This document shows positions 1 to 64,000 of a DNA stretch of 64,000 nucleotides, piece by piece (position 1 is the stretch's first letter; each line of letters begins with the position of its first letter). Location: assembly GCF_023721795.1 (NCBI RefSeq), contig NZ_JAMQYE010000001.1, positions 930,001 to 994,000 of the forward strand, given 5' to 3'. Under the pieces are notes generated by a model. That model saw only the letters and a list, made by a program, of their open reading frames with translations, searched no databases and had not been told where the DNA came from. A program made the position numbers and the translations under genes. Source of the DNA: Zeimonas sediminis. GTDB lineage: Bacteria > Pseudomonadota > Gammaproteobacteria > Burkholderiales > Burkholderiaceae_E.

Positions 1-396
1 GGCTTCGTGAGTGTTCATCGACGGGATCGCCCGTGCGCGAGAATCGGAAATGCCTGACCCGGCTGCGGGGCGCGACCGTGCGCGACTCCGGATTCGGCAC
101 CACGGCGCCGGAACCGCTCGGCAAGGCTTGGCTGGTCGCCGCCCGGAGACTCGGGACCGAACGCCAGCGGCGATCGGCGAAAGGCGTGGTCGGTGGCCCG
201 ACCGAGGAACGGCTGCCGACGCCCGAAAAGCGCGGGGCGGCGCGCCGCCTGTGGCGGAGCCTGATGCGCAAGGATACACGAACGGGCCGGGCGGCGCATC
301 CGCCCGGCCCGTCGCGTCGACCCGTCGGGCCGCCCGTCGCGTCGGGTGGGGTCGCCCCCCCTCGCCGGCCGGCCCAGCCCGGCCGCGTCCGCTCCG
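1..396. other. left-edge region without a supportable gene
   Basis: I cannot support a gene in these 396 bases. Open frames run through on both strands, as expected at this GC content, but none shows a recognisable domain, a convincing ribosome binding site or a family-like sequence. The only clear structure is a perfect 13-bp inverted repeat (282-294 with 300-312) around a 5-base loop. It could end transcription arriving leftward from copA or rightward from off the window edge, but neither side has a T-tract. Confidence 0.5.
282..312. terminator. perfect 13-bp hairpin downstream of copA
   Basis: Arms 282-294 and 300-312 are perfect reverse complements with a 5-base loop. The hairpin lies about 85 bases beyond the copA stop codon in the direction of copA transcription. 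No U-rich run follows on either strand, so intrinsic termination is uncertain. It may instead protect the 3' end of the mRNA. Confidence 0.4.
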
Positions 397-4546
<4,150 letters not shown>

Positions 4547-4593
4547 ACCGCTCGCCGGTTGCCGAGGGCGCAAGCCTCGCGGCGACCGCACGA

Positions 4594-4658
4594 CGAAGGG
4601 GCGCCGCGCAGGCGCTCCTTTCCACGAAGGGGCGCCCGCGCGGCGCCCCTTTCCTTTC
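4594..4658 (+). terminator. tandemly duplicated terminator after gdhA
   Basis: Two hairpins of the same design follow each other. The first has arms 4596-4605 and 4611-4620 with one G-T wobble; the second has arms 4627-4636 and 4642-4651, perfectly paired and followed by a T-rich run. About 31 bases are repeated nearly exactly, so the terminator appears to have been duplicated. It separates gdhA from the receptor gene downstream. Confidence 0.75.
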
Positions 4659-4733
4659 CATTAGGGGCTCGCGCGGATGGCGGCCCCGGGGGCCCCGCGC
4701 TACCATCCCCCCTCCCAACGCAAGGAGACAAGC

Positions 4734-5720
4734 ATGAACAAGTTCGCCCCGGTCGCGATGGCCGCCGCGCTGGCGGTCTCGGCCGCCGCCGCGATCCTGC
4801 CCCAGGACGCCCGCGCGCAGACCTACCCCGACAAGTCGATCCGGATGATCGTGCCCTACGCCCCCGGCGGCGCAACGGACATCATCGGCCGGGCCACCGC
4901 CGAGGAGCTCAGCAAGACGCTGGGCCAGTCGGTGGTCGTGGACAACCGCCCCGGCGCAGGCGCCAACCTCGGCTCCGAGATGGCCGCGCGCTCGGCCCCC
5001 GACGGCTACACGCTGCTGGTCTCGGCGAGCAGCCTGCACGGCATCACGCCCTTCCTGTACACGAAGCTCAACTACGACCCGAACAAGGACCTGGTGCCGG
5101 TCATCGCGCTCGCGTCCTTCGCCAACGTGCTGGTCGTGAACCCGAAGGTGAAGGCCAACTCGGTCAAGGAACTGATCGAGCTCGCCAAGGCCAACCCGGG
5201 CAAGCTCACCTGCGCGTCGAGCGGCAGCGGCTCTTCGATCCACATGTCCTGCGAGATGTTCAAGCACATGCTGGGCCTGGACATCACGCACGTGCCCTAC
5301 AAGGGCAGCGCGCCGGCGGTCACCGACCTGATCGGCGGCCAGGTCGACCTGATGTTCGACAACATCCCCTCGGCGATCACCCACATCCGCGCCGGCAAGC
5401 TGCGCGCGCTCGCGACCACCGGCGCCAAGCGCGCCGCGGCGCTGCCCGACCTGCCCACGATGCAGGAGTCCGGCGTGACCGGTTACGAGTCGGGTGCCTG
5501 GTTCGGCATCGTGGTGCCGGCGGGCACGCCCGCGAGCATCATCGCCAGGCTCAACGCCGAGGGCCAGAAGGCGGTCGCGTCGCCGGCCTTCGTCAAGCGG
5601 ATGACCGACCTCGGCTACGAGGTCGTCGGCGGCACGCCCGAGCAGATGGCCGCGATGATCAAGGCCGAGTACGAGCGCTGGGGCCCGATCGTCAAGGCCT
5701 CGGGCGCCAAGGTCAACTGA
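4734..5720 (+). CDS. tripartite tricarboxylate transporter receptor (Bug family)
   Basis: Periplasmic binding protein of the TctC/Bug family, which captures small carboxylates or related solutes. The 328-residue product starts with a Sec signal peptide (about residues 1-28, cleavage after ARA), followed by the family-typical YPDKSIRMIVPYAPGG segment, a DNRPGAG motif and, further on, HVPYKG and the LPTMQESG region. A ribosome binding site AAGGAG sits 9 bases before the ATG. No TctA/TctB membrane subunit is nearby. This is common in Burkholderiales, where these receptors are strongly multiplied and often orphan. The next gene follows after 22 bases and probably shares the transcript. The ligand cannot be read from sequence. 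Confidence 0.9.
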   Translation: MNKFAPVAMAAALAVSAAAAILPQDARAQTYPDKSIRMIVPYAPGGATDIIGRATAEELSKTLGQSVVVDNRPGAGANLGSEMAARSAPDGYTLLVSASSLHGITPFLYTKLNYDPNKDLVPVIALASFANVLVVNPKVKANSVKELIELAKANPGKLTCASSGSGSSIHMSCEMFKHMLGLDITHVPYKGSAPAVTDLIGGQVDLMFDNIPSAITHIRAGKLRALATTGAKRAAALPDLPTMQESGVTGYESGAWFGIVVPAGTPASIIARLNAEGQKAVASPAFVKRMTDLGYEVVGGTPEQMAAMIKAEYERWGPIVKASGAKVN

Positions 5721-5742
5721 GCGCCGACACGGAGCCCGCCCC

Positions 5743-6282
5743 ATGTCCCGCCTGAAGATGCTCCCGGCCCAGCCGGAAGACCCCGCGGTCGCCGCGATGT
5801 TCGACGAGGTCCGCGCCCGCGGCGTGCGGCCTCCGAACCTGTACCGGGTGATCGGGCACGCGCCGGAGATGCTGCGCGCCTGGCTCGACTTCGCGTGGCC
5901 ACTGCGGCTGAACGCGAAGACCTCGCGCCGGATCCGGGAGTTGCTGATCCTGCGCGGCGCGCAGGTCTCCGGCGCCAACTACGAGTGGGTGCACCACACG
6001 AAGATGGCGCTGGCGGCCGGCGTGAGCCAGGCCCAGATCGACGCGCTGGCCGACTGGGAGGGCTCGGACCTGTTCGACGCCGAGGAGAAGGCGGTCCTGC
6101 GGCTCGCGCAGGAGGTGACCGCAGGCCCCGCCGCCTCGGCCGAAGCGATCGACGGCCTGAAGAAGGTGGGTTTCGACGAGGCCGCGATCGTCGAACTGAC
6201 CCTCACCGCGAGCTTCTACGTCTGCGTCGCCCGCTTCCTGCTGTCGATGGACGTCGAGCTGGAAGACGACGACCGCGCCTGA
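5743..6282 (+). CDS. carboxymuconolactone decarboxylase / AhpD-like family protein
   Basis: A 179-residue all-helical protein of the CMD/AhpD superfamily. The core ELLILRGAQVSGANYEWVHH followed by G-V-S-x-x-Q-I matches the usual conserved block. However, the CxxC pair that makes AhpD a redox protein is absent, so peroxidase-reductase activity is unlikely. Related stand-alone members are often annotated as decarboxylases without proof. It follows the tricarboxylate-receptor gene after 22 bases, with GGAG about 8 bases before the ATG, so the two may act on the same carboxylic compound (inference). A strong hairpin at 6313-6342 ends the unit. Confidence 0.8.
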   Translation: MSRLKMLPAQPEDPAVAAMFDEVRARGVRPPNLYRVIGHAPEMLRAWLDFAWPLRLNAKTSRRIRELLILRGAQVSGANYEWVHHTKMALAAGVSQAQIDALADWEGSDLFDAEEKAVLRLAQEVTAGPAASAEAIDGLKKVGFDEAAIVELTLTASFYVCVARFLLSMDVELEDDDRA

Positions 6283-6312
6283 GCGTACCTGCGGCCCGCA
6301 CCCCGCGAGCCA

Positions 6313-6342
6313 ACCGTCCCGGGCCGTCCGGCCCGGGACGGT
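6313..6342 (+). terminator. 13-bp perfect hairpin terminator
   Basis: Arms 6313-6325 and 6330-6342 are exact reverse complements with a 4-base loop. They are followed immediately by a long pyrimidine tract with several T pairs rather than a pure T-run. It ends the receptor/AhpD-like unit and insulates the ectoine locus from upstream transcription. Confidence 0.65.
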
Positions 6343-6399
6343 CCCTTCCCCCTTCTCCCTTCCCCCTTCTCCCTCCTTCGCCCCTTCGCCCCTTCGCCC
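6343..6399. repeat. polypyrimidine tract with internal C4-5/T2 repeats
   Basis: About 57 bases on the plus strand are almost entirely C and T. They begin with two near-copies of CCCCCTTCTCCCTT and end with three copies of CGCCCCTT-like units. Such homopurine-homopyrimidine runs can adopt triplex (H-DNA) structure under supercoiling. The tract directly abuts the ectoine promoter. Confidence 0.6.
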
Positions 6400-6400
6400 G

Positions 6401-6431
6401 AATATATTTGCCCAAACAAGCATGCTATAAT
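6401..6431 (+). promoter_or_regulatory. extended -10 promoter of the ectoine operon
   Basis: A perfect TATAAT at 6426-6431 is preceded by TG one base upstream (TGC-TATAAT), a classic extended -10. It lies in an AT-rich island (from 6401) that stands out sharply from the surrounding GC. No good -35 lies at 16-18 bases; TTGCCC at 6408 is too close. An extended -10 with poor -35 fits the osmotically or sigma-S-influenced promoters known for ect operons (inference). The leader to ectA is about 130 bases. Confidence 0.65.
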
Positions 6432-6565
6432 TTCGCCTCTTTCCACTGGCAATTTGTGGGTCCCCGCTCCCGGGGCAGGTCGACGCGGCGCACATGCAAC
6501 GCCACGCCGGCCGGGTCAGGATCCTGCGCCGACCGCGCATTCCGGGCCGCCGACAAACGCAACGC

Positions 6566-7132
6566 ATGACCGACACGGACCGAAGTAAAGCAAGCCCGAC
6601 CCAAACCATCGTTTTCCGCTCCGCCCGCCCCGAAGACGGCGCGGCGATCTGGCGCCTGGTGAAGGCCACCGGCAAGCTGGAGTTGAACTCAGCCTATTTC
6701 TACCTGGTGTTCGCCACCGACTTCGGCGACACCTGCCTGGTCGCCGAACGCGGCGACACCGTGGTCGGCGCAGTCGTCGGCTACCACCCTCCCCGTCAAC
6801 CCGACACCGCCTTCGTCTGGCAGGTCGGCGTGCTGCCCGAACTCAGGGGCCAGGGCCTCGGCTCGCGACTGCTCGACGCGTGGCTGGACCTGCCGGCCAA
6901 CCGGGACTGCCGCTGGGTCACCGCCACGGTCGACGAGGACAACGGGCCGTCGCGCGCGCTGTTCGCGGGCTTCGCCCGCGCGCAGGGTGTGGGCTGCAGC
7001 GTCACGCCGCACTTCACGCCCGAGCTGTTTCCTCACGAACACCCCGCCGAGCCGCTGCTGCGGATCGGCCCGTTCCAGCGCGACGGATCCGCCGTCGCGC
7101 GCGGCGAGCCTGCCGCCTGCGGCGCGCACTAG
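6566..7132 (+). CDS. ectA: L-2,4-diaminobutyrate N-acetyltransferase (ectoine synthesis)
   Basis: Acetylates 2,4-diaminobutyrate to N-gamma-acetyl-2,4-diaminobutyrate, the second step of ectoine synthesis. The 188-residue protein is a GNAT fold: the EctA hallmark [16 protein letters not shown] with the following DTCLVAE, then [17 protein letters not shown] (acetyl-CoA pyrophosphate loop R-G-Q-G-L-G), and TATVDEDN as beta-5. The identity is secured by ectB, ectC and ectD downstream. The ATG at 6566 fits the family N-terminus but lacks a clear ribosome binding site. An in-frame ATG at 6494 would add 24 arginine-rich residues and is the alternative. Confidence 0.92.
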
Positions 7133-7218
7133 CGCGCCTCGCCCCCGCGCCGCTCACCGGACGCGCCCCGCAAGGGGCGGCAAGCGGCGCTTCCGACAAC
7201 TTCCTGACAGGGACGACC

Positions 7219-8484
7219 ATGAACACCTTCGAGAAACACGAATCGGAAGTCCGAGGCTACTGCCGCAGCTTTCCCACGGTCTTCGCGTCCGCCAAGGGCG
7301 CCTGGATGACCGACGACAAGGGCAGCCGCTACCTCGACTTCTTCGCCGGCGCCGGCGTGCTGAACTACGGCCACAACCCGGACCACATGAAGCAGGCGCT
7401 GCTCGAGTACATCGAGCGCGACGGCATCACCCACACGCTGGACATGTACAGCGAGGCCAAGGAGGCCTTCATCCGCCGCTTCGACGAAGTGATCCTGAAG
7501 CCCCGCGGCCTGTCCTACAAGTTCCAGTTCCCCGGCCCGACCGGCACCAATGCGGTCGAGGCGGCGCTCAAGCTCGCGCGCAAGGTGACCGGCCGCCAGG
7601 AGATCGTCGGCTTCACCAACGCCTTCCACGGCATGACGCTCGGCTCGCTGTCGGTCACCGGCAACGGCTTCAAGCGAGCCGGCGCCGGCGTGCCGCTGAC
7701 CCACACGTCCGCGGTGCCCTTCGACGGCTACCTGGGCCAGGACACCGACACGCTCGACTACTTCGAGGCGATGCTGGTCGACAACGGCAGCGGCCTGGAG
7801 GTGCCGGCCGCGGTCATCGTCGAAACGGTGCAGGCCGAGGGCGGCGTCAACGTGGCCAGCGTGGAATGGCTGCGCCGGCTGCGCGAGATCACGCAGAAGC
7901 ACGGCATCGTGATGATCGTCGACGACATCCAGGTCGGCTGCGGCCGCACCGGCAGGTTCTTCAGCTTCGAGGAGGCCGGCATCGTGCCCGACATCGTCAC
8001 GCTGTCGAAGTCGCTGTCCGGCTACGGCCTGCCGCTCGCGCTGGTGCTGATCAAGCCCGAGCTCGACCAGTGGGCGCCCGGCGAGCACAACGGCACCTTC
8101 CGCGGCCACTGCCCGGCCTTCGTGACCGCCACCGCGGCGCTCGACTACTGGAAGGACGACGCGCTGACGCGCTCGGTCGAGGCCAAGAGCGCGCTGGTTC
8201 GCGAGCGCCTGCAGAAGATGGTCAAGCGCCTCGGCGTGGAAGCGACGGTCCGCGGCCGCGGCCTGATCTTCGGCGTGGACTTCGCCGACGCGTCGATCGC
8301 CGGCAAGGTCTCGGCCGCCTGCTTCGAGCGCGGCCTGGTGCTCGAGACCGCCGGCATCGACGACCAGGTGCTCAAGCTGCTGCCCAGCCTGACCATCGAG
8401 GAAGCCGACCTGAAGAAGGGCCTGGACATCATCGAGACGAGCCTCGAGGCGGTGCTCGGCCGGGACGTCCGCAAGGCGGCCTGA
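7219..8484 (+). CDS. ectB: diaminobutyrate-2-oxoglutarate transaminase
   Basis: PLP-dependent class-III aminotransferase that converts L-aspartate-4-semialdehyde with glutamate into L-2,4-diaminobutyrate, committing carbon to ectoine. The 421-residue length is normal. Visible family features are [19 protein letters not shown] near 98-116, the [14 protein letters not shown] block, [13 protein letters not shown] before the cofactor lysine, and TLSKSLSG with Lys264 as the likely Schiff-base residue. ATG 7219 is the only start that gives the conserved beginning, with GGGACG upstream as a modest ribosome binding site. The gene lies 86 bases after ectA and 93 bases before ectC, within the ectABCD order. 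Confidence 0.96.
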
Positions 8485-8577
8485 GCGCGCCGGGCATTCC
8501 CTCGCGCCGAACATTCCCGAGCGCGCAGCGCCCCCGGCGCTGCGCGCATCCCCAAACGAACTCCGGAGAAAGAGAAC

Positions 8578-8967
8578 ATGATCGTGAAGCACCTCGACGA
8601 CGTCATCGGCACCGCGGCCGACGTCGACACCGAAGGCTGGACCGCCCGGCGCCTGATCTACAAGGACGCCGGCATGGGCTACTCGGTGAACGACACCATC
8701 ATCAAGCCCGGCGCCGAACTCGAGATGCACTACAAGAACCACCTCGAGACGGTCTACTGCATCGAGGGCGAGGGCCAGATCACCGACATCGCCACCGGCG
8801 AGACCCACGACATCCGCCCCGGCACGCTGTACGCGCTCAACGAGCACGACCGGCACATCCTGCGCGCCAACAAGGGCTCGCACATGCGGATGGTCTGCGT
8901 GTTCAACCCGCCGCTGACCGGCCGCGAGGTGCACGACGAAACCGGGGCCTATCCCCTGACCGAATGA
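8578..8967 (+). CDS. ectC: L-ectoine synthase
   Basis: Cyclises N-gamma-acetyl-diaminobutyrate by loss of water to give ectoine. The 129-residue product is a small cupin-fold protein: it begins [12 protein letters not shown] as EctC proteins do and carries the cupin stretch [18 protein letters not shown] (metal and substrate ligands) followed by P-G-T-x-Y-A-L-N-x-H-D-x-H. A good ribosome binding site (GGAGAAAGAG) lies just before the ATG. The gap to ectD is only 16 bases, so they are co-transcribed and probably coupled. Confidence 0.97.
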
Positions 8968-8983
8968 AGGAGGTCATGCACGC

Positions 8984-9928
8984 ATGACGACGACTACGAC
9001 CACGACCCGGCCGCGCACGCCCGCGCCCGGCGAGGACCGCTACCCGTCGCGCGTCGCCGCGCAGGCGACGATCACCGACCGCAAGGACCCGGTGGTCTAC
9101 GGTCGCGCCGGCGACGGGCCGCTTTCCGAAAGCGAGCTGCGCTTCTACGAGGACAACGGCTACCTGAGCTTCGACAGCCTGCTGTCGGCCGACGAGCTGG
9201 CCGCCTGCCTGGACGAGCTGCAGCGCTTGCGCGGCGACGACGCAGTGAAGGACTCGCCCGAGGCGGTCATCGAGCCCGACAGCCGCGAACTCCGCTCGGT
9301 GTTCGCGATCCACAAGAGCAGCGAGCTGCTGCGCCGACTGTGCGGCCACCCGAAGCTGGTGGCGATCGCCCGCCAGCTGCTGGGCGGCGACGTCTACATC
9401 CACCAGTCGCGGATCAACTACAAGGGCGGCTTCCGGGGCAAGGAGTTCTACTGGCACTCGGACTTCGAGACCTGGCACGTGGAAGACGGCGTGCCGGCGA
9501 TGCGGATGGTCAGCTGCTCGATCAGCCTCACGCCCAACACGCCGCACAACGGCCCGCTGATGATCGTGCCCGGCTCGCACCAGCGCTACGTGTCCTGCGT
9601 GGGCGCCACGCCCGACGACAACTACAAGTCGTCGCTCAAGCGCCAGGAAGTCGGCGTGCCCGACGACGCGAGCCTCACGAAGCTGGTCGACGAATTCGGC
9701 ATCGCCGCACCGATCGGCCCGGTGGGCTCGGTGACCTTCTTCGAGTGCAACGTGATGCACGGCTCGAACTCGAACATCACGCCGATGCCTCGCAGCAACC
9801 TGTTCGTCGTCTACAACAGCCTGGACAACAAGCCGGTGGCGCCCTACTGCGGCCTGAAGCCGCGGCCGAACTTCATCGCCGAGCGCGAGGACTTCACGCC
9901 GGCGGCGGAGCTCGCCAAGGCGCGCTGA
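8984..9928 (+). CDS. ectD: ectoine 5-hydroxylase (Fe(II)/2-oxoglutarate dioxygenase)
   Basis: Adds a hydroxyl group to ectoine to make 5-hydroxyectoine, using O2 and 2-oxoglutarate. The 314-residue protein belongs to the PhyH-type non-haem iron dioxygenases. The iron facial triad is visible as His158-x-Asp160 (in FYWHSDFETWH) and His259 (in NVMHGSNSN), and the EctD signature around these residues is intact. The N-terminus starts with a run of seven threonines, an odd low-complexity tail not needed for the fold. A full Shine-Dalgarno AAGGAGGT lies 8 bases upstream, the strongest in the locus. Hydroxyectoine mainly protects against heat and desiccation. Confidence 0.95.
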   Translation: MTTTTTTTRPRTPAPGEDRYPSRVAAQATITDRKDPVVYGRAGDGPLSESELRFYEDNGYLSFDSLLSADELAACLDELQRLRGDDAVKDSPEAVIEPDSRELRSVFAIHKSSELLRRLCGHPKLVAIARQLLGGDVYIHQSRINYKGGFRGKEFYWHSDFETWHVEDGVPAMRMVSCSISLTPNTPHNGPLMIVPGSHQRYVSCVGATPDDNYKSSLKRQEVGVPDDASLTKLVDEFGIAAPIGPVGSVTFFECNVMHGSNSNITPMPRSNLFVVYNSLDNKPVAPYCGLKPRPNFIAEREDFTPAAELAKAR

Positions 9929-10042
9929 GCCGCCGACCCGGCTCGCCGGCAGGCACGTCGCCGGCGAGCGGGTCCCGGGCCCGCTGCCCCATGCGCCCGC
10001 GAACCGATCCCACGACCCGATGACCAACGAGAGGCACCTGTC

Positions 10043-10909
10043 ATGAAACCCGGATTCGTTCTTCGTCGAGTCATGAACGGCCTGCTCGCGCTGGCGGGCT
10101 CGGCCGCGCTGCTGTCGGCCGGCTTCGCCCAGGCGGAGTCCACGCTGGAACGCATCCGCAAGGAAGGCAGCATCCGCGTCGGCTTCGCCAACGAGGCGCC
10201 CTACGCCTACGCCGACTCTTCGGGCGAGCTCACCGGCGAGTCGCCGACCGTGTTCCGGCACGTGATGAAGCAGCTCGGGGTCGACAAGGTGGAAGGCGTG
10301 CTGACCGAATGGGGCGCGCTGATCCCGGGCCTGAAGGCCGGCCGCTTCGACGCGATCGTGGCCTCGATGTACATCACGCCCAAGCGCTGCAAGCAGATCG
10401 TGTTCGCCGACCCGACCTACGGGATCGGCGAAGCGCTGATCGTGAAGGCCGGCAACCCCGATGGCCTGCGCAACTACGCCGACGCGGTCCGCAAGAAGCG
10501 CAAGATCGCCTTCGTGGCCGGCACCGCCGAGATCCAGCATGGCCGCATGGCCGGCATGACCCGCAAGCAGCAGCTGATCGTGCCGGACTTCGCCGCGGCC
10601 ATCGCGGCGGTGAAGGCCGGGCGCGCGTCGGCCGCGGCGCTGACCTCGCTGACCGCAGCCGAGCTGGCCGCAAAGGACGAGGGCATCGAGCGCGCCGAGC
10701 CCTTCACCTTCACCCACAAGGGCAAGAGCTATCGCGGCGAGGGTTCCTTCGGCTTCAGGCCGGAAGACACCGAGCTGCGCGACGCGGTGAACGCCGAGCT
10801 GAAGAAGTTCGTCGGCTCCGACGAGCACCTGGCGATGATCGCGCCCTTCGGCTTCGACGCATCCAACCTGCCCGAGAAGACTGCCGCCCAGCACTGCGCC
10901 GGCCAATGA
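10043..10909 (+). CDS. ehuB: ectoine/hydroxyectoine ABC transporter substrate-binding protein
   Basis: Periplasmic family-3 solute-binding protein that delivers ectoines to the EhuCD permease. The 288-residue product has a signal peptide (about 1-31, ending AQA), then ESTLERIRKEGSIRVGFANEAPYAY, the start of the mature binding protein and a good match to EhuB (the FANEAPYAY segment contributes ligand contacts in that family). DAIVASMYITPKR and FADPTYGIGEALIV follow. It lies 114 bases after ectD and overlaps ehuC by 4 bases. The ectoine specificity is inferred from family resemblance and the ect genes upstream; other polar amino acids are the alternative. Confidence 0.88.
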   Translation: MKPGFVLRRVMNGLLALAGSAALLSAGFAQAESTLERIRKEGSIRVGFANEAPYAYADSSGELTGESPTVFRHVMKQLGVDKVEGVLTEWGALIPGLKAGRFDAIVASMYITPKRCKQIVFADPTYGIGEALIVKAGNPDGLRNYADAVRKKRKIAFVAGTAEIQHGRMAGMTRKQQLIVPDFAAAIAAVKAGRASAAALTSLTAAELAAKDEGIERAEPFTFTHKGKSYRGEGSFGFRPEDTELRDAVNAELKKFVGSDEHLAMIAPFGFDASNLPEKTAAQHCAGQ

Positions 10910-11622
10910 AGGTCGCGCTGGTCGTCGCGGCGCTGGCGGCAGGTTTCGCGCTGGCGCTGCTCGCCGGCGCCGGCGAGTTCCTGCCCGAGCTGCTGCGCGG
11001 CACGCTGGTCACGCTGCAGGTGGCGGCCGGCGGCGCGCTGCTGGCCGTGGCGGCGGCACTGGCCGCTGCGCTTGCCCGGCTCTACGGTCCGGCTCCGCTG
11101 CGCTGGCTGGCAGTGGCCTACGTGGAGACCTTCCGCGGCACCTCGGCGCTGGTGCAGCTCTTCTGGCTCTTCTTCGTGCTGCCCCACTTCGGCGTCACGC
11201 TCGCCCCGATCACCGTGGGCATCGTGGCGCTGGGGCTCAACATCGGCGCCTACGGGGCCGAGGTGGTGCGCGGCGCGATCGGCGCGGTGCCGCCCGGCCA
11301 GTGGGAAGCCGCCACCGCGCTGAACATGGATCGCGTGCAGGCCCTGCGGCGCATCGTGCTGCCGCAGGCCTTCGTGCGGATGATCCCGCCCTGGGGCAAC
11401 CTGTTCATCGAGCTGCTGAAGGCGACCTCGCTGGTCTCGCTGATCACGCTGTCGGACCTGGCCTTCAAGGCCCAGCAGCTGAACCAGAACACGCTGCGCA
11501 CCGCCGAGATCTTCGGGCTGGTGCTTCTGATCTACCTGGCGATCTCGCTGGCGATCACCGCCGGCATGCGGGCGCTGGAGCGGCGCGCCGCGCGCGGCCT
11601 GGCGCGAGGACGGACGGCATGA
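10906..11622 (+). CDS. ehuC: ectoine/hydroxyectoine ABC transporter permease
   Basis: Inner-membrane permease of the HisMQ type, 238 residues with about five hydrophobic segments. The ABC-coupling EAA loop is visible as QWEAATALNMDRVQALRRIVLPQA (around 130-155). The N-terminus includes the usual TLQVAAGGALLAVAAALAAA first helix. ATG 10906 overlaps the ehuB stop (ATGA), and its own stop overlaps ehuD, so the three are translationally coupled. It pairs with EhuD to form the heterodimeric channel. The assignment of C versus D follows gene order and similarity. Confidence 0.88.
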   Translation: MKVALVVAALAAGFALALLAGAGEFLPELLRGTLVTLQVAAGGALLAVAAALAAALARLYGPAPLRWLAVAYVETFRGTSALVQLFWLFFVLPHFGVTLAPITVGIVALGLNIGAYGAEVVRGAIGAVPPGQWEAATALNMDRVQALRRIVLPQAFVRMIPPWGNLFIELLKATSLVSLITLSDLAFKAQQLNQNTLRTAEIFGLVLLIYLAISLAITAGMRALERRAARGLARGRTA

Positions 11623-12296
11623 TGGCCGCGATCTGGGACTGGGACTACGCGCTCGAGATCCTGCCGATCCTGGCCGAGGCCTCGATCGTGACTGTGCAGG
11701 TCACCTTCGCCGGCTTTCTGCTCGCGCTGGCGGTCGGCCTGGCCTTCGCGGTCGGCCGGATGGCGGGGCCCGCCTGGCTTCGCGCGGGCACCAGCGCGGT
11801 GGTCGAGTTCGTGCGCTCCACCCCGCTGCTGATCCAGATCTTCGTCCTGTACTACATGATGCCCGGCCTGGGCCTGAGCCTGAGCGCGATGACCACCGGC
11901 GTGCTGGCGCTGGGCCTGCACTACGGCGCCTACTGCGCCGAGGTCTACCGCTCCGGGCTCGAGAACGTGCCAAGGGGCCAGTGGGAGGCCTCGATCGCGC
12001 TGAACCTGTCGCCGTGGACCACCTTCAAGGACATCGTGCTGCCGCAGGCGATCCCCCCGGTGGTGCCGGCGCTGGGCAACTACCTGATCGCGCTGTTCAA
12101 GGAAACGCCGCTGCTGTCGGCGATCGCGGTGCTGGAGCTGATGCAGACCGCCAAGATCCTCGGCTCGGAGAGCTTCCAGTACACCGAGCCCATCACGCTG
12201 GTGGGCGCCTTCTTCCTGCTGTTCAGCCTGCTCTCGGCCGCCCTGATCCGGCGCGTCGAGCGGCGGCTGGGCGCGCGCGCCGGAGCCCGCCGATGA
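11619..12296 (+). CDS. ehuD: ectoine/hydroxyectoine ABC transporter permease
   Basis: Second HisMQ-type permease, 225 residues, with the FVRSTPLLIQIFVLYYMMP helix typical of polar amino-acid permeases and the EAA loop QWEASIALNLSPWTTFKDIVLPQA. Two consecutive ATG codons (11619 and 11622) can both start translation; the first overlaps the ehuC stop. It ends in an ATGA overlap with ehuA. Together with EhuC it forms the membrane channel through which ectoine enters. Confidence 0.88.
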   Translation: MMAAIWDWDYALEILPILAEASIVTVQVTFAGFLLALAVGLAFAVGRMAGPAWLRAGTSAVVEFVRSTPLLIQIFVLYYMMPGLGLSLSAMTTGVLALGLHYGAYCAEVYRSGLENVPRGQWEASIALNLSPWTTFKDIVLPQAIPPVVPALGNYLIALFKETPLLSAIAVLELMQTAKILGSESFQYTEPITLVGAFFLLFSLLSAALIRRVERRLGARAGARR

Positions 12297-13072
12297 ACGA
12301 ATCCCCGATGGTCCGCTTCGACAGGGTCTCCAAGCGCTACGGCCCGCTGACCGTGCTCGACGCGCTGGAGCTCGACATCGCCGCCAACGAGAAGGTCGCG
12401 ATCATCGGCCCCTCGGGCTCGGGCAAGACCACCGTGCTGCGGATGCTGATGACGCTCGAGCCGGTGGACGAAGGCGTGATCTGGATAGCCGGCGAGCCGC
12501 TCACCCACATGCCGCGCAACGGACAGCTCGTGCCCGCCGACCGCGCCCACCTGAAGCGGATGCGCGCCAACGTGGGCATGGTGTTCCAGCACTTCAACCT
12601 GTTCCCGCACATGAGCGCGGTGAAGAACTGCATGGAAGCGCCGATGACCGTGCTGGGGCTCTCGCGCGACGAGGCCCACGCGCGCGCCGCCGAGCTGCTC
12701 GCGATGGTGGGCCTGTCGGACAAGCTCGATCACTACCCCGCGCAGCTCTCAGGCGGCCAGCAACAGCGCGTGGCGATCGCCCGCGCGCTGGCGATGCGCC
12801 CGCGCGTCATGCTGTTCGACGAAGTGACCTCGGCGCTGGACCCCGAGCTGTGCGGCGAGGTCCTCAACGTGATCCGGGAACTGGGCGCCGCGCACGACCT
12901 GACCATGCTGATGGTCACGCACCAGATGGGCTTCGCGCGGGAGTTTGCCGACCGGGTGTGCTTCTTCGACCGGGGGAAGATCGCCGAGCAGGGGCCGCCC
13001 GAGGAGCTCTTTGCGGAGCCGAAGAGCGAGCGGACGCGGCAGTTCCTGAGTGCGGTGATGGCGGCGGGGTGA
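12293..13072 (+). CDS. ehuA: ectoine/hydroxyectoine ABC transporter ATP-binding protein
   Basis: ATPase of the polar amino-acid ABC family, 259 residues, with Walker A GPSGSGKTT (about 39-47), signature LSGGQQQR, Walker B VMLFDEVTSALD and the switch histidine in VTHQMGFA. A 10-residue insert between the Walker A helix and the Q-loop (MPRNGQLVPADRAHLKRMR region) is a feature of this amino-acid subfamily. It overlaps ehuD by 4 bases and ends the locus. The gene order B-C-D-A differs from the A-B-C-D order of the Sinorhizobium ehu operon. A short weak hairpin (arms 13072-13077 and 13083-13088) sits on the stop codon. Confidence 0.9.
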   Translation: MNESPMVRFDRVSKRYGPLTVLDALELDIAANEKVAIIGPSGSGKTTVLRMLMTLEPVDEGVIWIAGEPLTHMPRNGQLVPADRAHLKRMRANVGMVFQHFNLFPHMSAVKNCMEAPMTVLGLSRDEAHARAAELLAMVGLSDKLDHYPAQLSGGQQQRVAIARALAMRPRVMLFDEVTSALDPELCGEVLNVIRELGAAHDLTMLMVTHQMGFAREFADRVCFFDRGKIAEQGPPEELFAEPKSERTRQFLSAVMAAG

Positions 13073-13159
13073 ACCGGGGCTACCGGTTTCGCCCACGCGT
13101 GTCGACGACCAGGGGTTCTCCGTCGCGCCGACGCCAGGATCTCGGGGGCGGATCGCCGC

Positions 13160-13669
13160 TCAAGACGTCGCCATGGCCAGCGAAGCTGCTATCGCACCAA
13201 TGGACCTGAACAGCACGAACGGATCGTCGCGAGACGGCAGGAAACCCCGACGCTGCCAGAACTGTGCCGCCTCCACGTCCAGCGCCTTGACCACGAGCGT
13301 GCGGCCGCCGATCAGCTCCGCCGCCCGAACACTACGCTCCAGCGCGTGCTTCAACAGACCCGTGCCGATTCCCCTGCCCGCCCACGACACATCCGTGGCC
13401 AGCTGGCCCAGCAGCAGACAAGGCACCGGATCCGGCGGCTGTCCGGTGCGGATGGACCGCGGCATCGCCGCTGGCACCACCGCCGTCGGAGCGAGTCCGT
13501 AGTAGCCGACCACCCGCCCCGAATCGTGAACGACCATGACGGCCGTAAAGCCCTTTCGGTGGTTGGACAATGCATGCGTACGGAGCCAGTGATCGAGCGC
13601 CGGCTTGCCGCAGGAGAAGCCGGAGAGGTCATGCGCAGGAGCGAGCGGCTCGGGCGCGGAGATCGCCAC
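13160..13669 (-). CDS. GNAT acetyltransferase toxin (TacT type)
   Basis: A 169-residue GNAT protein of the type encoded downstream of DUF1778 antitoxins. In such pairs (TacAT, AtaRT, KacAT) the toxin acetylates charged tRNAs and stops translation. Typical features are visible: F-x-C-G-x-x-x-L-D-x-W-L near residues 18-28, GYYGLAPTAV, the LLLGQLATD strand and the acetyl-CoA loop GRGIGTGLL. The start is a GTG at 13669, only 3 bases after the antitoxin stop, so the pair is translationally coupled with the antitoxin first. The target tRNA is not predictable. Confidence 0.85.
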   Translation of the reverse strand: MAISAPEPLAPAHDLSGFSCGKPALDHWLRTHALSNHRKGFTAVMVVHDSGRVVGYYGLAPTAVVPAAMPRSIRTGQPPDPVPCLLLGQLATDVSWAGRGIGTGLLKHALERSVRAAELIGGRTLVVKALDVEAAQFWQRRGFLPSRDDPFVLFRSIGAIAASLAMATS

Positions 13670-13672
13670 GTT

Positions 13673-13972
13673 TCACCGCTCGGCGACAGCGCCCGATTCC
13701 CAGGGCGCTGGCCGGCGGGCAAGTTCGACCATCTCGGGAACCGGCTCGGCCGGCCCCGAAAGGGCGTCCACGAACGCGGCAAAGCCCTCGGGGCTCATGC
13801 GGACCAGTGCGGCCTCCATCACGACGTCCTCGGCCGCGCGCACCGCGGCTTCCCGCACGAAATCGGTCCGCGAGCGGCCGCGCAAGCTTGCGGCGCGATC
13901 GATCAGCGCGACATCCGCCTCGGGAAGGCGCATCGAGATCGGATATTCCTTGCGGTCTGCGGATGCGGGCAT
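13673..13972 (-). CDS. DUF1778 ribbon-helix-helix antitoxin (TacA type)
   Basis: A 99-residue DUF1778 protein: the N-terminal ribbon-helix-helix part (RKEYPISMRLPEADVALIDRAA) binds DNA as a dimer, and the C-terminal half (FDAL-like AFVDALSGPAEPVPEM) wraps the acetyltransferase toxin. The ATG at 13972 is preceded by AGAGAGG; the longer upstream open frame has no family similarity. Such antitoxins bind their own promoter together with the toxin, and a palindrome TAGCGCTA lies just upstream. Confidence 0.85.
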   Translation of the reverse strand: MPASADRKEYPISMRLPEADVALIDRAASLRGRSRTDFVREAAVRAAEDVVMEAALVRMSPEGFAAFVDALSGPAEPVPEMVELARRPAPWESGAVAER

Positions 13973-14004
13973 CGTTGCCTCTCTGTCGTGCAAAATCCGG
14001 GTTG

Positions 14005-14033
14005 ATTGTAGCGCTAAACGCAATACATCTACA
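14005..14033 (-). promoter_or_regulatory. candidate promoter/operator of the toxin-antitoxin pair
   Basis: On the minus strand TACAAT (14010-14005) is a good -10 about 33 bases before the antitoxin ATG. It overlaps the perfect 8-base palindrome TAGCGCTA (14009-14016), and a wider inverted pair TGTAG (14007) / CTACA (14029) encloses it. A palindrome overlapping the -10 is what an autorepressing ribbon-helix-helix antitoxin would need. The -35 is not clear. Confidence 0.45.
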
Positions 14034-14196
14034 CCATCCTGCCCACATCCGGCAGGCGGGGAGCCGAGTGATGAGACTCTACGAGCTCGGCGAATATCCC
14101 GCACTTGCACGTTCGGCCTATGTCCTGGTGTGATCGCCGAAGGAACCCCGCCCCGGAATCCTCTTCTTCGACTGCGTCGAGACGAAAGGAGTTCGC

Positions 14197-15516
14197 TTGT
14201 CTTCGTTCACCTCGTTCCAGCAGGACCCCGGCGACATCGCCGGAATCCAGGCCGCATTCGATGCAGGCGAATCCGACCCCGTGGCGCTGCTCGAGTCCCT
14301 TCTGCGCCGGATCGACGAAGCCGAACCCCACGTGCACGCATGGACGTCGGTGGATTGCGAGGGCGCGCTGCAACAGGCCGTGCAGGCCCGCGATTCGCTG
14401 AACCGGGGTGGGCGGCGCAGCCCCATGCACGGAATTCCGGTGGCCATCAAGGACGTCATCGACGTCGCGGGCTTCCCGACCCGGGCAGGCAGCCGCGCCC
14501 GGACCGGGCAAGGGCCAGCGGCACGGGATGCCGACGTCGTCCGCGCGCTGCGCGCCGCAGGCGCGGTGATCCTGGGCAAGACCCACACGACCGAGTTCGC
14601 CTACTTCGATGGCGTGCCGCCCACGCGCAACCCGTGGAACACGGCGCACACGCCGGGCGGCTCCAGCGCGGGCTCGGCGGCGGCGGTCGCGGCCGGCATG
14701 GTGCCCGCCAGCCTGGGCACCCAGACCGCAGGCTCGGTGGTGCGCCCCGCCGCCTACTGCGGCATCGCGGCGTTCAAGCCCACCGGCCAGAACATGAGCA
14801 CCCACGGCGTGGTGCCGCTCGCGCCGGCCTTCGACACGCTCGGCTGGTTCGGTCACCGCTTCAGCGATGTGGCGGCCATCGGCGCGGCGCTGCATGCGCA
14901 GCGCTTCCTGGCGCCCGCCCGGCCGGATTCCCTGCGCGTGGCCTTGCCCGACGACGCCTTGTTTGCCGATGCGAGCCCGGCAGTGATGGACAATCTGGAC
15001 CGTACCGTGCAGGCCCTCGCTCGAGCGGGACATCGCATCGACCGGACTGCGGCGCCCGTGGCGCTCGCCGACGCGATCGCCGCGCACAAGACCGTGCTCG
15101 AGTACGAGCTGTCGCGGCTGCATGGCGAACTCGCCACCGAGCACGCGCAGGTCCTGTCGCCCGGCTGGCTGGCCGCGATCGAACGCGGCTCGAGCATCCG
15201 CAACGAGGATCACCTGGCCGCGCGCGCTTTCATCCAGCAGGCCCAGAAGACTTGCTGGGCCGCATGGGCCGACTGGGACCTCCTGCTGGTGCCGGCAGCG
15301 CCCGATACCGCGCCGGCGGGGATGCCCACCGGGGACCCGCGCTACATCATCCCCTTCACCGCCCTGGGCGGTCCGATCGCCACCCTTCCGGTGTCGCTCT
15401 CGACGAATGGCCTGCCGCTGGGCGTCATGCTCTGCGGCCGCCCGGGAAGCGATGCGGGGCTGATGGCGGATGCGCTGACCCTGGCTTCGGCCATCGAGGC
15501 GCCCCGGAATTGGTGA
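14197..15516 (+). CDS. amidase-signature family hydrolase
   Basis: Hydrolyses an amide or related C-N bond. The 439-residue protein shows the full amidase-signature triad: Lys85 (in AIKDVID), Ser156 (GGSSAGS) and nucleophile Ser180 ([10 protein letters not shown]); the Ser-Ser spacing of 24 residues is the family standard. The start is a TTG at 14197 with AAAGGAG 5-6 bases upstream. Related proteins include aliphatic/aryl amidases, allophanate hydrolase and GatA. GatA is unlikely because no gatB or gatC is nearby. A nitrile hydratase operon lies 4 kb away, which makes an amide-hydrolysing role attractive but unproven. Confidence 0.85.
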
Positions 15517-15546
15517 GGCGCAAGCACGCGAGGCGCAGAAAAAGCA

Positions 15547-15579
15547 AAACGCCGGCTCGATCTCTCGAAGCCGGCGTTT
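15547..15579 (-). terminator. bidirectional terminator between amidase and tRNA-fMet
   Basis: Perfect 11-bp arms 15547-15557 and 15569-15579. On the minus strand the hairpin is followed by a T-rich run and lies directly after the tRNA 3' end. On the plus strand TTTCTT follows, so it can also end the amidase transcript. Confidence 0.75.
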
Positions 15580-15587
15580 CTTGAAAC

Positions 15588-15664
15588 TGGTTGCGGGGGC
15601 AGGATTCGAACCTGCGACCTTCGGGTTATGAGCCCGACGAGCTGCCAGACTGCTCCACCCCGCG
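15588..15664 (-). tRNA. initiator tRNA-fMet (CAT)
   Basis: 77 bases including an encoded CCA. It folds into a complete cloverleaf with anticodon CAT. Initiator identity is shown by the C1:A72 mismatch at the end of the acceptor stem and by three consecutive G:C pairs (GGG/CCC) at the base of the anticodon stem. Confidence 0.97.
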
Positions 15665-15677
15665 TCTGGAGAACGAA

Positions 15678-15707
15678 ACTATAGCACTGTTTCGCTGCGC
15701 TGCGCAA
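15678..15707 (-). promoter_or_regulatory. promoter of tRNA-fMet
   Basis: On the minus strand TTGCGC (15707-15702), an 18-base spacer and TATAGT (15683-15678) preceded by TGC give a -35 plus extended -10 promoter. Transcription would begin about 6 bases before the mature tRNA. Confidence 0.65.
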
Positions 15708-15775
15708 ACCGGGGCCTGCCCGATCCACGCCAGGGGGCTCGCTGCTACACTGCGGCGAACCCCGATCCGACCCCC

Positions 15776-16324
15776 ATGAAATTCTGTTCGCTCTGTGGCA
15801 ACGAGGTTTCGCTGGGCGTGCCGCCCGGCGACAACCGCCCCCGCTTCTCGTGCGCGGGTTGCGGCACGATCCACTACCAGAACCCGAACATGGTCCTCGG
15901 CACCATCCCCATCTGGGAGAACCGGGTGCTGCTGTGCCGCCGGGCGATCGAGCCGCGCTACGGCTACTGGACGCTGCCTGCCGGCTTCATGGAGAACGGC
16001 GAGACCACCGCCGAAGGCGCCGAGCGCGAGACGATGGAAGAGGCCGGCGCGCGCATCCGCATCGGCGAACTGTTCTCGATGATCGACGTGCCGCAGGTCC
16101 AGCAGGTTCATGTGTTCTTCCGGGCCGACATGCTCGGCCCCGAGCTCGACCCCGGGCCCGAGAGCCTCGAGGCCCGGCTGTTCGCCGAGGAGGAGATCCC
16201 GTGGCCGGAGATCGCCTTCCGCACGGTGGAGCAGACGCTGCGCTGGTATTTCGAGGACCGGCGCAACGGTAGTTTCGGCACGCACACCGGCGCGGTGCGC
16301 TACCGCGAGCGGTCGAAGGCCTGA
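15776..16324 (+). CDS. zinc-ribbon NUDIX hydrolase
   Basis: A 182-residue hydrolase of nucleoside-diphosphate-linked compounds. An N-terminal zinc ribbon has cysteines 4, 7, 26 and 29. The NUDIX domain follows with a perfect box Gly70-x5-Glu76-x7-Arg84-Glu85-x2-Glu88-Glu89-x-Gly91. A zinc ribbon fused to NUDIX resembles NudC (NADH pyrophosphatase / RNA de-NADing), but the protein is shorter and lacks the NudC-specific tail I would expect, so ADP-ribose- or NAD-type substrates are only likely, not certain. No clear ribosome binding site precedes the ATG, which is fixed by the first zinc cysteines. Confidence 0.88.
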   Translation: MKFCSLCGNEVSLGVPPGDNRPRFSCAGCGTIHYQNPNMVLGTIPIWENRVLLCRRAIEPRYGYWTLPAGFMENGETTAEGAERETMEEAGARIRIGELFSMIDVPQVQQVHVFFRADMLGPELDPGPESLEARLFAEEEIPWPEIAFRTVEQTLRWYFEDRRNGSFGTHTGAVRYRERSKA

Positions 16325-16379
16325 GCGCGCGATCACGCCGCGGCGACCGGCCCGCCAGGTACACGAGGAGGAGACCCCG

Positions 16380-17105
16380 ATGCATCGACGAGGATTCCTG
16401 ATCGGATGCGCGGCCGCCGGCGCGGTTGACGGCGCCGCGCTGGCCCAGGCGATCGGCCAGGCCGCGGTCCAGGCGCCCGGCGACACGGCCCGGCGATGGC
16501 AGCGCGCACTGCTGGTCGGCGAGGACGGCAAGCCGCTGCTGGCCTCGCGCATCCCCGAGCGCACCAACCTGCTGTTCCACTACCCGTTCGTGGGCACGCC
16601 GGCCTTCCTGCTGAACCTGGGCAAGCCCACGAAGCGCGAGGTGGCGCTCGCCACCGAGGAAAAGGCCCGCTACACCTGGGCCGGCGGCGTGGGCCCCAAG
16701 CGCTCGATCGTGGCCTACTCGGCGATCTGCGCGCACAAGATGGCCTATCCGGCGAAGGAGATCAGCTTCATCAGCTATCGCGCCGAGACCTCGCCGATCT
16801 CGAAGCGCGGCGAGGTCATCCACTGCTGCGCCGAGCACAGCCAGTACGACCCGGCCGACGGCGCACGGGTGCTGGCCGGCCCGGCCACCCAGCCGCTGGC
16901 CGCGATCCTGCTCGAGCACGACCCAGCCACCGACCAGATCTACGCGACCGGCACGCAGGGCGGCGAGCTCTTCGACGGCTTCTTCGAGCGCTTCGCGATG
17001 AAGCTCTCGCTCGAGCACGGCGGGCGCGAGCGCCAGCCGGCCCCCGAGCGCTGCCTGGTTCAGCCGATCGAGAACTACTGCCGGCAGCTGATGCGCTGCG
17101 CCTGA
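16380..17105 (+). CDS. Tat-exported Rieske [2Fe-2S] protein
   Basis: A 241-residue exported iron-sulfur protein. The N-terminus MHRRGFLIG has the twin-arginine motif followed by a hydrophobic, alanine-rich segment. A Rieske fold is indicated by Cys117-x-His119 and Cys150-x-x-His153, the two ligand pairs. The usual second cysteines that form the stabilising disulfide in CTHLGC/CPCHGS are not in place (CAHKMA and CCAEHS), so the cluster environment is non-standard. A strong GAGGAGGAG lies upstream. The gene overlaps aat by one base (TGATG). It resembles small Rieske subunits of respiratory oxidases, but no partner subunit is adjacent, so its role is unknown. Confidence 0.75.
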
Positions 17106-17872
17106 TGAGCGGACGGCCACGCACGCCGCTGCCCTGGGTCGGCCGGCACGACATGCTGCCCGACCCGCGGCTCGCCTGGCGCGAGCCGAACGGGCTGCTG
17201 GCCGCCGGCGCCGATCTCTCTCCCGAGCGGCTGCTCGAGGCCTATTCTCGAGGCATCTTCCCCTGGTACTCGGACGGCCAGCCGGTGCTGTGGTGGTCGC
17301 CCGATCCGCGCATGGTGCTGTACCTGGACGAGTTCCGCCTGCATCGGTCGCTGGCGAGGACGATCCGCCGGAACTGCTTCGCGGACACGAGAACGGACGG
17401 GCCCGCCGCCGACGCGACGCCCCGCTGGCAGGTCACGCTGAACGGCGCCTTCGACGAGGTGATGCGCGCCTGCGCCGCGCCGCGCGACGCCGACGGCGGC
17501 ACCTGGATCACCACCGACATCCTTTCCGCCTACCAGGGGCTGCACCGGCTCGGCCACGCGCACTCGGTCGAGGTGCGCGAAGGCGGGCGCCTGGTCGGCG
17601 GGCTGTACGGCGTCTCGATCGGCCGGATGTTCTACGGCGAGTCGATGTTCGCGCGAGTCACCGACGCCTCGAAAGTGGCGCTCGCGGCGCTGGTCGCCAC
17701 GCTGCGGGAGCACGGTTTTCGCGTGATAGACTGCCAGCAGAACACCGGCCATCTGGCTTCGCTCGGCGCTCGCGAAATCCCGCGCGAGGCTTTCCTGCAG
17801 GAGATCGCCGGACTCATCCGGCAGCCCGGCCCCGACTGGCAGGCGATGCGCATCGAGCTTCCTCACGCATGA
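17105..17872 (+). CDS. aat: leucyl/phenylalanyl-tRNA-protein transferase
   Basis: Transfers Leu or Phe from tRNA to proteins with N-terminal Lys, Arg or Met, marking them for ClpS/ClpAP degradation. The 255-residue protein contains the family blocks [36 protein letters not shown] and [18 protein letters not shown], and ends with [20 protein letters not shown]. The start at 17105 overlaps the previous stop, and the stop overlaps bpt (ATGA). Paired with bpt, it makes both branches of the bacterial N-degron pathway. An internal Met at residue 17 is a possible alternative start. Confidence 0.96.
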
Positions 17873-18687
17873 CGCACCCGAAGGAACTGCCGTTCGCGGC
17901 CCTGCAGTTCTACGCAACGGCCCCCTATCCCTGCAGTTACCTGCCCGGGCGCCAGGCCCGCTCCCAGGTCGCCACCCCGAACCACCTGATCAACGCCGAC
18001 GTCTACGGCGAGCTGGTGCGCGCCGGGTTTCGCCGCAGCGGCATCTTCACCTACCGGCCCTACTGCGACGGCTGCAAGGCCTGCGTGCCGGTGCGCGTGC
18101 CGGTGGCGGCGTTCCGCCCCACCCGCAGCCAGCGTCGCGCCAAGGCCCGGCACGCCGACCTGAAGCCGCTGGTCACCCGGCTGGGTTTCTCGGCCGAGCA
18201 CTACGCGCTGTACCTGCGCTACCAGTCGAGCCGGCACGCCGGCGGCGGCATGGACCACGACAGCCGCGAGCAGTACGCGCAGTTCCTGCTGCAGAGCAAG
18301 GTCAACACCCGGCTGGTCGAATTCCGCGATCCGGACGGCGTGCTGCGGATGGTGTCGATCATCGACGTGCTCGACGACGGCCTGTCTTCCGTCTACACCT
18401 TCTTCGACCCCGACACGCCGCGGTCGAGCTACGGCACCTGGAACATCCTGTGGCAGATCGAGCAGTGCCGAGAGCTCGGCCTGCCGTACCTGTACCTCGG
18501 CTACTGGATCGGCGAGAGCCCGAAGATGTCGTACAAGGCGAATTTCCGGCCGATCGAGCGCCTGGTCGCGGGCGCCTGGGAGCCCTTCCCCGATGACGAG
18601 GCCGTGCCCGTGGAGCCGGCCTCCGCGGAGCCGGCTCCCGCAGCGCCAGCTCCCGGAATCCCCGTCCCGCACGCCCCGCGCGAATGA
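17869..18687 (+). CDS. bpt: aspartate/glutamate leucyltransferase
   Basis: Attaches leucine to N-terminal Asp or Glu (bacterial ATE1-like), creating a primary N-degron. The 272-residue protein starts with the conserved [15 protein letters not shown] segment and has the [14 protein letters not shown] cysteine block and the [18 protein letters not shown] region. C-terminal [20 protein letters not shown] is the catalytic GNAT-like core. A proline/alanine-rich tail of about 30 residues follows and is probably disordered. It overlaps aat at the start and pyrD at the end by 4 bases each. Confidence 0.95.
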
Positions 18688-19724
18688 ACCCCTATCCCTT
18701 TGCCCGCCCTCTCCTGTTCTCGCTCGATCCCGAACGCGCCCACGACCTGACGCTGGGCGCGCTCGACGGTGCCGCCTGCAGCGGGCTGCTGCGGCTGGTG
18801 GCCGGCCCGACGGTCGACGATCCGGTCGAGGTGATGGGCCTGCGCTTCGCCAATCGCGTGGGCCTGGCCGCGGGGCTGGACAAGAACGGCGCGCACGTCG
18901 ACGCCTTCGGCGCGATGGGTTTCGGCTTCGTCGAGGTCGGCACCGTTACGCCGAAGCCGCAGCCCGGCAACCCGAAGCCGCGCATGTTCCGGCTGCCCGA
19001 GCGGCGCGCGCTGATCAACCGGATGGGCTTCAACAACGACGGCGTCGACGCCTTCGTGCGCAACGTGGAGCGCGCGAAGTGGCGCGGCGTGCTGGGCCTG
19101 AACATCGGCAAGAACGCGGCCACGCCGATCGAGGACGCGGCCAGCGACTACCTGTTGTGCCTGGAGCGGGTCTACCCGCACGCCGGCTACGTGACGGTGA
19201 ACATCTCGTCGCCGAACACGAAGAACCTGCGCGACCTGCAGGGGGGCGACGCGCTCGACGCGCTGCTCGGCGCGCTGGTCGACAGGCGCGAGGCGCTGGC
19301 CGGCCGGCACGGCCGCCGCGTGCCGCTCGCGCTGAAGATCGCGCCGGATCTCGACGAATCGCAGGTCGACGCGATCGCGGCGCTGCTCGCGCGCCACGGC
19401 ATCGACGCGGTGATCGCCACGAACACCACGGTGTCGCGCGAGGCGGTGGCCGGCCTGCCGCACGCCGACGAGGCCGGCGGGCTCTCAGGCGCGCCGGTCT
19501 TCGAGCTCTCGAACCGGGTGATCCGGATGCTGCGCGCGCGGCTGCCGGCCGGCTACCCGATCGTCGGCGTGGGCGGCATCATGAGCGCGGCCGACGCGCT
19601 GGCCAAGATCGAGGCCGGCGCGACGCTGGTGCAGGTCTACACCGGTCTGATCTACGAAGGGCCGGCGCTGGTGGGCGCCTGCGCGCGTGCGCTGCGCGAC
19701 GCGGCGCGCGTCAGTCGGCCTTGA
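18684..19724 (+). CDS. pyrD: dihydroorotate dehydrogenase (quinone), class 2
   Basis: Oxidises dihydroorotate to orotate and passes electrons through FMN to ubiquinone, the fourth step of pyrimidine synthesis, at the inner membrane. The 346-residue protein has the class-2 N-terminal helices ([15 protein letters not shown]), the [13 protein letters not shown] segment, the catalytic-serine block [15 protein letters not shown] and the FMN phosphate loop [11 protein letters not shown]. It starts within the bpt stop and ends 14 bases inside the oppositely oriented nitrile hydratase accessory gene, so the two genes overlap tail to tail. Confidence 0.96.
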
Positions 19725-20070
19725 GCAGGCTCGCCGAACGGGCCACCCGCGCGTAGGCGCGGATCGCCTCGCGGTGCGAGGCCAGCTGCAGCGGGCCAGC
19801 CAGGTCCTTGTCGTGCAGCAGGCGCTCCAGCGCGTCGAGCCAGTGCAGCCAGTAGGTGTCGCCGAGGTCCGGGTCGCCGTCGGCCTGCGCGTCGCGGATC
19901 GCCTGCGACAGGCAGCGCACCCACTCGGGCCAGGAGAAGTGGCCGGCCTCGTGCATCGCCAGCGTGATCGCGAAGAGTTGCGCCTGCCAGGGCTCGGCGA
20001 AGGCCGCGCCGGTGCTCTCGGGCAAGCCGCAGGCGGCGACCGCGTCGGCGATCGAGCGGATCTCGCTCAC
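19711..20070 (-). CDS. nitrile hydratase accessory protein (P14K-type activator)
   Basis: A 119-residue protein that resembles the N-terminal part of the nitrile hydratase beta subunit ([47 protein letters not shown]), as the P14K/NhlE-type activators do. Such proteins bind the alpha subunit, carry cobalt into the site by subunit swapping and allow cysteine oxidation. It starts with a GTG that overlaps the beta-subunit stop (GTGA). Its position as third gene after alpha and beta is the standard order for cobalt-type enzymes. Its 3' end overlaps the end of pyrD by 14 bases. Confidence 0.85.
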
Positions 20071-20723
20071 GCCGGCTCCAGGTACGGCTCCCAGCAGTCG
20101 ACGTAGACCGCCGAAGCGGTCGTGTCGGGCCCCCACAGGTCGGCCGCCTCGAAGCGCACCGAGTACAGCCACTGCGGGTTCTCGCCCTTGCCGTTACCGC
20201 TCGAGTCGGGGAACACGTGCACGCCGTGCACGATCGCGATCGTTCCGGGCCTGCCACGCGCGTAGCGCGGCAGGCGGGTGTGGCCGACCGGGTTCATCAG
20301 CTGCGTGCGAACCCGGTCGCCGACCGCGAAGCGCGCCGGCTGCGCGGCCTCGCGCTCGCTCGGGCCGCCGCGCGCGAGCATCGGCCCCACCTGTCCGGCC
20401 GACAGCGCCGGCGGGATCGCCGCCCGCGGGGCGAGCGCCTTGCCGGCAGCGATTTCCTCCGCGCTCAGGATGCCGCGCTCGGTCATCAGTTTCTCGAGCC
20501 CGGCGAGCCAGATCTCGTAGTAGCTGCTCGACAGGTACTGCGCGGGCGGCAGCGACTCGCGCGCCGCGCGCGACTGATCGATGTTCCAGCCGCCGATCGG
20601 GCCCATCAGGATGGTCATCGCCATCGCGTGGCGCTCCCACTCGTCGTGGAAGACCGGCTCGTTCGGCTCGGGGACGACCGGGCCGAAGCCGTGCTGGCCG
20701 CCGAGGTCCTGCGCGCCGTTCAT
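20067..20723 (-). CDS. nthB: nitrile hydratase subunit beta
   Basis: Beta subunit of the cytoplasmic nitrile hydratase heterodimer, 218 residues. It begins [16 protein letters not shown], the universal beta start, followed by [13 protein letters not shown] and [17 protein letters not shown]. The C-terminal SH3-like barrel contains [31 protein letters not shown]. The loop arginines that hydrogen-bond to the oxidised cysteines of the alpha subunit lie in the N-terminal half of this family. The ATG overlaps the alpha-subunit stop by 4 bases (ATGA), ensuring equal synthesis. Confidence 0.95.
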
Positions 20724-21397
20724 TGCCTGTCCTCCAGTTGCACCAGGGCCGTGCCGATCATCGAATCGCGGGTCACCCGCTCGGCCAGCGCCTCCGCACT
20801 CCAGCCTTCGGTGCCTGCCGGCCGCATCGGTATCACCAGGTAGCGAATCTCGGCGGTGGAGTCCCAGACCCGCACCTCGACATCGGGCGGCAGCTCGACG
20901 CCGAACTCGGCGAGCACGCCGCGCGGATCGGCCACCGCGCGGGAGCGGTACGGCGCCGACTTGTACCAGACCGGCGGCAGGCCCAGCACCGGCCACGGGT
21001 AGCAGGAGCACAGCGTGCAGACCACCAGGTTGTGCACCGTGGGCGTGTTGCGCACGACGACCATGTGCTCGCCCTGCCGGCCGGTGTAGCCCATCGAAGC
21101 GATCGCGGCGGTGGCGTCGCGGTCGAGCCAGCGGTCGAACTCGGGGTCGGTCCAGGCCCGCGCCACAACCCGCGCGCCGTTGCGCGGACCGATCCGGTTC
21201 TCGTAGGTGTCGAGCAGTTCGTCGATCGCGGCTGGCTCCACGTAGCCCTTGGCGACGAGCAGCGACTCGATCGCCTTGACCCGCACCGCGATCGGCGATG
21301 CCGGATCGCCGTGCGCCGCCGCCGGCTGCGCCTGCGCCGCGCCGCCGCCCGTGTTGCCCGCCCCCGGCCCGGGGCCCTTGCTCGCTGTCGATGACAC
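20720..21397 (-). CDS. nthA: nitrile hydratase subunit alpha, cobalt type
   Basis: Catalytic subunit that hydrates nitriles to amides. The metal-binding claw is Cys127-Thr-Leu-Cys130-Ser-Cys132 in [15 protein letters not shown]; Thr in the second position is the mark of cobalt enzymes (iron enzymes have Ser). Cys130 and Cys132 would be oxidised to sulfinic and sulfenic acid. The 225-residue protein starts at a GTG (21397) with GAGGAGG 9 bases upstream, and its first 30 residues are low-complexity Gly/Ala/Gln. It diverges from the radical SAM gene with only 33 bases between the two start codons. Confidence 0.95.
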
Positions 21398-21430
21398 GTG
21401 ACGAATCCTCCTCGGTGCGAGAATAACGCG

Positions 21431-23047
21431 ATGGCCGACATCCTGCTCGTCACGCTGAACGCGCGCTACAGCCACGCCTCGCTGGGGCTGCGCTGGCTGA
21501 AGGCCAACCTCGGCGAGCTCGAGCCGCGCTGCGAGATCCTGGAGTTCGTGACCGGCGCGCGAAACGAGGCCATGGCGCAGCGGATCCTCGCGCGCCGGCC
21601 CCGCATCGTCGGCTTCGGCACCTACATCTGGAACGTCGACGAGACCGCGCGGCTCGCGGCGATGCTGCGCGCGATCGATCCGTCGCTGAAGATCGTGGTG
21701 GGCGGCCCCGAGGTGAGCCACGAGACCGACGCGCAGCGAATCTGCCGCGAGGCCGACCACGTGATCACCGGGCCAGGCGAGCTGGCCTTTCGCGCGCTCT
21801 GCGAGCGGCTGCTCGGGGGGCGGGCGGCGACGGCGGCCGATGGCGGCAGCGCGGCCGCCGATGCGGCAGCGCCGAACGCGCCGCCGAAGGTCATCGCCGG
21901 CGCCGTGCCCGACCTCGACGCACTGGCCCCGCCCTACCGGCTCTACGACGATCGCGACATCCGCGAGCGCTACCTGTACGTGGAGGCCTCGCGCGGCTGC
22001 CCGTTCAAGTGCGAGTTCTGCCTGTCGGCGCTCGACCGCACGGCGGTGCCCTTCGACACCGACCGGCTGCTCGGCGAGCTCGACGCGCTGCACAGGCGCG
22101 GCGCGCGCACCTTCAAGTTCGTCGACCGCACCTTCAACCTGAAGGTCGACACCAGCCGGCGCATCCTCGAATTCTTCCTCGCGAAGATCGAGGCCGCGCC
22201 CGAGGACCCGGTGTTCGCGCACTTCGAGCTGGTGCCCGACCACCTGCCCGAGCGGCTGCGCGAGACGATCGCGCGCTTCCCGCCCGGCGCGCTGCAGTTC
22301 GAGATCGGGATCCAGACCTGGAACCCCGAGGTGCAGAAGCTGATCAGCCGGCGGCAGGACGACGCGAAGGCCGAGGCCAACATCCGCTGGCTGGTCGAGA
22401 ACAGCCAGGCGCACCTGCACGTGGACCTGATCGCCGGCCTGCCGGGCGAGGACCTGGCCAGTTTCGGCGCCGGCTTCGACCGGCTGCTCGCGCTGCGGCC
22501 GCACGAGATCCAGCTCGGCATCCTGAAGCGGCTGCGCGGCGCGCCGATCGCGCGGCACACCGAGGCCTACGGGCTGCGCTTCAACCCCGACCCGCCGTAC
22601 AACGTGCTGGCGACCGACCGGATCCCGTTCGCCGACATGCAGCGGATCGCACTGTTCGCGCAGCTGTGGGACCGGGTCGCGAACTCCGGGCGCTACCCGC
22701 GGGCGCTCGCGGCGATGCTGGGCGACGTCGAGGCGGGCGGCGGCGACACCGCCCCCGGGTCGGCTCACGGCTCGCCGTTCTCGCGCTTCCTGGCATTCAC
22801 CGACTGGATGGCCGCGCGCGACGACGGAACCGCGCGCTGGTCGGACGAGCGCCTGCGCGCATCGATCGGCCAGTGGCTGCGCGAGGAAGCCGGTGTCGAC
22901 CCCCAGGCGGTGGACGCCGCGCTGGCGCCGGCAGACCGCCGCGCGCAGCGATCGGGCCGACGCGGCGCGACCGGTGAGCCGGCGTGCGCCGATGCTGCCC
23001 GCAGCGAGCGCAAGCGCGCCGGCCTGGAGCGGCAGTCGCGGCGCTGA
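21431..23047 (+). CDS. B12-binding-domain radical SAM protein (DUF4080 type)
   Basis: A 538-residue radical SAM enzyme. An N-terminal cobalamin-binding-like domain ([38 protein letters not shown]) is followed by the radical SAM core with the iron-sulfur motif Cys190-x3-Cys194-x2-Cys197 ([13 protein letters not shown]). The C-terminal part, with [13 protein letters not shown] and an R-x-A-x-F-AQLWDR-like helix, fits the DUF4080 extension. Members are widespread but lack an assigned reaction. The ATG at 21431 gives the family start. It is divergent from the nitrile hydratase operon, and its end faces lutB with 18 bases between the stops. Confidence 0.85.
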
Positions 23048-23065
23048 GCGCCGCCTGCGAGCGCC

Positions 23066-24472
23066 TCAGCGCGTGCGCTGCTGCCAGCGCTCCTTGAAGG
23101 TCGGGCCCGACGGCGTCGGCATGTCGCGGGTACCGGTCCAGCCGCCGGCCAGCGGCAGCGAGCTGACCCGGCGCTTGTCGCCGCCGATCCACTTGAGCAC
23201 CCGCGCGGCCAGCCGCACCATCGGCCGGTAGAGCGCCGGCCGCGTGGCCGCGAAGCGCCAGGCCGCCAGACCGAGCCGCTCGCCGAGCGGGCGCAAGCCG
23301 CGGTCGAACTGCTTCTCGCGCAGCTTGCGCAGCAGGTCGGGCAGCGGGATCTTCATCGGGCAGACCACGTGGCACTCGCCGCACAGCGTGGCCGCCTGCG
23401 GCAGGTCGAGCGCCTTGTCGATGCCCACGTACGAAGGCGTGAGCACCGAGCCCATCGGCCCCGGATACACCCAGCCGTAGGCGTGGCCGCCGATCTTCTG
23501 GTAGACCGGGCAGTGGTTCATGCAGGCGCCGCAGCGGATGCAGCGCAGCATGTCCTGGAACTCGCCGCCCAGCAGGCCGCTGCGCCCGCCGTCGACCAGC
23601 ACCACGTAGGAGTGCTCGGGGCCGTCGCTGTCGCCCTCGCCGCGGGTGCCGGTCAGGATCGAGAAGTAGTTCGAGACCGACTGGCCGGTGGCCGAGCGCG
23701 GCAGCAGCCGCGCGATCGCGGCCAGGTCGTCCAGCGTGGGCAGCACCTTCTCGATGCCGGTGACGGCCACGTGCACCTTGGGCAGGATCGTGCACATGCC
23801 CTCGTTGCCCTCGTTCGTGAACAGCGCGACCGAACCGGTCTCGGCGATCACGAAGTTGCCGCCCGACACGCCCATGTCCGAGGACAGGAAGTGCGGGCGC
23901 AGCACTTCACGGGCCTCGTGCGTGAGCTCGCCGATGTCGGTGAGCCTGGGCTTGCCGTGCACCTTCGCGAAGAGCTCCGAGACCTCTTCCTTGTCCTTGT
24001 GCACCACCGGCGCGATGATGTGCGACGGCGGTTCCGAGTCGTTGATCTGCAGGATGTACTCGCCGAGGTCGGTCTCGACCGGCTGGATGCCGGCGGCCTC
24101 GAGCGCCTTGTTCAGCGCCATCTCCTCCGAGACCATCGACTTCGACTTGGTCACCTTGCGAACGCCGTGCTTCTTCGCGATCTCGACGACCAGGCGCGAG
24201 GCCTCGGCCGGGGTCTCGGCGAACAGCACCGTGGTGCCGCGCGCGGTGGCGGCCTTCTCGAATCGCTCGATCCACACGTCGAGGTCGGCCAGCGCCAGGT
24301 TGCGGCGCGCGACCGCGTCGTCGCGCGTGGCCTCGAAGTCGTCGAGCTCGGTGATCGCCTGCGCGCGGCCGGCCACGAACTTGGTCGACAGCTTGCGCAG
24401 GTTGGCCTGCAGCCGGACGTCGGCGAGCTTCTGGCCGCTGCGCGGCTTGAAATGCATCGACTGGACCTGCAT
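23066..24472 (-). CDS. lutB: L-lactate utilisation iron-sulfur protein LutB
   Basis: Iron-sulfur subunit of the LutABC L-lactate dehydrogenase complex (LldF type), 468 residues. The LUD domain fills the first 300 residues (SKSMVSEEMALN, ETDLGEYILQ, GEQPSHI-like EPPSHIIAP). Two [4Fe-4S] motifs follow: CIRCGACMNHCPVY and CGECHVVCPMKIPL. The C-terminal part carries a further 100 residues typical of the longer proteobacterial form. It starts 3 bases after lutA, so the two form an operon. The third subunit gene lutC is not found on either side. Confidence 0.93.
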   Translation of the reverse strand: MQVQSMHFKPRSGQKLADVRLQANLRKLSTKFVAGRAQAITELDDFEATRDDAVARRNLALADLDVWIERFEKAATARGTTVLFAETPAEASRLVVEIAKKHGVRKVTKSKSMVSEEMALNKALEAAGIQPVETDLGEYILQINDSEPPSHIIAPVVHKDKEEVSELFAKVHGKPRLTDIGELTHEAREVLRPHFLSSDMGVSGGNFVIAETGSVALFTNEGNEGMCTILPKVHVAVTGIEKVLPTLDDLAAIARLLPRSATGQSVSNYFSILTGTRGEGDSDGPEHSYVVLVDGGRSGLLGGEFQDMLRCIRCGACMNHCPVYQKIGGHAYGWVYPGPMGSVLTPSYVGIDKALDLPQAATLCGECHVVCPMKIPLPDLLRKLREKQFDRGLRPLGERLGLAAWRFAATRPALYRPMVRLAARVLKWIGGDKRRVSSLPLAGGWTGTRDMPTPSGPTFKERWQQRTR

Positions 24473-24475
24473 CGC

Positions 24476-25201
24476 TCAGCCCTCCCCGGCCAGCACTTGC
24501 GCCACGTGCAGCACGCGGGTCTCGTTGTCGCCCTCGCGGCGCAGCCGCCCTTCGATGTTCAGCATGCAGCCGAGGTCGCCGAGCACCACGCACTTCGTGC
24601 CGGCGCCGCGGATGTTCTCGATCTTCTCGTCGACGATCGCGGTCGAGATGTTGCCGTACTTGACCGCGAAGGTGCCGCCGAAGCCGCAACAGGCGCGCGC
24701 GTCCTTCATCTCGGTGACGCGGATCTTCGGGTTCAGCGCCATCAGCGCGCGCGGCTGCTGCTGCACGCCGAGCTCGCGCAGGCCGCTGCACGAGTCGTGG
24801 TAGGTGACCTCGCCCTCGAACTCGCCGGGCAGCCTGTCGATCTTCAGCACGTCGTGCAGGAAGGAGGTGAGCTCCCAGGTGCGCGCGGCGAGCGCCTCGA
24901 TCCGGTTGCGGATGTCGGGGTCGTCGCGGAACAGGTCCGGGTAGTGGCAGCGGATCATGCCGCCGCATGAGCCCGACGGCGCCACCACGTAGTCGAAGGA
25001 CTCGAACTCGGCCAGGTACTTCAGCGCCAGCTCGCGGGCGGCGCCGGTGTCGCCCGAGTTGTAGCCGGGCTGGCCGCAGCAGGTCTGGCTCATCGGCACC
25101 TCGACGGTGCAGCCGGCCGACTCGAGCAGCTTCACCGTGGCCATGCCGATCTCCGGCCGCATCACGTCGACCAGGCAGGTAACGAACAGTCCGACTCTCA
25201 T
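24476..25201 (-). CDS. lutA: L-lactate utilisation protein LutA
   Basis: A 241-residue protein with two CCG domains (PMSQTCCGQPGYNSGD and DARACCGFGGTFAVKYG), each binding an iron-sulfur cluster, as in LutA/YkgE and the GlcF subunit. It works with LutB and LutC in oxidising L-lactate to pyruvate. GGAGGAG stands 5-7 bases before the ATG at 25201. It is divergent from an IclR-family regulator, which is the likely controller. Confidence 0.93.
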   Translation of the reverse strand: MRVGLFVTCLVDVMRPEIGMATVKLLESAGCTVEVPMSQTCCGQPGYNSGDTGAARELALKYLAEFESFDYVVAPSGSCGGMIRCHYPDLFRDDPDIRNRIEALAARTWELTSFLHDVLKIDRLPGEFEGEVTYHDSCSGLRELGVQQQPRALMALNPKIRVTEMKDARACCGFGGTFAVKYGNISTAIVDEKIENIRGAGTKCVVLGDLGCMLNIEGRLRREGDNETRVLHVAQVLAGEG

Positions 25202-25310
25202 GGATTCTCCTCCGGGCACCGGATTATCGACGCTGTCGCTCCGCCCGCCAAACGCTCCGGGGCTCCGCGGTCTTCCCGATGCGTTGCCGCGGGGGCGCGA
25301 ACGCGCTGCC

Positions 25311-25346
25311 GTGACAGCCATTTCACGACATGGTATAAGATCCCAT
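25311..25346 (+). promoter_or_regulatory. promoter of the iclR-type gene with overlapping palindrome
   Basis: GTGACA (25311-25316), a 17-base spacer and TATAAG (25334-25339) form a near-consensus promoter 42 bases upstream of the regulator gene. An imperfect 17-base palindrome, ATGG-x-AT-xxx-AT-x-CCAT (25330-25346), covers the -10 and the expected start site, fitting autorepression by the IclR-type protein. It also lies upstream of the divergent lutAB operon. Confidence 0.65.
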
Positions 25347-25387
25347 CCATATGCTGCACCGCCGCATCGCCGCGGCATCCTCGCTCC

Positions 25388-26179
25388 ATGGCCCGACCGA
25401 GAACCTCGACGAACGACGAAGGCAAGACCGCGATCCAGGTGATCGAGAGAATGGTTTCGCTGCTCGACGCGCTGGCCGAGCAGCCCGATCCGGTCAGCCT
25501 GAAGGACCTCTCCGGCCGCACCGGCCTGCACCCGTCGACGGCGCACCGCATCCTGAACGACCTGGTCACCGCCCGCCTGGTGGACCGTGCCGAGCCCGGC
25601 ACCTACCAGCTCGGCATCCGCCTGCTCGAGCTCGGCAACCTGGTCAAGGCGCGGCTGAACGTACGCGACGCGGCGCAGGGCCCGATGCGCGAACTGCACC
25701 GCGCGACCGGGCAGCCGGTGAACCTGTCGATCCGCCAGGGCGACGAGATCGTCTACATCGAGCGCGCGGTCTCCGAGCGCTCGGGCATGCAGGTGGTGCG
25801 GGCCGTGGGCGGCCGCGCGCCGCTGCACCTGACTTCGGTGGGCAAGCTCTTCCTGGCCTTCGACGACCCCAGGAACGTGCGCGCCTACGCGACGCGCACC
25901 GGCCTGGCCGGGCACACGAAGAACAGCATCACCGACCCGGCGCGGCTCGAGCGAGAGCTGGCACTGGTCAAGGCGCGCGGCTACGCGCGCGACAACGAGG
26001 AGCTGGAACTGGGGGTGCGCTGCATCGCCGCCGGCATCCGCGACGACTCCGGCAAGCTGGTGGCCGGGCTGTCGATCTCCGCGCCGGCCGACTTCGTGCA
26101 GGACGACTGGATCGACCAGGTCTGCCGCACCGCCGCGCAGATCTCGGCGGCGCTGGGTTACGAGTCGCGCGAGGCCTGA
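25388..26179 (+). CDS. IclR-family transcriptional regulator (lutAB-linked)
   Basis: A 263-residue regulator with an N-terminal winged helix-turn-helix (QVIERMVSLLDALAEQPDPVSLKDLSGRTGLHPSTAHRILNDL at about 17-60, described here in part) and a C-terminal IclR effector domain (GQPVNLSIRQGDEIVYIERA, LTSVGKLFLAF, GVRCIAAGIRDDSGKLVAGLSIS). The divergent arrangement with lutAB suggests it controls lactate utilisation, though other IclR proteins sense aromatic or dicarboxylic acids. Its 3' end overlaps the convergent endopeptidase gene by 22 bases. Confidence 0.88.
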   Translation: MARPRTSTNDEGKTAIQVIERMVSLLDALAEQPDPVSLKDLSGRTGLHPSTAHRILNDLVTARLVDRAEPGTYQLGIRLLELGNLVKARLNVRDAAQGPMRELHRATGQPVNLSIRQGDEIVYIERAVSERSGMQVVRAVGGRAPLHLTSVGKLFLAFDDPRNVRAYATRTGLAGHTKNSITDPARLERELALVKARGYARDNEELELGVRCIAAGIRDDSGKLVAGLSISAPADFVQDDWIDQVCRTAAQISAALGYESREA

Positions 26180-27351
26180 GCCGACGCGTGCGGCACGCCG
26201 TTGCTGCGCGGCTGGCCCTCGAGCCAGGTGCGCAGCCGCTGGGCGTCGCCGAAGCGCGAAAGCTTGCCGGTGGCGTCGAGCAGCACCAGCACGACCGGCC
26301 GGCCTTCCACGCGCGCCTGCATGACCAGGCAGTTGCCCGCCTCGGAGATGTAGCCGGTCTTCTGCAGGCCGATGTCCCAGTCCTCGCGCGAAACGAGGCG
26401 GTTGGTGTTGCGGAAGGCGACGAGGCGGGTGCCGGCCTCTACGGTCAGCGACGGCGCGGTCGAGTACTCGCGGATCAGCGGATAGCCCGAGGCCGCGCGG
26501 ACCAGCTTGGCCAGGTCGAGCGCGCTGGACACGTTGCGGCTCGACAGGCCGGTCGGCTCGACGAACCAGGTGCTCTCCATGCCGAGTTCGGCCGCCTTCT
26601 CGTTCATCCGCGCCACGAAGGCATCGAGGCCGCCGGGGTAGTGCCGGCCCAGCGCGTTGGCGGCGCGATTCTCGGAAGCCATCAGCGCCAGGTGCAGCAT
26701 CTCGTCACGGGTGAGCACGGTGCCCACGCGCAGGCGCGAGCGCGTGAACTTCTCGGTGTCGATGTCGTCGTTGGTGACGGTCAGCCGCTCGTCGAGCGGC
26801 AGGCCGGCGTCCAGCACGACCATCGCGGTCATCAGCTTGCTGATCGATGCGATCGGCAGCACCGCTCGCGCGTTCTTCTCGAAGAGGACCTCGCCGGTGA
26901 GCGCGTCGACGGCGAGCGCCACCGACGAATGCAGCGACAAGGGATCGTAGACCTCGTGCAGGCCGATCGCCTGGCCGATGGACGGGCGCGCGGTCGAGAC
27001 CGCGGCGGCGCCGGCGGCCGCCTTGACCGCCACCGTGCGCGCGCTGCCGGAGTCGGGACGCGCCGGCTTCTTGCCCTTGGCCACCGACTGCTTGCGGGCC
27101 TGCGGCGCCTTGTCGGTCGCCTTGCGGGTGGACTTCCGCGCGACCGGCTTGCCGGTGCCCTTGTTCGCGGCGCCGGAGACACGGGATTTCGACGGCGACT
27201 CGGCGCGCGCCTCGCCGGCGCTGCCCGGGGCTGCGAAACCTGCCGCCAGCGCGAAGGCCGCGGCAAGCGCGCCCGAAGCGATTCGCCCGAAAAGCCTTGC
27301 CCGCAAACGGCCGGGGCGCGAACGCCCGTCCTCGGTTCTTGCCTGATTCAC
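26158..27351 (-). CDS. D-alanyl-D-alanine endopeptidase (peptidase S11, PbpG type)
   Basis: Low-molecular-mass penicillin-binding protein that cleaves peptidoglycan cross-links in the periplasm. The 397-residue protein has an N-terminal hydrophobic export signal, then about 60 residues rich in Lys/Arg/Ala/Ser (50-115), an unusual basic linker, and the S11 catalytic domain with Ser169-x-x-Lys172 (ASISK), Ser226-Glu-Asn228 and Lys331-Thr-Gly333. PbpG-like endopeptidases match better than DacA-type carboxypeptidases because no C-terminal membrane-anchoring extension follows. The start is a GTG at 27351. The basic linker could bind wall polymers or DNA (inference). Confidence 0.85.
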   Translation of the reverse strand: MNQARTEDGRSRPGRLRARLFGRIASGALAAAFALAAGFAAPGSAGEARAESPSKSRVSGAANKGTGKPVARKSTRKATDKAPQARKQSVAKGKKPARPDSGSARTVAVKAAAGAAAVSTARPSIGQAIGLHEVYDPLSLHSSVALAVDALTGEVLFEKNARAVLPIASISKLMTAMVVLDAGLPLDERLTVTNDDIDTEKFTRSRLRVGTVLTRDEMLHLALMASENRAANALGRHYPGGLDAFVARMNEKAAELGMESTWFVEPTGLSSRNVSSALDLAKLVRAASGYPLIREYSTAPSLTVEAGTRLVAFRNTNRLVSREDWDIGLQKTGYISEAGNCLVMQARVEGRPVVLVLLDATGKLSRFGDAQRLRTWLEGQPRSNGVPHASAQASRDS

Positions 27352-27379
27352 CCGAAATCCCCCTCACCCGATAGCGCAA

Positions 27380-27401
27380 AATCGGGCGCGTACGCCCGAT
27401 T
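27380..27401. terminator. hairpin between nitroreductase and endopeptidase genes
   Basis: Perfect 9-bp arms 27380-27388 and 27393-27401 with a 4-base loop. Read leftward it is followed by TTTT, so it may end the nitroreductase operon about 155 bases beyond the stop codon. It also lies 29 bases upstream of the endopeptidase GTG, within what may be its leader. The region 27402-27480 is locally AT-rich and may contain the endopeptidase promoter, but no -35/-10 pair is convincing. Confidence 0.45.
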
Positions 27402-27556
27402 CGTCGACAGTCTAACCAAAAATTCCAGAAAACAGAGAGGTTTAGCGAAAGAATCTGAGCCGGAATCTAGAAACCGTCGCCGATCCACCGCTCGCCGGCG
27501 GCCTGGACTGGACCGACGGCAAGCTCCGGGAGCCGCCGGCCCGGGCCGCCGCCGGC

Positions 27557-28255
27557 TCACCAGCCCAGGAAGCGAGTGAAGGCCTCCACCGGCTCGCGCT
27601 CGGTCACCAGGCCGTTCTCGGGCGCGTCGGGATCGGCGTAGCCGAGCGACATGCCGCACACGAGCATCCGCTCTGGCGGCAGTTCCAGGAACTCGCCGAT
27701 GATCCGGTGGAAATGGGTGAAGGCTGCCTGCGGGCAGGTGTCGAGCCCGCGGGCGCGCGCGGCGACCATCAGGTTCTGCAGGAACATGCCGTAGTCGAGC
27801 CAGCTGCCCTGCTGCATCACCCGGTCGATCGTGAAGATCAGGCCGACCGGCGCGTCGAAGAAGCGGAAGTTGCGCGCGTGCTGCGCGTGCATCCGCTCCT
27901 TGTCGCCCTTGGCGATGCCGAGCAGCGTGTACAGGTCCCAGCCGACCTTGCGCCGCCGGTCGATGTAGGGCGACACCCATTGCCGCGGGTAGTAGTCGTA
28001 CTCGTCGCGCTCGGCGGCCATCGCGGCGGGGTCGTCGTACACGGCCAGGATGCGCCGGCTCAGCTCGACCTTCGGCTCGCCGGCGAGCACCGTCACCTGC
28101 CAGGGCTGGGTGTTGGTGCCCGAGGGCGCCCGGGCGGCGACCTCGAGGATGTCCTCGACGACCTCCTTCGGCACCGGCTTGTCCAGGTAGGCCCGGATCG
28201 ACCTGCGGCCGGTGATCGCCGCGTCGACGTAGCGGTAGCTGTGCGGGTAGTCCAT
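27557..28255 (-). CDS. nitroreductase family protein
   Basis: A 232-residue FMN-dependent oxidoreductase of the nitroreductase superfamily. FMN-phosphate-binding RRSIRAYLDKPVP (about 17-29), ARAPSGTNTQPWQV (41-54) and the C-terminal MSLGYADPDAPENG are all diagnostic. The physiological substrate is unknown; members reduce nitro compounds, quinones or enones. The ATG at 28255 has GGAGAAGG upstream and lies 10 bases after the thioesterase stop, so it is third in an operon with the thioesterase and deacetylase genes. Confidence 0.9.
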   Translation of the reverse strand: MDYPHSYRYVDAAITGRRSIRAYLDKPVPKEVVEDILEVAARAPSGTNTQPWQVTVLAGEPKVELSRRILAVYDDPAAMAAERDEYDYYPRQWVSPYIDRRRKVGWDLYTLLGIAKGDKERMHAQHARNFRFFDAPVGLIFTIDRVMQQGSWLDYGMFLQNLMVAARARGLDTCPQAAFTHFHRIIGEFLELPPERMLVCGMSLGYADPDAPENGLVTEREPVEAFTRFLGW

Positions 28256-28265
28256 CGCCTTCTCC

Positions 28266-28742
28266 TCAGATCGTCAGTGGCTCGAGCGCCGCGCGCAGCG
28301 CAGGCGGCAGCGACACCGGGCGCCGCGTGGCGCGGTCCACGCACACGTGCACGAACTGGCCGAAGGCGGCCGCCTCGTCCTCGTCGTCGGCGAACAGGCC
28401 GATCTCGTAGCGCACGCTGCTGTTGCCGAGCCGCGCGATCCGCAGGCCCGCCACCACCGTCTGCGGGAACGCGATCCCGGCGAAATAGCGGCAGCCGCTC
28501 TCGACGACGAACTGGATCACGTCGCCGGCCTCGTAGTCGAGGACCCCGCGTTCGATCATGTAGTGGTTCACCGCGGTGTCGAAGTAGCTGTAGTAGACGA
28601 CGTTGTTCACGTGGCCGTAGACGTCGTTGTCCATCCAGCGGGTGGTGATCGACACGAAGTGCCGGAAGTCGGCGCGGCGGGGCCGCTGCTCGCGCGCGGC
28701 GTCGGCCTTCGGCTCGCTCGATCGGGATTTCTCTTCGTTCAT
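28266..28742 (-). CDS. hotdog-fold acyl-CoA thioesterase (4HBT type)
   Basis: A 158-residue 4HBT-type thioesterase. After about 30 polar residues the hotdog domain begins with [23 protein letters not shown], in which the Asp-x-Tyr/Asn-x-x-x-x-N-x-x-Y pattern and the final Asp are the active-site signature. It hydrolyses some acyl-CoA; the chain type cannot be told. The start overlaps the stop of the upstream deacetylase-like gene by 4 bases (ATGA), with GGAG before it. Confidence 0.88.
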
Positions 28743-29743
28743 CGGGTCTCCGTCGGAATGTCGTCTCTCGTCGAGCTCGTCGCGGGCCTCGTGTCCGCCG
28801 CGTCGCGCAGGGCCGGCGCGCCGTGAGCATGCCTGAATGCTTCGCCGACCGTGGCCAGGTGGATCTCGACGATCTCGTCGACGCTCGGGCAGTAGCCGCC
28901 GCCCATCGCGACCGCCACCGGCAGGCCGCGCCGGCGCGCGAAGCCGAACACCCGTCGGTCGCGCTCGAGGATGCCGGCGCGGGTCAGCGAGAGCCGCCCG
29001 AGCCGGTCGCCTTCGTACACGTCCGCACCCGCCAGGTAGAGGACCAGGTCCGGGGCGAAGCGCCGCCCCATCTCGCCGAGCGCGCGATCGAGCGCGTCGA
29101 GATAGGCGTCGTCGCCGGTGCCGTCGGGAAGCGCGACGTCGAGGTCGCCGACCGCCTTGCGGAACGGGTAGTTGCGCTCGCCGTGCACCGACAGCGTGAA
29201 CACGCTGTCGTCGCGGGCGAGTATCTCGGCGGTGCCGTTGCCCTGGTGCACGTCGAGATCGACGATCGCCACCCGCCGCGCCCGCCGCTCGGCCTGCATC
29301 AGCCTCGCCGCGATCGCCAGGTCGTTGAAGCAGCAGAAGCCTTCGCCGCGCGCGGCGCCGGCGTGGTGGGTGCCGCCCGCCAGGTTGACCGCCGCGCCGT
29401 CGCGCAGCGCGCTGCGCGCCGCCTCGACGCTCGCGCCGGCCGAGCGCCGCGAGCGCTCGACCATGCCCGGGCTCCAAGGGAAGCCGATCGCGCGGATCTC
29501 GTCGGCCTGCAGCCGGCCCTCCGTGAGCCGCGCGACCCAGTCCGGATGGTGCGCCAGCGCCAGCACGCCGTCACTGGCGGCCGCGGGCTCGAGCAGGCGC
29601 ACGCCGGGCAAGGCCGCCGCGACCCGGTGGCGCAGCCGCTCGTACTTGACCATCGGGAAACGGTGGCCGGCCGGCAGGGGCAGGACGAAACGATCGCTGT
29701 AGAAGGCGTCCACGATGCTCGGAAGTCCGGAAGGCCGCCGCAT
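28739..29743 (-). CDS. histone-deacetylase-family (acetoin utilisation-like) protein
   Basis: A 334-residue zinc deacetylase of the class found in many bacteria (HDAC/AcuC/APAH superfamily). Near the N-terminus are [18 protein letters not shown], the typical rim of bacterial members. The catalytic histidine pair is in AGGTHHAG, and zinc ligands are in DLDVHQGNG and further downstream. Bacterial homologues remove acetyl or alkyl groups from polyamines, acetylated small molecules or proteins. Linked with a thioesterase and a nitroreductase, it may serve an acyl-compound detoxification route (inference). The start codon lies inside a 19-bp tandem duplication and has no good ribosome binding site. 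Confidence 0.87.
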
Positions 29744-29882
29744 TGCGGGAAGGCCGCCGCGTTGCGCGGCGCGGCGGCCGAGTCTAGCACGAGGCCTCCC
29801 CTCGCCTCGTCACGGTCCTGAAAAATTCCTTTTGCATCATGTGCTTGCAGTCGTTCCAGCCAGACCCCCGGCCGATTTATGC

Positions 29883-29952
29883 TGCGATGCAAAAATTTCT
29901 CTTGACATCCCGTGCCGGGTCACTAGAATGACGATTGTTGCGATGCACAAAT
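29883..29952 (+). promoter_or_regulatory. phasin promoter flanked by repeated TGCGATGCA operator-like sites
   Basis: A consensus -35 TTGACA (29902-29907), 16-base spacer and TAGAAT (29924-29929) form a strong promoter about 63 bases before the phasin ATG. Flanking it are two copies of a 14-base motif that differ at one position, TGCGATGCA-A/C-AAAT, at 29883-29896 and 29939-29952. A third, looser copy is in reverse orientation around 29829-29842. Paired TGC/GCA-rich sites around a phasin promoter are what the PHB-granule regulator PhaR recognises in related bacteria (from general knowledge; not verified here). Confidence 0.7.
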
Positions 29953-29991
29953 GCATCGATCCGAGTTAACCAGCCCATCACGGAGGCTCTC

Positions 29992-30531
29992 ATGATCTCT
30001 ACTCCCGAACAGTTCGTGCAGCTGCACAAGTCCGCGCTCGACTCGTTCCAGGCCGCCGCGCTGGCGTCGATGGAAGGCTTCGAGAAACTGGCCGAGCTGA
30101 ACATCCAGGCCGCCAAGGCCTCGATCGACGAAACCACCGAGACGATGAAGTCGCTGCTCGAGGCGAAGGACGTCAAGGCGATCGCCGACCTGACCAGCGC
30201 CGGCGCCCAGCCCGCCGCCGAGAAGTTCGCGGCCTACGCCAAGCACGTCTACGAAATCACCAGCGCCACCAACGGCGAGCTGGTCAAGCTGGTCGAGAAG
30301 CAGTTCGCCGACTCGAACAAGCAGCTGTACAGCGCGATCGACGCCATGGCCAAGAACGCCCCGGCCGGCAGCGAAGGCGTCGTGAACATGGTCAAGCAGG
30401 CCGTCTCGACCGCGAACACCGCGTTCGACCAGGTCAGCAAGGCCACCAAGCAAGTCGTGGAACTGGCCGAGGCCAACATGGCCGCCGCCGCCAAGAGCTC
30501 GCCGGTGCGCGCCGCCAAGAAGGCCGCCTGA
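29992..30531 (+). CDS. phaP: phasin (PHB granule-associated protein)
   Basis: Small amphipathic protein that coats polyhydroxybutyrate granules and limits their coalescence. The 179-residue product begins MISTPEQFVQLHKSALDSF, the usual start of Burkholderiales phasins, and is almost fully alpha-helical with low-hydrophobicity heptads, ending in an Ala/Lys-rich tail (AAKKAA). CGGAGG precedes the ATG. The gene has its own strong promoter, repeated operator-like sites upstream and a canonical terminator downstream, so it is monocistronic and likely highly expressed. No PHB synthase gene is in the window. Confidence 0.93.
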   Translation: MISTPEQFVQLHKSALDSFQAAALASMEGFEKLAELNIQAAKASIDETTETMKSLLEAKDVKAIADLTSAGAQPAAEKFAAYAKHVYEITSATNGELVKLVEKQFADSNKQLYSAIDAMAKNAPAGSEGVVNMVKQAVSTANTAFDQVSKATKQVVELAEANMAAAAKSSPVRAAKKAA

Positions 30532-30594
30532 GTGCTCTGAAGTTCCGGAGGATGCTCTCCTCCTGACGCTGCCTCCCCTCCTCCTCGGGTGGCG

Positions 30595-31788
30595 TCATTG
30601 GGCCCGGTCGAAAGACCGGGCTTTTTCTTTGGTGCGCGGCCCCGGCCGGAACATCCAGGCCAGCGCCGCCCCGGCGCCGAGCGTGAAGCCGAGCATCAGC
30701 AGGCCGAGATTCGTCGCGTCGTCGTGGGAGACCAGGCCCACCGCGTAGCCGCCGGCGGCGCCGATCGACTGCTGCATCAGCCCTGCCACCGCCGCGGCCG
30801 AGCCTGCCAGCGCGGGCACCATGCCGAGGGTGCCGGTGAGCGCGGCAGGCGTCAGGAACCCGTGCCCGATCCCGAGCAAGGCCAGGGGCATTGCGAAGGC
30901 CAGCGGCGTGTGCAGGCCGGCCAGCCCCAGCGCGAGCATCGACGCGATGCCGGCCAGCGTGCACAGTTGCCCGCCGATCATCATCGCGCGCTCGCCGATG
31001 CGGTGCACCAGGCGGCTGGCCAGGAAGTTCCCGACGATGTACGCCGCCGGCACGAACATGATGTACCAGCCGATGCTCTCCGGGCCGACACCGTAGCTGC
31101 GCAGCACGATCGGCGCGCCGGCCAGGAAGGTGTAGAAGGTCGCCGTGGTCAGCGACAGCACGCACACGTACAGCGGAAAGGCCGGCTCGCGCGCCAGGCG
31201 CGCATACGCCGCGGCCATCGCGCGCAGCCAGTGGGAATCCCGCGCGTGAAGACCCTGGTGCGCCGGCAGCCCTCGCCAGGCCGCGAGCAGCAGCACGAAG
31301 CCGAGCGCGGCGATCAGCACGAAGTTCGCCCGCCAGCCGAGGTGCACGTGCAACTGCCCGCCGACCAGCGTCGCCAGCGGCGGGCACAGGCCCATCGTCA
31401 TGCCGACGTAGGCCATCACCCGCGTGCGCTGGCTGCCTTCGTAGCGGTCCTGCACGAGCGCCCTGCCGACGACCATGCCCGCCGCGCCGCCCGCGCCTTG
31501 CAGGATTCGCGCGAGGATCAGCGTTTCGATCTGCTGGGCGAAGAGCGCGAGCATCGAGCCCGCGCTGGCCACCGTCAGACCGGCGAGCAGCACCCGCTTG
31601 CGGCCGAACCGGTCGGACAGCGGGCCGTAGACCAGCTGCAGCGCGCCGCTGGCCATGACGTAGCCGCTGAAGGTGAGCTGGACCGACGCCTGGTCTGTGC
31701 CGAAGATCGAGCCCCACTCCTGCATCGAGGGCAGGCAGATGGTCATCGCCAGCAAGCCGAAGGCCAGCTGGGCCAGCAGGTTGAGCAT
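30595..31788 (-). CDS. MFS efflux transporter (Bcr/CflA type)
   Basis: A 397-residue major-facilitator protein with about 12 membrane helices. The cytoplasmic loop 2-3 motif GPLSDRFGRKRVLLAG and the drug-antiporter helix ILQGAGGAAGMVVGRAL identify the DHA1 Bcr/CflA branch, which exports drugs, small peptides or metabolites. The start at 31788 shares one base with the stop of the DUF364 gene (TGATG), so the two are co-translated. The C-terminal basic tail (RTKEKARSFDRAQ) is encoded by the phasin terminator on the opposite strand. Confidence 0.88.
   Translation of the reverse strand: MLNLLAQLAFGLLAMTICLPSMQEWGSIFGTDQASVQLTFSGYVMASGALQLVYGPLSDRFGRKRVLLAGLTVASAGSMLALFAQQIETLILARILQGAGGAAGMVVGRALVQDRYEGSQRTRVMAYVGMTMGLCPPLATLVGGQLHVHLGWRANFVLIAALGFVLLLAAWRGLPAHQGLHARDSHWLRAMAAAYARLAREPAFPLYVCVLSLTTATFYTFLAGAPIVLRSYGVGPESIGWYIMFVPAAYIVGNFLASRLVHRIGERAMMIGGQLCTLAGIASMLALGLAGLHTPLAFAMPLALLGIGHGFLTPAALTGTLGMVPALAGSAAAVAGLMQQSIGAAGGYAVGLVSHDDATNLGLLMLGFTLGAGAALAWMFRPGPRTKEKARSFDRAQ
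30602..30627 (+). terminator. intrinsic terminator of phaP
   Basis: Arms 30602-30609 and 30614-30621 with GAAA tetraloop, followed by TTTTTCTTT. This is a textbook intrinsic terminator. It lies inside the coding end of the convergent MFS gene, whose stop is at 30595, so the last codons of that protein are also the phasin terminator. Confidence 0.9.
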
Positions 31789-32633
31789 CAGTCGCGCAGC
31801 GCGGCCGAGAGCGCCTCGAAGCCCGGGTAGCGATCGGCCGCGATGCAGTACTTGCGCGCGAATCCGCTCCACGGCTCGCCGCGCGCCATCGCGTCGACGA
31901 AGCCGTCGCGATCGACGATCGCGGTGCCGCCGAGCACGGTGACCCCGCGCGCGAACAGCGGATCCGGCAGGCAGCCGCCACCTGGCCCGACCAGCGCCAG
32001 GTAGCGCGCGCCCGTGCAGGCGGCAAGCACCTGCTCGACCGTGTCGTTGAGCAGGATCGTGGTCGTCGACAGGATCTTGTCGCAGCCGGCCAGCTCGCCC
32101 GGATCGAGCGTGACGCGCCAGCCGTCGAAGTCGCCGGCCAGCTCGGGCTTGAGCTCGAGCACGGTGAGCCGCGCGCCCTTTCCGACGATGCGCTCGACCA
32201 GGCCGCGGAACAGCCCGACCATGCCGATCCGCTCGCCGGGCTGCGGATCGAGCATCCCGATCGAGTCGACCGACGTGTCGAACCGGTAGCCGCTCTCCCT
32301 GAAGAAGCGCTGCGAGATCGCGTTGACCGCCGCGAAGCCGAGGGTTCTGCGGACCGGATCGGCGTCGGCGTACCAGCCGGCCAGCTCGCGCGCCGGCATG
32401 CCTGCCAGGCTGGCGCCGGGGCGCGATGCCAGCAGCGCCTGCAGCGTGTCGCCGAGCAGCACGTAGGAAAGGCCGAGCGAGCGGTCGGCCAGTTCAACCG
32501 CGCAGAATTCGCCGTCGCGCGTGCCCTCGGCCTCGGGGCTGGGCAGGTGCAGCGCAGCGACCGGCGGCAGCGGACCGAGCGCCTCGATCCGGTCGATCAG
32601 CGCGAGCATCTCGGCGGTCAACGCACCCGGCAT
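31788..32633 (-). CDS. DUF364 (putative heavy-metal chelation) domain protein
   Basis: A 281-residue soluble protein. The C-terminal half matches the DUF364 Rossmann-like domain: ILSTTTILLNDTVEQVL, a strand, then LVGPGGGCLPDPLFARGVTVLGGT. The N-terminal half, with FAAVNAISQRFF, corresponds to the partner domain found with DUF364 (DUF4213-like). The family was named for a possible metal-chelating role inferred from structure, but no reaction is established. It is translationally coupled to an MFS transporter and follows the indolepyruvate oxidoreductase gene after 79 bases on the same strand, so the three may form one operon. Confidence 0.75.
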   Translation of the reverse strand: MPGALTAEMLALIDRIEALGPLPPVAALHLPSPEAEGTRDGEFCAVELADRSLGLSYVLLGDTLQALLASRPGASLAGMPARELAGWYADADPVRRTLGFAAVNAISQRFFRESGYRFDTSVDSIGMLDPQPGERIGMVGLFRGLVERIVGKGARLTVLELKPELAGDFDGWRVTLDPGELAGCDKILSTTTILLNDTVEQVLAACTGARYLALVGPGGGCLPDPLFARGVTVLGGTAIVDRDGFVDAMARGEPWSGFARKYCIAADRYPGFEALSAALRD

Positions 32634-32712
32634 GTCCGGCCTTCCTCGCGCCGTTCGCGCAACGCTCGCGCACCCCGCAGGGCGTTCGCGCGCCTCGACC
32701 GGCTCGCCGGCC

Positions 32713-35700
32713 TCACGCCGCCGCCTGCAGCGGCCGGGCCGCCTCGAAGGCCTGCAGCAACTCGGCGCGCCGCGCCTTCGCGGCAGCCAGGTTGCGTTCC
32801 TTGACGTGACCGTACCCGCGGATCTCCTCGGGCACCGAGGCGATCTGCACCGCGATCGACAGCTTGTCGCGATCGAGCCTGCCGAGCAGGCCCTCGATCG
32901 TGCGCCGGTACTCGTCGATCAGTGCCCGCTCGGTGCGCCGCTCCTCGGTGCGTCCGAACACGTCGAGCGGCGTGCCGCGCAGGCCCTTGAGCTTCGCCAG
33001 GATGCCGAAGGCCTTGAAGACCCACGGGCCGTACTCGGCCTTGACCAGTTCGCCCCTGGCGTTGCGCTTGGCGAGCAGCGGCGGCGCGAGATGGAAGCCG
33101 AGGCGGAAGTCGCCCTCGAACTGCCGGTTCAGCTTCTCGAGGAAGCGGCCGTCGGTGTACAGCCGCGCGACCTCGTACTCGTCCTTGTAGGCCATCAGCT
33201 TGGAGTAGTAGCGGGCGACGGCCTCGGTGAGCTTCAGCGCCGCCCCCTCGCCGACCACCCGCTTCTCGGCCTCGCGCACCTTCGCGACCAGCTCGGTGAA
33301 TCGCCTCGCGTAGCGCGCGTTCTGGTAGCCGGTCAGGAACTCGGCGCGCTGCGCGATCAGGTCGTCGAGCGACACCGGCGCCGGCTTGCGCACGATGCTG
33401 ATCGCGGTGACCGGCGCGGCCGCCTTCTCGACCCGCTCCGGGTCGACCGCCGCGACGCGACCCCAGGCGAAGGCCGCCTTGTTCTGCTCGATCGCCACTT
33501 CGTTCAACTCGATCGCGCGCTCGATCGCCTCGGCCGAGACCGGCACCAGGCCGCGCTGCCACGCATAGCCGAGCATGAACAGGTTGGTCGCGATCGCGTC
33601 GCCGAGCAGCGCGGTGGCCAGGCGCTGGCCGTCGATGAAGTCCGCCGCCGCCCGGTCGCCGACCGCCTCGACGATCTTCGCTTCCATCTCGCCCAGCGGG
33701 AACTTCCAGTCGGCGTTGCGGGTGAAGTCGGCGGTGGGCGTGGACGCCACGTTCGCCACCACGCGTGTCCGCCCGGGCACCATGCGCGCCAGCGCCTCGC
33801 GCCCTGCGGTGACGACGATGTCGCAGCCGAGCACCGCGTCGGCCGAGGCGGTGCCGATGCGCGGCGCGTACAGCGGCTCGCCCGACTTGCCGAAGCGCAC
33901 GTAGCTCATCACCGCGCCGTTCTTCTGCGCGAGCCCCGCCACGTCGAGCACGGTCACGTTCTTGCCTTCCAGGTGCGCGGCCATGCCGAGCAGCGCGCCG
34001 ATCGTGACGACGCCGGTGCCGCCGATGCCGGTGATCAGCATCGCCCAGGAACCGTCGATCGACGGCAGCGCGGCGGCGGTCAGGCCCTCGGCGAGCGACT
34101 GAGCGATCGGCGTCTTCACGGTGGCCGGCGCCCCGGCCTGCGCTGCTGCCGCGCCCCCTGACATTGCACCCGACCCCGCGCCCTGTCCCGCGCCGCCGGC
34201 CACGCCGATGCCGCGGCGCAGCTTGCCGCCGTGCACGGTCACGAAGCTCGGGCAGAACCCGTTCACGCAGGAGAAGTCCTTGTTGCAGGCCGACTGGTTG
34301 ATCTTGCGCTTGCGGCCGAACTCGGTCTCGACCGGCTCGATCGACACGCAGTTCGACTGCACGCCGCAGTCGCCGCAGCCCTCGCAGACCGCCTCGTTGA
34401 TGAAGGCGCGCTTGGGCGGGTCGGGGAACTCGCCGCGCTTGCGCCGGCGCCTCTTCTCGGCCGCGCAGGTCTGGTCGTAGATCAGCACCGACACGCCCGG
34501 GTACTCGCGCAGCTCGCGCTGCACCTCGTCGAGCTTGCTGCGGTGATAGACCGGGATGCCGGCCTCGAAGTAGCCGGCCGGGTACTTGTCGGGCTCGTCG
34601 GTGACCACCACGATCTTCTCGACGCCCTCGGCGGCGACCTGCCGGGCGATCATGCGCGGCGACAGCTGGCCGTCGTGCTTCTGGCCGCCGGTCATCGCGA
34701 CCGCGTCGTTGAACAGGATCTTGTAGGTGATCGGCGTCTTCGCGGCGACCGCCTGGCGGATCGCCAGCGAGCCGGAGTGGAAGTAGGTGCCGTCGCCGAG
34801 GTTCTGGAAGACGTGCTTCGTCTCGCTGAACGGGAACTGGCCGACCCAGCTCGTGCCCTCGGCGCCCATGTGCGTGAAGGTGGCGGTGCTGCGGTCCATC
34901 CACATCGACATGTAGTGGCAGCCGATGCCGGCCAGCGCGCGCGAGCCCTCGGGCACCCGGGTCGAGGTGTTGTGCGGACAGCCCGAGCAGAAGTACGGGA
35001 TCCGCTCGATCGAAGGCGGCTGCGCGGCGAGCGCCTGCTCGCGCGCGTCGATCCGGGCCAGCTGGGCGTCGCAGCGGGCGAGCACGTCCTCGAGCCGGCC
35101 GCCGCGCTCGTCGGCGCCGACCTCGTTCGAGCGGCGCAGCCGGGCGACGATCGTGCGCGCGCAGATCGCCGGCGTCAGCTCGCCCCACTCGGGCAGCATG
35201 GTCGCGCCGCGCTCGTCGAGCTTGCCGACGATGCGGGGCCGCCAGTCGAGCGCGTACAGGTGCTCCTTGAGCTGCGCCTCGATCAGCGAGCGCTTCTCCT
35301 CGATGACCAGGATCTCCTCGCAGCCGGCGCAGAATTCGCGGATGCCCTCGGGCTCGAGCGGCCAGGGCATCGCGACCTTGTAGACGCGCAGGCCGATCGC
35401 CTTCGCGGTGGCGTCGTCGATGCCCAGGTCGGCCAGCGCCTGCATCGTGTCGAGCCAGCTCTTGCCGGTGCTGACGATGCCCAGCCGCGCCGGCTCGCCG
35501 TCGGGCCGGCCGAACACGTTGCGGTCGAGCCGGTTGGCGCGCGCCCAGGCGAGCGCCGCCGGGATCTTCCAGCGGGTGAGCCGCTCCTCCATCTTCAGGA
35601 AGGGCTCCTCGGGCCAGCGCAGGTTCAGCCCGCCCTCGGGCATTGCCACGCCCTCGGGGGTGACCAGCTGCAGCCGGTCCGGCGAGACGTCGACGATGCC

Positions 35701-36345
35701 GGCGACCTCGATCGTGTCGGTCACCGCCTTGAAGCCGACCCACAGGCCCGAGTAACGGGACATCGCGAAGCCCTGCAGGCCGAGATCGACGTAGTCCTGC
35801 ACCGTGGCCGGCGCCAGCACCGGCATCGAGACCGCCTTGAAGATGAAGTCGGTCTGCGCGGCCATCGTCGACGACTTGGCGCCGTGATCGTCGCCGCCCA
35901 CCGCCAGCACGCCGCCGTGCCGCGAGGTGCCCGCCTGGTTCGCGTGGCGCAGCGCGTCGCCGGAACGGTCCACGCCCGGGCCCTTGCCGTACCAGATGCC
36001 GAAGACGCCGTCGTACTTCGCGCCCGGGAACTCGTTGAGCTGCTGCGTGCCCCAGATCGCGGTGGCGGCCAGGTCCTCGTTGACGCCGGGCACGAACTTC
36101 ACGTGGTGCTTCTCGAGGTGCTTGCGCGCCTTCCACAGCGCCTGGTCGAAGCCGCCGACCGGCGAGCCCCGATAGCCCGAGATGTAGCCGGCGGTGTTGA
36201 GCCCCGCGGCCAGGTCGCGCTGGCGCTGCATCAGCGGCAGGCGGACCAGCGCCTGGGTGCCGGTGATGTAGACCGCGCCCTCGCGGGCCTCGTACTTGTC
36301 CTCGAGCGTGACCTGCCTGAAGGCCGGATCGAGCGGAGCGTTCAT
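32713..36345 (-). CDS. indolepyruvate ferredoxin oxidoreductase, fused alpha-gamma form
   Basis: Oxidatively decarboxylates aryl pyruvates (from Phe, Tyr, Trp) to aryl-acetyl-CoA. The 1210-residue protein is the long proteobacterial fusion. The N-terminal pyruvate-ferredoxin-like domain contains GYISGYRGSPVGGFD. The thiamine-diphosphate domain has CSGCPHNTST and GIGCHYMSMWM near 480-520. Cysteine clusters CEGCGDCGVQSNC and CVNGFCPSF mark iron-sulfur sites around 670-720. The gamma-type domain starts at ITGIGGTGVVTIG. A Gly/Ala-rich linker of about 40 residues joins the last two parts. GGGAGA precedes the ATG. An IclR-type regulator lies 46 bases upstream on the same strand. Confidence 0.93.
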   Translation of the reverse strand: MNAPLDPAFRQVTLEDKYEAREGAVYITGTQALVRLPLMQRQRDLAAGLNTAGYISGYRGSPVGGFDQALWKARKHLEKHHVKFVPGVNEDLAATAIWGTQQLNEFPGAKYDGVFGIWYGKGPGVDRSGDALRHANQAGTSRHGGVLAVGGDDHGAKSSTMAAQTDFIFKAVSMPVLAPATVQDYVDLGLQGFAMSRYSGLWVGFKAVTDTIEVAGIVDVSPDRLQLVTPEGVAMPEGGLNLRWPEEPFLKMEERLTRWKIPAALAWARANRLDRNVFGRPDGEPARLGIVSTGKSWLDTMQALADLGIDDATAKAIGLRVYKVAMPWPLEPEGIREFCAGCEEILVIEEKRSLIEAQLKEHLYALDWRPRIVGKLDERGATMLPEWGELTPAICARTIVARLRRSNEVGADERGGRLEDVLARCDAQLARIDAREQALAAQPPSIERIPYFCSGCPHNTSTRVPEGSRALAGIGCHYMSMWMDRSTATFTHMGAEGTSWVGQFPFSETKHVFQNLGDGTYFHSGSLAIRQAVAAKTPITYKILFNDAVAMTGGQKHDGQLSPRMIARQVAAEGVEKIVVVTDEPDKYPAGYFEAGIPVYHRSKLDEVQRELREYPGVSVLIYDQTCAAEKRRRRKRGEFPDPPKRAFINEAVCEGCGDCGVQSNCVSIEPVETEFGRKRKINQSACNKDFSCVNGFCPSFVTVHGGKLRRGIGVAGGAGQGAGSGAMSGGAAAAQAGAPATVKTPIAQSLAEGLTAAALPSIDGSWAMLITGIGGTGVVTIGALLGMAAHLEGKNVTVLDVAGLAQKNGAVMSYVRFGKSGEPLYAPRIGTASADAVLGCDIVVTAGREALARMVPGRTRVVANVASTPTADFTRNADWKFPLGEMEAKIVEAVGDRAAADFIDGQRLATALLGDAIATNLFMLGYAWQRGLVPVSAEAIERAIELNEVAIEQNKAAFAWGRVAAVDPERVEKAAAPVTAISIVRKPAPVSLDDLIAQRAEFLTGYQNARYARRFTELVAKVREAEKRVVGEGAALKLTEAVARYYSKLMAYKDEYEVARLYTDGRFLEKLNRQFEGDFRLGFHLAPPLLAKRNARGELVKAEYGPWVFKAFGILAKLKGLRGTPLDVFGRTEERRTERALIDEYRRTIEGLLGRLDRDKLSIAVQIASVPEEIRGYGHVKERNLAAAKARRAELLQAFEAARPLQAAA

Positions 36346-36391
36346 GCTGCGGGTCTCCCTTGTTTCGTGTGTTCGTGCGGGTTCGACGGGT

Positions 36392-37150
36392 TCATGCCGC
36401 CCGGTCGACGAAGCCGAGCTTGCGCGAGACGCGCAGCGCGGCGGCGCGGATCATCTCGACGTAGCCTGCCTCGCCGTCGGCGAAGCGATAGGTGGGGATC
36501 GACACGCTCATCGCGGCGATCGCCTTGCCTTCGTCGTTGCGGATCGGCGCGGCCACGCAGGTCAGGCCCGGCACGATCTCCTCGCGATCGAAGGCGATGT
36601 CCGCGCCGCGGATCGACGCAAGCTCGCGCTCGAGGGCGCCGAGGTCGGTGATCGTGGCCGGCGTGAAAGGCTTGAGTTCGACATTGTCGAACACTCGCCT
36701 GACTTCTTCCCAAGGCCGCAAGGCCAGCAGCATCTTGCCGCAGGCCGAGCAGTGCGCCGGCTGGCGCAGGCCCACCCGCGACATCAGCACCTGCGTGGCG
36801 AGCGAGGCCTGCACCTTCTCGACGATCACAGCCTGGTGACGCTCGAGCACCATCAGGTGGCTGGATTCGCCGTGCCGCTCGACCAGCTCCTGCATCGCGC
36901 GCCGGCCCTCGCGGACCATCGGCGTCGCCTCGAGCAGCATCTGGTTCAGCTCGAAGAAGCGCCAGCCCAGGCGGAAGCGGCCGCGCGGCGTGCGCTCGAC
37001 GAAGCCCTGCCCCGCCAGGCTGGCGAGGATCTCGCTGACCGTCGACTTGGGCCAGGACAACTCGGCCGACAGCTCGGTGACGCCCAGCTCGGTGCGATCG
37101 AAGGAAAACAGGGACAGGATCGTGCCGATCTTGTCGACGATCTGTCGCAT
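36392..37150 (-). CDS. IclR-family transcriptional regulator (oxidoreductase-linked)
   Basis: A 252-residue IclR-type regulator. The winged helix region is VDKIGTILSLFSFDRTELGVTELSAELSWPKSTVSEIL (residues 5-42, quoted in part), and the effector domain shows HLMVLERHQAVIVEKV, CSACGKMLLAL and GLTCVAAPIRNDEGKAIAAMSVS. ATG 37150 was chosen because the family N-terminus begins there. The gene precedes the indolepyruvate oxidoreductase gene by 46 bases in the same direction, so it may regulate its own operon, probably in response to an aromatic acid (inference). Confidence 0.87.
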   Translation of the reverse strand: MRQIVDKIGTILSLFSFDRTELGVTELSAELSWPKSTVSEILASLAGQGFVERTPRGRFRLGWRFFELNQMLLEATPMVREGRRAMQELVERHGESSHLMVLERHQAVIVEKVQASLATQVLMSRVGLRQPAHCSACGKMLLALRPWEEVRRVFDNVELKPFTPATITDLGALERELASIRGADIAFDREEIVPGLTCVAAPIRNDEGKAIAAMSVSIPTYRFADGEAGYVEMIRAAALRVSRKLGFVDRAA

Positions 37151-37270
37151 CCGCGCCTTTCCGGGTTGAAGATGACCCGAGTATGACGCTGCCGGCGCGG
37201 CAGGACAAGGCATCCGTTCGGTATCGCCGAACGCAGTTCCGGTCCAGCGCGTCGGGGCCGCGTGCGCCCT

Positions 37271-37346
37271 GCCCGCCGACGCCCGCCGACGCCCGCCGAC
37301 GCCCGCCGACGCCCGCCTGCGCGCCGACGCCCGCCTGCGCGCGGAC
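37271..37346. repeat. 10-bp tandem repeat tract
   Basis: Four exact copies of GCCCGCCGAC (37271-37310) are followed by variant copies ending in CTGC (37311-37320 and 37329-37338) separated by a shortened unit. It is a non-coding variable-number-type repeat between the stop of the CinA-like gene and the start of the iclR-type gene. Confidence 0.8.
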
Positions 37347-37352
37347 GGTCGC

Positions 37353-38132
37353 TCAGCCGATCTCGGCGCCCAGCCCCCGCGCGCCCGCCTCGAGGCGCTC
37401 GAGAGCCGGCGCCACCAGGTGCTCGGGGCCCTTGACGCCGAGCTCGATGTGCCGGCGCCGGCCGTCCTCGCCCACCGAGGGCAGGCTGAAGGTCTTCACC
37501 CCGGGGAAGTCCCGCTCGACCTGCTCCATCAGCGGCGTGACCGCCGACTCGGGCACCTCGTAGGCCATGAAGGACTTCTCGGCCCGGCGCTCGCGGTGGA
37601 ACAGGTCGGCGAAGCGGTTGTCGAGCACCCACTCGATCATCGGCCAGGCCATCACCGGGAAGCCGGGCACGAAGAAGTGGTTGCGGATCTCGAAGCCGGG
37701 AATCCGGTTGAACGGATTCGGGATGATCCCGGCCCCGGCCGGAAACTCGCCCATCTTCAGCCGCTGCCGGTTCTCGGGCGTGCTCATGTCGGCGCTGCCC
37801 CGGCCCTCGGCCGCCATCTCGGCGGTGCGCTGGGCGATCAGCTTTGCCGCTTCCGGGTGCAGCTCGAGCTCGAGCCCCAACGCGATGCCGGCCGCCTGGC
37901 GGGTGTGGTCGTCGGGCGTGGCGCCGATGCCGCCGCACGAGAACACGACGTCGCCCGAGGCGAAGCTGCGCTGCAAGGTGGCCACCAGGCGCTCGCGATC
38001 GTCGCCGAGATACTCGGCCCACGACAGCTGCAGCCCGCGCGCGGCCAGCAGCTCGACCACCTTGGGGAAGTGCTTGTCCTGCCGCTTTCCCGACAGGATC
38101 TCGTCGCCGATGATGATCAGTCCGAAGTTCAT
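37353..38132 (-). CDS. CinA-like molybdopterin-binding domain protein
   Basis: A 259-residue stand-alone MoCF/CinA N-terminal domain. IIIGDEILSGKRQDKHF, LSWAEYLGDD and the CGGIGATPDDHTRQA block are the molybdopterin-binding-fold motifs, and FVPGFPVMAWPMIEWVL is the following helix. Full CinA proteins also carry a C-terminal PncC nicotinamide-nucleotide amidase domain, which is missing here. The family has been linked to NMN and ADP-ribose metabolism. It starts within the stop of the EI24-family gene (ATGA overlap). Confidence 0.85.
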   Translation of the reverse strand: MNFGLIIIGDEILSGKRQDKHFPKVVELLAARGLQLSWAEYLGDDRERLVATLQRSFASGDVVFSCGGIGATPDDHTRQAAGIALGLELELHPEAAKLIAQRTAEMAAEGRGSADMSTPENRQRLKMGEFPAGAGIIPNPFNRIPGFEIRNHFFVPGFPVMAWPMIEWVLDNRFADLFHRERRAEKSFMAYEVPESAVTPLMEQVERDFPGVKTFSLPSVGEDGRRRHIELGVKGPEHLVAPALERLEAGARGLGAEIG

Positions 38133-38878
38133 GGGTTCGCAGCCTGCGGGAGTGGAGCGGCGCGCCGCTCGTCGAGCCGCGCCAGCGAGTAGTGACCGAA
38201 GGCCAGCGCCGACAGCACCGGCGTGACCAGGAAGAGCGGCGGGATCAGGTTCAGCGCGCTGACGACCATCGCCAGCAGCAGGTACTCGCGCCGGTAGCGC
38301 TGCTCGAGCGCCCGGCGCTCGTCGGGCGCCGCGAATTCGACCAGGCTGTCGAGCCGCATGACCCGCGCGGTCAGCCAGCTCCACCAGAACCAGGGCACGA
38401 CCAGCGCCAGCGGCGGGATCAGCCAGAGCGGCAGCGTCAGCAGGTAGCCGATCGCGAACAGCGGGATCGCCAGCAGCAGGTTCCAGATGCCCGGCAGCGG
38501 CGAGCCGGTGCCGCGCCGCGCCACCGACGGATAGTCGCGCGTCGCCAGGAAGCGCATGACCAGCGGCATCGCGAAGATCGCCACGATCGCCACCGCGGTG
38601 ACCCAGCTCGCCGGAACGACCAGCAGCAGCGCGATCAGCGCCGGAATCCAGTCGCGGATGCCGCCCAGGCCCGCGCCCTGCGCCCAGCCGTACACGCCGC
38701 TGAGCCAGCCGTCGAAGATCGCCGCGGCCAGCCAGTCGGTGAGCGGGCTCCAGACCAGCCAGGCAGTCAGGATCCAGAACAGCAGCGACACGACGAAGGG
38801 CAGCACCAGCAGGCCGAGCATCTTCGGGTGCAGCTGGCTGACGATCGAGCGGCCGAAGGCCTTCAGCACTCTTTCCAT
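38129..38878 (-). CDS. EI24-domain membrane protein (CysZ-like)
   Basis: A 249-residue integral membrane protein with about five hydrophobic segments (MLGLLVLPFVVSLLFWILT; IPALIALLLVVPASWV; LLAIPLFAIGYLLTL; and two at the C-terminus). The pattern RYRREYLLLAMVVSALNLIPPLFLVTPVLSALAFGHYSLARLDER (quoted only as region 190-235) is typical of the EI24/CysZ family, whose best-known member imports sulfate. No cys genes are nearby, so the substrate is open. It is coupled to the CinA-like gene by a 4-base overlap. Confidence 0.8.
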   Translation of the reverse strand: MERVLKAFGRSIVSQLHPKMLGLLVLPFVVSLLFWILTAWLVWSPLTDWLAAAIFDGWLSGVYGWAQGAGLGGIRDWIPALIALLLVVPASWVTAVAIVAIFAMPLVMRFLATRDYPSVARRGTGSPLPGIWNLLLAIPLFAIGYLLTLPLWLIPPLALVVPWFWWSWLTARVMRLDSLVEFAAPDERRALEQRYRREYLLLAMVVSALNLIPPLFLVTPVLSALAFGHYSLARLDERRAAPLPQAANP

Positions 38879-38951
38879 GGCGGCGATGATACCGGGGCGC
38901 CCGGGCGAGTCCGGCTAAGAGGCGAATCAGGATCGTCCGACCGGGACGCGC

Positions 38952-39914
38952 TCAGGCGCGCCCCGCCCAGCGCAGCAGCGCCCGCCACTGCTGCGACCAG
39001 AAGCCGCGGCCGTAGTCGCGCCCGTCGAGCTGGTCGCGGATGCCGGTGGGCACCCAGCCGGGCCGGAAGTCGGCGGTGCCGCCGAGGATGTCCCAGATCG
39101 GGAACAGCACCGCGAAGTTGCAGCCGTGCCTGCGCCCCTCGTGGCCCACGCCGATCGCGTGGTGCCTGCGATGGAAGGACGGGCTCACCAGCAGCCGCTC
39201 GCCGATCGCGCCGAAGCGCCAGCGCAGGTTCGCGTGCTGCAGGCTCTGGAGCACCCGCGAGACGACGACCAGCATCACGAACTGGCCGGGCGCCACGCCG
39301 ATCGCGATCGCCAGCAGCGCCAGCAGCCCGTCGCGCAGCAGATCGTCGAGCAGGTGGTTGCGGTTGTCGCTCCAGAAGGTCATCTGCCGCTGGCTGTGGT
39401 GGACCGCGTGCAGCGTCCACCACCAGCGCCAGCCGTGCTGGGCCCGGTGGATCAGGTAGTCGGCCAGGTCGAGCACGACCAGGTAGACGACGAAGGCCGC
39501 CAGCGGGCGCCCGTCCAGCCCCGGCACCAGCGACTCCAGGTTCAGCCGGGAGAAACCGGCCAGCCGCAGCCAGCCCTCCAGCGCGTCGAACAGCGGCGTG
39601 ACCAGGAAGAAGATCGCGACCGGGACCGCTCCCAGCCGGTGCAGCAGCGTGTAGACGATGTCGGTTCGCACGGCCCGCCGGTCGGTCAGCGGTTCCGCCG
39701 GCCACAGCCGCTGGGCGCCGCCGAGCAACGACGCGAGCACGGCGATCTCGAGCACGCCGATCACGAACCATTCGGTCGCGTCGAACGCGTCTTCCTGCCA
39801 GCGCATCAGCCCGGCCGAGAACATGACCGGCTGGACGATCGTCTCGAACAACCACTGCTGGACCGTCGCGATCAGTTCTACGACGGCGCCCGACAATGCA
39901 TCGAACATCTTCAC
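38952..39914 (-). CDS. sterol desaturase / fatty-acid hydroxylase family membrane protein
   Basis: A 320-residue membrane di-iron protein. Histidine boxes HRAQH, HAVHHS and HRRHH, with a further HGCN and N-x-H element (DNRNH), match the fatty-acid hydroxylase superfamily. About four membrane spans surround the boxes. Bacterial members hydroxylate or desaturate lipids, carotenoids or hopanoid-type molecules; the substrate here is unknown. The GTG start at 39914 with GAGG upstream follows the polysaccharide deacetylase stop after one base; an ATG six bases further in is the alternative. Confidence 0.85.
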   Translation of the reverse strand: MKMFDALSGAVVELIATVQQWLFETIVQPVMFSAGLMRWQEDAFDATEWFVIGVLEIAVLASLLGGAQRLWPAEPLTDRRAVRTDIVYTLLHRLGAVPVAIFFLVTPLFDALEGWLRLAGFSRLNLESLVPGLDGRPLAAFVVYLVVLDLADYLIHRAQHGWRWWWTLHAVHHSQRQMTFWSDNRNHLLDDLLRDGLLALLAIAIGVAPGQFVMLVVVSRVLQSLQHANLRWRFGAIGERLLVSPSFHRRHHAIGVGHEGRRHGCNFAVLFPIWDILGGTADFRPGWVPTGIRDQLDGRDYGRGFWSQQWRALLRWAGRA

Positions 39915-39915
39915 C

Positions 39916-40851
39916 TCAACCTCGCGCCAGCGCCGTGCCGGTGCCCGCCTTGTCGCCCGCCGCGCGCCCCGCTGGCCCGTCCGCCTTGCGCCAGCGCGGA
40001 TGCTCGGGAATCGTGGCGAAGCACATGCCCTTCGCCTTGAGCCCCGCGATCAGCGGATCGAGCATCGGCGCGTATGGATCCTTGCGCGACCAGATGCCCA
40101 GGTGGGCGATCAGGATGTCGCCGTCGCCGATCGCCTTCAGTTGCCGGGCGAGCAAGCGGTCGTTCGGGAATTTCTCGGACGGCAGCTCGTCGCCGAGGAA
40201 ACCGGCCGGCGTCCACGGCACGTGCGACCACCCGCATTCGGTGGCGAAGCGGTCGACCGCCTCCGGGAGCCTGCCCCCCGGCGCGCGCCAGATCGCATCG
40301 AGCGGCCGGCCGGCCAGTTCGCGAAAACGCGCGTCGACCCGGGCGATCTCGGCGCAGACCGCGCCGGCGTCCCAGCGCTGCTCGCGGCCCGCCTGCGCGC
40401 CGAACTGCGGCTTCGCTCGCACGCGATCGCCCGCCGCGCCCGAGAAGTACACGTGGTCCATCGTGTGCGAGCCGAAGGCATGCCCCTCGGCCGCACGGGC
40501 CCGCCACCAGTCGCGCCAGCCGTCGTCGAGCGCGTGGTCGCCGCGCACAGTCTTCTCGTTGGCCAGGAAGAAGGTCGCGCGAACGCGGTGCCGGGTGAGC
40601 GTGGCGGCGATCAGCTCGGCATCGCGCATGTTGCCGGTGTCGAGCGTCAGGTAGACGGTGCCACGGCAGATCTGCCCGGCCCGACCGGGATCTGCCTGCG
40701 CCGCCCGCGCCCCCTGCGCCTCCCGAAAACCCTGCCCCGCTGCGCCGGCGACCGGCACGAGCGCCCCGGCCGCGGCGAGGACGAGCGCAAGGCCGGCCGG
40801 CAACGCCGAAGCGAAAAGCCTGTCGTGGATTCGCCGCATTGCCTCGAGCAT
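39916..40851 (-). CDS. polysaccharide deacetylase family protein
   Basis: A 311-residue exported NodB-fold protein with a hydrophobic signal region (about 12-40). Motif 1 reads LTLDTGN instead of the usual TFDDG: the first Asp (base) is retained but the metal-binding second Asp is replaced by Thr. Motif 2 is intact as SHTMDH (His-x3-His), and motif 3 (WRAPGG) and the late HLGIW are present. Metal binding may therefore differ from classical deacetylases. It is followed directly by the sterol-desaturase-family gene, suggesting a shared envelope function. Confidence 0.82.
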   Translation of the reverse strand: MLEAMRRIHDRLFASALPAGLALVLAAAGALVPVAGAAGQGFREAQGARAAQADPGRAGQICRGTVYLTLDTGNMRDAELIAATLTRHRVRATFFLANEKTVRGDHALDDGWRDWWRARAAEGHAFGSHTMDHVYFSGAAGDRVRAKPQFGAQAGREQRWDAGAVCAEIARVDARFRELAGRPLDAIWRAPGGRLPEAVDRFATECGWSHVPWTPAGFLGDELPSEKFPNDRLLARQLKAIGDGDILIAHLGIWSRKDPYAPMLDPLIAGLKAKGMCFATIPEHPRWRKADGPAGRAAGDKAGTGTALARG

Positions 40852-40886
40852 GACCGCCGGCCCGCCGGGCCGGCAGCTCTCTCCCT

Positions 40887-42026
40887 TCAGAGCAGTGGCG
40901 CCCGGTCGTGCAGGTAGAGCCCGTGCGGCGAGCGCCCGACCGGGATGGTCCTCACCACCTTGCGCTGGGCGATGTCGACCACCGCGACCCGCTTCGCCCA
41001 GCGGGTGGTCACCCAGAGCTCGCGCCCGTCGGCGGTGACTTCCAGGCAGTCGGGGCCCCCGGACACCGGGATCGTGCCGACCACCGCCAGCTTCTGCATG
41101 TCGAGGATCGAGACCGTGTTCTCGACCCGGTTCGACACGAAGAGGTGACGGCGGTCGCCGAGCCCGCGGAAGTTGTGCGCGCCGGCGCCGGTGACGATGC
41201 GGCCGACCGTTCGCCGCTCGCGCCAGTCGATCACCTGGACGTGGTCCTCGCCCATGACGCCGACCAGCAGGTACCGGTCGTCGGGCGTGACGACGATGCC
41301 GGCCGGCTGCCGGCCGGTGGGCAGCTTCCAGAGCAGCTCGCCGCGCTCGACGTCGATCGCGGCCACCTCGTCGCTCTCCTGCAGCGTGACGAAGACGGTC
41401 CGGCTGTCGGCCGAGAACCAGAGGTGGCTGGGCGCCTTCGGAAGCGGCAGGCGCGTGGCGGGCTTCAGCTCGCCCTGCTCGTGCCGGTACAGGTCGACCC
41501 GGTCGAGCCGCAGCGCGGCCACCGCGAACCAGCGGCTGTCCGGAGAAAAGCCGATCTGGTACGGATCGGGGATGTTGGGCACCCGCTTCTGCAGCGCGCC
41601 GGTGACCGGGTCGAAGAAGTGCAGCTCGTCGCTGACCGCGTTGGCCACGATCAGCGACTTGCCGTCCGGGGTCGGGTACAGGTGGTGCGGCTCCTTGCCG
41701 ACCGGGATCCGCTCGACCTCGGCCTGCCGCGCCCGGTCGATCCGGGAGACGTTGGCGTCGCGCGAGTTCAGCACGAAGAGAGGCAGCGGGGGGCGGGAAC
41801 CGGGCGGGTTCGGCGCGACGGCTGCCGGGGACGCCGAAGCCGTCGCCGTCGCAAGTGCGGGCGCGGCAGGCGGCGGACTGGACGCGGTCGCGAGCGGCAG
41901 CAACGCCGCACAGGACAAGGCCGCGAGCCAGCGCGCAAGCGGCCGGACGAGGCGGCGCACGAGCGGCCGAAGCGGCGGCCGGGGCAGCGAGCGGAGGGAA
42001 CCGGAGAACGCCATCTGGACAAGCAT
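40887..42026 (-). CDS. YncE/cytochrome-D1-like beta-propeller protein
   Basis: An exported seven-bladed beta-propeller protein of the YVTN family. After an Arg-rich, then hydrophobic signal segment and a Pro/Ala-rich linker come repeated blades such as FVLNSRDANVSRID, PHHLYPTPDGKSLIVAN, HLWFSADSRTVFVTL, GIVVTPDDRYLLVGV and CLEVTADGRELWVTT, ending with GRSPHGLYLHDR. Such proteins often bind DNA, metals or redox partners in the periplasm; the role here is not known. I used the ATG at 42026. An in-frame ATG at 42065 is possible but would leave only 14 bases to the divergent AEC transporter. Confidence 0.8.
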   Translation of the reverse strand: MLVQMAFSGSLRSLPRPPLRPLVRRLVRPLARWLAALSCAALLPLATASSPPPAAPALATATASASPAAVAPNPPGSRPPLPLFVLNSRDANVSRIDRARQAEVERIPVGKEPHHLYPTPDGKSLIVANAVSDELHFFDPVTGALQKRVPNIPDPYQIGFSPDSRWFAVAALRLDRVDLYRHEQGELKPATRLPLPKAPSHLWFSADSRTVFVTLQESDEVAAIDVERGELLWKLPTGRQPAGIVVTPDDRYLLVGVMGEDHVQVIDWRERRTVGRIVTGAGAHNFRGLGDRRHLFVSNRVENTVSILDMQKLAVVGTIPVSGGPDCLEVTADGRELWVTTRWAKRVAVVDIAQRKVVRTIPVGRSPHGLYLHDRAPLL

Positions 42027-42079
42027 CCGGAACGGGTCGGGCCGAAGATTATGCCGCACCGGCATACACTTCGGGGACC

Positions 42080-43027
42080 ATGCTCGCAGTCCTGGAAGTC
42101 ACCCTGCCGGTGTTCGCGCTGGTCTTCTGCGGCTACGTCGCGGCGGGCAGGAAGATGCTGCCCGACAAGGCGGTCGAGGGCATCAACGCCTTCGTGTTCC
42201 GGTTCGCGCTGCCGGCGATGCTCTTCAGGGTGATCGCGCTGCGACCGATCGGGGAGCTGATCGACTGGCGCTACACGATCGGCTACGTGATCGCCGCGCT
42301 GGCGGTCTACGCGCTGGTCTACCGGCTGGCCCGGCAGGGCAAGCTCGGCGGCCCGCCGGCGGACGGCGCCCACGCCGCCGCCCTGTCGCTGCACGTGACC
42401 CACGGCAACGTCGGCTACCTGGGCCTGGCGCTGGTGGCCGAGGTCAGCGCCAAGGCCCTGCCCACGGTGGCGCTGACGATCATCCTGGACATCGTCGTCA
42501 TCGTCGTGCTGTCGATGGTGCTGATGGAGCTGCAGCGCGGCCGCGAGCGCGCCGGCGGCAGCTCGCCCTGGGTGCCGGTGTTCGCCAGCCTGTCGCGCTC
42601 GCCGCTGGTGCTGTCGATGGCGGCCGGCCTGGTGGTCTCGTTCGGCGGCTGGCAGCTGCCCACGGTCGTCGACAACTTCACCCGCCTGCTCGGCGGCGCC
42701 GCGGGCCCGGGCGCGCTGTTCGCGATCGGCGCGGCGCTCGGCGGCGCACGCCTGCGCTTCGACCGCGAGATCTGGGCGCTGCTCGCCGCCAAGCTGGTGC
42801 TCTACCCGGTGGCGGTCGCGCTGTCGCTGTTCCTGGTCTTCCGGCCCGACCCCTTCGTGGCGGCGATCGGCGTGCTGTGCGCCACGCTGCCCGGCGCGAG
42901 CAACAGCTTCATCATCGCGCAACGCTACGGCGTGCCGACCGGCGCGATCAGCGCGGCCACCGCCGGCGGCACCGCGCTGTCGGTGTTCACGGTGAGCCTG
43001 GCGATCTGGCTGCTGGGCCTTCGCTGA
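42080..43027 (+). CDS. AEC-family transporter
   Basis: A 315-residue inner-membrane protein of the auxin efflux carrier family (malonate/malate permease-like). About ten hydrophobic helices in two inverted halves are visible: LEVTLPVFALVFCGYVAAGRK with GINAFVFRFALPAMLF in the first, and LPGASNSFIIAQRYGV with TAGGTALSVFTVSLAIWLL in the second. Bacterial members export or import organic acids or peptides. It is divergent from the beta-propeller gene and stands alone. Confidence 0.87.
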   Translation: MLAVLEVTLPVFALVFCGYVAAGRKMLPDKAVEGINAFVFRFALPAMLFRVIALRPIGELIDWRYTIGYVIAALAVYALVYRLARQGKLGGPPADGAHAAALSLHVTHGNVGYLGLALVAEVSAKALPTVALTIILDIVVIVVLSMVLMELQRGRERAGGSSPWVPVFASLSRSPLVLSMAAGLVVSFGGWQLPTVVDNFTRLLGGAAGPGALFAIGAALGGARLRFDREIWALLAAKLVLYPVAVALSLFLVFRPDPFVAAIGVLCATLPGASNSFIIAQRYGVPTGAISAATAGGTALSVFTVSLAIWLLGLR

Positions 43028-43234
43028 ACGAGCCTCGACCGGAGACGCCGCGCAACCGCCGGCCGGCCCGGGAACTGGCGGCCTGCCCCCGACTGCCTGC
43101 CTGCCGTTCATGAGCCGTGCGCCGCCGGGCGTCGGCCGCCGCGAGCCGGCCGTCGCCGAGCGAGGTGCGCCCAGGCGACGGCCTGCCTACTCTCCGACCT
43201 CAAGCCGATCGTGGCCCCACGCTGGAGAGTCAGG

Positions 43235-44974
43235 ATGTTCTCGATGCGATGGCTCCGAAACTTCGCCGGGGTCCTGGTTGCCGCCCTGGCGCTCTCCGCC
43301 TGCGGGGGGGGATCCGGCGACGGATCCGCGGGCAACGTCGCCGGTGTCGCAGGCCAGTCGGCCTGGTCGCCCGCCGACCTGCCCGCCAGCAAGAGCGCGG
43401 CCGCGCGCTTCCTCTCGCAGGGCAGCTTCGGCGCCAGCGACGCCGACGTCGCCCGGGTCGAATCCCTCGGCTACTCGGCGTGGATCGAGGATCAGTTCGC
43501 CAAGCCGGCCTCCACGCACCTGGGCCACTATGCGGCGCGAACCGCGGCGCTCGAGGAGAACCAGCGCCCCCGGACCGAGTGGGTCTACGAGAGCTTCTGG
43601 AAGAACGCGATCGCCGGTGAGGACGCGCTGCGCCAGCGCGTGGCCTTCGCGCTGTCCCAGATCTTCGTCGTGTCGCTCACCGACGGCGCGGTAGCCCAGT
43701 ACCCGCGCGGCGTGGCCGGCTATCTCGACATGCTCGGCGAGAACGCCTTCGGCAACTTCCGCAAGCTGATCGAGGACGTCTCGCTGCACCCGATGATGGG
43801 GCTGTACCTGTCCCATCTGCGCAACCAGAAGGCCGATCCAGCGACCGGACGGGTGCCCGACGAAAACTACGCGCGCGAGCTGATGCAGCTGTTCACGATC
43901 GGTCTGCACGAGCTGAACCAGGACGGCACGGTGAGGCTGGACTCCCGCCGCGAGCCGATCGAGACCTACACGAACGAGGACGTCACCGGGCTGGCGCGCG
44001 TGTTCACCGGTTTTTCCTGGGCCGGTCCCGATTCGTCGAGCGCGCGCTTCTTCGGCGGCGTGGCCGAGTCGTATCGGGACATCACGCCGATGCGCGGCTA
44101 CCCGCAGCATCACGAGGCCGGCCCCAAGAGCTTCCTGGGAACCACGGTCACCGCCACGACGCCCGAGTCGAGCCTGAAGGCCGCCCTCGATCACCTGTTC
44201 GCCCACCCCAACGTCGGGCCCTTCTTCGGCAAACAGCTGATCCAGCGCCTGGTCACCAGCAATCCGAGCCCCGCCTACGTGGCGCGCGTGGCCGGGGCGT
44301 TCGCCGACAACGGACAGGGCGTGCGCGGCGACATGAAGGCGGTCATAAGGGCCGTCCTGCTCGACCCAGAGGCGCGCGACGAGCTCCTGGCCGATCGCCC
44401 CACGTGGGGCAGGCTGCGCGAGCCGATCCTTCGGGTCAGTGCCTGGCTGCGCGCCTTCGGCGGACGCTCGACCAGCGGCAACTTCACGATCCCGCAGACC
44501 GACGACCCGGTCTCCTCGATCGGCCAGACGCCGATGCGGGCGCCCTCGGTCTTCAATTGGTACCGGCCCGGCTACGTCCCGCCGAACAGCGCGATCGCCG
44601 ACGCCGGAATGGTCGCGCCCGAGATGCAGATCACGCACGAGAGCTCGGTGGCCGGCTACCTGAACACGATGCGCTCGGCGGTGCAGAACGGTTTCGGCTC
44701 GAACGATCCGGCGACCGGCAGGCGCGACGTGCAGCCCGACTACTCGCGGGAGCTCGGGCTCGCCGGGCAGCCCGAACTGCTGGTCGACAGGGTCGCCCTG
44801 CTCCTGACCGCCGACCGGATGTCGCCGGACACCCGCGCGATGATCCGGGACGCCGTCGCCTCGGTGACGATCTCGACGACCAACCAGGCCGCCGCGGAGA
44901 CTGCGCGGCTCAATCGCGTGCGGCTAGCCGTCTTCCTGACGCTGGCCTCGCCCGATTTCCTCGTCCAGAAGTGA
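43235..44974 (+). CDS. DUF1800 domain lipoprotein
   Basis: A 579-residue protein of the DUF1800 family with a lipoprotein signal: hydrophobic segment and lipobox LSAC (Cys23), followed by Gly/Ser. The conserved DUF1800 parts are AARFLSQGSFGAS, DALRQRVAFALSQIFVVS, ENYARELMQLFTIGLHELNQDG, YTNEDVTGLARVFTGF and the C-terminal PSVFNWYRPGYVPP. The function is not established. It is followed after 8 bases by a DUF1501 gene, a very common pairing that suggests a joint envelope or exported-polymer role. GGAGAG precedes the ATG. Confidence 0.88.
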   Translation: MFSMRWLRNFAGVLVAALALSACGGGSGDGSAGNVAGVAGQSAWSPADLPASKSAAARFLSQGSFGASDADVARVESLGYSAWIEDQFAKPASTHLGHYAARTAALEENQRPRTEWVYESFWKNAIAGEDALRQRVAFALSQIFVVSLTDGAVAQYPRGVAGYLDMLGENAFGNFRKLIEDVSLHPMMGLYLSHLRNQKADPATGRVPDENYARELMQLFTIGLHELNQDGTVRLDSRREPIETYTNEDVTGLARVFTGFSWAGPDSSSARFFGGVAESYRDITPMRGYPQHHEAGPKSFLGTTVTATTPESSLKAALDHLFAHPNVGPFFGKQLIQRLVTSNPSPAYVARVAGAFADNGQGVRGDMKAVIRAVLLDPEARDELLADRPTWGRLREPILRVSAWLRAFGGRSTSGNFTIPQTDDPVSSIGQTPMRAPSVFNWYRPGYVPPNSAIADAGMVAPEMQITHESSVAGYLNTMRSAVQNGFGSNDPATGRRDVQPDYSRELGLAGQPELLVDRVALLLTADRMSPDTRAMIRDAVASVTISTTNQAAAETARLNRVRLAVFLTLASPDFLVQK

Positions 44975-44982
44975 GAGCCGCC

Positions 44983-46380
44983 ATGAGCCTCCGGAACGCC
45001 TCCCGCCGCCGCTTCGTCCGCACCGCGTCGGCGCTCTCGATCGCAGGCCCGGCCGGCCTTCCGTTCGCGCTGAACCTGGCGGCCATCGGCGCAGCCGCGG
45101 CACAGACGAGCGGCGACTACCGGGCGCTCGTCTGCCTGTTCATGTTCGGCGGCAACGATTCGCACAACATGGTGCTGGCCACCGACCCCGATTCGTGGAC
45201 GGCCTACCGCGCGGTGCGCAGCGTGGCGCCGTCGCCGATCGCGTTGCCGGCGCCCGGCGAGGCCGGTGGCGTGCTGCCGATCACCCCGGTCACCGCGCAG
45301 CCCGGTCGCAGCTTCGCGCTGCACCCGAACATGGGCGCGCTGCGCGACCTTTTCGCGGCCGGCCGCGCCGCGGTCGTCGCCAACGTCGGGCCGCTGATCG
45401 CGCCCACCAGCAAGCAGCAGTACGTCGCCCGCTCCGTGCCCCTGCCGCCGAAGCTCTTCTCGCACAACGACCAGCAGTCGACCTGGCAGGCGCACGCGCC
45501 GGAAGGCGCGCGGGTCGGCTGGGGCGGGCGCCTGGGCGACCTGCTGGCGTCGGCGAACGGCAATGCGACCTTCACTTGCATCTCCGCGAGCGGCAACGCG
45601 GTCTGGCTGTCCGGCGAGTCGACGCTGCAGTACCAGGTCGGCGCGGGCGGGGCCGTCGCGATCGGCGGACTGACCGGCGGCCTGTTCGGCGCCTCGGCAT
45701 CGGCGAACCCGCTGCAGGCGATCGTCGCCGGCGACCGAACGAACCTGTTCGAGAAGGAATACAACCGCGTCACCCGGCGATCGATCGACGCGCAGCAGGC
45801 ACTGAACGCCGCGATGGTGCCGGCCGCCGGTCTCGAGGCCCCTCCGGACGGCAACGGCCTGGCCAGTCAACTGCTCACCGTGGCCCGCCTGATCGGCGGC
45901 CGGGCGGCGCTCGGGGCGCGACGGCAAGTCTTCTTCGTGAGCATCGGCGGCTTCGACACGCACGACAACCAGACGGCGAACCACGGCACGCTGATGGGGC
46001 GGGTCTCCCAGGCGATCGCGTACTTCGACCGACTGCTGGCCTCGCCGGCGGTGAACGCGCTGGCCGAGACCACGCTGTTCACCGCGTCCGACTTCGGGCG
46101 CACGCTCACCAGCAACGGCGACGGCACCGACCACGGCTGGGGCGCGCACCACCTGGTCGTGGGCGGGTCGGTCCGCGGCGGGGACCTGTACGGACGCTAC
46201 CCCGTGATCGGCGTCGGCACCCAGGACGACGTCGGTCAGGGCCGGCTGCTGCCGGCACAGTCCGTCGACCAGTACGGAGCGACGCTGGCCCGCTGGTTCG
46301 GTCTCTCCGACGCGCAGATCGCGGACGTGTTCCCGAACATCGGGAACTTCTCCGCCCGGGACCTCGGGTTCATGGCCTGA
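44983..46380 (+). CDS. DUF1501 domain protein (Tat-exported)
   Basis: A 465-residue DUF1501 protein, related to the sulfatase/alkaline-phosphatase-like fold. The N-terminus SRRRFVRTAS is a twin-arginine motif ahead of a hydrophobic stretch. Typical sequences are ALVCLFMFGGNDSHNMV, FALHPNMGALRDLFAAGRAAVVANVG, FSHNDQQSTWQ and FTASDFGRTLTSNGDGTDHGWGAHHLVVGG. The metal-ligand-like Asp/His residues of the fold are retained, but no substrate is known. It is co-transcribed with the DUF1800 lipoprotein gene and ends convergent to hrpA. Confidence 0.88.
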   Translation: MSLRNASRRRFVRTASALSIAGPAGLPFALNLAAIGAAAAQTSGDYRALVCLFMFGGNDSHNMVLATDPDSWTAYRAVRSVAPSPIALPAPGEAGGVLPITPVTAQPGRSFALHPNMGALRDLFAAGRAAVVANVGPLIAPTSKQQYVARSVPLPPKLFSHNDQQSTWQAHAPEGARVGWGGRLGDLLASANGNATFTCISASGNAVWLSGESTLQYQVGAGGAVAIGGLTGGLFGASASANPLQAIVAGDRTNLFEKEYNRVTRRSIDAQQALNAAMVPAAGLEAPPDGNGLASQLLTVARLIGGRAALGARRQVFFVSIGGFDTHDNQTANHGTLMGRVSQAIAYFDRLLASPAVNALAETTLFTASDFGRTLTSNGDGTDHGWGAHHLVVGGSVRGGDLYGRYPVIGVGTQDDVGQGRLLPAQSVDQYGATLARWFGLSDAQIADVFPNIGNFSARDLGFMA

Positions 46381-46408
46381 GCGATGCCGCAAGCGCGGCC
46401 CTGGGCCG

Positions 46409-49400
46409 TCAGCCCCGCAGCGCCTCCAGCGCCTTCTGCAGCCGCTTGACCGACACCGGCGTCGGCGTGCGCAGTTCCTGCGCGAACAGCGACACCCGCA
46501 GCTCCTCGAGCAGCCAGCGGAACTCGTCGAGCCGCGGGTCTGCCTGGCCGCGTCGCTGCGAGGCGATCCGGCGCCAGGCCTGCAGCAGCGGCGCCATCTC
46601 GGACATCTTCTGGGCGTCGCGCGCCGGGTCTGCGCGCAGCTTGTCGAGCCGGTTCGACACGCCCTTCAGGTAGCGCGGCAGGTGGCGGAAGCGCTCGGGC
46701 GGCGTGGCCGACACGAAGCGCTTCGGCAGCAGCTCTTCGAGCTGCCTGCCGATGTCCTCGGCCGCCTGGGCGTGGGCGCGCGCGGCCTGCAGCTTGCGCA
46801 GGATGGCCTGGTGCTCGGCCAGGATGCCGGCCAGGGTCCGCGCGACCTCCTGGCCGATCAGGTTGACCCGGGAACGGGCCTCGGCGAGCCGCGCCGCGAA
46901 CGAATCGGCATCGTCGGGCACCGGCTCGCCCAGGCAGGCGCGCTCGATCACCGCCGCCACCAGGTCCCGCTTCAGCTCGTCGCCGCTGCCGAAGCTCGCG
47001 AACTGCAGCGACATCTTCTGGAAGTCCGGGATGTTGCGCTCGAAGAACTTCAGCGGCTCCTTCAGCGCGAGCGCGAAGAGGCGGATCGTGCCGCCGCGCT
47101 GGGCGGCCTTGGCGGACTCGGGCTCGTCGAAGAGTTGCAGCTCGACCGCGTCGCCGACGTCGACCACCGCGGGGAAGCCGATCAGCGCCTGCCCGCGCCC
47201 GCGCTGCGGGATCTCGAGCAGCTCGGGCAGCCTGCCGAAGGACCAGTCCGTGAAGCGCTGGCCCGGCGACAGGCCGGCCGATGCGCCCGCCTGCTCGCCG
47301 CCGCCCACCGCCATTCCGGCAGCGGCAGCCCGGCCGGCAGCCGCGGCGGACGGACCGCTCGTCGGGCCCCCGCCCTCGCCCGGCCGCCCAGGACCTGCCG
47401 CCTGGCCGACGCGCTCGCCACCGCGAGGCGAAGCCGCCTCGGCTGGCGCTGCCGAGACCTTCAGCCGGTCCCCCAACTGCGCCAGCGCCGCCTGGAAGGC
47501 GGTCTGCGCCCGCGCGCCGTGGTCGGCCTTCAATTGCGGCAGGTTTCGCGAGGCCGCGATCCGCGCGCCGTGCGCATCCACCAGCCGGAAGTTCATGGAC
47601 AGGTGCGGGGGCAGCGTTTCGGGCCGGAAGTCCTCGCGCTGCAGGCGGATGCCGTGCTGCTCGCGCAGGTCGTCGATCAGCGCGTCGACCAGCGGCTTGC
47701 CGGCGATCCAGCCCCCTTGCGCGGCGCCCTTGTCGGCCTCCCGCGCCGCCACGCGCCCGACGAAGGCCTCGGCGCTGTCCGGCAGCGGCACGAGGTGGCG
47801 CCGGTGCTTCTGCGGCAGCGACTTGTACAGCCCCTGCACCTTGTCCTTCAGCATGCCCGGCACCAGCCACTCGCATCGCACCGGGTCGACCTGGTTCAGC
47901 GCGGCGATCGGCACGGTCATGGTGACGCCGTCGTCGGCCGCGCCGGGCTCGAAACGGTAGTCGAGCTCGAAGCCGATGCCGGCCATCTCCAGTCGCCTCG
48001 GGAAGGCGTCGCTGCCGATGTCGCCGGCGTCCTTCTTCAGCAGCGCGTCGCGCGACAGGAACAGCAGCTTCGGGTCGTCCTTCGACGCGGACCGCCACCA
48101 GTTCTCGAGCGCCTGCGCCGACCAGACCTCGGCCGGGATCTTCGCGTCGTAGAAGTCGAACAGGTAGCGGTCGTCGACAAGCAGGTCGGGCCGGCGGATC
48201 TTGTGCTCGAGCTTCTCGATTTCGGCGACCAGCTTCCGGTTGTGCACGAAGAACGGCAGCCTGCCGTCCCAGTCGCCCTCGACCAGGGCCGCGCGTATCA
48301 TCGCTTCGCGGGCCATCGCCGGGTCGCGCGGGCCATAGGCGACGCGCCGCTGCGCGTAGATCGTGAGCCCGTACAGCATGCCGCGCTCGTGCGCGACCAC
48401 CTGGCCCGAGTTCTTCGACCAGGCCGGATCCGACCAGCTGCGCTGGATCAGGTGGGCGGCGGCCTGCTCGATCCACTCGGGCTCGATCTTCGCCACGGTG
48501 CGCGCGTAGAGCCGGCCGGTGTCGACCAGCTCGGCGGCCATCAGCCAGCGCGGCGCCTTCTTCGTCAGGTACGAGCCCGGGTGGATCGCGAACTTCACCT
48601 GGTGTGTGCCCGCGTACATCGGCTCGTCGAGCGGCTTGAAGCCGAGGTTGCCGAGCAGGCCGGTCAGCAGCGCGCGATGGATCGCCTCGGGCTTCGCCGG
48701 CGCTTCGTTGGCCTTCCAGTGCATCTCGCCGACCGTCTCGGCCAGCTGCGAGTGCACATCGGCCCACTCGCGCAGCTTGCGCGGGGACAGGAACTCGCGC
48801 TCGAGCTGGTTCGCGAGCCGCCGGTTCGACTCCTTGCCCGCCTGCGCCGCCTGCCAGTGGTTCCACAGTTTCAGCCAGCCGACGAAGTCCGAGTTCTCGT
48901 CGGCGAAGCGCTTGTGCGACTGGTCAGCCGCCTGTTGCGCCTCGGGCGGCCGCTCGCGCGGATCCTGCGAGGACAGGGCCGCGGCGATCACCAGCACCTC
49001 GCGCAGCGAGCCCAGCTCGCGCGCGGCCAGCAGCATCCGGCCGATGCGCGGATCGAGCGGAAGCCTGGACAGCGTGCGCCCCACCTCGGTCAGCTCGCGC
49101 GATTCGTCGACCGCGCCGAGCTCGTGAAGCAGCGCGAAGCCGTCGGCGATCGCCTTGCGCGGCGGCGGATCAAGGAAGGGGAAGGCCTCGATGTCGGGCA
49201 GCCGCAGCGCCTTCATCCGCAGGATCACGCCCGCCAGCGACGAGCGCAGCACCTCGGGGTCGGTGAAGCGCGGCCGCTTCAGGAAATCTGCCTCGTCGTA
49301 GAGCCGGATGCACACGCCGTCCGACACCCGCCCGCAGCGGCCGGCGCGCTGGTTCGCCGCCGCCTGCGAGATCGGCTCGATCTGCAGCTGCTCGACCTTG

Positions 49401-50605
49401 TTGCGGTAGCGGTAACGCTTGACCCGCGCCAGGCCCGAGTCGACGACGTAGCGGATGCCCGGCACCGTCAGCGAGGTCTCGGCCACGTTGGTGGCCAGCA
49501 CGATCCGCCGGCCGCGCGAAGGCGAGAACACCCGCTGCTGGTCGGCGGCCGAAAGCCGCGAGTAGAGCGGCAGGATCTCGACCGGGCCGCGCGCCCAGAC
49601 CGAGGCGCCGGCCGCTCCGCGCGCGCTCTCGCGCGCGACCAGCCGCCGCAGGTGCTCGGCCACGTCGCGGATCTCGCGCTCGCCCGGCAGGAAGACCAGC
49701 GCGTCGCCGGGCGCCTCGCGCCACAGGCTCTCGATCGCCTCGTCGATCCGCGACGGCAGGTCGGTCTCGTCGTCGTCGTCGCGGTGGCTGTCGTCGAAGC
49801 CCTGCCAGCGGATCTCGACCGGGTACAGCCGCCCCGACACCTCGACGACCGGCGCCGGCTCGATCACCGGCTTGCCGTGCTCGTCGACGCGACCGGTGTC
49901 GCGGCCGAAGTGCCGGGCGAAGCGCTCGGCGTCGATCGTGGCCGAGGTGATCACGATGCGCAGGTCGTCGCGCCGCGGCCCCTCGACCAACTGCTTGAGA
50001 TAGCCGAGCAGGAAATCGATGTTCAGGCTGCGCTCGTGCGCCTCGTCGACGATGATCGTGTCGTAGTCGCGCAGCAGCGGATCGGACAGCGTCTCGGCCA
50101 GCAGGATGCCGTCGGTCATCAGCTTGAACGACGCGCCGGCGGCCAGCTTCTCGTTGAAGCGGATCTTGTAGCCGACGTGGGTGCCCAGCGGCGAGCCGAG
50201 CTCCTCGGCGATGCGACGCGCCACCGCGGTGGCGGCGATCCGGCGCGGCTGGGTGTGGCCGATCAGGCCGGCCTGCCCGCGGCCGGCCATCGCGCAGATC
50301 TTCGGCAGCTGCGTCGTCTTGCCCGAGCCGGTCTCGCCGCTCACGATGACCACCGGATGCGCGCGGATCGCGGCCGCGATCTCGTCGCGGCGCGCCGACA
50401 CCGGCAGGGACTCGGGAAAGCTCAGCGGGGGCAGCGGCCGCGGCTCGAAGCGGCGCGCCGGGCCGGCGGCTCGGCGACCGGAGCCGGCTCGACCACCGGC
50501 GCCGGCTCGACCGGCGGCGCCGGACGGACGATCGGTGCTGCGCGCGGAAGCGCCCGGCCGCGGCGAATCCTGCTGCTGCCCGCGAGGGCGCTGGGGCGAA
50601 GACAT
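46409..50605 (-). CDS. hrpA: DEAH-box ATP-dependent RNA helicase HrpA
   Basis: A 1398-residue DEAH/RHA helicase that unwinds RNA and rescues stalled ribosomes in known bacteria. Walker A GETGSGKT (90-97), DEAH (187-190), motif III SATID and motif VI QRAGRCGR are present, followed by the HA2/OB-fold domains and the long C-terminal DUF3418 extension. The first about 50 residues are a Gly/Arg/Pro-rich tail. A Pro/Gly/Ala-rich insert of about 60 residues is visible around 1060-1120. The start lies 8 bases beyond a TATAAT box on its own strand, with no ribosome binding site, so its mRNA may be leaderless. It is divergent from argA. Confidence 0.95.
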   Translation of the reverse strand: MSSPQRPRGQQQDSPRPGASARSTDRPSGAAGRAGAGGRAGSGRRAAGPARRFEPRPLPPLSFPESLPVSARRDEIAAAIRAHPVVIVSGETGSGKTTQLPKICAMAGRGQAGLIGHTQPRRIAATAVARRIAEELGSPLGTHVGYKIRFNEKLAAGASFKLMTDGILLAETLSDPLLRDYDTIIVDEAHERSLNIDFLLGYLKQLVEGPRRDDLRIVITSATIDAERFARHFGRDTGRVDEHGKPVIEPAPVVEVSGRLYPVEIRWQGFDDSHRDDDDETDLPSRIDEAIESLWREAPGDALVFLPGEREIRDVAEHLRRLVARESARGAAGASVWARGPVEILPLYSRLSAADQQRVFSPSRGRRIVLATNVAETSLTVPGIRYVVDSGLARVKRYRYRNKVEQLQIEPISQAAANQRAGRCGRVSDGVCIRLYDEADFLKRPRFTDPEVLRSSLAGVILRMKALRLPDIEAFPFLDPPPRKAIADGFALLHELGAVDESRELTEVGRTLSRLPLDPRIGRMLLAARELGSLREVLVIAAALSSQDPRERPPEAQQAADQSHKRFADENSDFVGWLKLWNHWQAAQAGKESNRRLANQLEREFLSPRKLREWADVHSQLAETVGEMHWKANEAPAKPEAIHRALLTGLLGNLGFKPLDEPMYAGTHQVKFAIHPGSYLTKKAPRWLMAAELVDTGRLYARTVAKIEPEWIEQAAAHLIQRSWSDPAWSKNSGQVVAHERGMLYGLTIYAQRRVAYGPRDPAMAREAMIRAALVEGDWDGRLPFFVHNRKLVAEIEKLEHKIRRPDLLVDDRYLFDFYDAKIPAEVWSAQALENWWRSASKDDPKLLFLSRDALLKKDAGDIGSDAFPRRLEMAGIGFELDYRFEPGAADDGVTMTVPIAALNQVDPVRCEWLVPGMLKDKVQGLYKSLPQKHRRHLVPLPDSAEAFVGRVAAREADKGAAQGGWIAGKPLVDALIDDLREQHGIRLQREDFRPETLPPHLSMNFRLVDAHGARIAASRNLPQLKADHGARAQTAFQAALAQLGDRLKVSAAPAEAASPRGGERVGQAAGPGRPGEGGGPTSGPSAAAAGRAAAAGMAVGGGEQAGASAGLSPGQRFTDWSFGRLPELLEIPQRGRGQALIGFPAVVDVGDAVELQLFDEPESAKAAQRGGTIRLFALALKEPLKFFERNIPDFQKMSLQFASFGSGDELKRDLVAAVIERACLGEPVPDDADSFAARLAEARSRVNLIGQEVARTLAGILAEHQAILRKLQAARAHAQAAEDIGRQLEELLPKRFVSATPPERFRHLPRYLKGVSNRLDKLRADPARDAQKMSEMAPLLQAWRRIASQRRGQADPRLDEFRWLLEELRVSLFAQELRTPTPVSVKRLQKALEALRG

Positions 50606-50613
50606 GGCGCGAA

Positions 50614-50621
50614 ATTATAAT
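50614..50621. promoter_or_regulatory. symmetric -10 element shared by hrpA and argA
   Basis: The palindrome ATTATAAT reads as TATAAT on the plus strand (50616-50621) and on the minus strand (50619-50614). Six bases separate it from an ATG on the plus strand (50628) and eight bases from an ATG on the minus strand (50605). Neither side has a good -35 or a ribosome binding site. Symmetric -10 boxes are known to drive divergent transcription in bacteria, and both transcripts would begin at or next to the start codon. Confidence 0.6.
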
Positions 50622-50627
50622 GACCGG

Positions 50628-52025
50628 ATGAACACGCCAAGTCGCGCCGCCGACACCGCCGGCCCCCCTTCCCCCGCCGGCGACCTCGCTCCGGCGGCCG
50701 CGGTGCCGCCGGCCGTGCCGGAGCCGGCGCAGTTCGTCACCTGGCTGCGCGCGGTCGCCCCCTACATCCACGCCTTTCGCGGCAAGACCTTCGTCGTCGG
50801 CGTGCCCGGCGAGCTGATCGAGGCCGGCCGGCTGAACACGCTGGTCCAGGACCTCAGCCTGCTGCACGCGATGGGCATGCGGATCGTGGTCGTGCACGGC
50901 TCGCGACCGCAGGTCAACGAGCAGCTGAGGCTGCGCGGCGTCGAGCCGCAGTACGCCGACGGCCTGCGGATCACCGATCCGGCCGCGCTCGAGTGCGCGA
51001 AGGAAGCCGCCGGCGAGCTGCGCCTGGACATCGAGGCCGCCTTCTCGCAGGGCCTGCCCAACACGCCGATGGCCCACGCCTCGGTACGGGTCGTGTCGGG
51101 CAACTTCGTCGTCGCCCGGCCGGTCGGCATCGTCGACGGCGTCGACTTCCAGCACACCGGGCTGGTTCGCAAGATCGACATCCAGACGGTCCGTTTCGCG
51201 CTGCAGAGCAACGCGATCGTCCTGCTCTCGCCGCTCGGCTACTCGCCCACCGGCGAGGCCTTCAACCTGACCATGGAAGACGTCGCGGTGAGCACCGCGG
51301 TGGCGCTGGACGCCGACAAGCTGATCTTCCTGGCCGAGCCCGCCGCGCTGACCACCGTCGACGGCGAGCTGCAGCGCGAGATCTCCGAAGCCGAGGCCCA
51401 CAAGCTGCTGCGCTCGGAGCGGCTCGCGCCCGATGCGGCCTTCCTTCTGCGCAACGCGCTGCGCGCGTGCGACGGCGGCGTGGCGCGCGCCCACATCATC
51501 CCGCTGCAGCTCGACGGCAGCGTGCTGCTCGAGCTGTTCCAGCACGACGGCGTCGGCACGATGCTCGTCGAGGAGACCCTCGAGGAGCTGCGCGAGGCCA
51601 CGGCCGACGACGTCGGCGGCATCCTTGCGCTGATCCGCCCGCTCGAGGAAGACGGCACGCTGGTCAAGCGCGACCGCTCGCTGATCGAGCGCGAGGTCGA
51701 GAACTTCACCGTGATCGAGCACGACGGCGTGATCTTCGGCTGCGCCGCGCTCTACGCCTTTCCCGACGAGAAGATCGGCGAGATGGCCTGCCTGGCGGTC
51801 AACCCGAAGGCGCAGAGCCGCGGCGACGGCGAGCGGCTGCTCAAGCGCATCGAGCAGCGCGCCCGCGCCGCCGGCCTGAAGCGGCTGTTCGTGCTGACCA
51901 CCCGCACGATGCACTGGTTCCTGAAGCGCGGCTTCACGCTCGCCTCGGTCGACCAGCTGCCGCTCGAGCGGCAGAACATGTACAACTGGCAGCGCCGCTC
52001 GCGCGTGCTGATCAAGCAACTCTGA
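50628..52025 (+). CDS. argA: amino-acid N-acetyltransferase (N-acetylglutamate synthase)
   Basis: Makes N-acetylglutamate, the first intermediate of arginine synthesis. The 465-residue protein joins an amino-acid-kinase-like domain ([32 protein letters not shown]), which senses arginine, to a C-terminal GNAT domain ([24 protein letters not shown]). An Ala/Pro-rich tail of about 30 residues precedes the kinase domain. I chose ATG 50628, 6 bases after the -10 box, which implies a leaderless mRNA. The ATG at 50604 would add eight residues and overlap the hrpA start. The Fe(II)-trafficking protein gene follows after 8 bases. Confidence 0.93.
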
Positions 52026-52033
52026 GGAATCGA

Positions 52034-52306
52034 ATGTCCCGCACCGTTTTCTGCGTGAAGCTGCAACGCGAGGCCGAAGGCCTCGACTTCCCGCCCTATC
52101 CCGGCGAGCTCGGCAAGAAGCTCTACGAGAGCGTGTCCAAGGAGTCCTGGCAGGGCTGGGTCCGCCACCAGACCATGCTGGTCAACGAGAACAGGCTGAA
52201 CCTGGCCGACGCGCGGGCGCGCAAGTACCTGGCCACGCAGATGGAGAAGTACTTCTTCGGCGATGGCGGGGACAAGCCGGCCGGCTACGTGCCGCCTTCC
52301 GCCTGA
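52034..52306 (+). CDS. yggX: probable Fe(II)-trafficking / oxidative-damage protection protein
   Basis: A 90-residue YggX-family protein linked to iron-sulfur cluster protection and iron trafficking. The family start [20 protein letters not shown] is intact with the conserved cysteine (Cys7), and so is the block [30 protein letters not shown] lies before the ATG. It follows argA by 8 bases and is probably co-transcribed. Beyond it is a 690-base region without a gene that holds two large palindromes. Confidence 0.95.
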
Positions 52307-52368
52307 CCGGCCTCGCTCGGCGTTCGCTGCCGGACCGCGTCGATCGTTTCGATGCGCCCGGCCGGGGA

Positions 52369-52560
52369 GGCGGGACTGGCTTGCCGGACATACGGCTGCG
52401 CCCCTCGCCTTCGGCGAGGGGTTCCGGCGTCTACCTCGTCGCCGGCGGGTCGGAGCTCAACTCGCGAGCCCTGCGGGCTCGCTCAGACAGAGCTCCTCCC
52501 TTTTCGCCGGCTCCTTCGGTAGCCCGCCGCTTGCCCAATGTCCGGCAAGCCAGTCCCGCC
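52369..52560 (+). repeat. structured palindromic element, copy A
   Basis: A 192-base element bounded by a perfect 23-bp inverted repeat (52369-52391 and 52538-52560). Inside, a hairpin (52401-52421) is followed by a core in which stem GGAGCTC/GAGCTCC (52452-52458 and 52490-52496) encloses a second hairpin (52466-52471 and 52475-52480, loop TGC). The two strands of the internal loop are AACTCGC (52459-52465) and GCTCAGACA (52481-52489). GCCGG-CTCCTTCG follows at 52506-52518. The loop sequences recur exactly in copy B, whereas all stems differ. No protein can be assigned to the region. Confidence 0.8.
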
Positions 52561-52734
52561 ACCCCGGCCTCGACGATGTGCCCTGCGCGCGGCCGGAGGC
52601 GCTCGCCTCGCTCGCGCCCTGGGTTCCAGGCACTGCCGTAGATCCTGATCGCAGCCCCGATCGATTTCGGCTCATCGAGGCTGAAGCGGCCACACTGGCG
52701 GGCGCGGTCGCTCGCCCCGCACCGACGCATCGAA

Positions 52735-52947
52735 GCGCGCGGACGGGGTGCCGGCGGGCAAGCGCTTGTGCGCTGGCGCGGGAGCGCAGCGAAGACCCGG
52801 CGAGCGAAGCGAGAGCGGAACGCTGTCTGAGCCCGCCAAAGGCGGGCGAGTTGCGTTCCGCGACGGGGCTGAGCGTCCGCGCGACCAAGCGTTTCCGCGA
52901 AGCGGACAGCGCACCTGCGCTTGCCCGCCGGCACCCCGTCCGCGCGC
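52735..52947 (-). repeat. structured palindromic element, copy B
   Basis: A 213-base element bounded by a perfect 31-bp inverted repeat (52735-52765 and 52917-52947). It is in opposite orientation to copy A. On the minus strand its core has stem GCGGAACGC/GCGTTCCGC (52861-52853 and 52823-52815) around a hairpin with loop TTT (52845-52833). The internal-loop strands are again exactly AACTCGC and GCTCAGACA. GCCGG-GTCTTCG follows downstream at 52801-52790, as in copy A. Identical loops with fully different yet perfectly paired stems imply selection on structure. The 174 bases between the copies (52561-52734) show nothing recognisable. Confidence 0.8.
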
Positions 52948-52996
52948 CCGCCAACCGCAACGCAGGCGATCGATCCGCGCCCGCCAGAGAGGCCCT

Positions 52997-53647
52997 TCAG
53001 CCGCCCGGCTTGCGCCAGCGCCAAACGTGCATCGGCGGGATGTTCAGGAACTCCATCTCCTGGTACTCCGGCGCCCCGAACACCGGCCGCGCCAGGCGCG
53101 CGACGACGTCGCGGAACTGGTAGGCGACGAAGCAGCCGCCCGGCGCGAGCGCCTCGCGCACGGCCTGCACGATGCGCTGGCCGACCTCGGCGGGCATCGT
53201 GGAGAAGGGAATCCCGGATATCACTGCCTGCGGCGACCGCTGGCGGTACGCGGCGAGCGTCTGCACGATGTGCTCCGCGCTGCCCTGGTGGACCACCAGG
53301 CGCGGGTCGCGCACGGTGTTGCGGACATGATCGGCGAACAGCGGGTCGAGCTCGATCGCCATCAGCGCCGAGCCGGCGGGCATCGCCTTCAGGAAGGCCC
53401 GCGTCGTGCCGCCGGTGCCGGGGCCGAGCTCGACGACCGACTCGGCGCTGGCGAGGCCGGCCACGCCGACCAGCCTGCGCTCCATGAAGCGAGAGCTCGG
53501 GATCACCGAACCGACACCCCTGGGCTCGCGCAGGAAGCCCTGGAGGAAAGTCAATCGTTCATCGCGCTGGGTTCGTGCCGGCTGCTCGCCGTGCACGAGC
53601 GTTTCGTCGTCTCCGGCCAGGTCCGTTCGCGGCGATCGAGATGACAC
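52997..53647 (-). CDS. class I SAM-dependent methyltransferase (phospholipid N-methyltransferase-like)
   Basis: A 216-residue methyltransferase. FLREPRGVGSVIPSSRFMERRLV followed by VVELGPGTGGTTRAFL (motif I) is the typical start of the PmtA/rRNA-dimethylase-like group. AIELDPLFADHV is motif II and VISGIPFSTMP is motif IV. It probably methylates phosphatidylethanolamine or another lipid headgroup, but this is by similarity only. The start is a GTG at 53647 with AGGAGAG upstream, 21 bases after rpiA, so it is second in that operon. Its 3' end faces the palindromic elements. Confidence 0.8.
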   Translation of the reverse strand: MSSRSPRTDLAGDDETLVHGEQPARTQRDERLTFLQGFLREPRGVGSVIPSSRFMERRLVGVAGLASAESVVELGPGTGGTTRAFLKAMPAGSALMAIELDPLFADHVRNTVRDPRLVVHQGSAEHIVQTLAAYRQRSPQAVISGIPFSTMPAEVGQRIVQAVREALAPGGCFVAYQFRDVVARLARPVFGAPEYQEMEFLNIPPMHVWRWRKPGG

Positions 53648-53668
53648 GCGGCTCTCCTGTCTGTCGTT

Positions 53669-54352
53669 CTATGTCCCGCCGCGCAACGACCTGCGTTCGA
53701 TGCCGCCCGGCTTCGCTATCAATACCATGTCGGCCGGGCGACTCGCAAACAGGCCCACGGTGACGACGCCGGGCCACTGGTTGATGCGCGTTTCCATTTC
53801 CACCGGATCTTCGATCCGCAGCCCCGCGACGTCGAGGATCAGGTTGCCGTTGTCGGTCACGAAACCGGCCCGCTCGACCGGATGCCCGCCGAGCTCGCGC
53901 AGCCGCGACGCGACCAGCTCGCGGGCCATCGGGATCACCTCGACCGGCAGCGGGAATGCGCCGAGCCGCTCGACGAGCTTGGACGCGTCGACGATGCAGA
54001 CGAAGCGCCCGCACGCCGCGGCGACGATCTTCTCGCGGGTCAGCGCCCCGCCGCCGCCCTTGATCATCCGCAGGCCGGCGTCGATCTCGTCGGCGCCGTC
54101 CACGTACACCGGGATCGGGCGGCCGGCGGCCACGACCTGGTTCAGGTCGAGCACCTCGATGCCGCGCTCGCGCAGTCGCGCGCTGCTCTTCTCGGAGCTC
54201 GACACCGCGCCCGCGACGCGGTCGCGGCGCTCGCCGAGGAAGTCGATGAAGAAGTTGACGGTCGAGCCGCTGCCGACGCCGACGATCGCGCCGTCGACCA
54301 GCTCGTCGAGCGCGGCGCGGGCCGCGAGCTTCTTGAGTTCGTCCTGGTTCAT
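53669..54352 (-). CDS. rpiA: ribose-5-phosphate isomerase A
   Basis: Interconverts ribose-5-phosphate and ribulose-5-phosphate in the pentose-phosphate pathway. The 227-residue protein starts [21 protein letters not shown] and has the phosphate loop [13 protein letters not shown]. The catalytic segments are DGADEID and [14 protein letters not shown] (Asp, Lys and Glu of the active site), and the GNLILDV and [11 protein letters not shown] blocks complete the fold. ATG 54352 is the family start. It leads a two-gene operon with a methyltransferase and diverges from the FAD oxidase gene. Confidence 0.96.
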
Positions 54353-54501
54353 GACGGCAAGTCTAGCCGAACCCCGGCCAGGCAACGCTCGGCTGCGCAG
54401 CCGTCGCCCGATCGCGCAACCGGAGGCGGATCCGGAACGCGCTCCGGCGTCCGGCGCTGCACAATGTCCGGCAACTTCCAGGCCCCGACAGGAGGAGCAC
54501 G

Positions 54502-55974
54502 ATGACGACCGATGCAAGCGCCGCCCCGTGGGCCGACGGGCGCTCCGAACTGCTCGAACGCCTTCGCGACTGCGTCGGCGCGAATCACGTGCTGGCCACC
54601 GCCGACGACATGGCCCCCTACACCAGCGACTGGCGCGGGCGCTACCGCGGCGAGGCGCTGGCTGTCGTGTTTCCCGCCAGCACCGACCAGGTGGCCGCCG
54701 TGGTGCGCGCCTGCGCCGCGGCCGGCGTGCGGGTAGTCCCGCAAGGCGGCAACACCGGCCTCGTCGGCGGCTCGGTGCCGACCGGCGCGCGCATCGCCGA
54801 CGGCAGCGCGCCGGTCGTGGTGGCGCTGCGCCGGATGAACCGGATCCGCGAGGTCGATCCGCTCGGCAACACGCTGGTGGCCGACGCCGGGTGCGTGCTC
54901 GAGACGATCCAGCAGGCGGCCGACGCGCACGGCCGGCTCTACGGCGTTAGCCTCGGCGCGCAGGGCTCCTGCCATATCGGCGGCAACGTGTCCACGAACG
55001 CTGGCGGCACCGGCGTGCTGAAGTACGGCAATACCCGCGAGCAAGTGCTCGGCCTGGAAGTGGTCCTGCCCGACGGCCGCGTGTGGAACGGCCTGCGGAC
55101 GCTGCGCAAGGACAACGCCGGCTATGCGCTGAAGCAGCTGTTCATCGGCGCAGAGGGCACGCTCGGCATCGTGACCGGCGTGGCGCTGCGCCTGCACCCG
55201 AAGCCGGCTGCGATCGCGGCGGCCTGGCTCACCCTCGACAGCGTGAACGACGCCCTGGCTGCTCTGGAAGCCGTGCAGTCTGTCGCCGGCGAGCGGATCA
55301 GCGGCTACGAGCTCCTGAATCGCGCCGAGCTCGAGACGGTCGCCGCCCAGTTCCCCGACGTGCGCCTGCCCACCGACCCCGAGGCGCCGTACGCGGTGCT
55401 GCTCGAGCTGTCGGACACCTGGGCTCGCGCCGACCTTGCCGGGCTGCTCGAGGACGCGCTTGGCCGCCTCGTCGAGGCCGGCCGCCTGCGCGACGCGGCG
55501 ATCTCGGCCAGCGAGGCGCAGCGGCAGGCCTTCTGGTTCATTCGCCACGCGATCGCCGAGGCCAACCGGAAGTCCGGCATGGGGCTGGCCTGCGACGTGG
55601 CCGTGCCTGTGCGCGCGCTGCCCGAGTTCATCGAGCGAGCGAGCAGCACGATCCGGACGCGCTGGCCGAACGCCACGATCGTGCTGGCCGCGCACATGGG
55701 CGACGGCAACGTGCACTTCATCCCTCGTTTCTCCTTCGAGGACTGGCAGGCGCTCGAGGATCCCGCCGCGTTCGCGGACGAGGTGCGCGCCGCGGTCCAC
55801 GACGAGGCTGCGGCGCTCGGCGGAACCTTCAGCGCCGAGCATGGCATCGGCCGCGTGCTGCCCGGGGAGCTGGCGCGGCTGCGTGCGCCGCTGGAACTGG
55901 AGCTGATGCGGCGGGTGCGCGATGCGATCGACCCTGCGAGCACGATGAATCCTGTGATCTTCGCGAACGGCTGA
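54502..55974 (+). CDS. FAD-binding oxidase (GlcD/D-2-hydroxyacid dehydrogenase type)
   Basis: A 490-residue flavoprotein of the VAO/PCMH family. The FAD-binding part contains [17 protein letters not shown] and [26 protein letters not shown], and the C-terminal cap has [10 protein letters not shown] and [17 protein letters not shown]. It fits D-lactate or D-2-hydroxyglutarate dehydrogenases. The zinc-binding His pair around [10 protein letters not shown] suggests a D-2-hydroxyacid substrate. AGGAGGAG precedes the ATG. No GlcE/GlcF partner lies beside it. Confidence 0.88.
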
Positions 55975-56161
55975 CAGCCCTGCCCCGGAATCGGCACCGG
56001 GGCCGGCCGCCCGCTGCCGGCAGACGCCGGACGCCACGCGCGCGACACGGCTTCCGGATCTGGAACTGCGCTCGCCATCCGGCTATCCTGAACGCGGACC
56101 GCCAAACCCCGCCCACAGACGGGAGCCGGGCCCCACTACGAACACAACGGAGGAGGATCAG

Positions 56162-57181
56162 ATGAACCGTCTGAGGATCGCGCTCGCATGCTGCACCCTG
56201 TCGCTCGCGGCCCTGTCGGGCTGCGCGACCGGCCCCGAACCCCAGTCCTCTGCCGGCGGCGGCAAGGCCGCACCGGCGAAACTCGCCACGATTCCGCCCA
56301 AGAAGGACAACGACCTCAAGCTCTACCTCGCCGACGGCCGCATCGTGAAGGGCGCCGAGGCGCTGGGCCGGATGCAGAAGGAGGCCGACCTGGTCCTCTG
56401 GCTGGCCGGCAATCAGTTCTTCGCGATGGACGACGTCGTCGCCGCGTTCCAGAAGCAGGCGCCCGGCGCCGTGGTGGGCCTGATCACCCTTCCGCCCGGC
56501 CTGCTGCTCAACGCGATCGAGGGGGGCGGCTGGGTCTACGACGGCAAGGCCTATCCGGGCCGTCCGGACGTGTACGCGTCGGTGAATCTCGGCCATCTGC
56601 AGCGCCTGAAGAAGCAGGGCTTGATGGACACCTACGCGATCTACCTGCACAACGAGATGGAGCTGATGGTCGCGAGGGGCAACCCGAAGGGAATCAAGGG
56701 GATCAAGGACCTGGTCCGGCCCGACGTCCGCACCTCGCTGCCGAATCCGGTCAACGAAGGGATCATGCGCTTCTACGGCAAGAAGGTGCTGCAGCGGCAC
56801 GGCGTCTGGGACCAGATCTCGGCGGGCAAGGAGTGCTTCTCCTGCCAGACCACGCCGAACAACTGGTTCACCGCGGTGCACCACCGCGAAACGCCCGAGC
56901 GGATCAAGGCAGGCACCTCGGACGTGGGCATCGTCTGGGTGACCGAGACGATCGAGGCGAAGCGCGACGGCGCCGACGTCGACAGCGTCCGTCTGCCCCC
57001 GGAGGACAGTCTGCGCAACGAGGTGTCCTACGCGATCGGGGCGCTCACCGACAGCCGCCGCAGCGCACTGGCCCAGCGCTACCTCGCGTTCCTGGCCACT
57101 GCGGAGGCAAGGCAGGCCTACGGAAAGTTCGGCTTCGTCGAGGCGAGCCCGGCGGAGCAGCGACTGCGGCCGATCCCCTGA
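56162..57181 (+). CDS. extracellular solute-binding lipoprotein, unassigned ligand
   Basis: A 339-residue lipoprotein (lipobox LSGC, Cys21) with a periplasmic-binding fold of the molybdate/PBP-II type: ADLVLWLAGNQFFAMDDVVAAFQKQAPGA marks the start of the mature domain and TSDVGIVWVTETIEAK its second lobe. A conserved-looking CFSCQTTPNNWFTAVHHRETPERI segment contains a CxxC pair and two adjacent histidines and could bind metal or a redox group; it is not a haem motif (no CxxCH). No permease or ATPase genes are adjacent, so the uptake partner is unknown. GGAGGAGG precedes the ATG. Confidence 0.7.
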   Translation: MNRLRIALACCTLSLAALSGCATGPEPQSSAGGGKAAPAKLATIPPKKDNDLKLYLADGRIVKGAEALGRMQKEADLVLWLAGNQFFAMDDVVAAFQKQAPGAVVGLITLPPGLLLNAIEGGGWVYDGKAYPGRPDVYASVNLGHLQRLKKQGLMDTYAIYLHNEMELMVARGNPKGIKGIKDLVRPDVRTSLPNPVNEGIMRFYGKKVLQRHGVWDQISAGKECFSCQTTPNNWFTAVHHRETPERIKAGTSDVGIVWVTETIEAKRDGADVDSVRLPPEDSLRNEVSYAIGALTDSRRSALAQRYLAFLATAEARQAYGKFGFVEASPAEQRLRPIP

Positions 57182-57195
57182 GGCGACGAGGCGGC

Positions 57196-57219
57196 GCGGC
57201 TTGACACGCGTCAAGCCGC
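57196..57219. other. perfect hairpin upstream of ppk2
   Basis: Arms 57196-57205 and 57210-57219 are exact complements with a 4-base loop, and the palindrome contains TTGACA (57201-57206). It may be the terminator of the lipoprotein gene (15 bases after its stop, without a T-run), or an operator overlapping the ppk2 promoter region. Confidence 0.4.
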
Positions 57220-57282
57220 CGCCGCGCTCGGGGCGGGAACATTGGACTGTTGCCTGATGACAGGTCTTCCAGGAGAGAGTCC

Positions 57283-58470
57283 ATGACCGGTGCCGCATCC
57301 GCCCGAACCGCCGCCAGCCCGCGCCAGCCGGATCGGGCGAAACGCCCGGCCCGGCCCGCGCAGACCCGACGCGTCGAGGCCGGGGACACGCTGCCGCACG
57401 CCGGGCCGCGCACTGCGCAGGCCGACCGGATCGCTCGCCGCACCAGCGCCACGCAGACGGTCTACGAGCAGGTAGTGGCCGGCCTGTTGTCGCGCGCGCC
57501 CGGCGGCGCGCCGGACGACGAAACCCTGCGACGCGTGCAGGCCGTGATCGACGGTGCCTCGCCGGACGAGGTCAAGGCGCTCAGGCGCACGCTCTTCAGG
57601 CGAGAACAGCCCGACCTGGCGCCCGGCGTCGACCCGGACCTCGAGCTGAACCCCGGCTGGCGCGAGGGCGCCTACCCTTATCGCAACCTGCTGTCGCGCA
57701 AGAACTACGAGCGGCAGAAGTACCGGCTGCAGGTCGAGTTGCTGAAGCTGCAGGCCTGGGTCAAGGAAACCGGCCAGCGGGTCGTGATCCTGTTCGAGGG
57801 CCGCGACGCCGCCGGAAAGGGCGGCACGATCAAGCGCTTCATGGAGCACCTGAATCCCCGCGGCGCGCGGGTGGTGGCCCTCGAGAAGCCGAGCGAGATC
57901 GAGCGCGGCCAGTGGTACTTCCAGCGCTACATCGAGCACCTGCCCACCCGCGGCGAGATCGTGCTGTTCGACCGCAGCTGGTACAACCGAGCCGGCGTCG
58001 AGCGGGTGATGGGCTTCTGCACCCAGCCCGAGTACGACGAGTTCCTGCGCCAGACGCCCGAGTTCGAGCGCCAGCTGGTCCGTTCGGGCGTGCACCTGTT
58101 CAAGTTCTGGTTCTCGGTGAGCCGCGCCGAGCAGCGGCGGCGGTTCAAGGAGCGGCAGGCGCATCCGCTCAAGCAGTGGAAGCTCAGCCCGATCGACATG
58201 GCCTCGCTCGACAAGTGGGACGACTACACCCGTGCCAAGGAGGCGATGTTCCTGCACACCGACACGTCGGATGCGCCGTGGACCGTGATCAAGTCCGACT
58301 GCAAGAAGCGCGCGCGCCTGAACGCGATGCGCTACCTGCTGCACCGGCTGCCCTACGGCAACCGGGACCTGTCGGTGATCGGCTCGGTCGACCCGCTTAT
58401 CGTGGGCCGGCCCTCGCTGGTGCCTGCCGTCACCGGCGAAGACCAGCTCGCAGTGCCCGGCGCGAGCTGA
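57283..58470 (+). CDS. ppk2: polyphosphate kinase 2 family protein
   Basis: Uses polyphosphate to phosphorylate nucleoside di- or monophosphates. The 395-residue protein has about 125 extra N-terminal residues, basic and Pro/Ala-rich at first, before the PPK2 core. The core shows NLLSRKNYERQKYRLQVELLKLQ (the conserved lead-in), Walker A EGRDAAGKGG (172-181), Walker B FDRSWYNR (229-236) and lid-region arginines (RAEQRRRFKERQAHPLKQWK). The PPK2 subclass, and so the AMP or ADP preference, cannot be decided by eye. AGGAGAGAG lies before the ATG at 57283. It ends before a bidirectional terminator shared with the tRNA genes. Confidence 0.9.
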   Translation: MTGAASARTAASPRQPDRAKRPARPAQTRRVEAGDTLPHAGPRTAQADRIARRTSATQTVYEQVVAGLLSRAPGGAPDDETLRRVQAVIDGASPDEVKALRRTLFRREQPDLAPGVDPDLELNPGWREGAYPYRNLLSRKNYERQKYRLQVELLKLQAWVKETGQRVVILFEGRDAAGKGGTIKRFMEHLNPRGARVVALEKPSEIERGQWYFQRYIEHLPTRGEIVLFDRSWYNRAGVERVMGFCTQPEYDEFLRQTPEFERQLVRSGVHLFKFWFSVSRAEQRRRFKERQAHPLKQWKLSPIDMASLDKWDDYTRAKEAMFLHTDTSDAPWTVIKSDCKKRARLNAMRYLLHRLPYGNRDLSVIGSVDPLIVGRPSLVPAVTGEDQLAVPGAS

Positions 58471-58515
58471 GGGCGGGGCGCGGATCCATCACGCGCCAGG
58501 ACCGCGCGGCCGAAT

Positions 58516-58543
58516 GAAAAAGGGCGCCCGGGGCGCCCTCTTT
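58516..58543. terminator. bidirectional terminator between ppk2 and tRNA cluster
   Basis: Arms 58521-58528 and 58532-58539. The left side has AAAAA, so on the minus strand a T5 run follows the hairpin and ends the tRNA transcript. On the plus strand CTTTC follows, closing ppk2. Confidence 0.8.
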
Positions 58544-58554
58544 CGACAATCGAG

Positions 58555-58631
58555 TGGGGTGGCTGATGGGACTCGAACCCACGACAACCGGAATCACAAT
58601 CCGGGACTCTACCAACTGAGCTACAGCCACC
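58555..58631 (-). tRNA. tRNA-His (GTG)
   Basis: 77 bases with encoded CCA and the extra G at position -1 paired with C73, the special identity feature of tRNA-His. Anticodon GTG lies in GATTGTGATTC. It is the last gene of the leftward tRNA cluster. Confidence 0.97.
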
Positions 58632-58639
58632 ACTGAAAC

Positions 58640-58716
58640 TGGCCTGCCCGACAGGATTCGAACCTGTGACCCTCGGCTTAGAAGGCCGATGCTCTATCCA
58701 ACTGAGCTACGGGCAG
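58640..58716 (-). tRNA. tRNA-Arg (TCT)
   Basis: 77 bases with encoded CCA; acceptor stem CTGCCCG/CGGGCAG, discriminator G, anticodon TCT in CTTCTAA. This reads AGA/AGG, codons that are rare in such a GC-rich genome. It is the middle gene of the cluster. Confidence 0.97.
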
Positions 58717-58783
58717 CGGGGTCGGACCTTGTCGGGCCGGTTCCGGGAATCGCCGCTGGCATCGGCGCGGCCCGGGAACAACA

Positions 58784-58860
<77 letters not shown>

Positions 58861-58885
58861 GAGGACGCGAATTGTAGCGTAAAAA

Positions 58886-60226
58886 TCAGGAGGCTGCCCC
58901 GACCGCATCGGCAAGCCGCTGCGCCATCGCGCGCGCCGCGCCTTCGTCCCGCGCCTCGACCATCACGCGCAGCAGCGGCTCGGTGCCCGAGGGCCGGATC
59001 AGGATCCGACCGGCATCGCCGAGCTCGGTCTCGACCTCGCGACGGGCGCGCAGCAGGCCGTCGTGCTTCTGCCAGTCGAAGCCGCGCTCGACCCGCACGT
59101 TGATCAGCGTCTGCGGATAGAGCTTCAGCTCGCCGCAAAGCTCGGCCAGGGTCCTGCCCTCGCGCCGGATCGCGGCCAGCACCTGCAGCGCGCTGATCGT
59201 TCCGTCGCCGGTGCTGTGCCGGTCGAGGCACAACAGGTGGCCCGAGCTCTCGCCGCCGAACAGCCAGCCCTTCTCGCGCAGGCGCTCGAGCACGTAGCGG
59301 TCGCCGACCTTGGCGCGCTCGAAGCCGACGCCCATCTTGCCGAACGCCTGCTCCAGCGCCAGGTTGGACATCAGCGTGCCGACCGCGCCCTGCACCGGGC
59401 CCACGTTCATCCGGTCGCGCACGATCACGTACAGCAGCTCGTCGCCGTTGTAGATGCGCCCGCCCGCGTCGACCATCAGCAGGCGGTCGGCGTCGCCGTC
59501 GACCGCGATGCCCAGGTCGGCCCGCTCCTCGAGCACCCTGGCCCGAAGCGCCTCGGGCGCGGTCGCGCCGACGCCATCGTTGATGTTGAAGCCGTTGGGC
59601 GAGGCGCCGATCGTGACCACCTCGGCGCCGAGTTCGTCGAACACGTGCGGCGTGGTGTGATAGCCGGCGCCGTTCGCGCAGTCCACCACCAGCTTCATGC
59701 CGCGCAGGTCGAGGTGCGACGGGAAGCTGCTCTTGCAGAACTCGATGTAGCGGCCGGCGGCGTCCTCGATCCGCCGGACCCGTCCCAGCCCGTCGGACCG
59801 CACGCAGCCGAAGGGTTCTTCGATCGCCGCCTCGATCTCGGCCTCGACCTCGTCGGGCAGCTTGTCGCCGTCGGCCGAGAAGAACTTGATGCCGTTGTCG
59901 TCGTACGGATTGTGCGACGCGCTGATCACCACGCCGGCCGACAGTCGCCAGGCGCGAGTGAGATAGGCGATCGCCGGCGTGGGCAGCGGGCCGGTCAGCA
60001 GCACCTGCATGCCGGCCGACGAAAAGCCGGCCTCGAGCGCCGACTCGAGCATGTAGCCCGAGATCCGGGTGTCCTTGCCGATCAGCACGGTGCGTCGCTG
60101 GCCGTCGGCGCGCCGCGCGAGCACGCGCCCGGCGGCCTGCCCGAGCCTGAGCACGAAGTCGGGGGTGATCGGCGAGTCGCCGACCCGGCCGCGGATGCCG
60201 TCGGTGCCGAAATACTTGCGGGACAT
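58886..60226 (-). CDS. glmM: phosphoglucosamine mutase
   Basis: Converts glucosamine-6-phosphate to glucosamine-1-phosphate for peptidoglycan and lipopolysaccharide precursors. The 446-residue protein starts [13 protein letters not shown], has the phosphoserine loop [12 protein letters not shown] (Ser104), the metal loop DGDADR and the substrate loop GGESSGHLL, and ends with [17 protein letters not shown] 60226 gives the family start; two in-frame ATGs lie just upstream (60235, 60244), with GGAGA between them. It follows folP after 37 bases. Confidence 0.97.
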
Positions 60227-60263
60227 TCTTTCCATTCTCCTCACGCCTGCGCAGGCCGGAAAT

Positions 60264-61115
60264 TCAGCCGGCGCTCGCCTCCTCGATCGCCTGCCACACG
60301 CGCAGCGCGTCGCGCGTCTCGGGCACGTCGTGCGCCCGCACGATCTTCGCGCCGCGTGCCACCGCCGCCAGCGCGGCCGCGATGCTGCCGGCCAAACGCT
60401 CGCCGACAGGCCGGCCGGTCAGCGCGCCGACCAGCGACTTGCGCGACACGCCGACCAGGATGGGCTGGCCGAGCGCCGCGAACTCGTCGAGCGCCTCGAG
60501 CAGCCGCAGGTTGTGCTCGACCGTCTTGCCGAAACCGATGCCCGGGTCCACGCAGATGCGCGCCGGCGCGACGCCCGCCGCCTCGAGCGCGGCGACCCGC
60601 TCGCGCAGCCAGTCCTGCACCTCGGCCACCACGTCGGCGTAGGCCGGCGCCTGCTGCATCGTGCCGGGCTCGCCCTGCATGTGCATCACGCACAGCCCGC
60701 AACGGCTGGCGGCGACCGCCTCGACGGCGCCCGGCGTGGCGAAGCCGGCGATGTCGTTGATCATGTCGGCGCCGGCGGCGAGCACCTCGCGCATCACTTC
60801 CGGCTTGCGGGTGTCGACCGACAGCGGCACGCCGCAGCCGGCCAGCGCCTCGATGACCGGCAGCAGGCGGCGGATTTCCTCGCCGGGCGAGACCGTGGCG
60901 GCCCCGGGCCGGGTGGACTCGGCGCCCAGGTCGAGAATGTCGGCGCCCTGCTCGACCATGGCCAGCGCGGCGTCGATCGCCGCCCGCGGGTCGAGGTGGC
61001 GCCCGCCGTCGGAGAAGGAATCGGGCGTGAGGTTGACGATCGCCATCAGCAAGGGCCGGTCGAGCATCAGCTCGAAACGGCCGCATCGCAGGACGGCTTG
61101 CTGCCGGCGCGGCAT
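60264..61115 (-). CDS. folP: dihydropteroate synthase
   Basis: Joins p-aminobenzoate to hydroxymethyl-dihydropterin diphosphate in folate synthesis; it is the sulfonamide target. The 283-residue protein has the two signatures [15 protein letters not shown] and [16 protein letters not shown], and further on DPGIGFGKT and [15 protein letters not shown], the sulfonamide/phosphate-binding loops. It lies between ftsH and glmM as in E. coli and most Betaproteobacteria. A strong hairpin separates it from ftsH. Confidence 0.97.
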
Positions 61116-61149
61116 CGACAGGCGCTGGAAAGGCAGGAACGATGAAACG

Positions 61150-61186
61150 GCGAAAGGCCGCCCGATTGCTCGGGGCGGCCTTTCGC
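61150..61186 (-). terminator. 14-bp hairpin between ftsH and folP
   Basis: Arms 61150-61163 and 61173-61186 pair perfectly around a 9-base loop, 4 bases beyond the ftsH stop. On the minus strand it is followed by CCGTTTC. It probably reduces transcription from ftsH into folP-glmM or protects the ftsH 3' end. Confidence 0.6.
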
Positions 61187-61190
61187 GCGC

Positions 61191-63098
<1,908 letters not shown>

Positions 63099-63308
63099 TA
63101 ACCACTCCTTATCGGGGCCCAGGGCCCTCTCAGGGCCTTCCAGGGCCCGCCAGCACGCCTCGATTCTACGCCGATTGGCCGGCACGCCGGCCCGATCCCT
63201 TTCTGGGTCAGCGGCACGCCCGTCGCCTTTCAGCGGCCTCCGATCGATCGGCCCGCCAGGCGCCCGGTTCGGCGGCCGGCGACGGGCCGGCCAGCCCCGC
63301 CGCCCGGT

Positions 63309-63983
63309 TCAGTCGTCCGCCACCGGCTCGATCGGCCCGGCCTGCTTGAGCCCCCTGCCCAGCAGGTAGGTCTCGGCCGACTTGTCGCGCGAGGCCTTCG
63401 GCTTGCGGCTCGCCACCTTCACGAAGGTCTTCCTGAACAGCTCGACGAGCTGGCTGTAGCCGCTGCCGTGGAAGCACTTGACCAGCAGCGCGCCTTCGGG
63501 CCTGAGATGCTCGCCGGCGAATTCGACTGCCAGCTCGATCAGGTCGGCCATTCGCGCGGCATCCGCCATCGCGACACCGCTCAAGTTGGGGGCCATGTCT
63601 GAAACCACAAGATCGGCCTTGCGCCCGCCGAGCGCCGCCTCGAGCCGCGCCAGCACCGCGTCGTCGCGGAAGTCCCCCTGGATGAATTCGACCGACTCGA
63701 TCGGCTCCATGGGCAGCAGGTCGAGCGCGACGATCCGCCCGTCGATCCCGCCGCCGTCGGCGGCCGGCCTCGCGAGCCGCTCGCGCAGCACCTGGCTCCA
63801 GGCGCCGGGTGCCGACCCCAGGTCGACGACCGTCATGCCGCGCCGCAACAGCTTGTCCTGGTCGAGGATCTCGATCAGCTTGAAGGCCGCGCGCGAGCGA
63901 TACTGGTGCTTCTGCGCGAGCTTCACGTACGGATCGTTGATATGCTGCGCGAGCCAGGCGCGATCGACCTTGCGTTTCTTCAT
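63309..63983 (-). CDS. rlmE: 23S rRNA (uridine-2'-O)-methyltransferase RlmE
   Basis: Methylates U2552 of 23S rRNA (E. coli numbering), a late step of 50S assembly. The 224-residue protein shows the catalytic tetrad Lys35 (RAAFKL), Asp129 (SDMAPN), Lys169 (LVKCFHG) and Glu204 (SAETYLL), and the SAM loop [11 protein letters not shown]. The start ATG at 63983 lies 17 bases from the window edge. The 210 bases between it and ftsH hold repeated GGGCC/GGCCC blocks but no gene and probably the ftsH promoter region. Confidence 0.96.
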
Positions 63984-64000
63984 GAGACCACCGAGAACAT

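What the first reader, a model, noticed from the sequence alone, without database searches (positions are those of the whole stretch)
52369..52947. Two palindromic elements with identical loops and unrelated stems: a candidate structured RNA or hairpin-borne mobile repeat
Seen directly: copy A (52369-52560, plus) and copy B (52735-52947, minus) are each closed by a perfect inverted repeat (23 and 31 bp). Each has a core in which a stem and an inner hairpin are separated by an internal loop of exactly AACTCGC on one side and GCTCAGACA on the other. The stems are different in sequence (GGAGCTC/GAGCTCC against GCGGAACGC/GCGTTCCGC; inner hairpins GAGCCC/GGGCTC with loop TGC against CCGCC/GGCGG with loop TTT) yet perfectly paired. 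A GCCGG-n-TC-n-TTCG segment follows in both. Loop conservation with full stem replacement means that structure plus loop sequence is selected. It could be an RNA motif, a REP/BIME-like transposed palindrome, or a recombination substrate processed as a folded strand. I cannot assign it to a named family from memory.
Basis: seen in the sequence. Interest (0 to 1): 0.85.

Follow-up and report, generated by a model that had tools for sequence, protein, structure and literature searches.

The report
Widespread DNA hairpins with conserved tip
Two long hairpins between two genes belong to a family of repeated elements, seen in distantly related bacteria, that share the same tip sequence on otherwise unrelated, near-perfect stems; the evidence points to the strand opposite to the one first read as the strand that folds, which suggests an undescribed kind of mobile palindromic DNA.

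Summary
In detail: two ~210-nt palindromes carry the same apical internal loop (AACTC / TC[A/G]GACA) on unrelated, near-perfect stems, at a convergent gene junction, each about 50 nt past a stop codon. The own genome holds 17 exact copies (reversed control 0) and 29 by covariance model; the 18 whose arms I delimited all have different arms. The same tip on other stems occurs in Clostridium (97 exact copies in C. hydrogenum), Marinobacter, Bacteroidota, Nitrospirota and others. No Rfam match.

Copies are dispersed, often as convergent pairs, differ in presence between species, and one has flipped. C. hydrogenum carries at least 13 related ~650-bp double-hairpin units.

Best reading (about 0.5): a mobile palindromic DNA element, REP-like in lifestyle but not a REP, acting as a single-stranded hairpin recognised at its tip by an unknown enzyme. 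Here no Y1 transposase, and no integron integrase above cut-off, was found. Antisense or 3'UTR RNA remains possible; mobility and ssDNA are inferred.

The parts
52360..52569 (+). element A, whole palindrome (cap strand = +; inferred folded strand = -)
52360..52391 (+). A left arm, 31 of 32 paired with 52538-52569; sequence particular to this copy
52538..52569 (+). A right arm
52401..52421 (+). A side hairpin, loop TTC (GAA on the opposite strand)
   Evidence: loop read directly
52452..52496 (+). A cap: stem GGAGCTC/GAGCTCC around AACTCGC...GCTCAGACA (52459-52489)
52570..52734 (.). spacer between the two convergent elements
   Evidence: convergent-pair layout
52735..52947 (-). element B, whole palindrome (cap strand = -; inferred folded strand = +)
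52735..52765 (-). B arm, perfect 31 bp with 52917-52947; sequence particular to this copy
52917..52947 (-). B other arm
52815..52861 (-). B cap: stem GCGGAACGC/GCGTTCCGC around AACTCGC...GCTCAGACA (52824-52852)
52034..52306 (+). upstream gene of A: Fe(2+)-trafficking protein (Pfam Iron_traffic); stop codon about 50 nt before A
52997..53647 (-). convergent gene, upstream gene of B: methyltransferase-like; stop codon about 50 nt before B

Best explanation
A and B are two copies of a dispersed, mobile or formerly mobile, non-coding palindromic DNA element. The tip (two short unpaired tracts around a small inner hairpin, often closed by a GNA- or GNNA-type loop) is the recognition site; the long stem only has to be paired, so its sequence drifts freely. 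Elements mostly sit just past stop codons in one orientation, often as convergent pairs at the ends of converging genes, and spread as single hairpins or as double-hairpin units by an enzyme not identified here. Shown: multi-copy family, same tip on copy-specific paired arms, placement in the genomes examined, convergent pairing, presence/absence, strand asymmetry. Inferred: single-stranded DNA rather than RNA, recognition by an enzyme at the tip, and mobility by a dedicated mechanism.
For: Copies: 17 exact in the own genome, reversed control 0; 29 by covariance model at E<=0.01, and 0 in two genomes of the same family. The 18 own elements whose arms were delimited have arms of 30-44 bp with 28-41 paired, all different (best sliding identity of the outer 22 nt 0.80, median 0.60, in G-rich sequence), while 7 core pairs are at least 90% alike. 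Mobility signs: at the window's junction both flanking genes were located in the own genome and 14 genus relatives; own and G007 have 2 caps each, the other 13 have none; G006, cut by a contig end, has them too. A second own element is only a 13-bp hairpin in G007, a second G007 element is absent here, and one core is inverted between the species. C. hydrogenum has at least 13 further units of 612-669 aligned bases at 79-89% identity to one unit. Neighbouring caps within 700 bp: 45 of 52 convergent. Strand: the opposite strand is more stable in 27/27 own, 24/24 G007, 19/21 other Burkholderiales, 58/64 Clostridium, 65/80 other named, 9/14 Pseudomonadota (RNA parameters; DNA parameters 26/27, 24/24, 19/21, 54/64, 72/80, 12/14). 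On the cap strand A.C exceeds G.T in 29 of 54 taxon groups, the reverse in 9, ties 16 (sign p=0.0017); terminator-like hairpins in the fetched sequences show the opposite, G.T 60 to A.C 21. On the opposite strand 45 of 47 triloops of other named taxa are GNA, and 20 of 24 tetraloops over all groups are GNNA, only 5 of them GNRA, which suits DNA loop rules (recalled) better than RNA ones.
Against: No mobilising gene was found: no Y1 transposase in the own genome, and 6 of 12 cap-rich genomes have none; of 9 fetched Y1 loci 8 have no cap and one has a cap-like match 2.3 kb from a Y1 place. No clean empty site with a target duplication was seen. In the own genus the mismatch test is not significant and G007 runs the other way (A.C to G.T: own 9 to 5, G007 6 to 9). 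GNA triloops are 0 of 9 in Clostridium and 5 of 14 in G007. Copies within a genome are related, so 27/27 is not 27 independent facts. Folding selection on that strand would equally suit an antisense RNA. Placement just past stop codons in one orientation (14 of 14 in C. magnum, 17 of 20 in C. hydrogenum) is what an mRNA 3' element would show.
Confidence: 0.5

Rival explanations
1. It is an RNA element of the upstream gene's 3' untranslated region (terminator, stabiliser or protein-binding hairpin), read on the cap strand.
For: Sense orientation relative to the upstream gene: 14 of 14 in C. magnum, 17 of 20 in C. hydrogenum, 22 same, 4 opposite, 1 without a called gene of 27 own caps (my reading). 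In Clostridium the 5' arm starts within 30 nt of the stop codon in 34 of 44 cases with a stop found. Same placement in the window.
Against: The cap strand is the poorer folder in nearly all groups; over many taxa G.T pairs are fewer than A.C on it, unlike in terminator-like hairpins; triloops are mostly TNC on this strand outside Clostridium and G007; no T run after the base of A or B and mostly none in the Clostridium copies; orientation is mixed in other AT-rich named genomes (upstream gene same 19, opposite 13, none 4 of 36).
Confidence: 0.15
2. It is a structured RNA made from the opposite strand, antisense to the end of the upstream gene, e.g. outward transcripts from the spacer.
For: Same strand asymmetry as the best reading.
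Against: In C. hydrogenum a terminator-like A/T-flanked hairpin lies in the spacer between the two elements (read by eye from the consensus), which would stop such transcripts; in C. magnum the 14 caps stand alone in their 2.5-kb loci; GNNA loops show no purine preference at the third position; no Rfam match at the elements.
Confidence: 0.15
3. It is a plain double-stranded or cruciform palindrome with no active strand, kept perfect by template-switch correction of the arms and spread by homologous or replicative accidents.
For: Arms differ between orthologous copies of two species yet stay paired; long near-perfect arms.
Against: Does not explain the same tip in several phyla, nor the strand asymmetry.
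Confidence: 0.12
4. It is a REP/REPIN family moved by a RAYT (TnpA-REP) or TIRYT.
For: Same lifestyle: many copies, inverted pairs, between convergent genes, behind coding regions (abstract and sections 14, 16 of PMC3733652).
Against: No Y1 transposase in the own genome nor in 5 other cap-rich genomes of 12; in 8 of 9 fetched Y1 loci no cap. One Thioalkalivibrio Y1 gene is flanked by an ~83-nt inverted repeat that recurs in L128, but about 5 kb from the caps there. The shared part is the tip, not a GTAG/CGTC tag at the base; ~200 nt, not 20-40.
Confidence: 0.06

Closest known systems
REP / REPIN (GTAG- and CGTC-tagged palindromes): PMC3733652 (abstract, sections 14 and 16, passages), PMC8266576 (abstract, section 27)
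   Same: Dispersed extragenic palindromes, often inverted pairs between convergent genes; TnpA-REP recognises a folded single strand with loops or irregularities, strand-specifically.
   Different: Shared tip instead of a basal tag; ~200-300 nt instead of 20-40; stem sequence free; no Y1 transposase in the own genome.
Integron attC sites (bottom-strand folded; as described in section 27 of PMC8266576)
   Same: One active folded strand recognised by unpaired bases; copy-specific sequence and a place after a gene (both recalled).
   Different: Shared part is apical; integron integrase above its cut-off in only 1 of 12 cap-rich genomes.
BRE, Beta-proteobacterial repeat element of Bordetella (PMC3110155: abstract, passages, section 14)
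   Same: Dispersed, usually intergenic repeat in Betaproteobacteria with mobile features.
   Different: About 90 bp, sequence-conserved, often in tandem. Its sequence is only in a figure and supplement that I did not see, so identity could not be compared.
skipping-rope RNA (RF02924)
   Same: Long hairpin with conserved loops (recalled).
   Different: Best match in the own genome 14.7 bits against a cut-off of 36.7, and not at this locus.
TIR families of tyrosine transposases (TIRYT), PMC3733652 section 16
   Same: Some TIR families are self-complementary and paired.
   Different: Flank a Y1 transposase gene; none found here. TIR sequences are in figures not held, so not compared.

Membership tests
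REP (GTAG/CGTC) | GTAG or CGTC tag beside the base of the palindrome | tested here: not met
   Direct reading of A and B flanks only; other copies not scanned.
REP (GTAG/CGTC) | RAYT / Y1 transposase in the genome | tested here: not met
   PF01797: 0 in own genome; 6 of 12 cap-rich genomes have one; 8 of 9 fetched Y1 loci without a cap.
REP (GTAG/CGTC) | inverted pairs (dimers) | tested here: met
   45 of 52 neighbouring caps convergent.
Integron attC | integron integrase present | tested here: not met
   TIGR02249 above cut-off in 1 of 12 genomes, not the own; weaker matches in all 12 and in all 14 control genomes.
Integron attC | R''/R' boxes (RYYYAAC / GTTRRRY, recalled) at the base of the hairpin | not tested
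   Not scanned.
Any Rfam family | match above gathering score at the elements | tested here: not met
   Window (tRNAs only), 9 loci (none), 12 loci (rRNA and tRNA only); at E<=5 only two microRNA models far below their cut-offs.
skipping-rope RNA RF02924 | covariance-model match | tested here: not met
Intrinsic terminator | T run directly after the hairpin | tested here: not met
   No T run after A or B; mostly none in the 47 Clostridium rows.
MITE-like mobile unit | many similar copies with fixed ends at different sites | tested here: met
   C. hydrogenum units; in the own genome only cores are alike.
MITE-like mobile unit | target-site duplication or clean empty site | tested here: inconclusive
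   Flanks too diverged; partial cases.

The most novel reading that the evidence does not exclude
A previously undescribed, trans-phylum class of mobile DNA that travels as a single-stranded giant hairpin: an enzyme reads only a DNA tip motif (TGTCTGA-GC-GNA-GC-GAGTT and variants) on one strand, while the stem is free sequence, so each copy or lineage carries its own arms; the element is delivered to the ends of genes.
Probability: 0.3. Interest if true: 0.9.

Novelty: new variant of a known kind. Interest (0 to 1): 0.75.

Why it matters
A tip motif of about a dozen bases recurs from Clostridia to Proteobacteria and Bacteroidota while the stem is free, in up to about 100 exact copies per genome. 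Something probably reads that tip on one strand. Finding it would reveal a new reader of single-stranded DNA or RNA hairpins, explain a class of unannotated intergenic palindromes, and could give a structure-guided DNA mobility system.

Tried and rejected
Rfam and skipping-rope: no. RAYT. Integron integrase. Plasmids with the two elements as queries: no match. Search for a gene inside widely spaced pairs: L448 turned out to hold a third cap and genes that look ordinary by eye; the ORFs of L448 and L022 were not searched against families. Clean empty site in C. guangxiense: not found. Exact caps in viral contigs: only 5 of 99 matches with flanks have a stem of 6 or more, so mostly chance. I first read the elements as sense 3'UTR RNA; the mismatch test turned that round. 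Literature: exact strings of the cap or its complement gave 0 papers; the listings showed no title or abstract describing this motif; the nearest was BRE, which I then read in part. PMC8501573 was seen as one passage, PMC10527192 as passages. The library lacks most subscription papers, so absence from print is not shown.

Limits. The structural scan, the loop and energy counts and the alignments used a regular expression that demands AACTC and TC[A/G][G/A]ACA, so the constancy of those letters there is by construction; evidence that the tip itself is kept comes from the zero reversed controls, from copies found by BLAST and from the C. hydrogenum alignment. The covariation table used sequences chosen for having stems; the unselected figure is 75 of 132 exact matches with a stem of at least 6 against 0.8% for mixed flanks. 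The covariance search scored 150 of 3660 candidates in the own genome. Gene calls are my own simple ORF models. The 54 taxon groups were partly merged by hand.

Full report
What is in the window. Searches confirm both palindromes. Both carry AACTCGC ... GCTCAGACA around a small inner hairpin on an unrelated stem. In the window the motif occurs twice and in 100 shuffles never; inverted repeats with arms of 18 or more give 4 binned counts against 0 in each of 20 shuffles. A lies about 50 nt past the stop of an Fe(2+)-trafficking gene, B about 50 nt past the stop of a convergent methyltransferase-like gene.

A family in the genome. The exact motif occurs 17 times in the 3.86-Mb genome and 0 times reversed. 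A covariance model of the tip finds 29 copies (150 of 3660 candidates scored). Cores fall into a few types. For 18 own elements the arms could be delimited: 30-44 bp with 28-41 paired, all different (best sliding identity of the outer 22 nt 0.80, median 0.60 of 153 pairs), while 7 pairs of core mid-parts are at least 90% identical. By my reading of the gene calls, of 27 own caps 22 lie in the sense direction of the upstream gene, 4 opposite, 1 without a called gene (one pattern match without a palindrome left out).

Change between species. The closest genus member, G007 (85% identity over the locus), has both elements at the same junction with different but again paired arms for A; its B has one arm decayed (read). 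Both flanking genes were located in the own genome and 14 relatives: own and G007 have 2 caps each, 13 have none, with intergenic stretches of 38-163 nt as cut, several holding other, uncapped hairpins. G006, cut by a contig end, has elements too. At other junctions cores are nearly unchanged while arms differ. A second own element is only a 13-bp hairpin in G007; a second G007 element is missing here, one core is inverted between the species, and one own element has lost its middle.

A family across Bacteria. Pattern scans (capped) and a structural scan (213 hits, overlapping loci counted more than once, 2 in reversed sequence, loci chosen for the motif) give the same tip on unrelated stems in Clostridium, Blautia, Marinobacter, Thioalkalivibrio, Stenotrophomonas, Pontibacter, Geobacter, Nitrospirae and others. 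Of 132 exact matches with flanks 75 have a stem of at least 6 pairs, against 0.8% for mixed flanks; the others are probably chance. Copy numbers, exact motif, control 0 in all 16: C. hydrogenum 97, Thioalkalivibrio ALE14 30, Blautia 28, C. guangxiense 25, C. magnum 24, Luteimonas terrae 19, Derxia gummosa 17; the lowest are 2. In Pseudomonadota 40 of 397 genomes have at least one match and 8 have a control match, so single matches are often chance and the real spread is patchy; two genomes of the own family have none by covariance model. In an alignment of 33 tips chosen for their stems, all 10 outer stem pairs change on both sides and 84.6% of cells pair against 51.3% shuffled.

Size and layout. 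In C. hydrogenum and C. magnum 44 of 47 hairpins folded have 71-124 pairs, and in 34 of the 44 with a stop found the 5' arm starts within 30 nt of it. The upstream gene is in sense in 14 of 14 (C. magnum) and 17 of 20 (C. hydrogenum) cases, but in other AT-rich named genomes the picture is mixed (19 same, 13 opposite, 4 none of 36). Neighbouring tips are convergent in 45 of 52 pairs. In C. hydrogenum at least 13 units align with L375 over 612-669 bases at 79-89% identity: two hairpins with a terminator-like spacer.

Which strand folds. Energy: it is the more stable fold in 27 of 27 own copies tested, 24 of 24 in G007 and most copies elsewhere, with RNA and DNA parameters (own 26 of 27 with DNA parameters); the Pseudomonadota sample is weak with RNA parameters (9 of 14, p=0.10). 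Mismatches (A.C to G.T on the cap strand): C. hydrogenum 138 to 33, C. magnum 35 to 12, C. guangxiense with G078 15 to 8, other named 54 to 22, other Burkholderiales 24 to 9, own 9 to 5, G007 6 to 9; with a looser rule, other Burkholderiales 32 to 22, and of 54 taxon groups 29 have more A.C, 9 more G.T, 16 tie. Terminator-like hairpins, read on the strand with the T run, give G.T 60 to A.C 21, so the test works and a mutation bias linked to gene direction is an unlikely cause. Loops on the opposite strand: GNA among triloops in 45 of 47 other named, 15 of 21 own, 5 of 14 G007, 4 of 5 other Burkholderiales, 0 of 9 Clostridium, with TNC 0, 2, 2, 0, 1; tetraloops GNNA in 20 of 24 over all groups, only 5 of them GNRA. 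GNA minihairpins such as d(GCGAAGC) and GNNA tetraloops are known as very stable in DNA (recalled; the passages of PMC10527192 that I saw speak of extraordinarily stable DNA or RNA minihairpins in general). This leans to DNA, not decisively.

Mechanism. The element behaves as mobile or formerly mobile palindromic DNA. I infer that a single-stranded hairpin of the opposite strand is the working form and that its tip is read by an enzyme. I did not find the enzyme: no Y1 transposase here or in 5 further cap-rich genomes of 12; of 9 fetched Y1 loci 8 have no cap, one has a cap-like match 2.3 kb from a Y1 place, and one Thioalkalivibrio Y1 gene is flanked by another inverted repeat; no integron integrase above cut-off in 11 of 12.

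Known relatives. REP elements share the lifestyle but not the tag, size or transposase (PMC3733652, PMC8266576). attC sites share the one-strand folding principle. BRE of Bordetella (PMC3110155) is a ~90-bp repeat, often in tandem, whose sequence I could not see. No Rfam family matched at the elements.

Noticed in passing
L375:1117-1762 and (Clostridium hydrogenum): A ~650-bp unit of two giant hairpins with the spacer motif AAAATTCCTCCGTGCCTACGGAATTTT, repeated many times; ends resemble ATTGCGAAGTAAGTGTAGT inverted repeats, often right after a TAA triplet.
   Followed up: partly
L093:1001-1215 versus L088: Core inverted between two species while the arms still align, as if flipped by recombination between its arms.
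   Followed up: no
L083:1337-1529: Arms like those of the own genome's element with compensatory changes, but the apical part is replaced by another hairpin without the cap.
   Followed up: no
L001:640-760: The site that holds an element in G007 carries instead a short tandem repeat containing GCGCCC and CCTGGAGGTCG pieces seen around other elements.
   Followed up: no
L451:430-873, L214:300-760, L127:1900-2500, L164: Some proteobacterial versions are flanked by further hairpins of the type GTTACTTTTCTTG..CAAGAAAAGTAAC, suggesting a larger composite element.
   Followed up: no
L475:10022-10942 and L128:373-453, 1283-1369: In Thioalkalivibrio a Y1 transposase gene is flanked by an ~83-nt inverted repeat that also occurs twice in L128, away from the caps: a separate repeat family.
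   Followed up: no
window 4596-4651: The only other long hairpin found in the window (arms 25, 23 paired, loop 6), without a cap.
   Followed up: no
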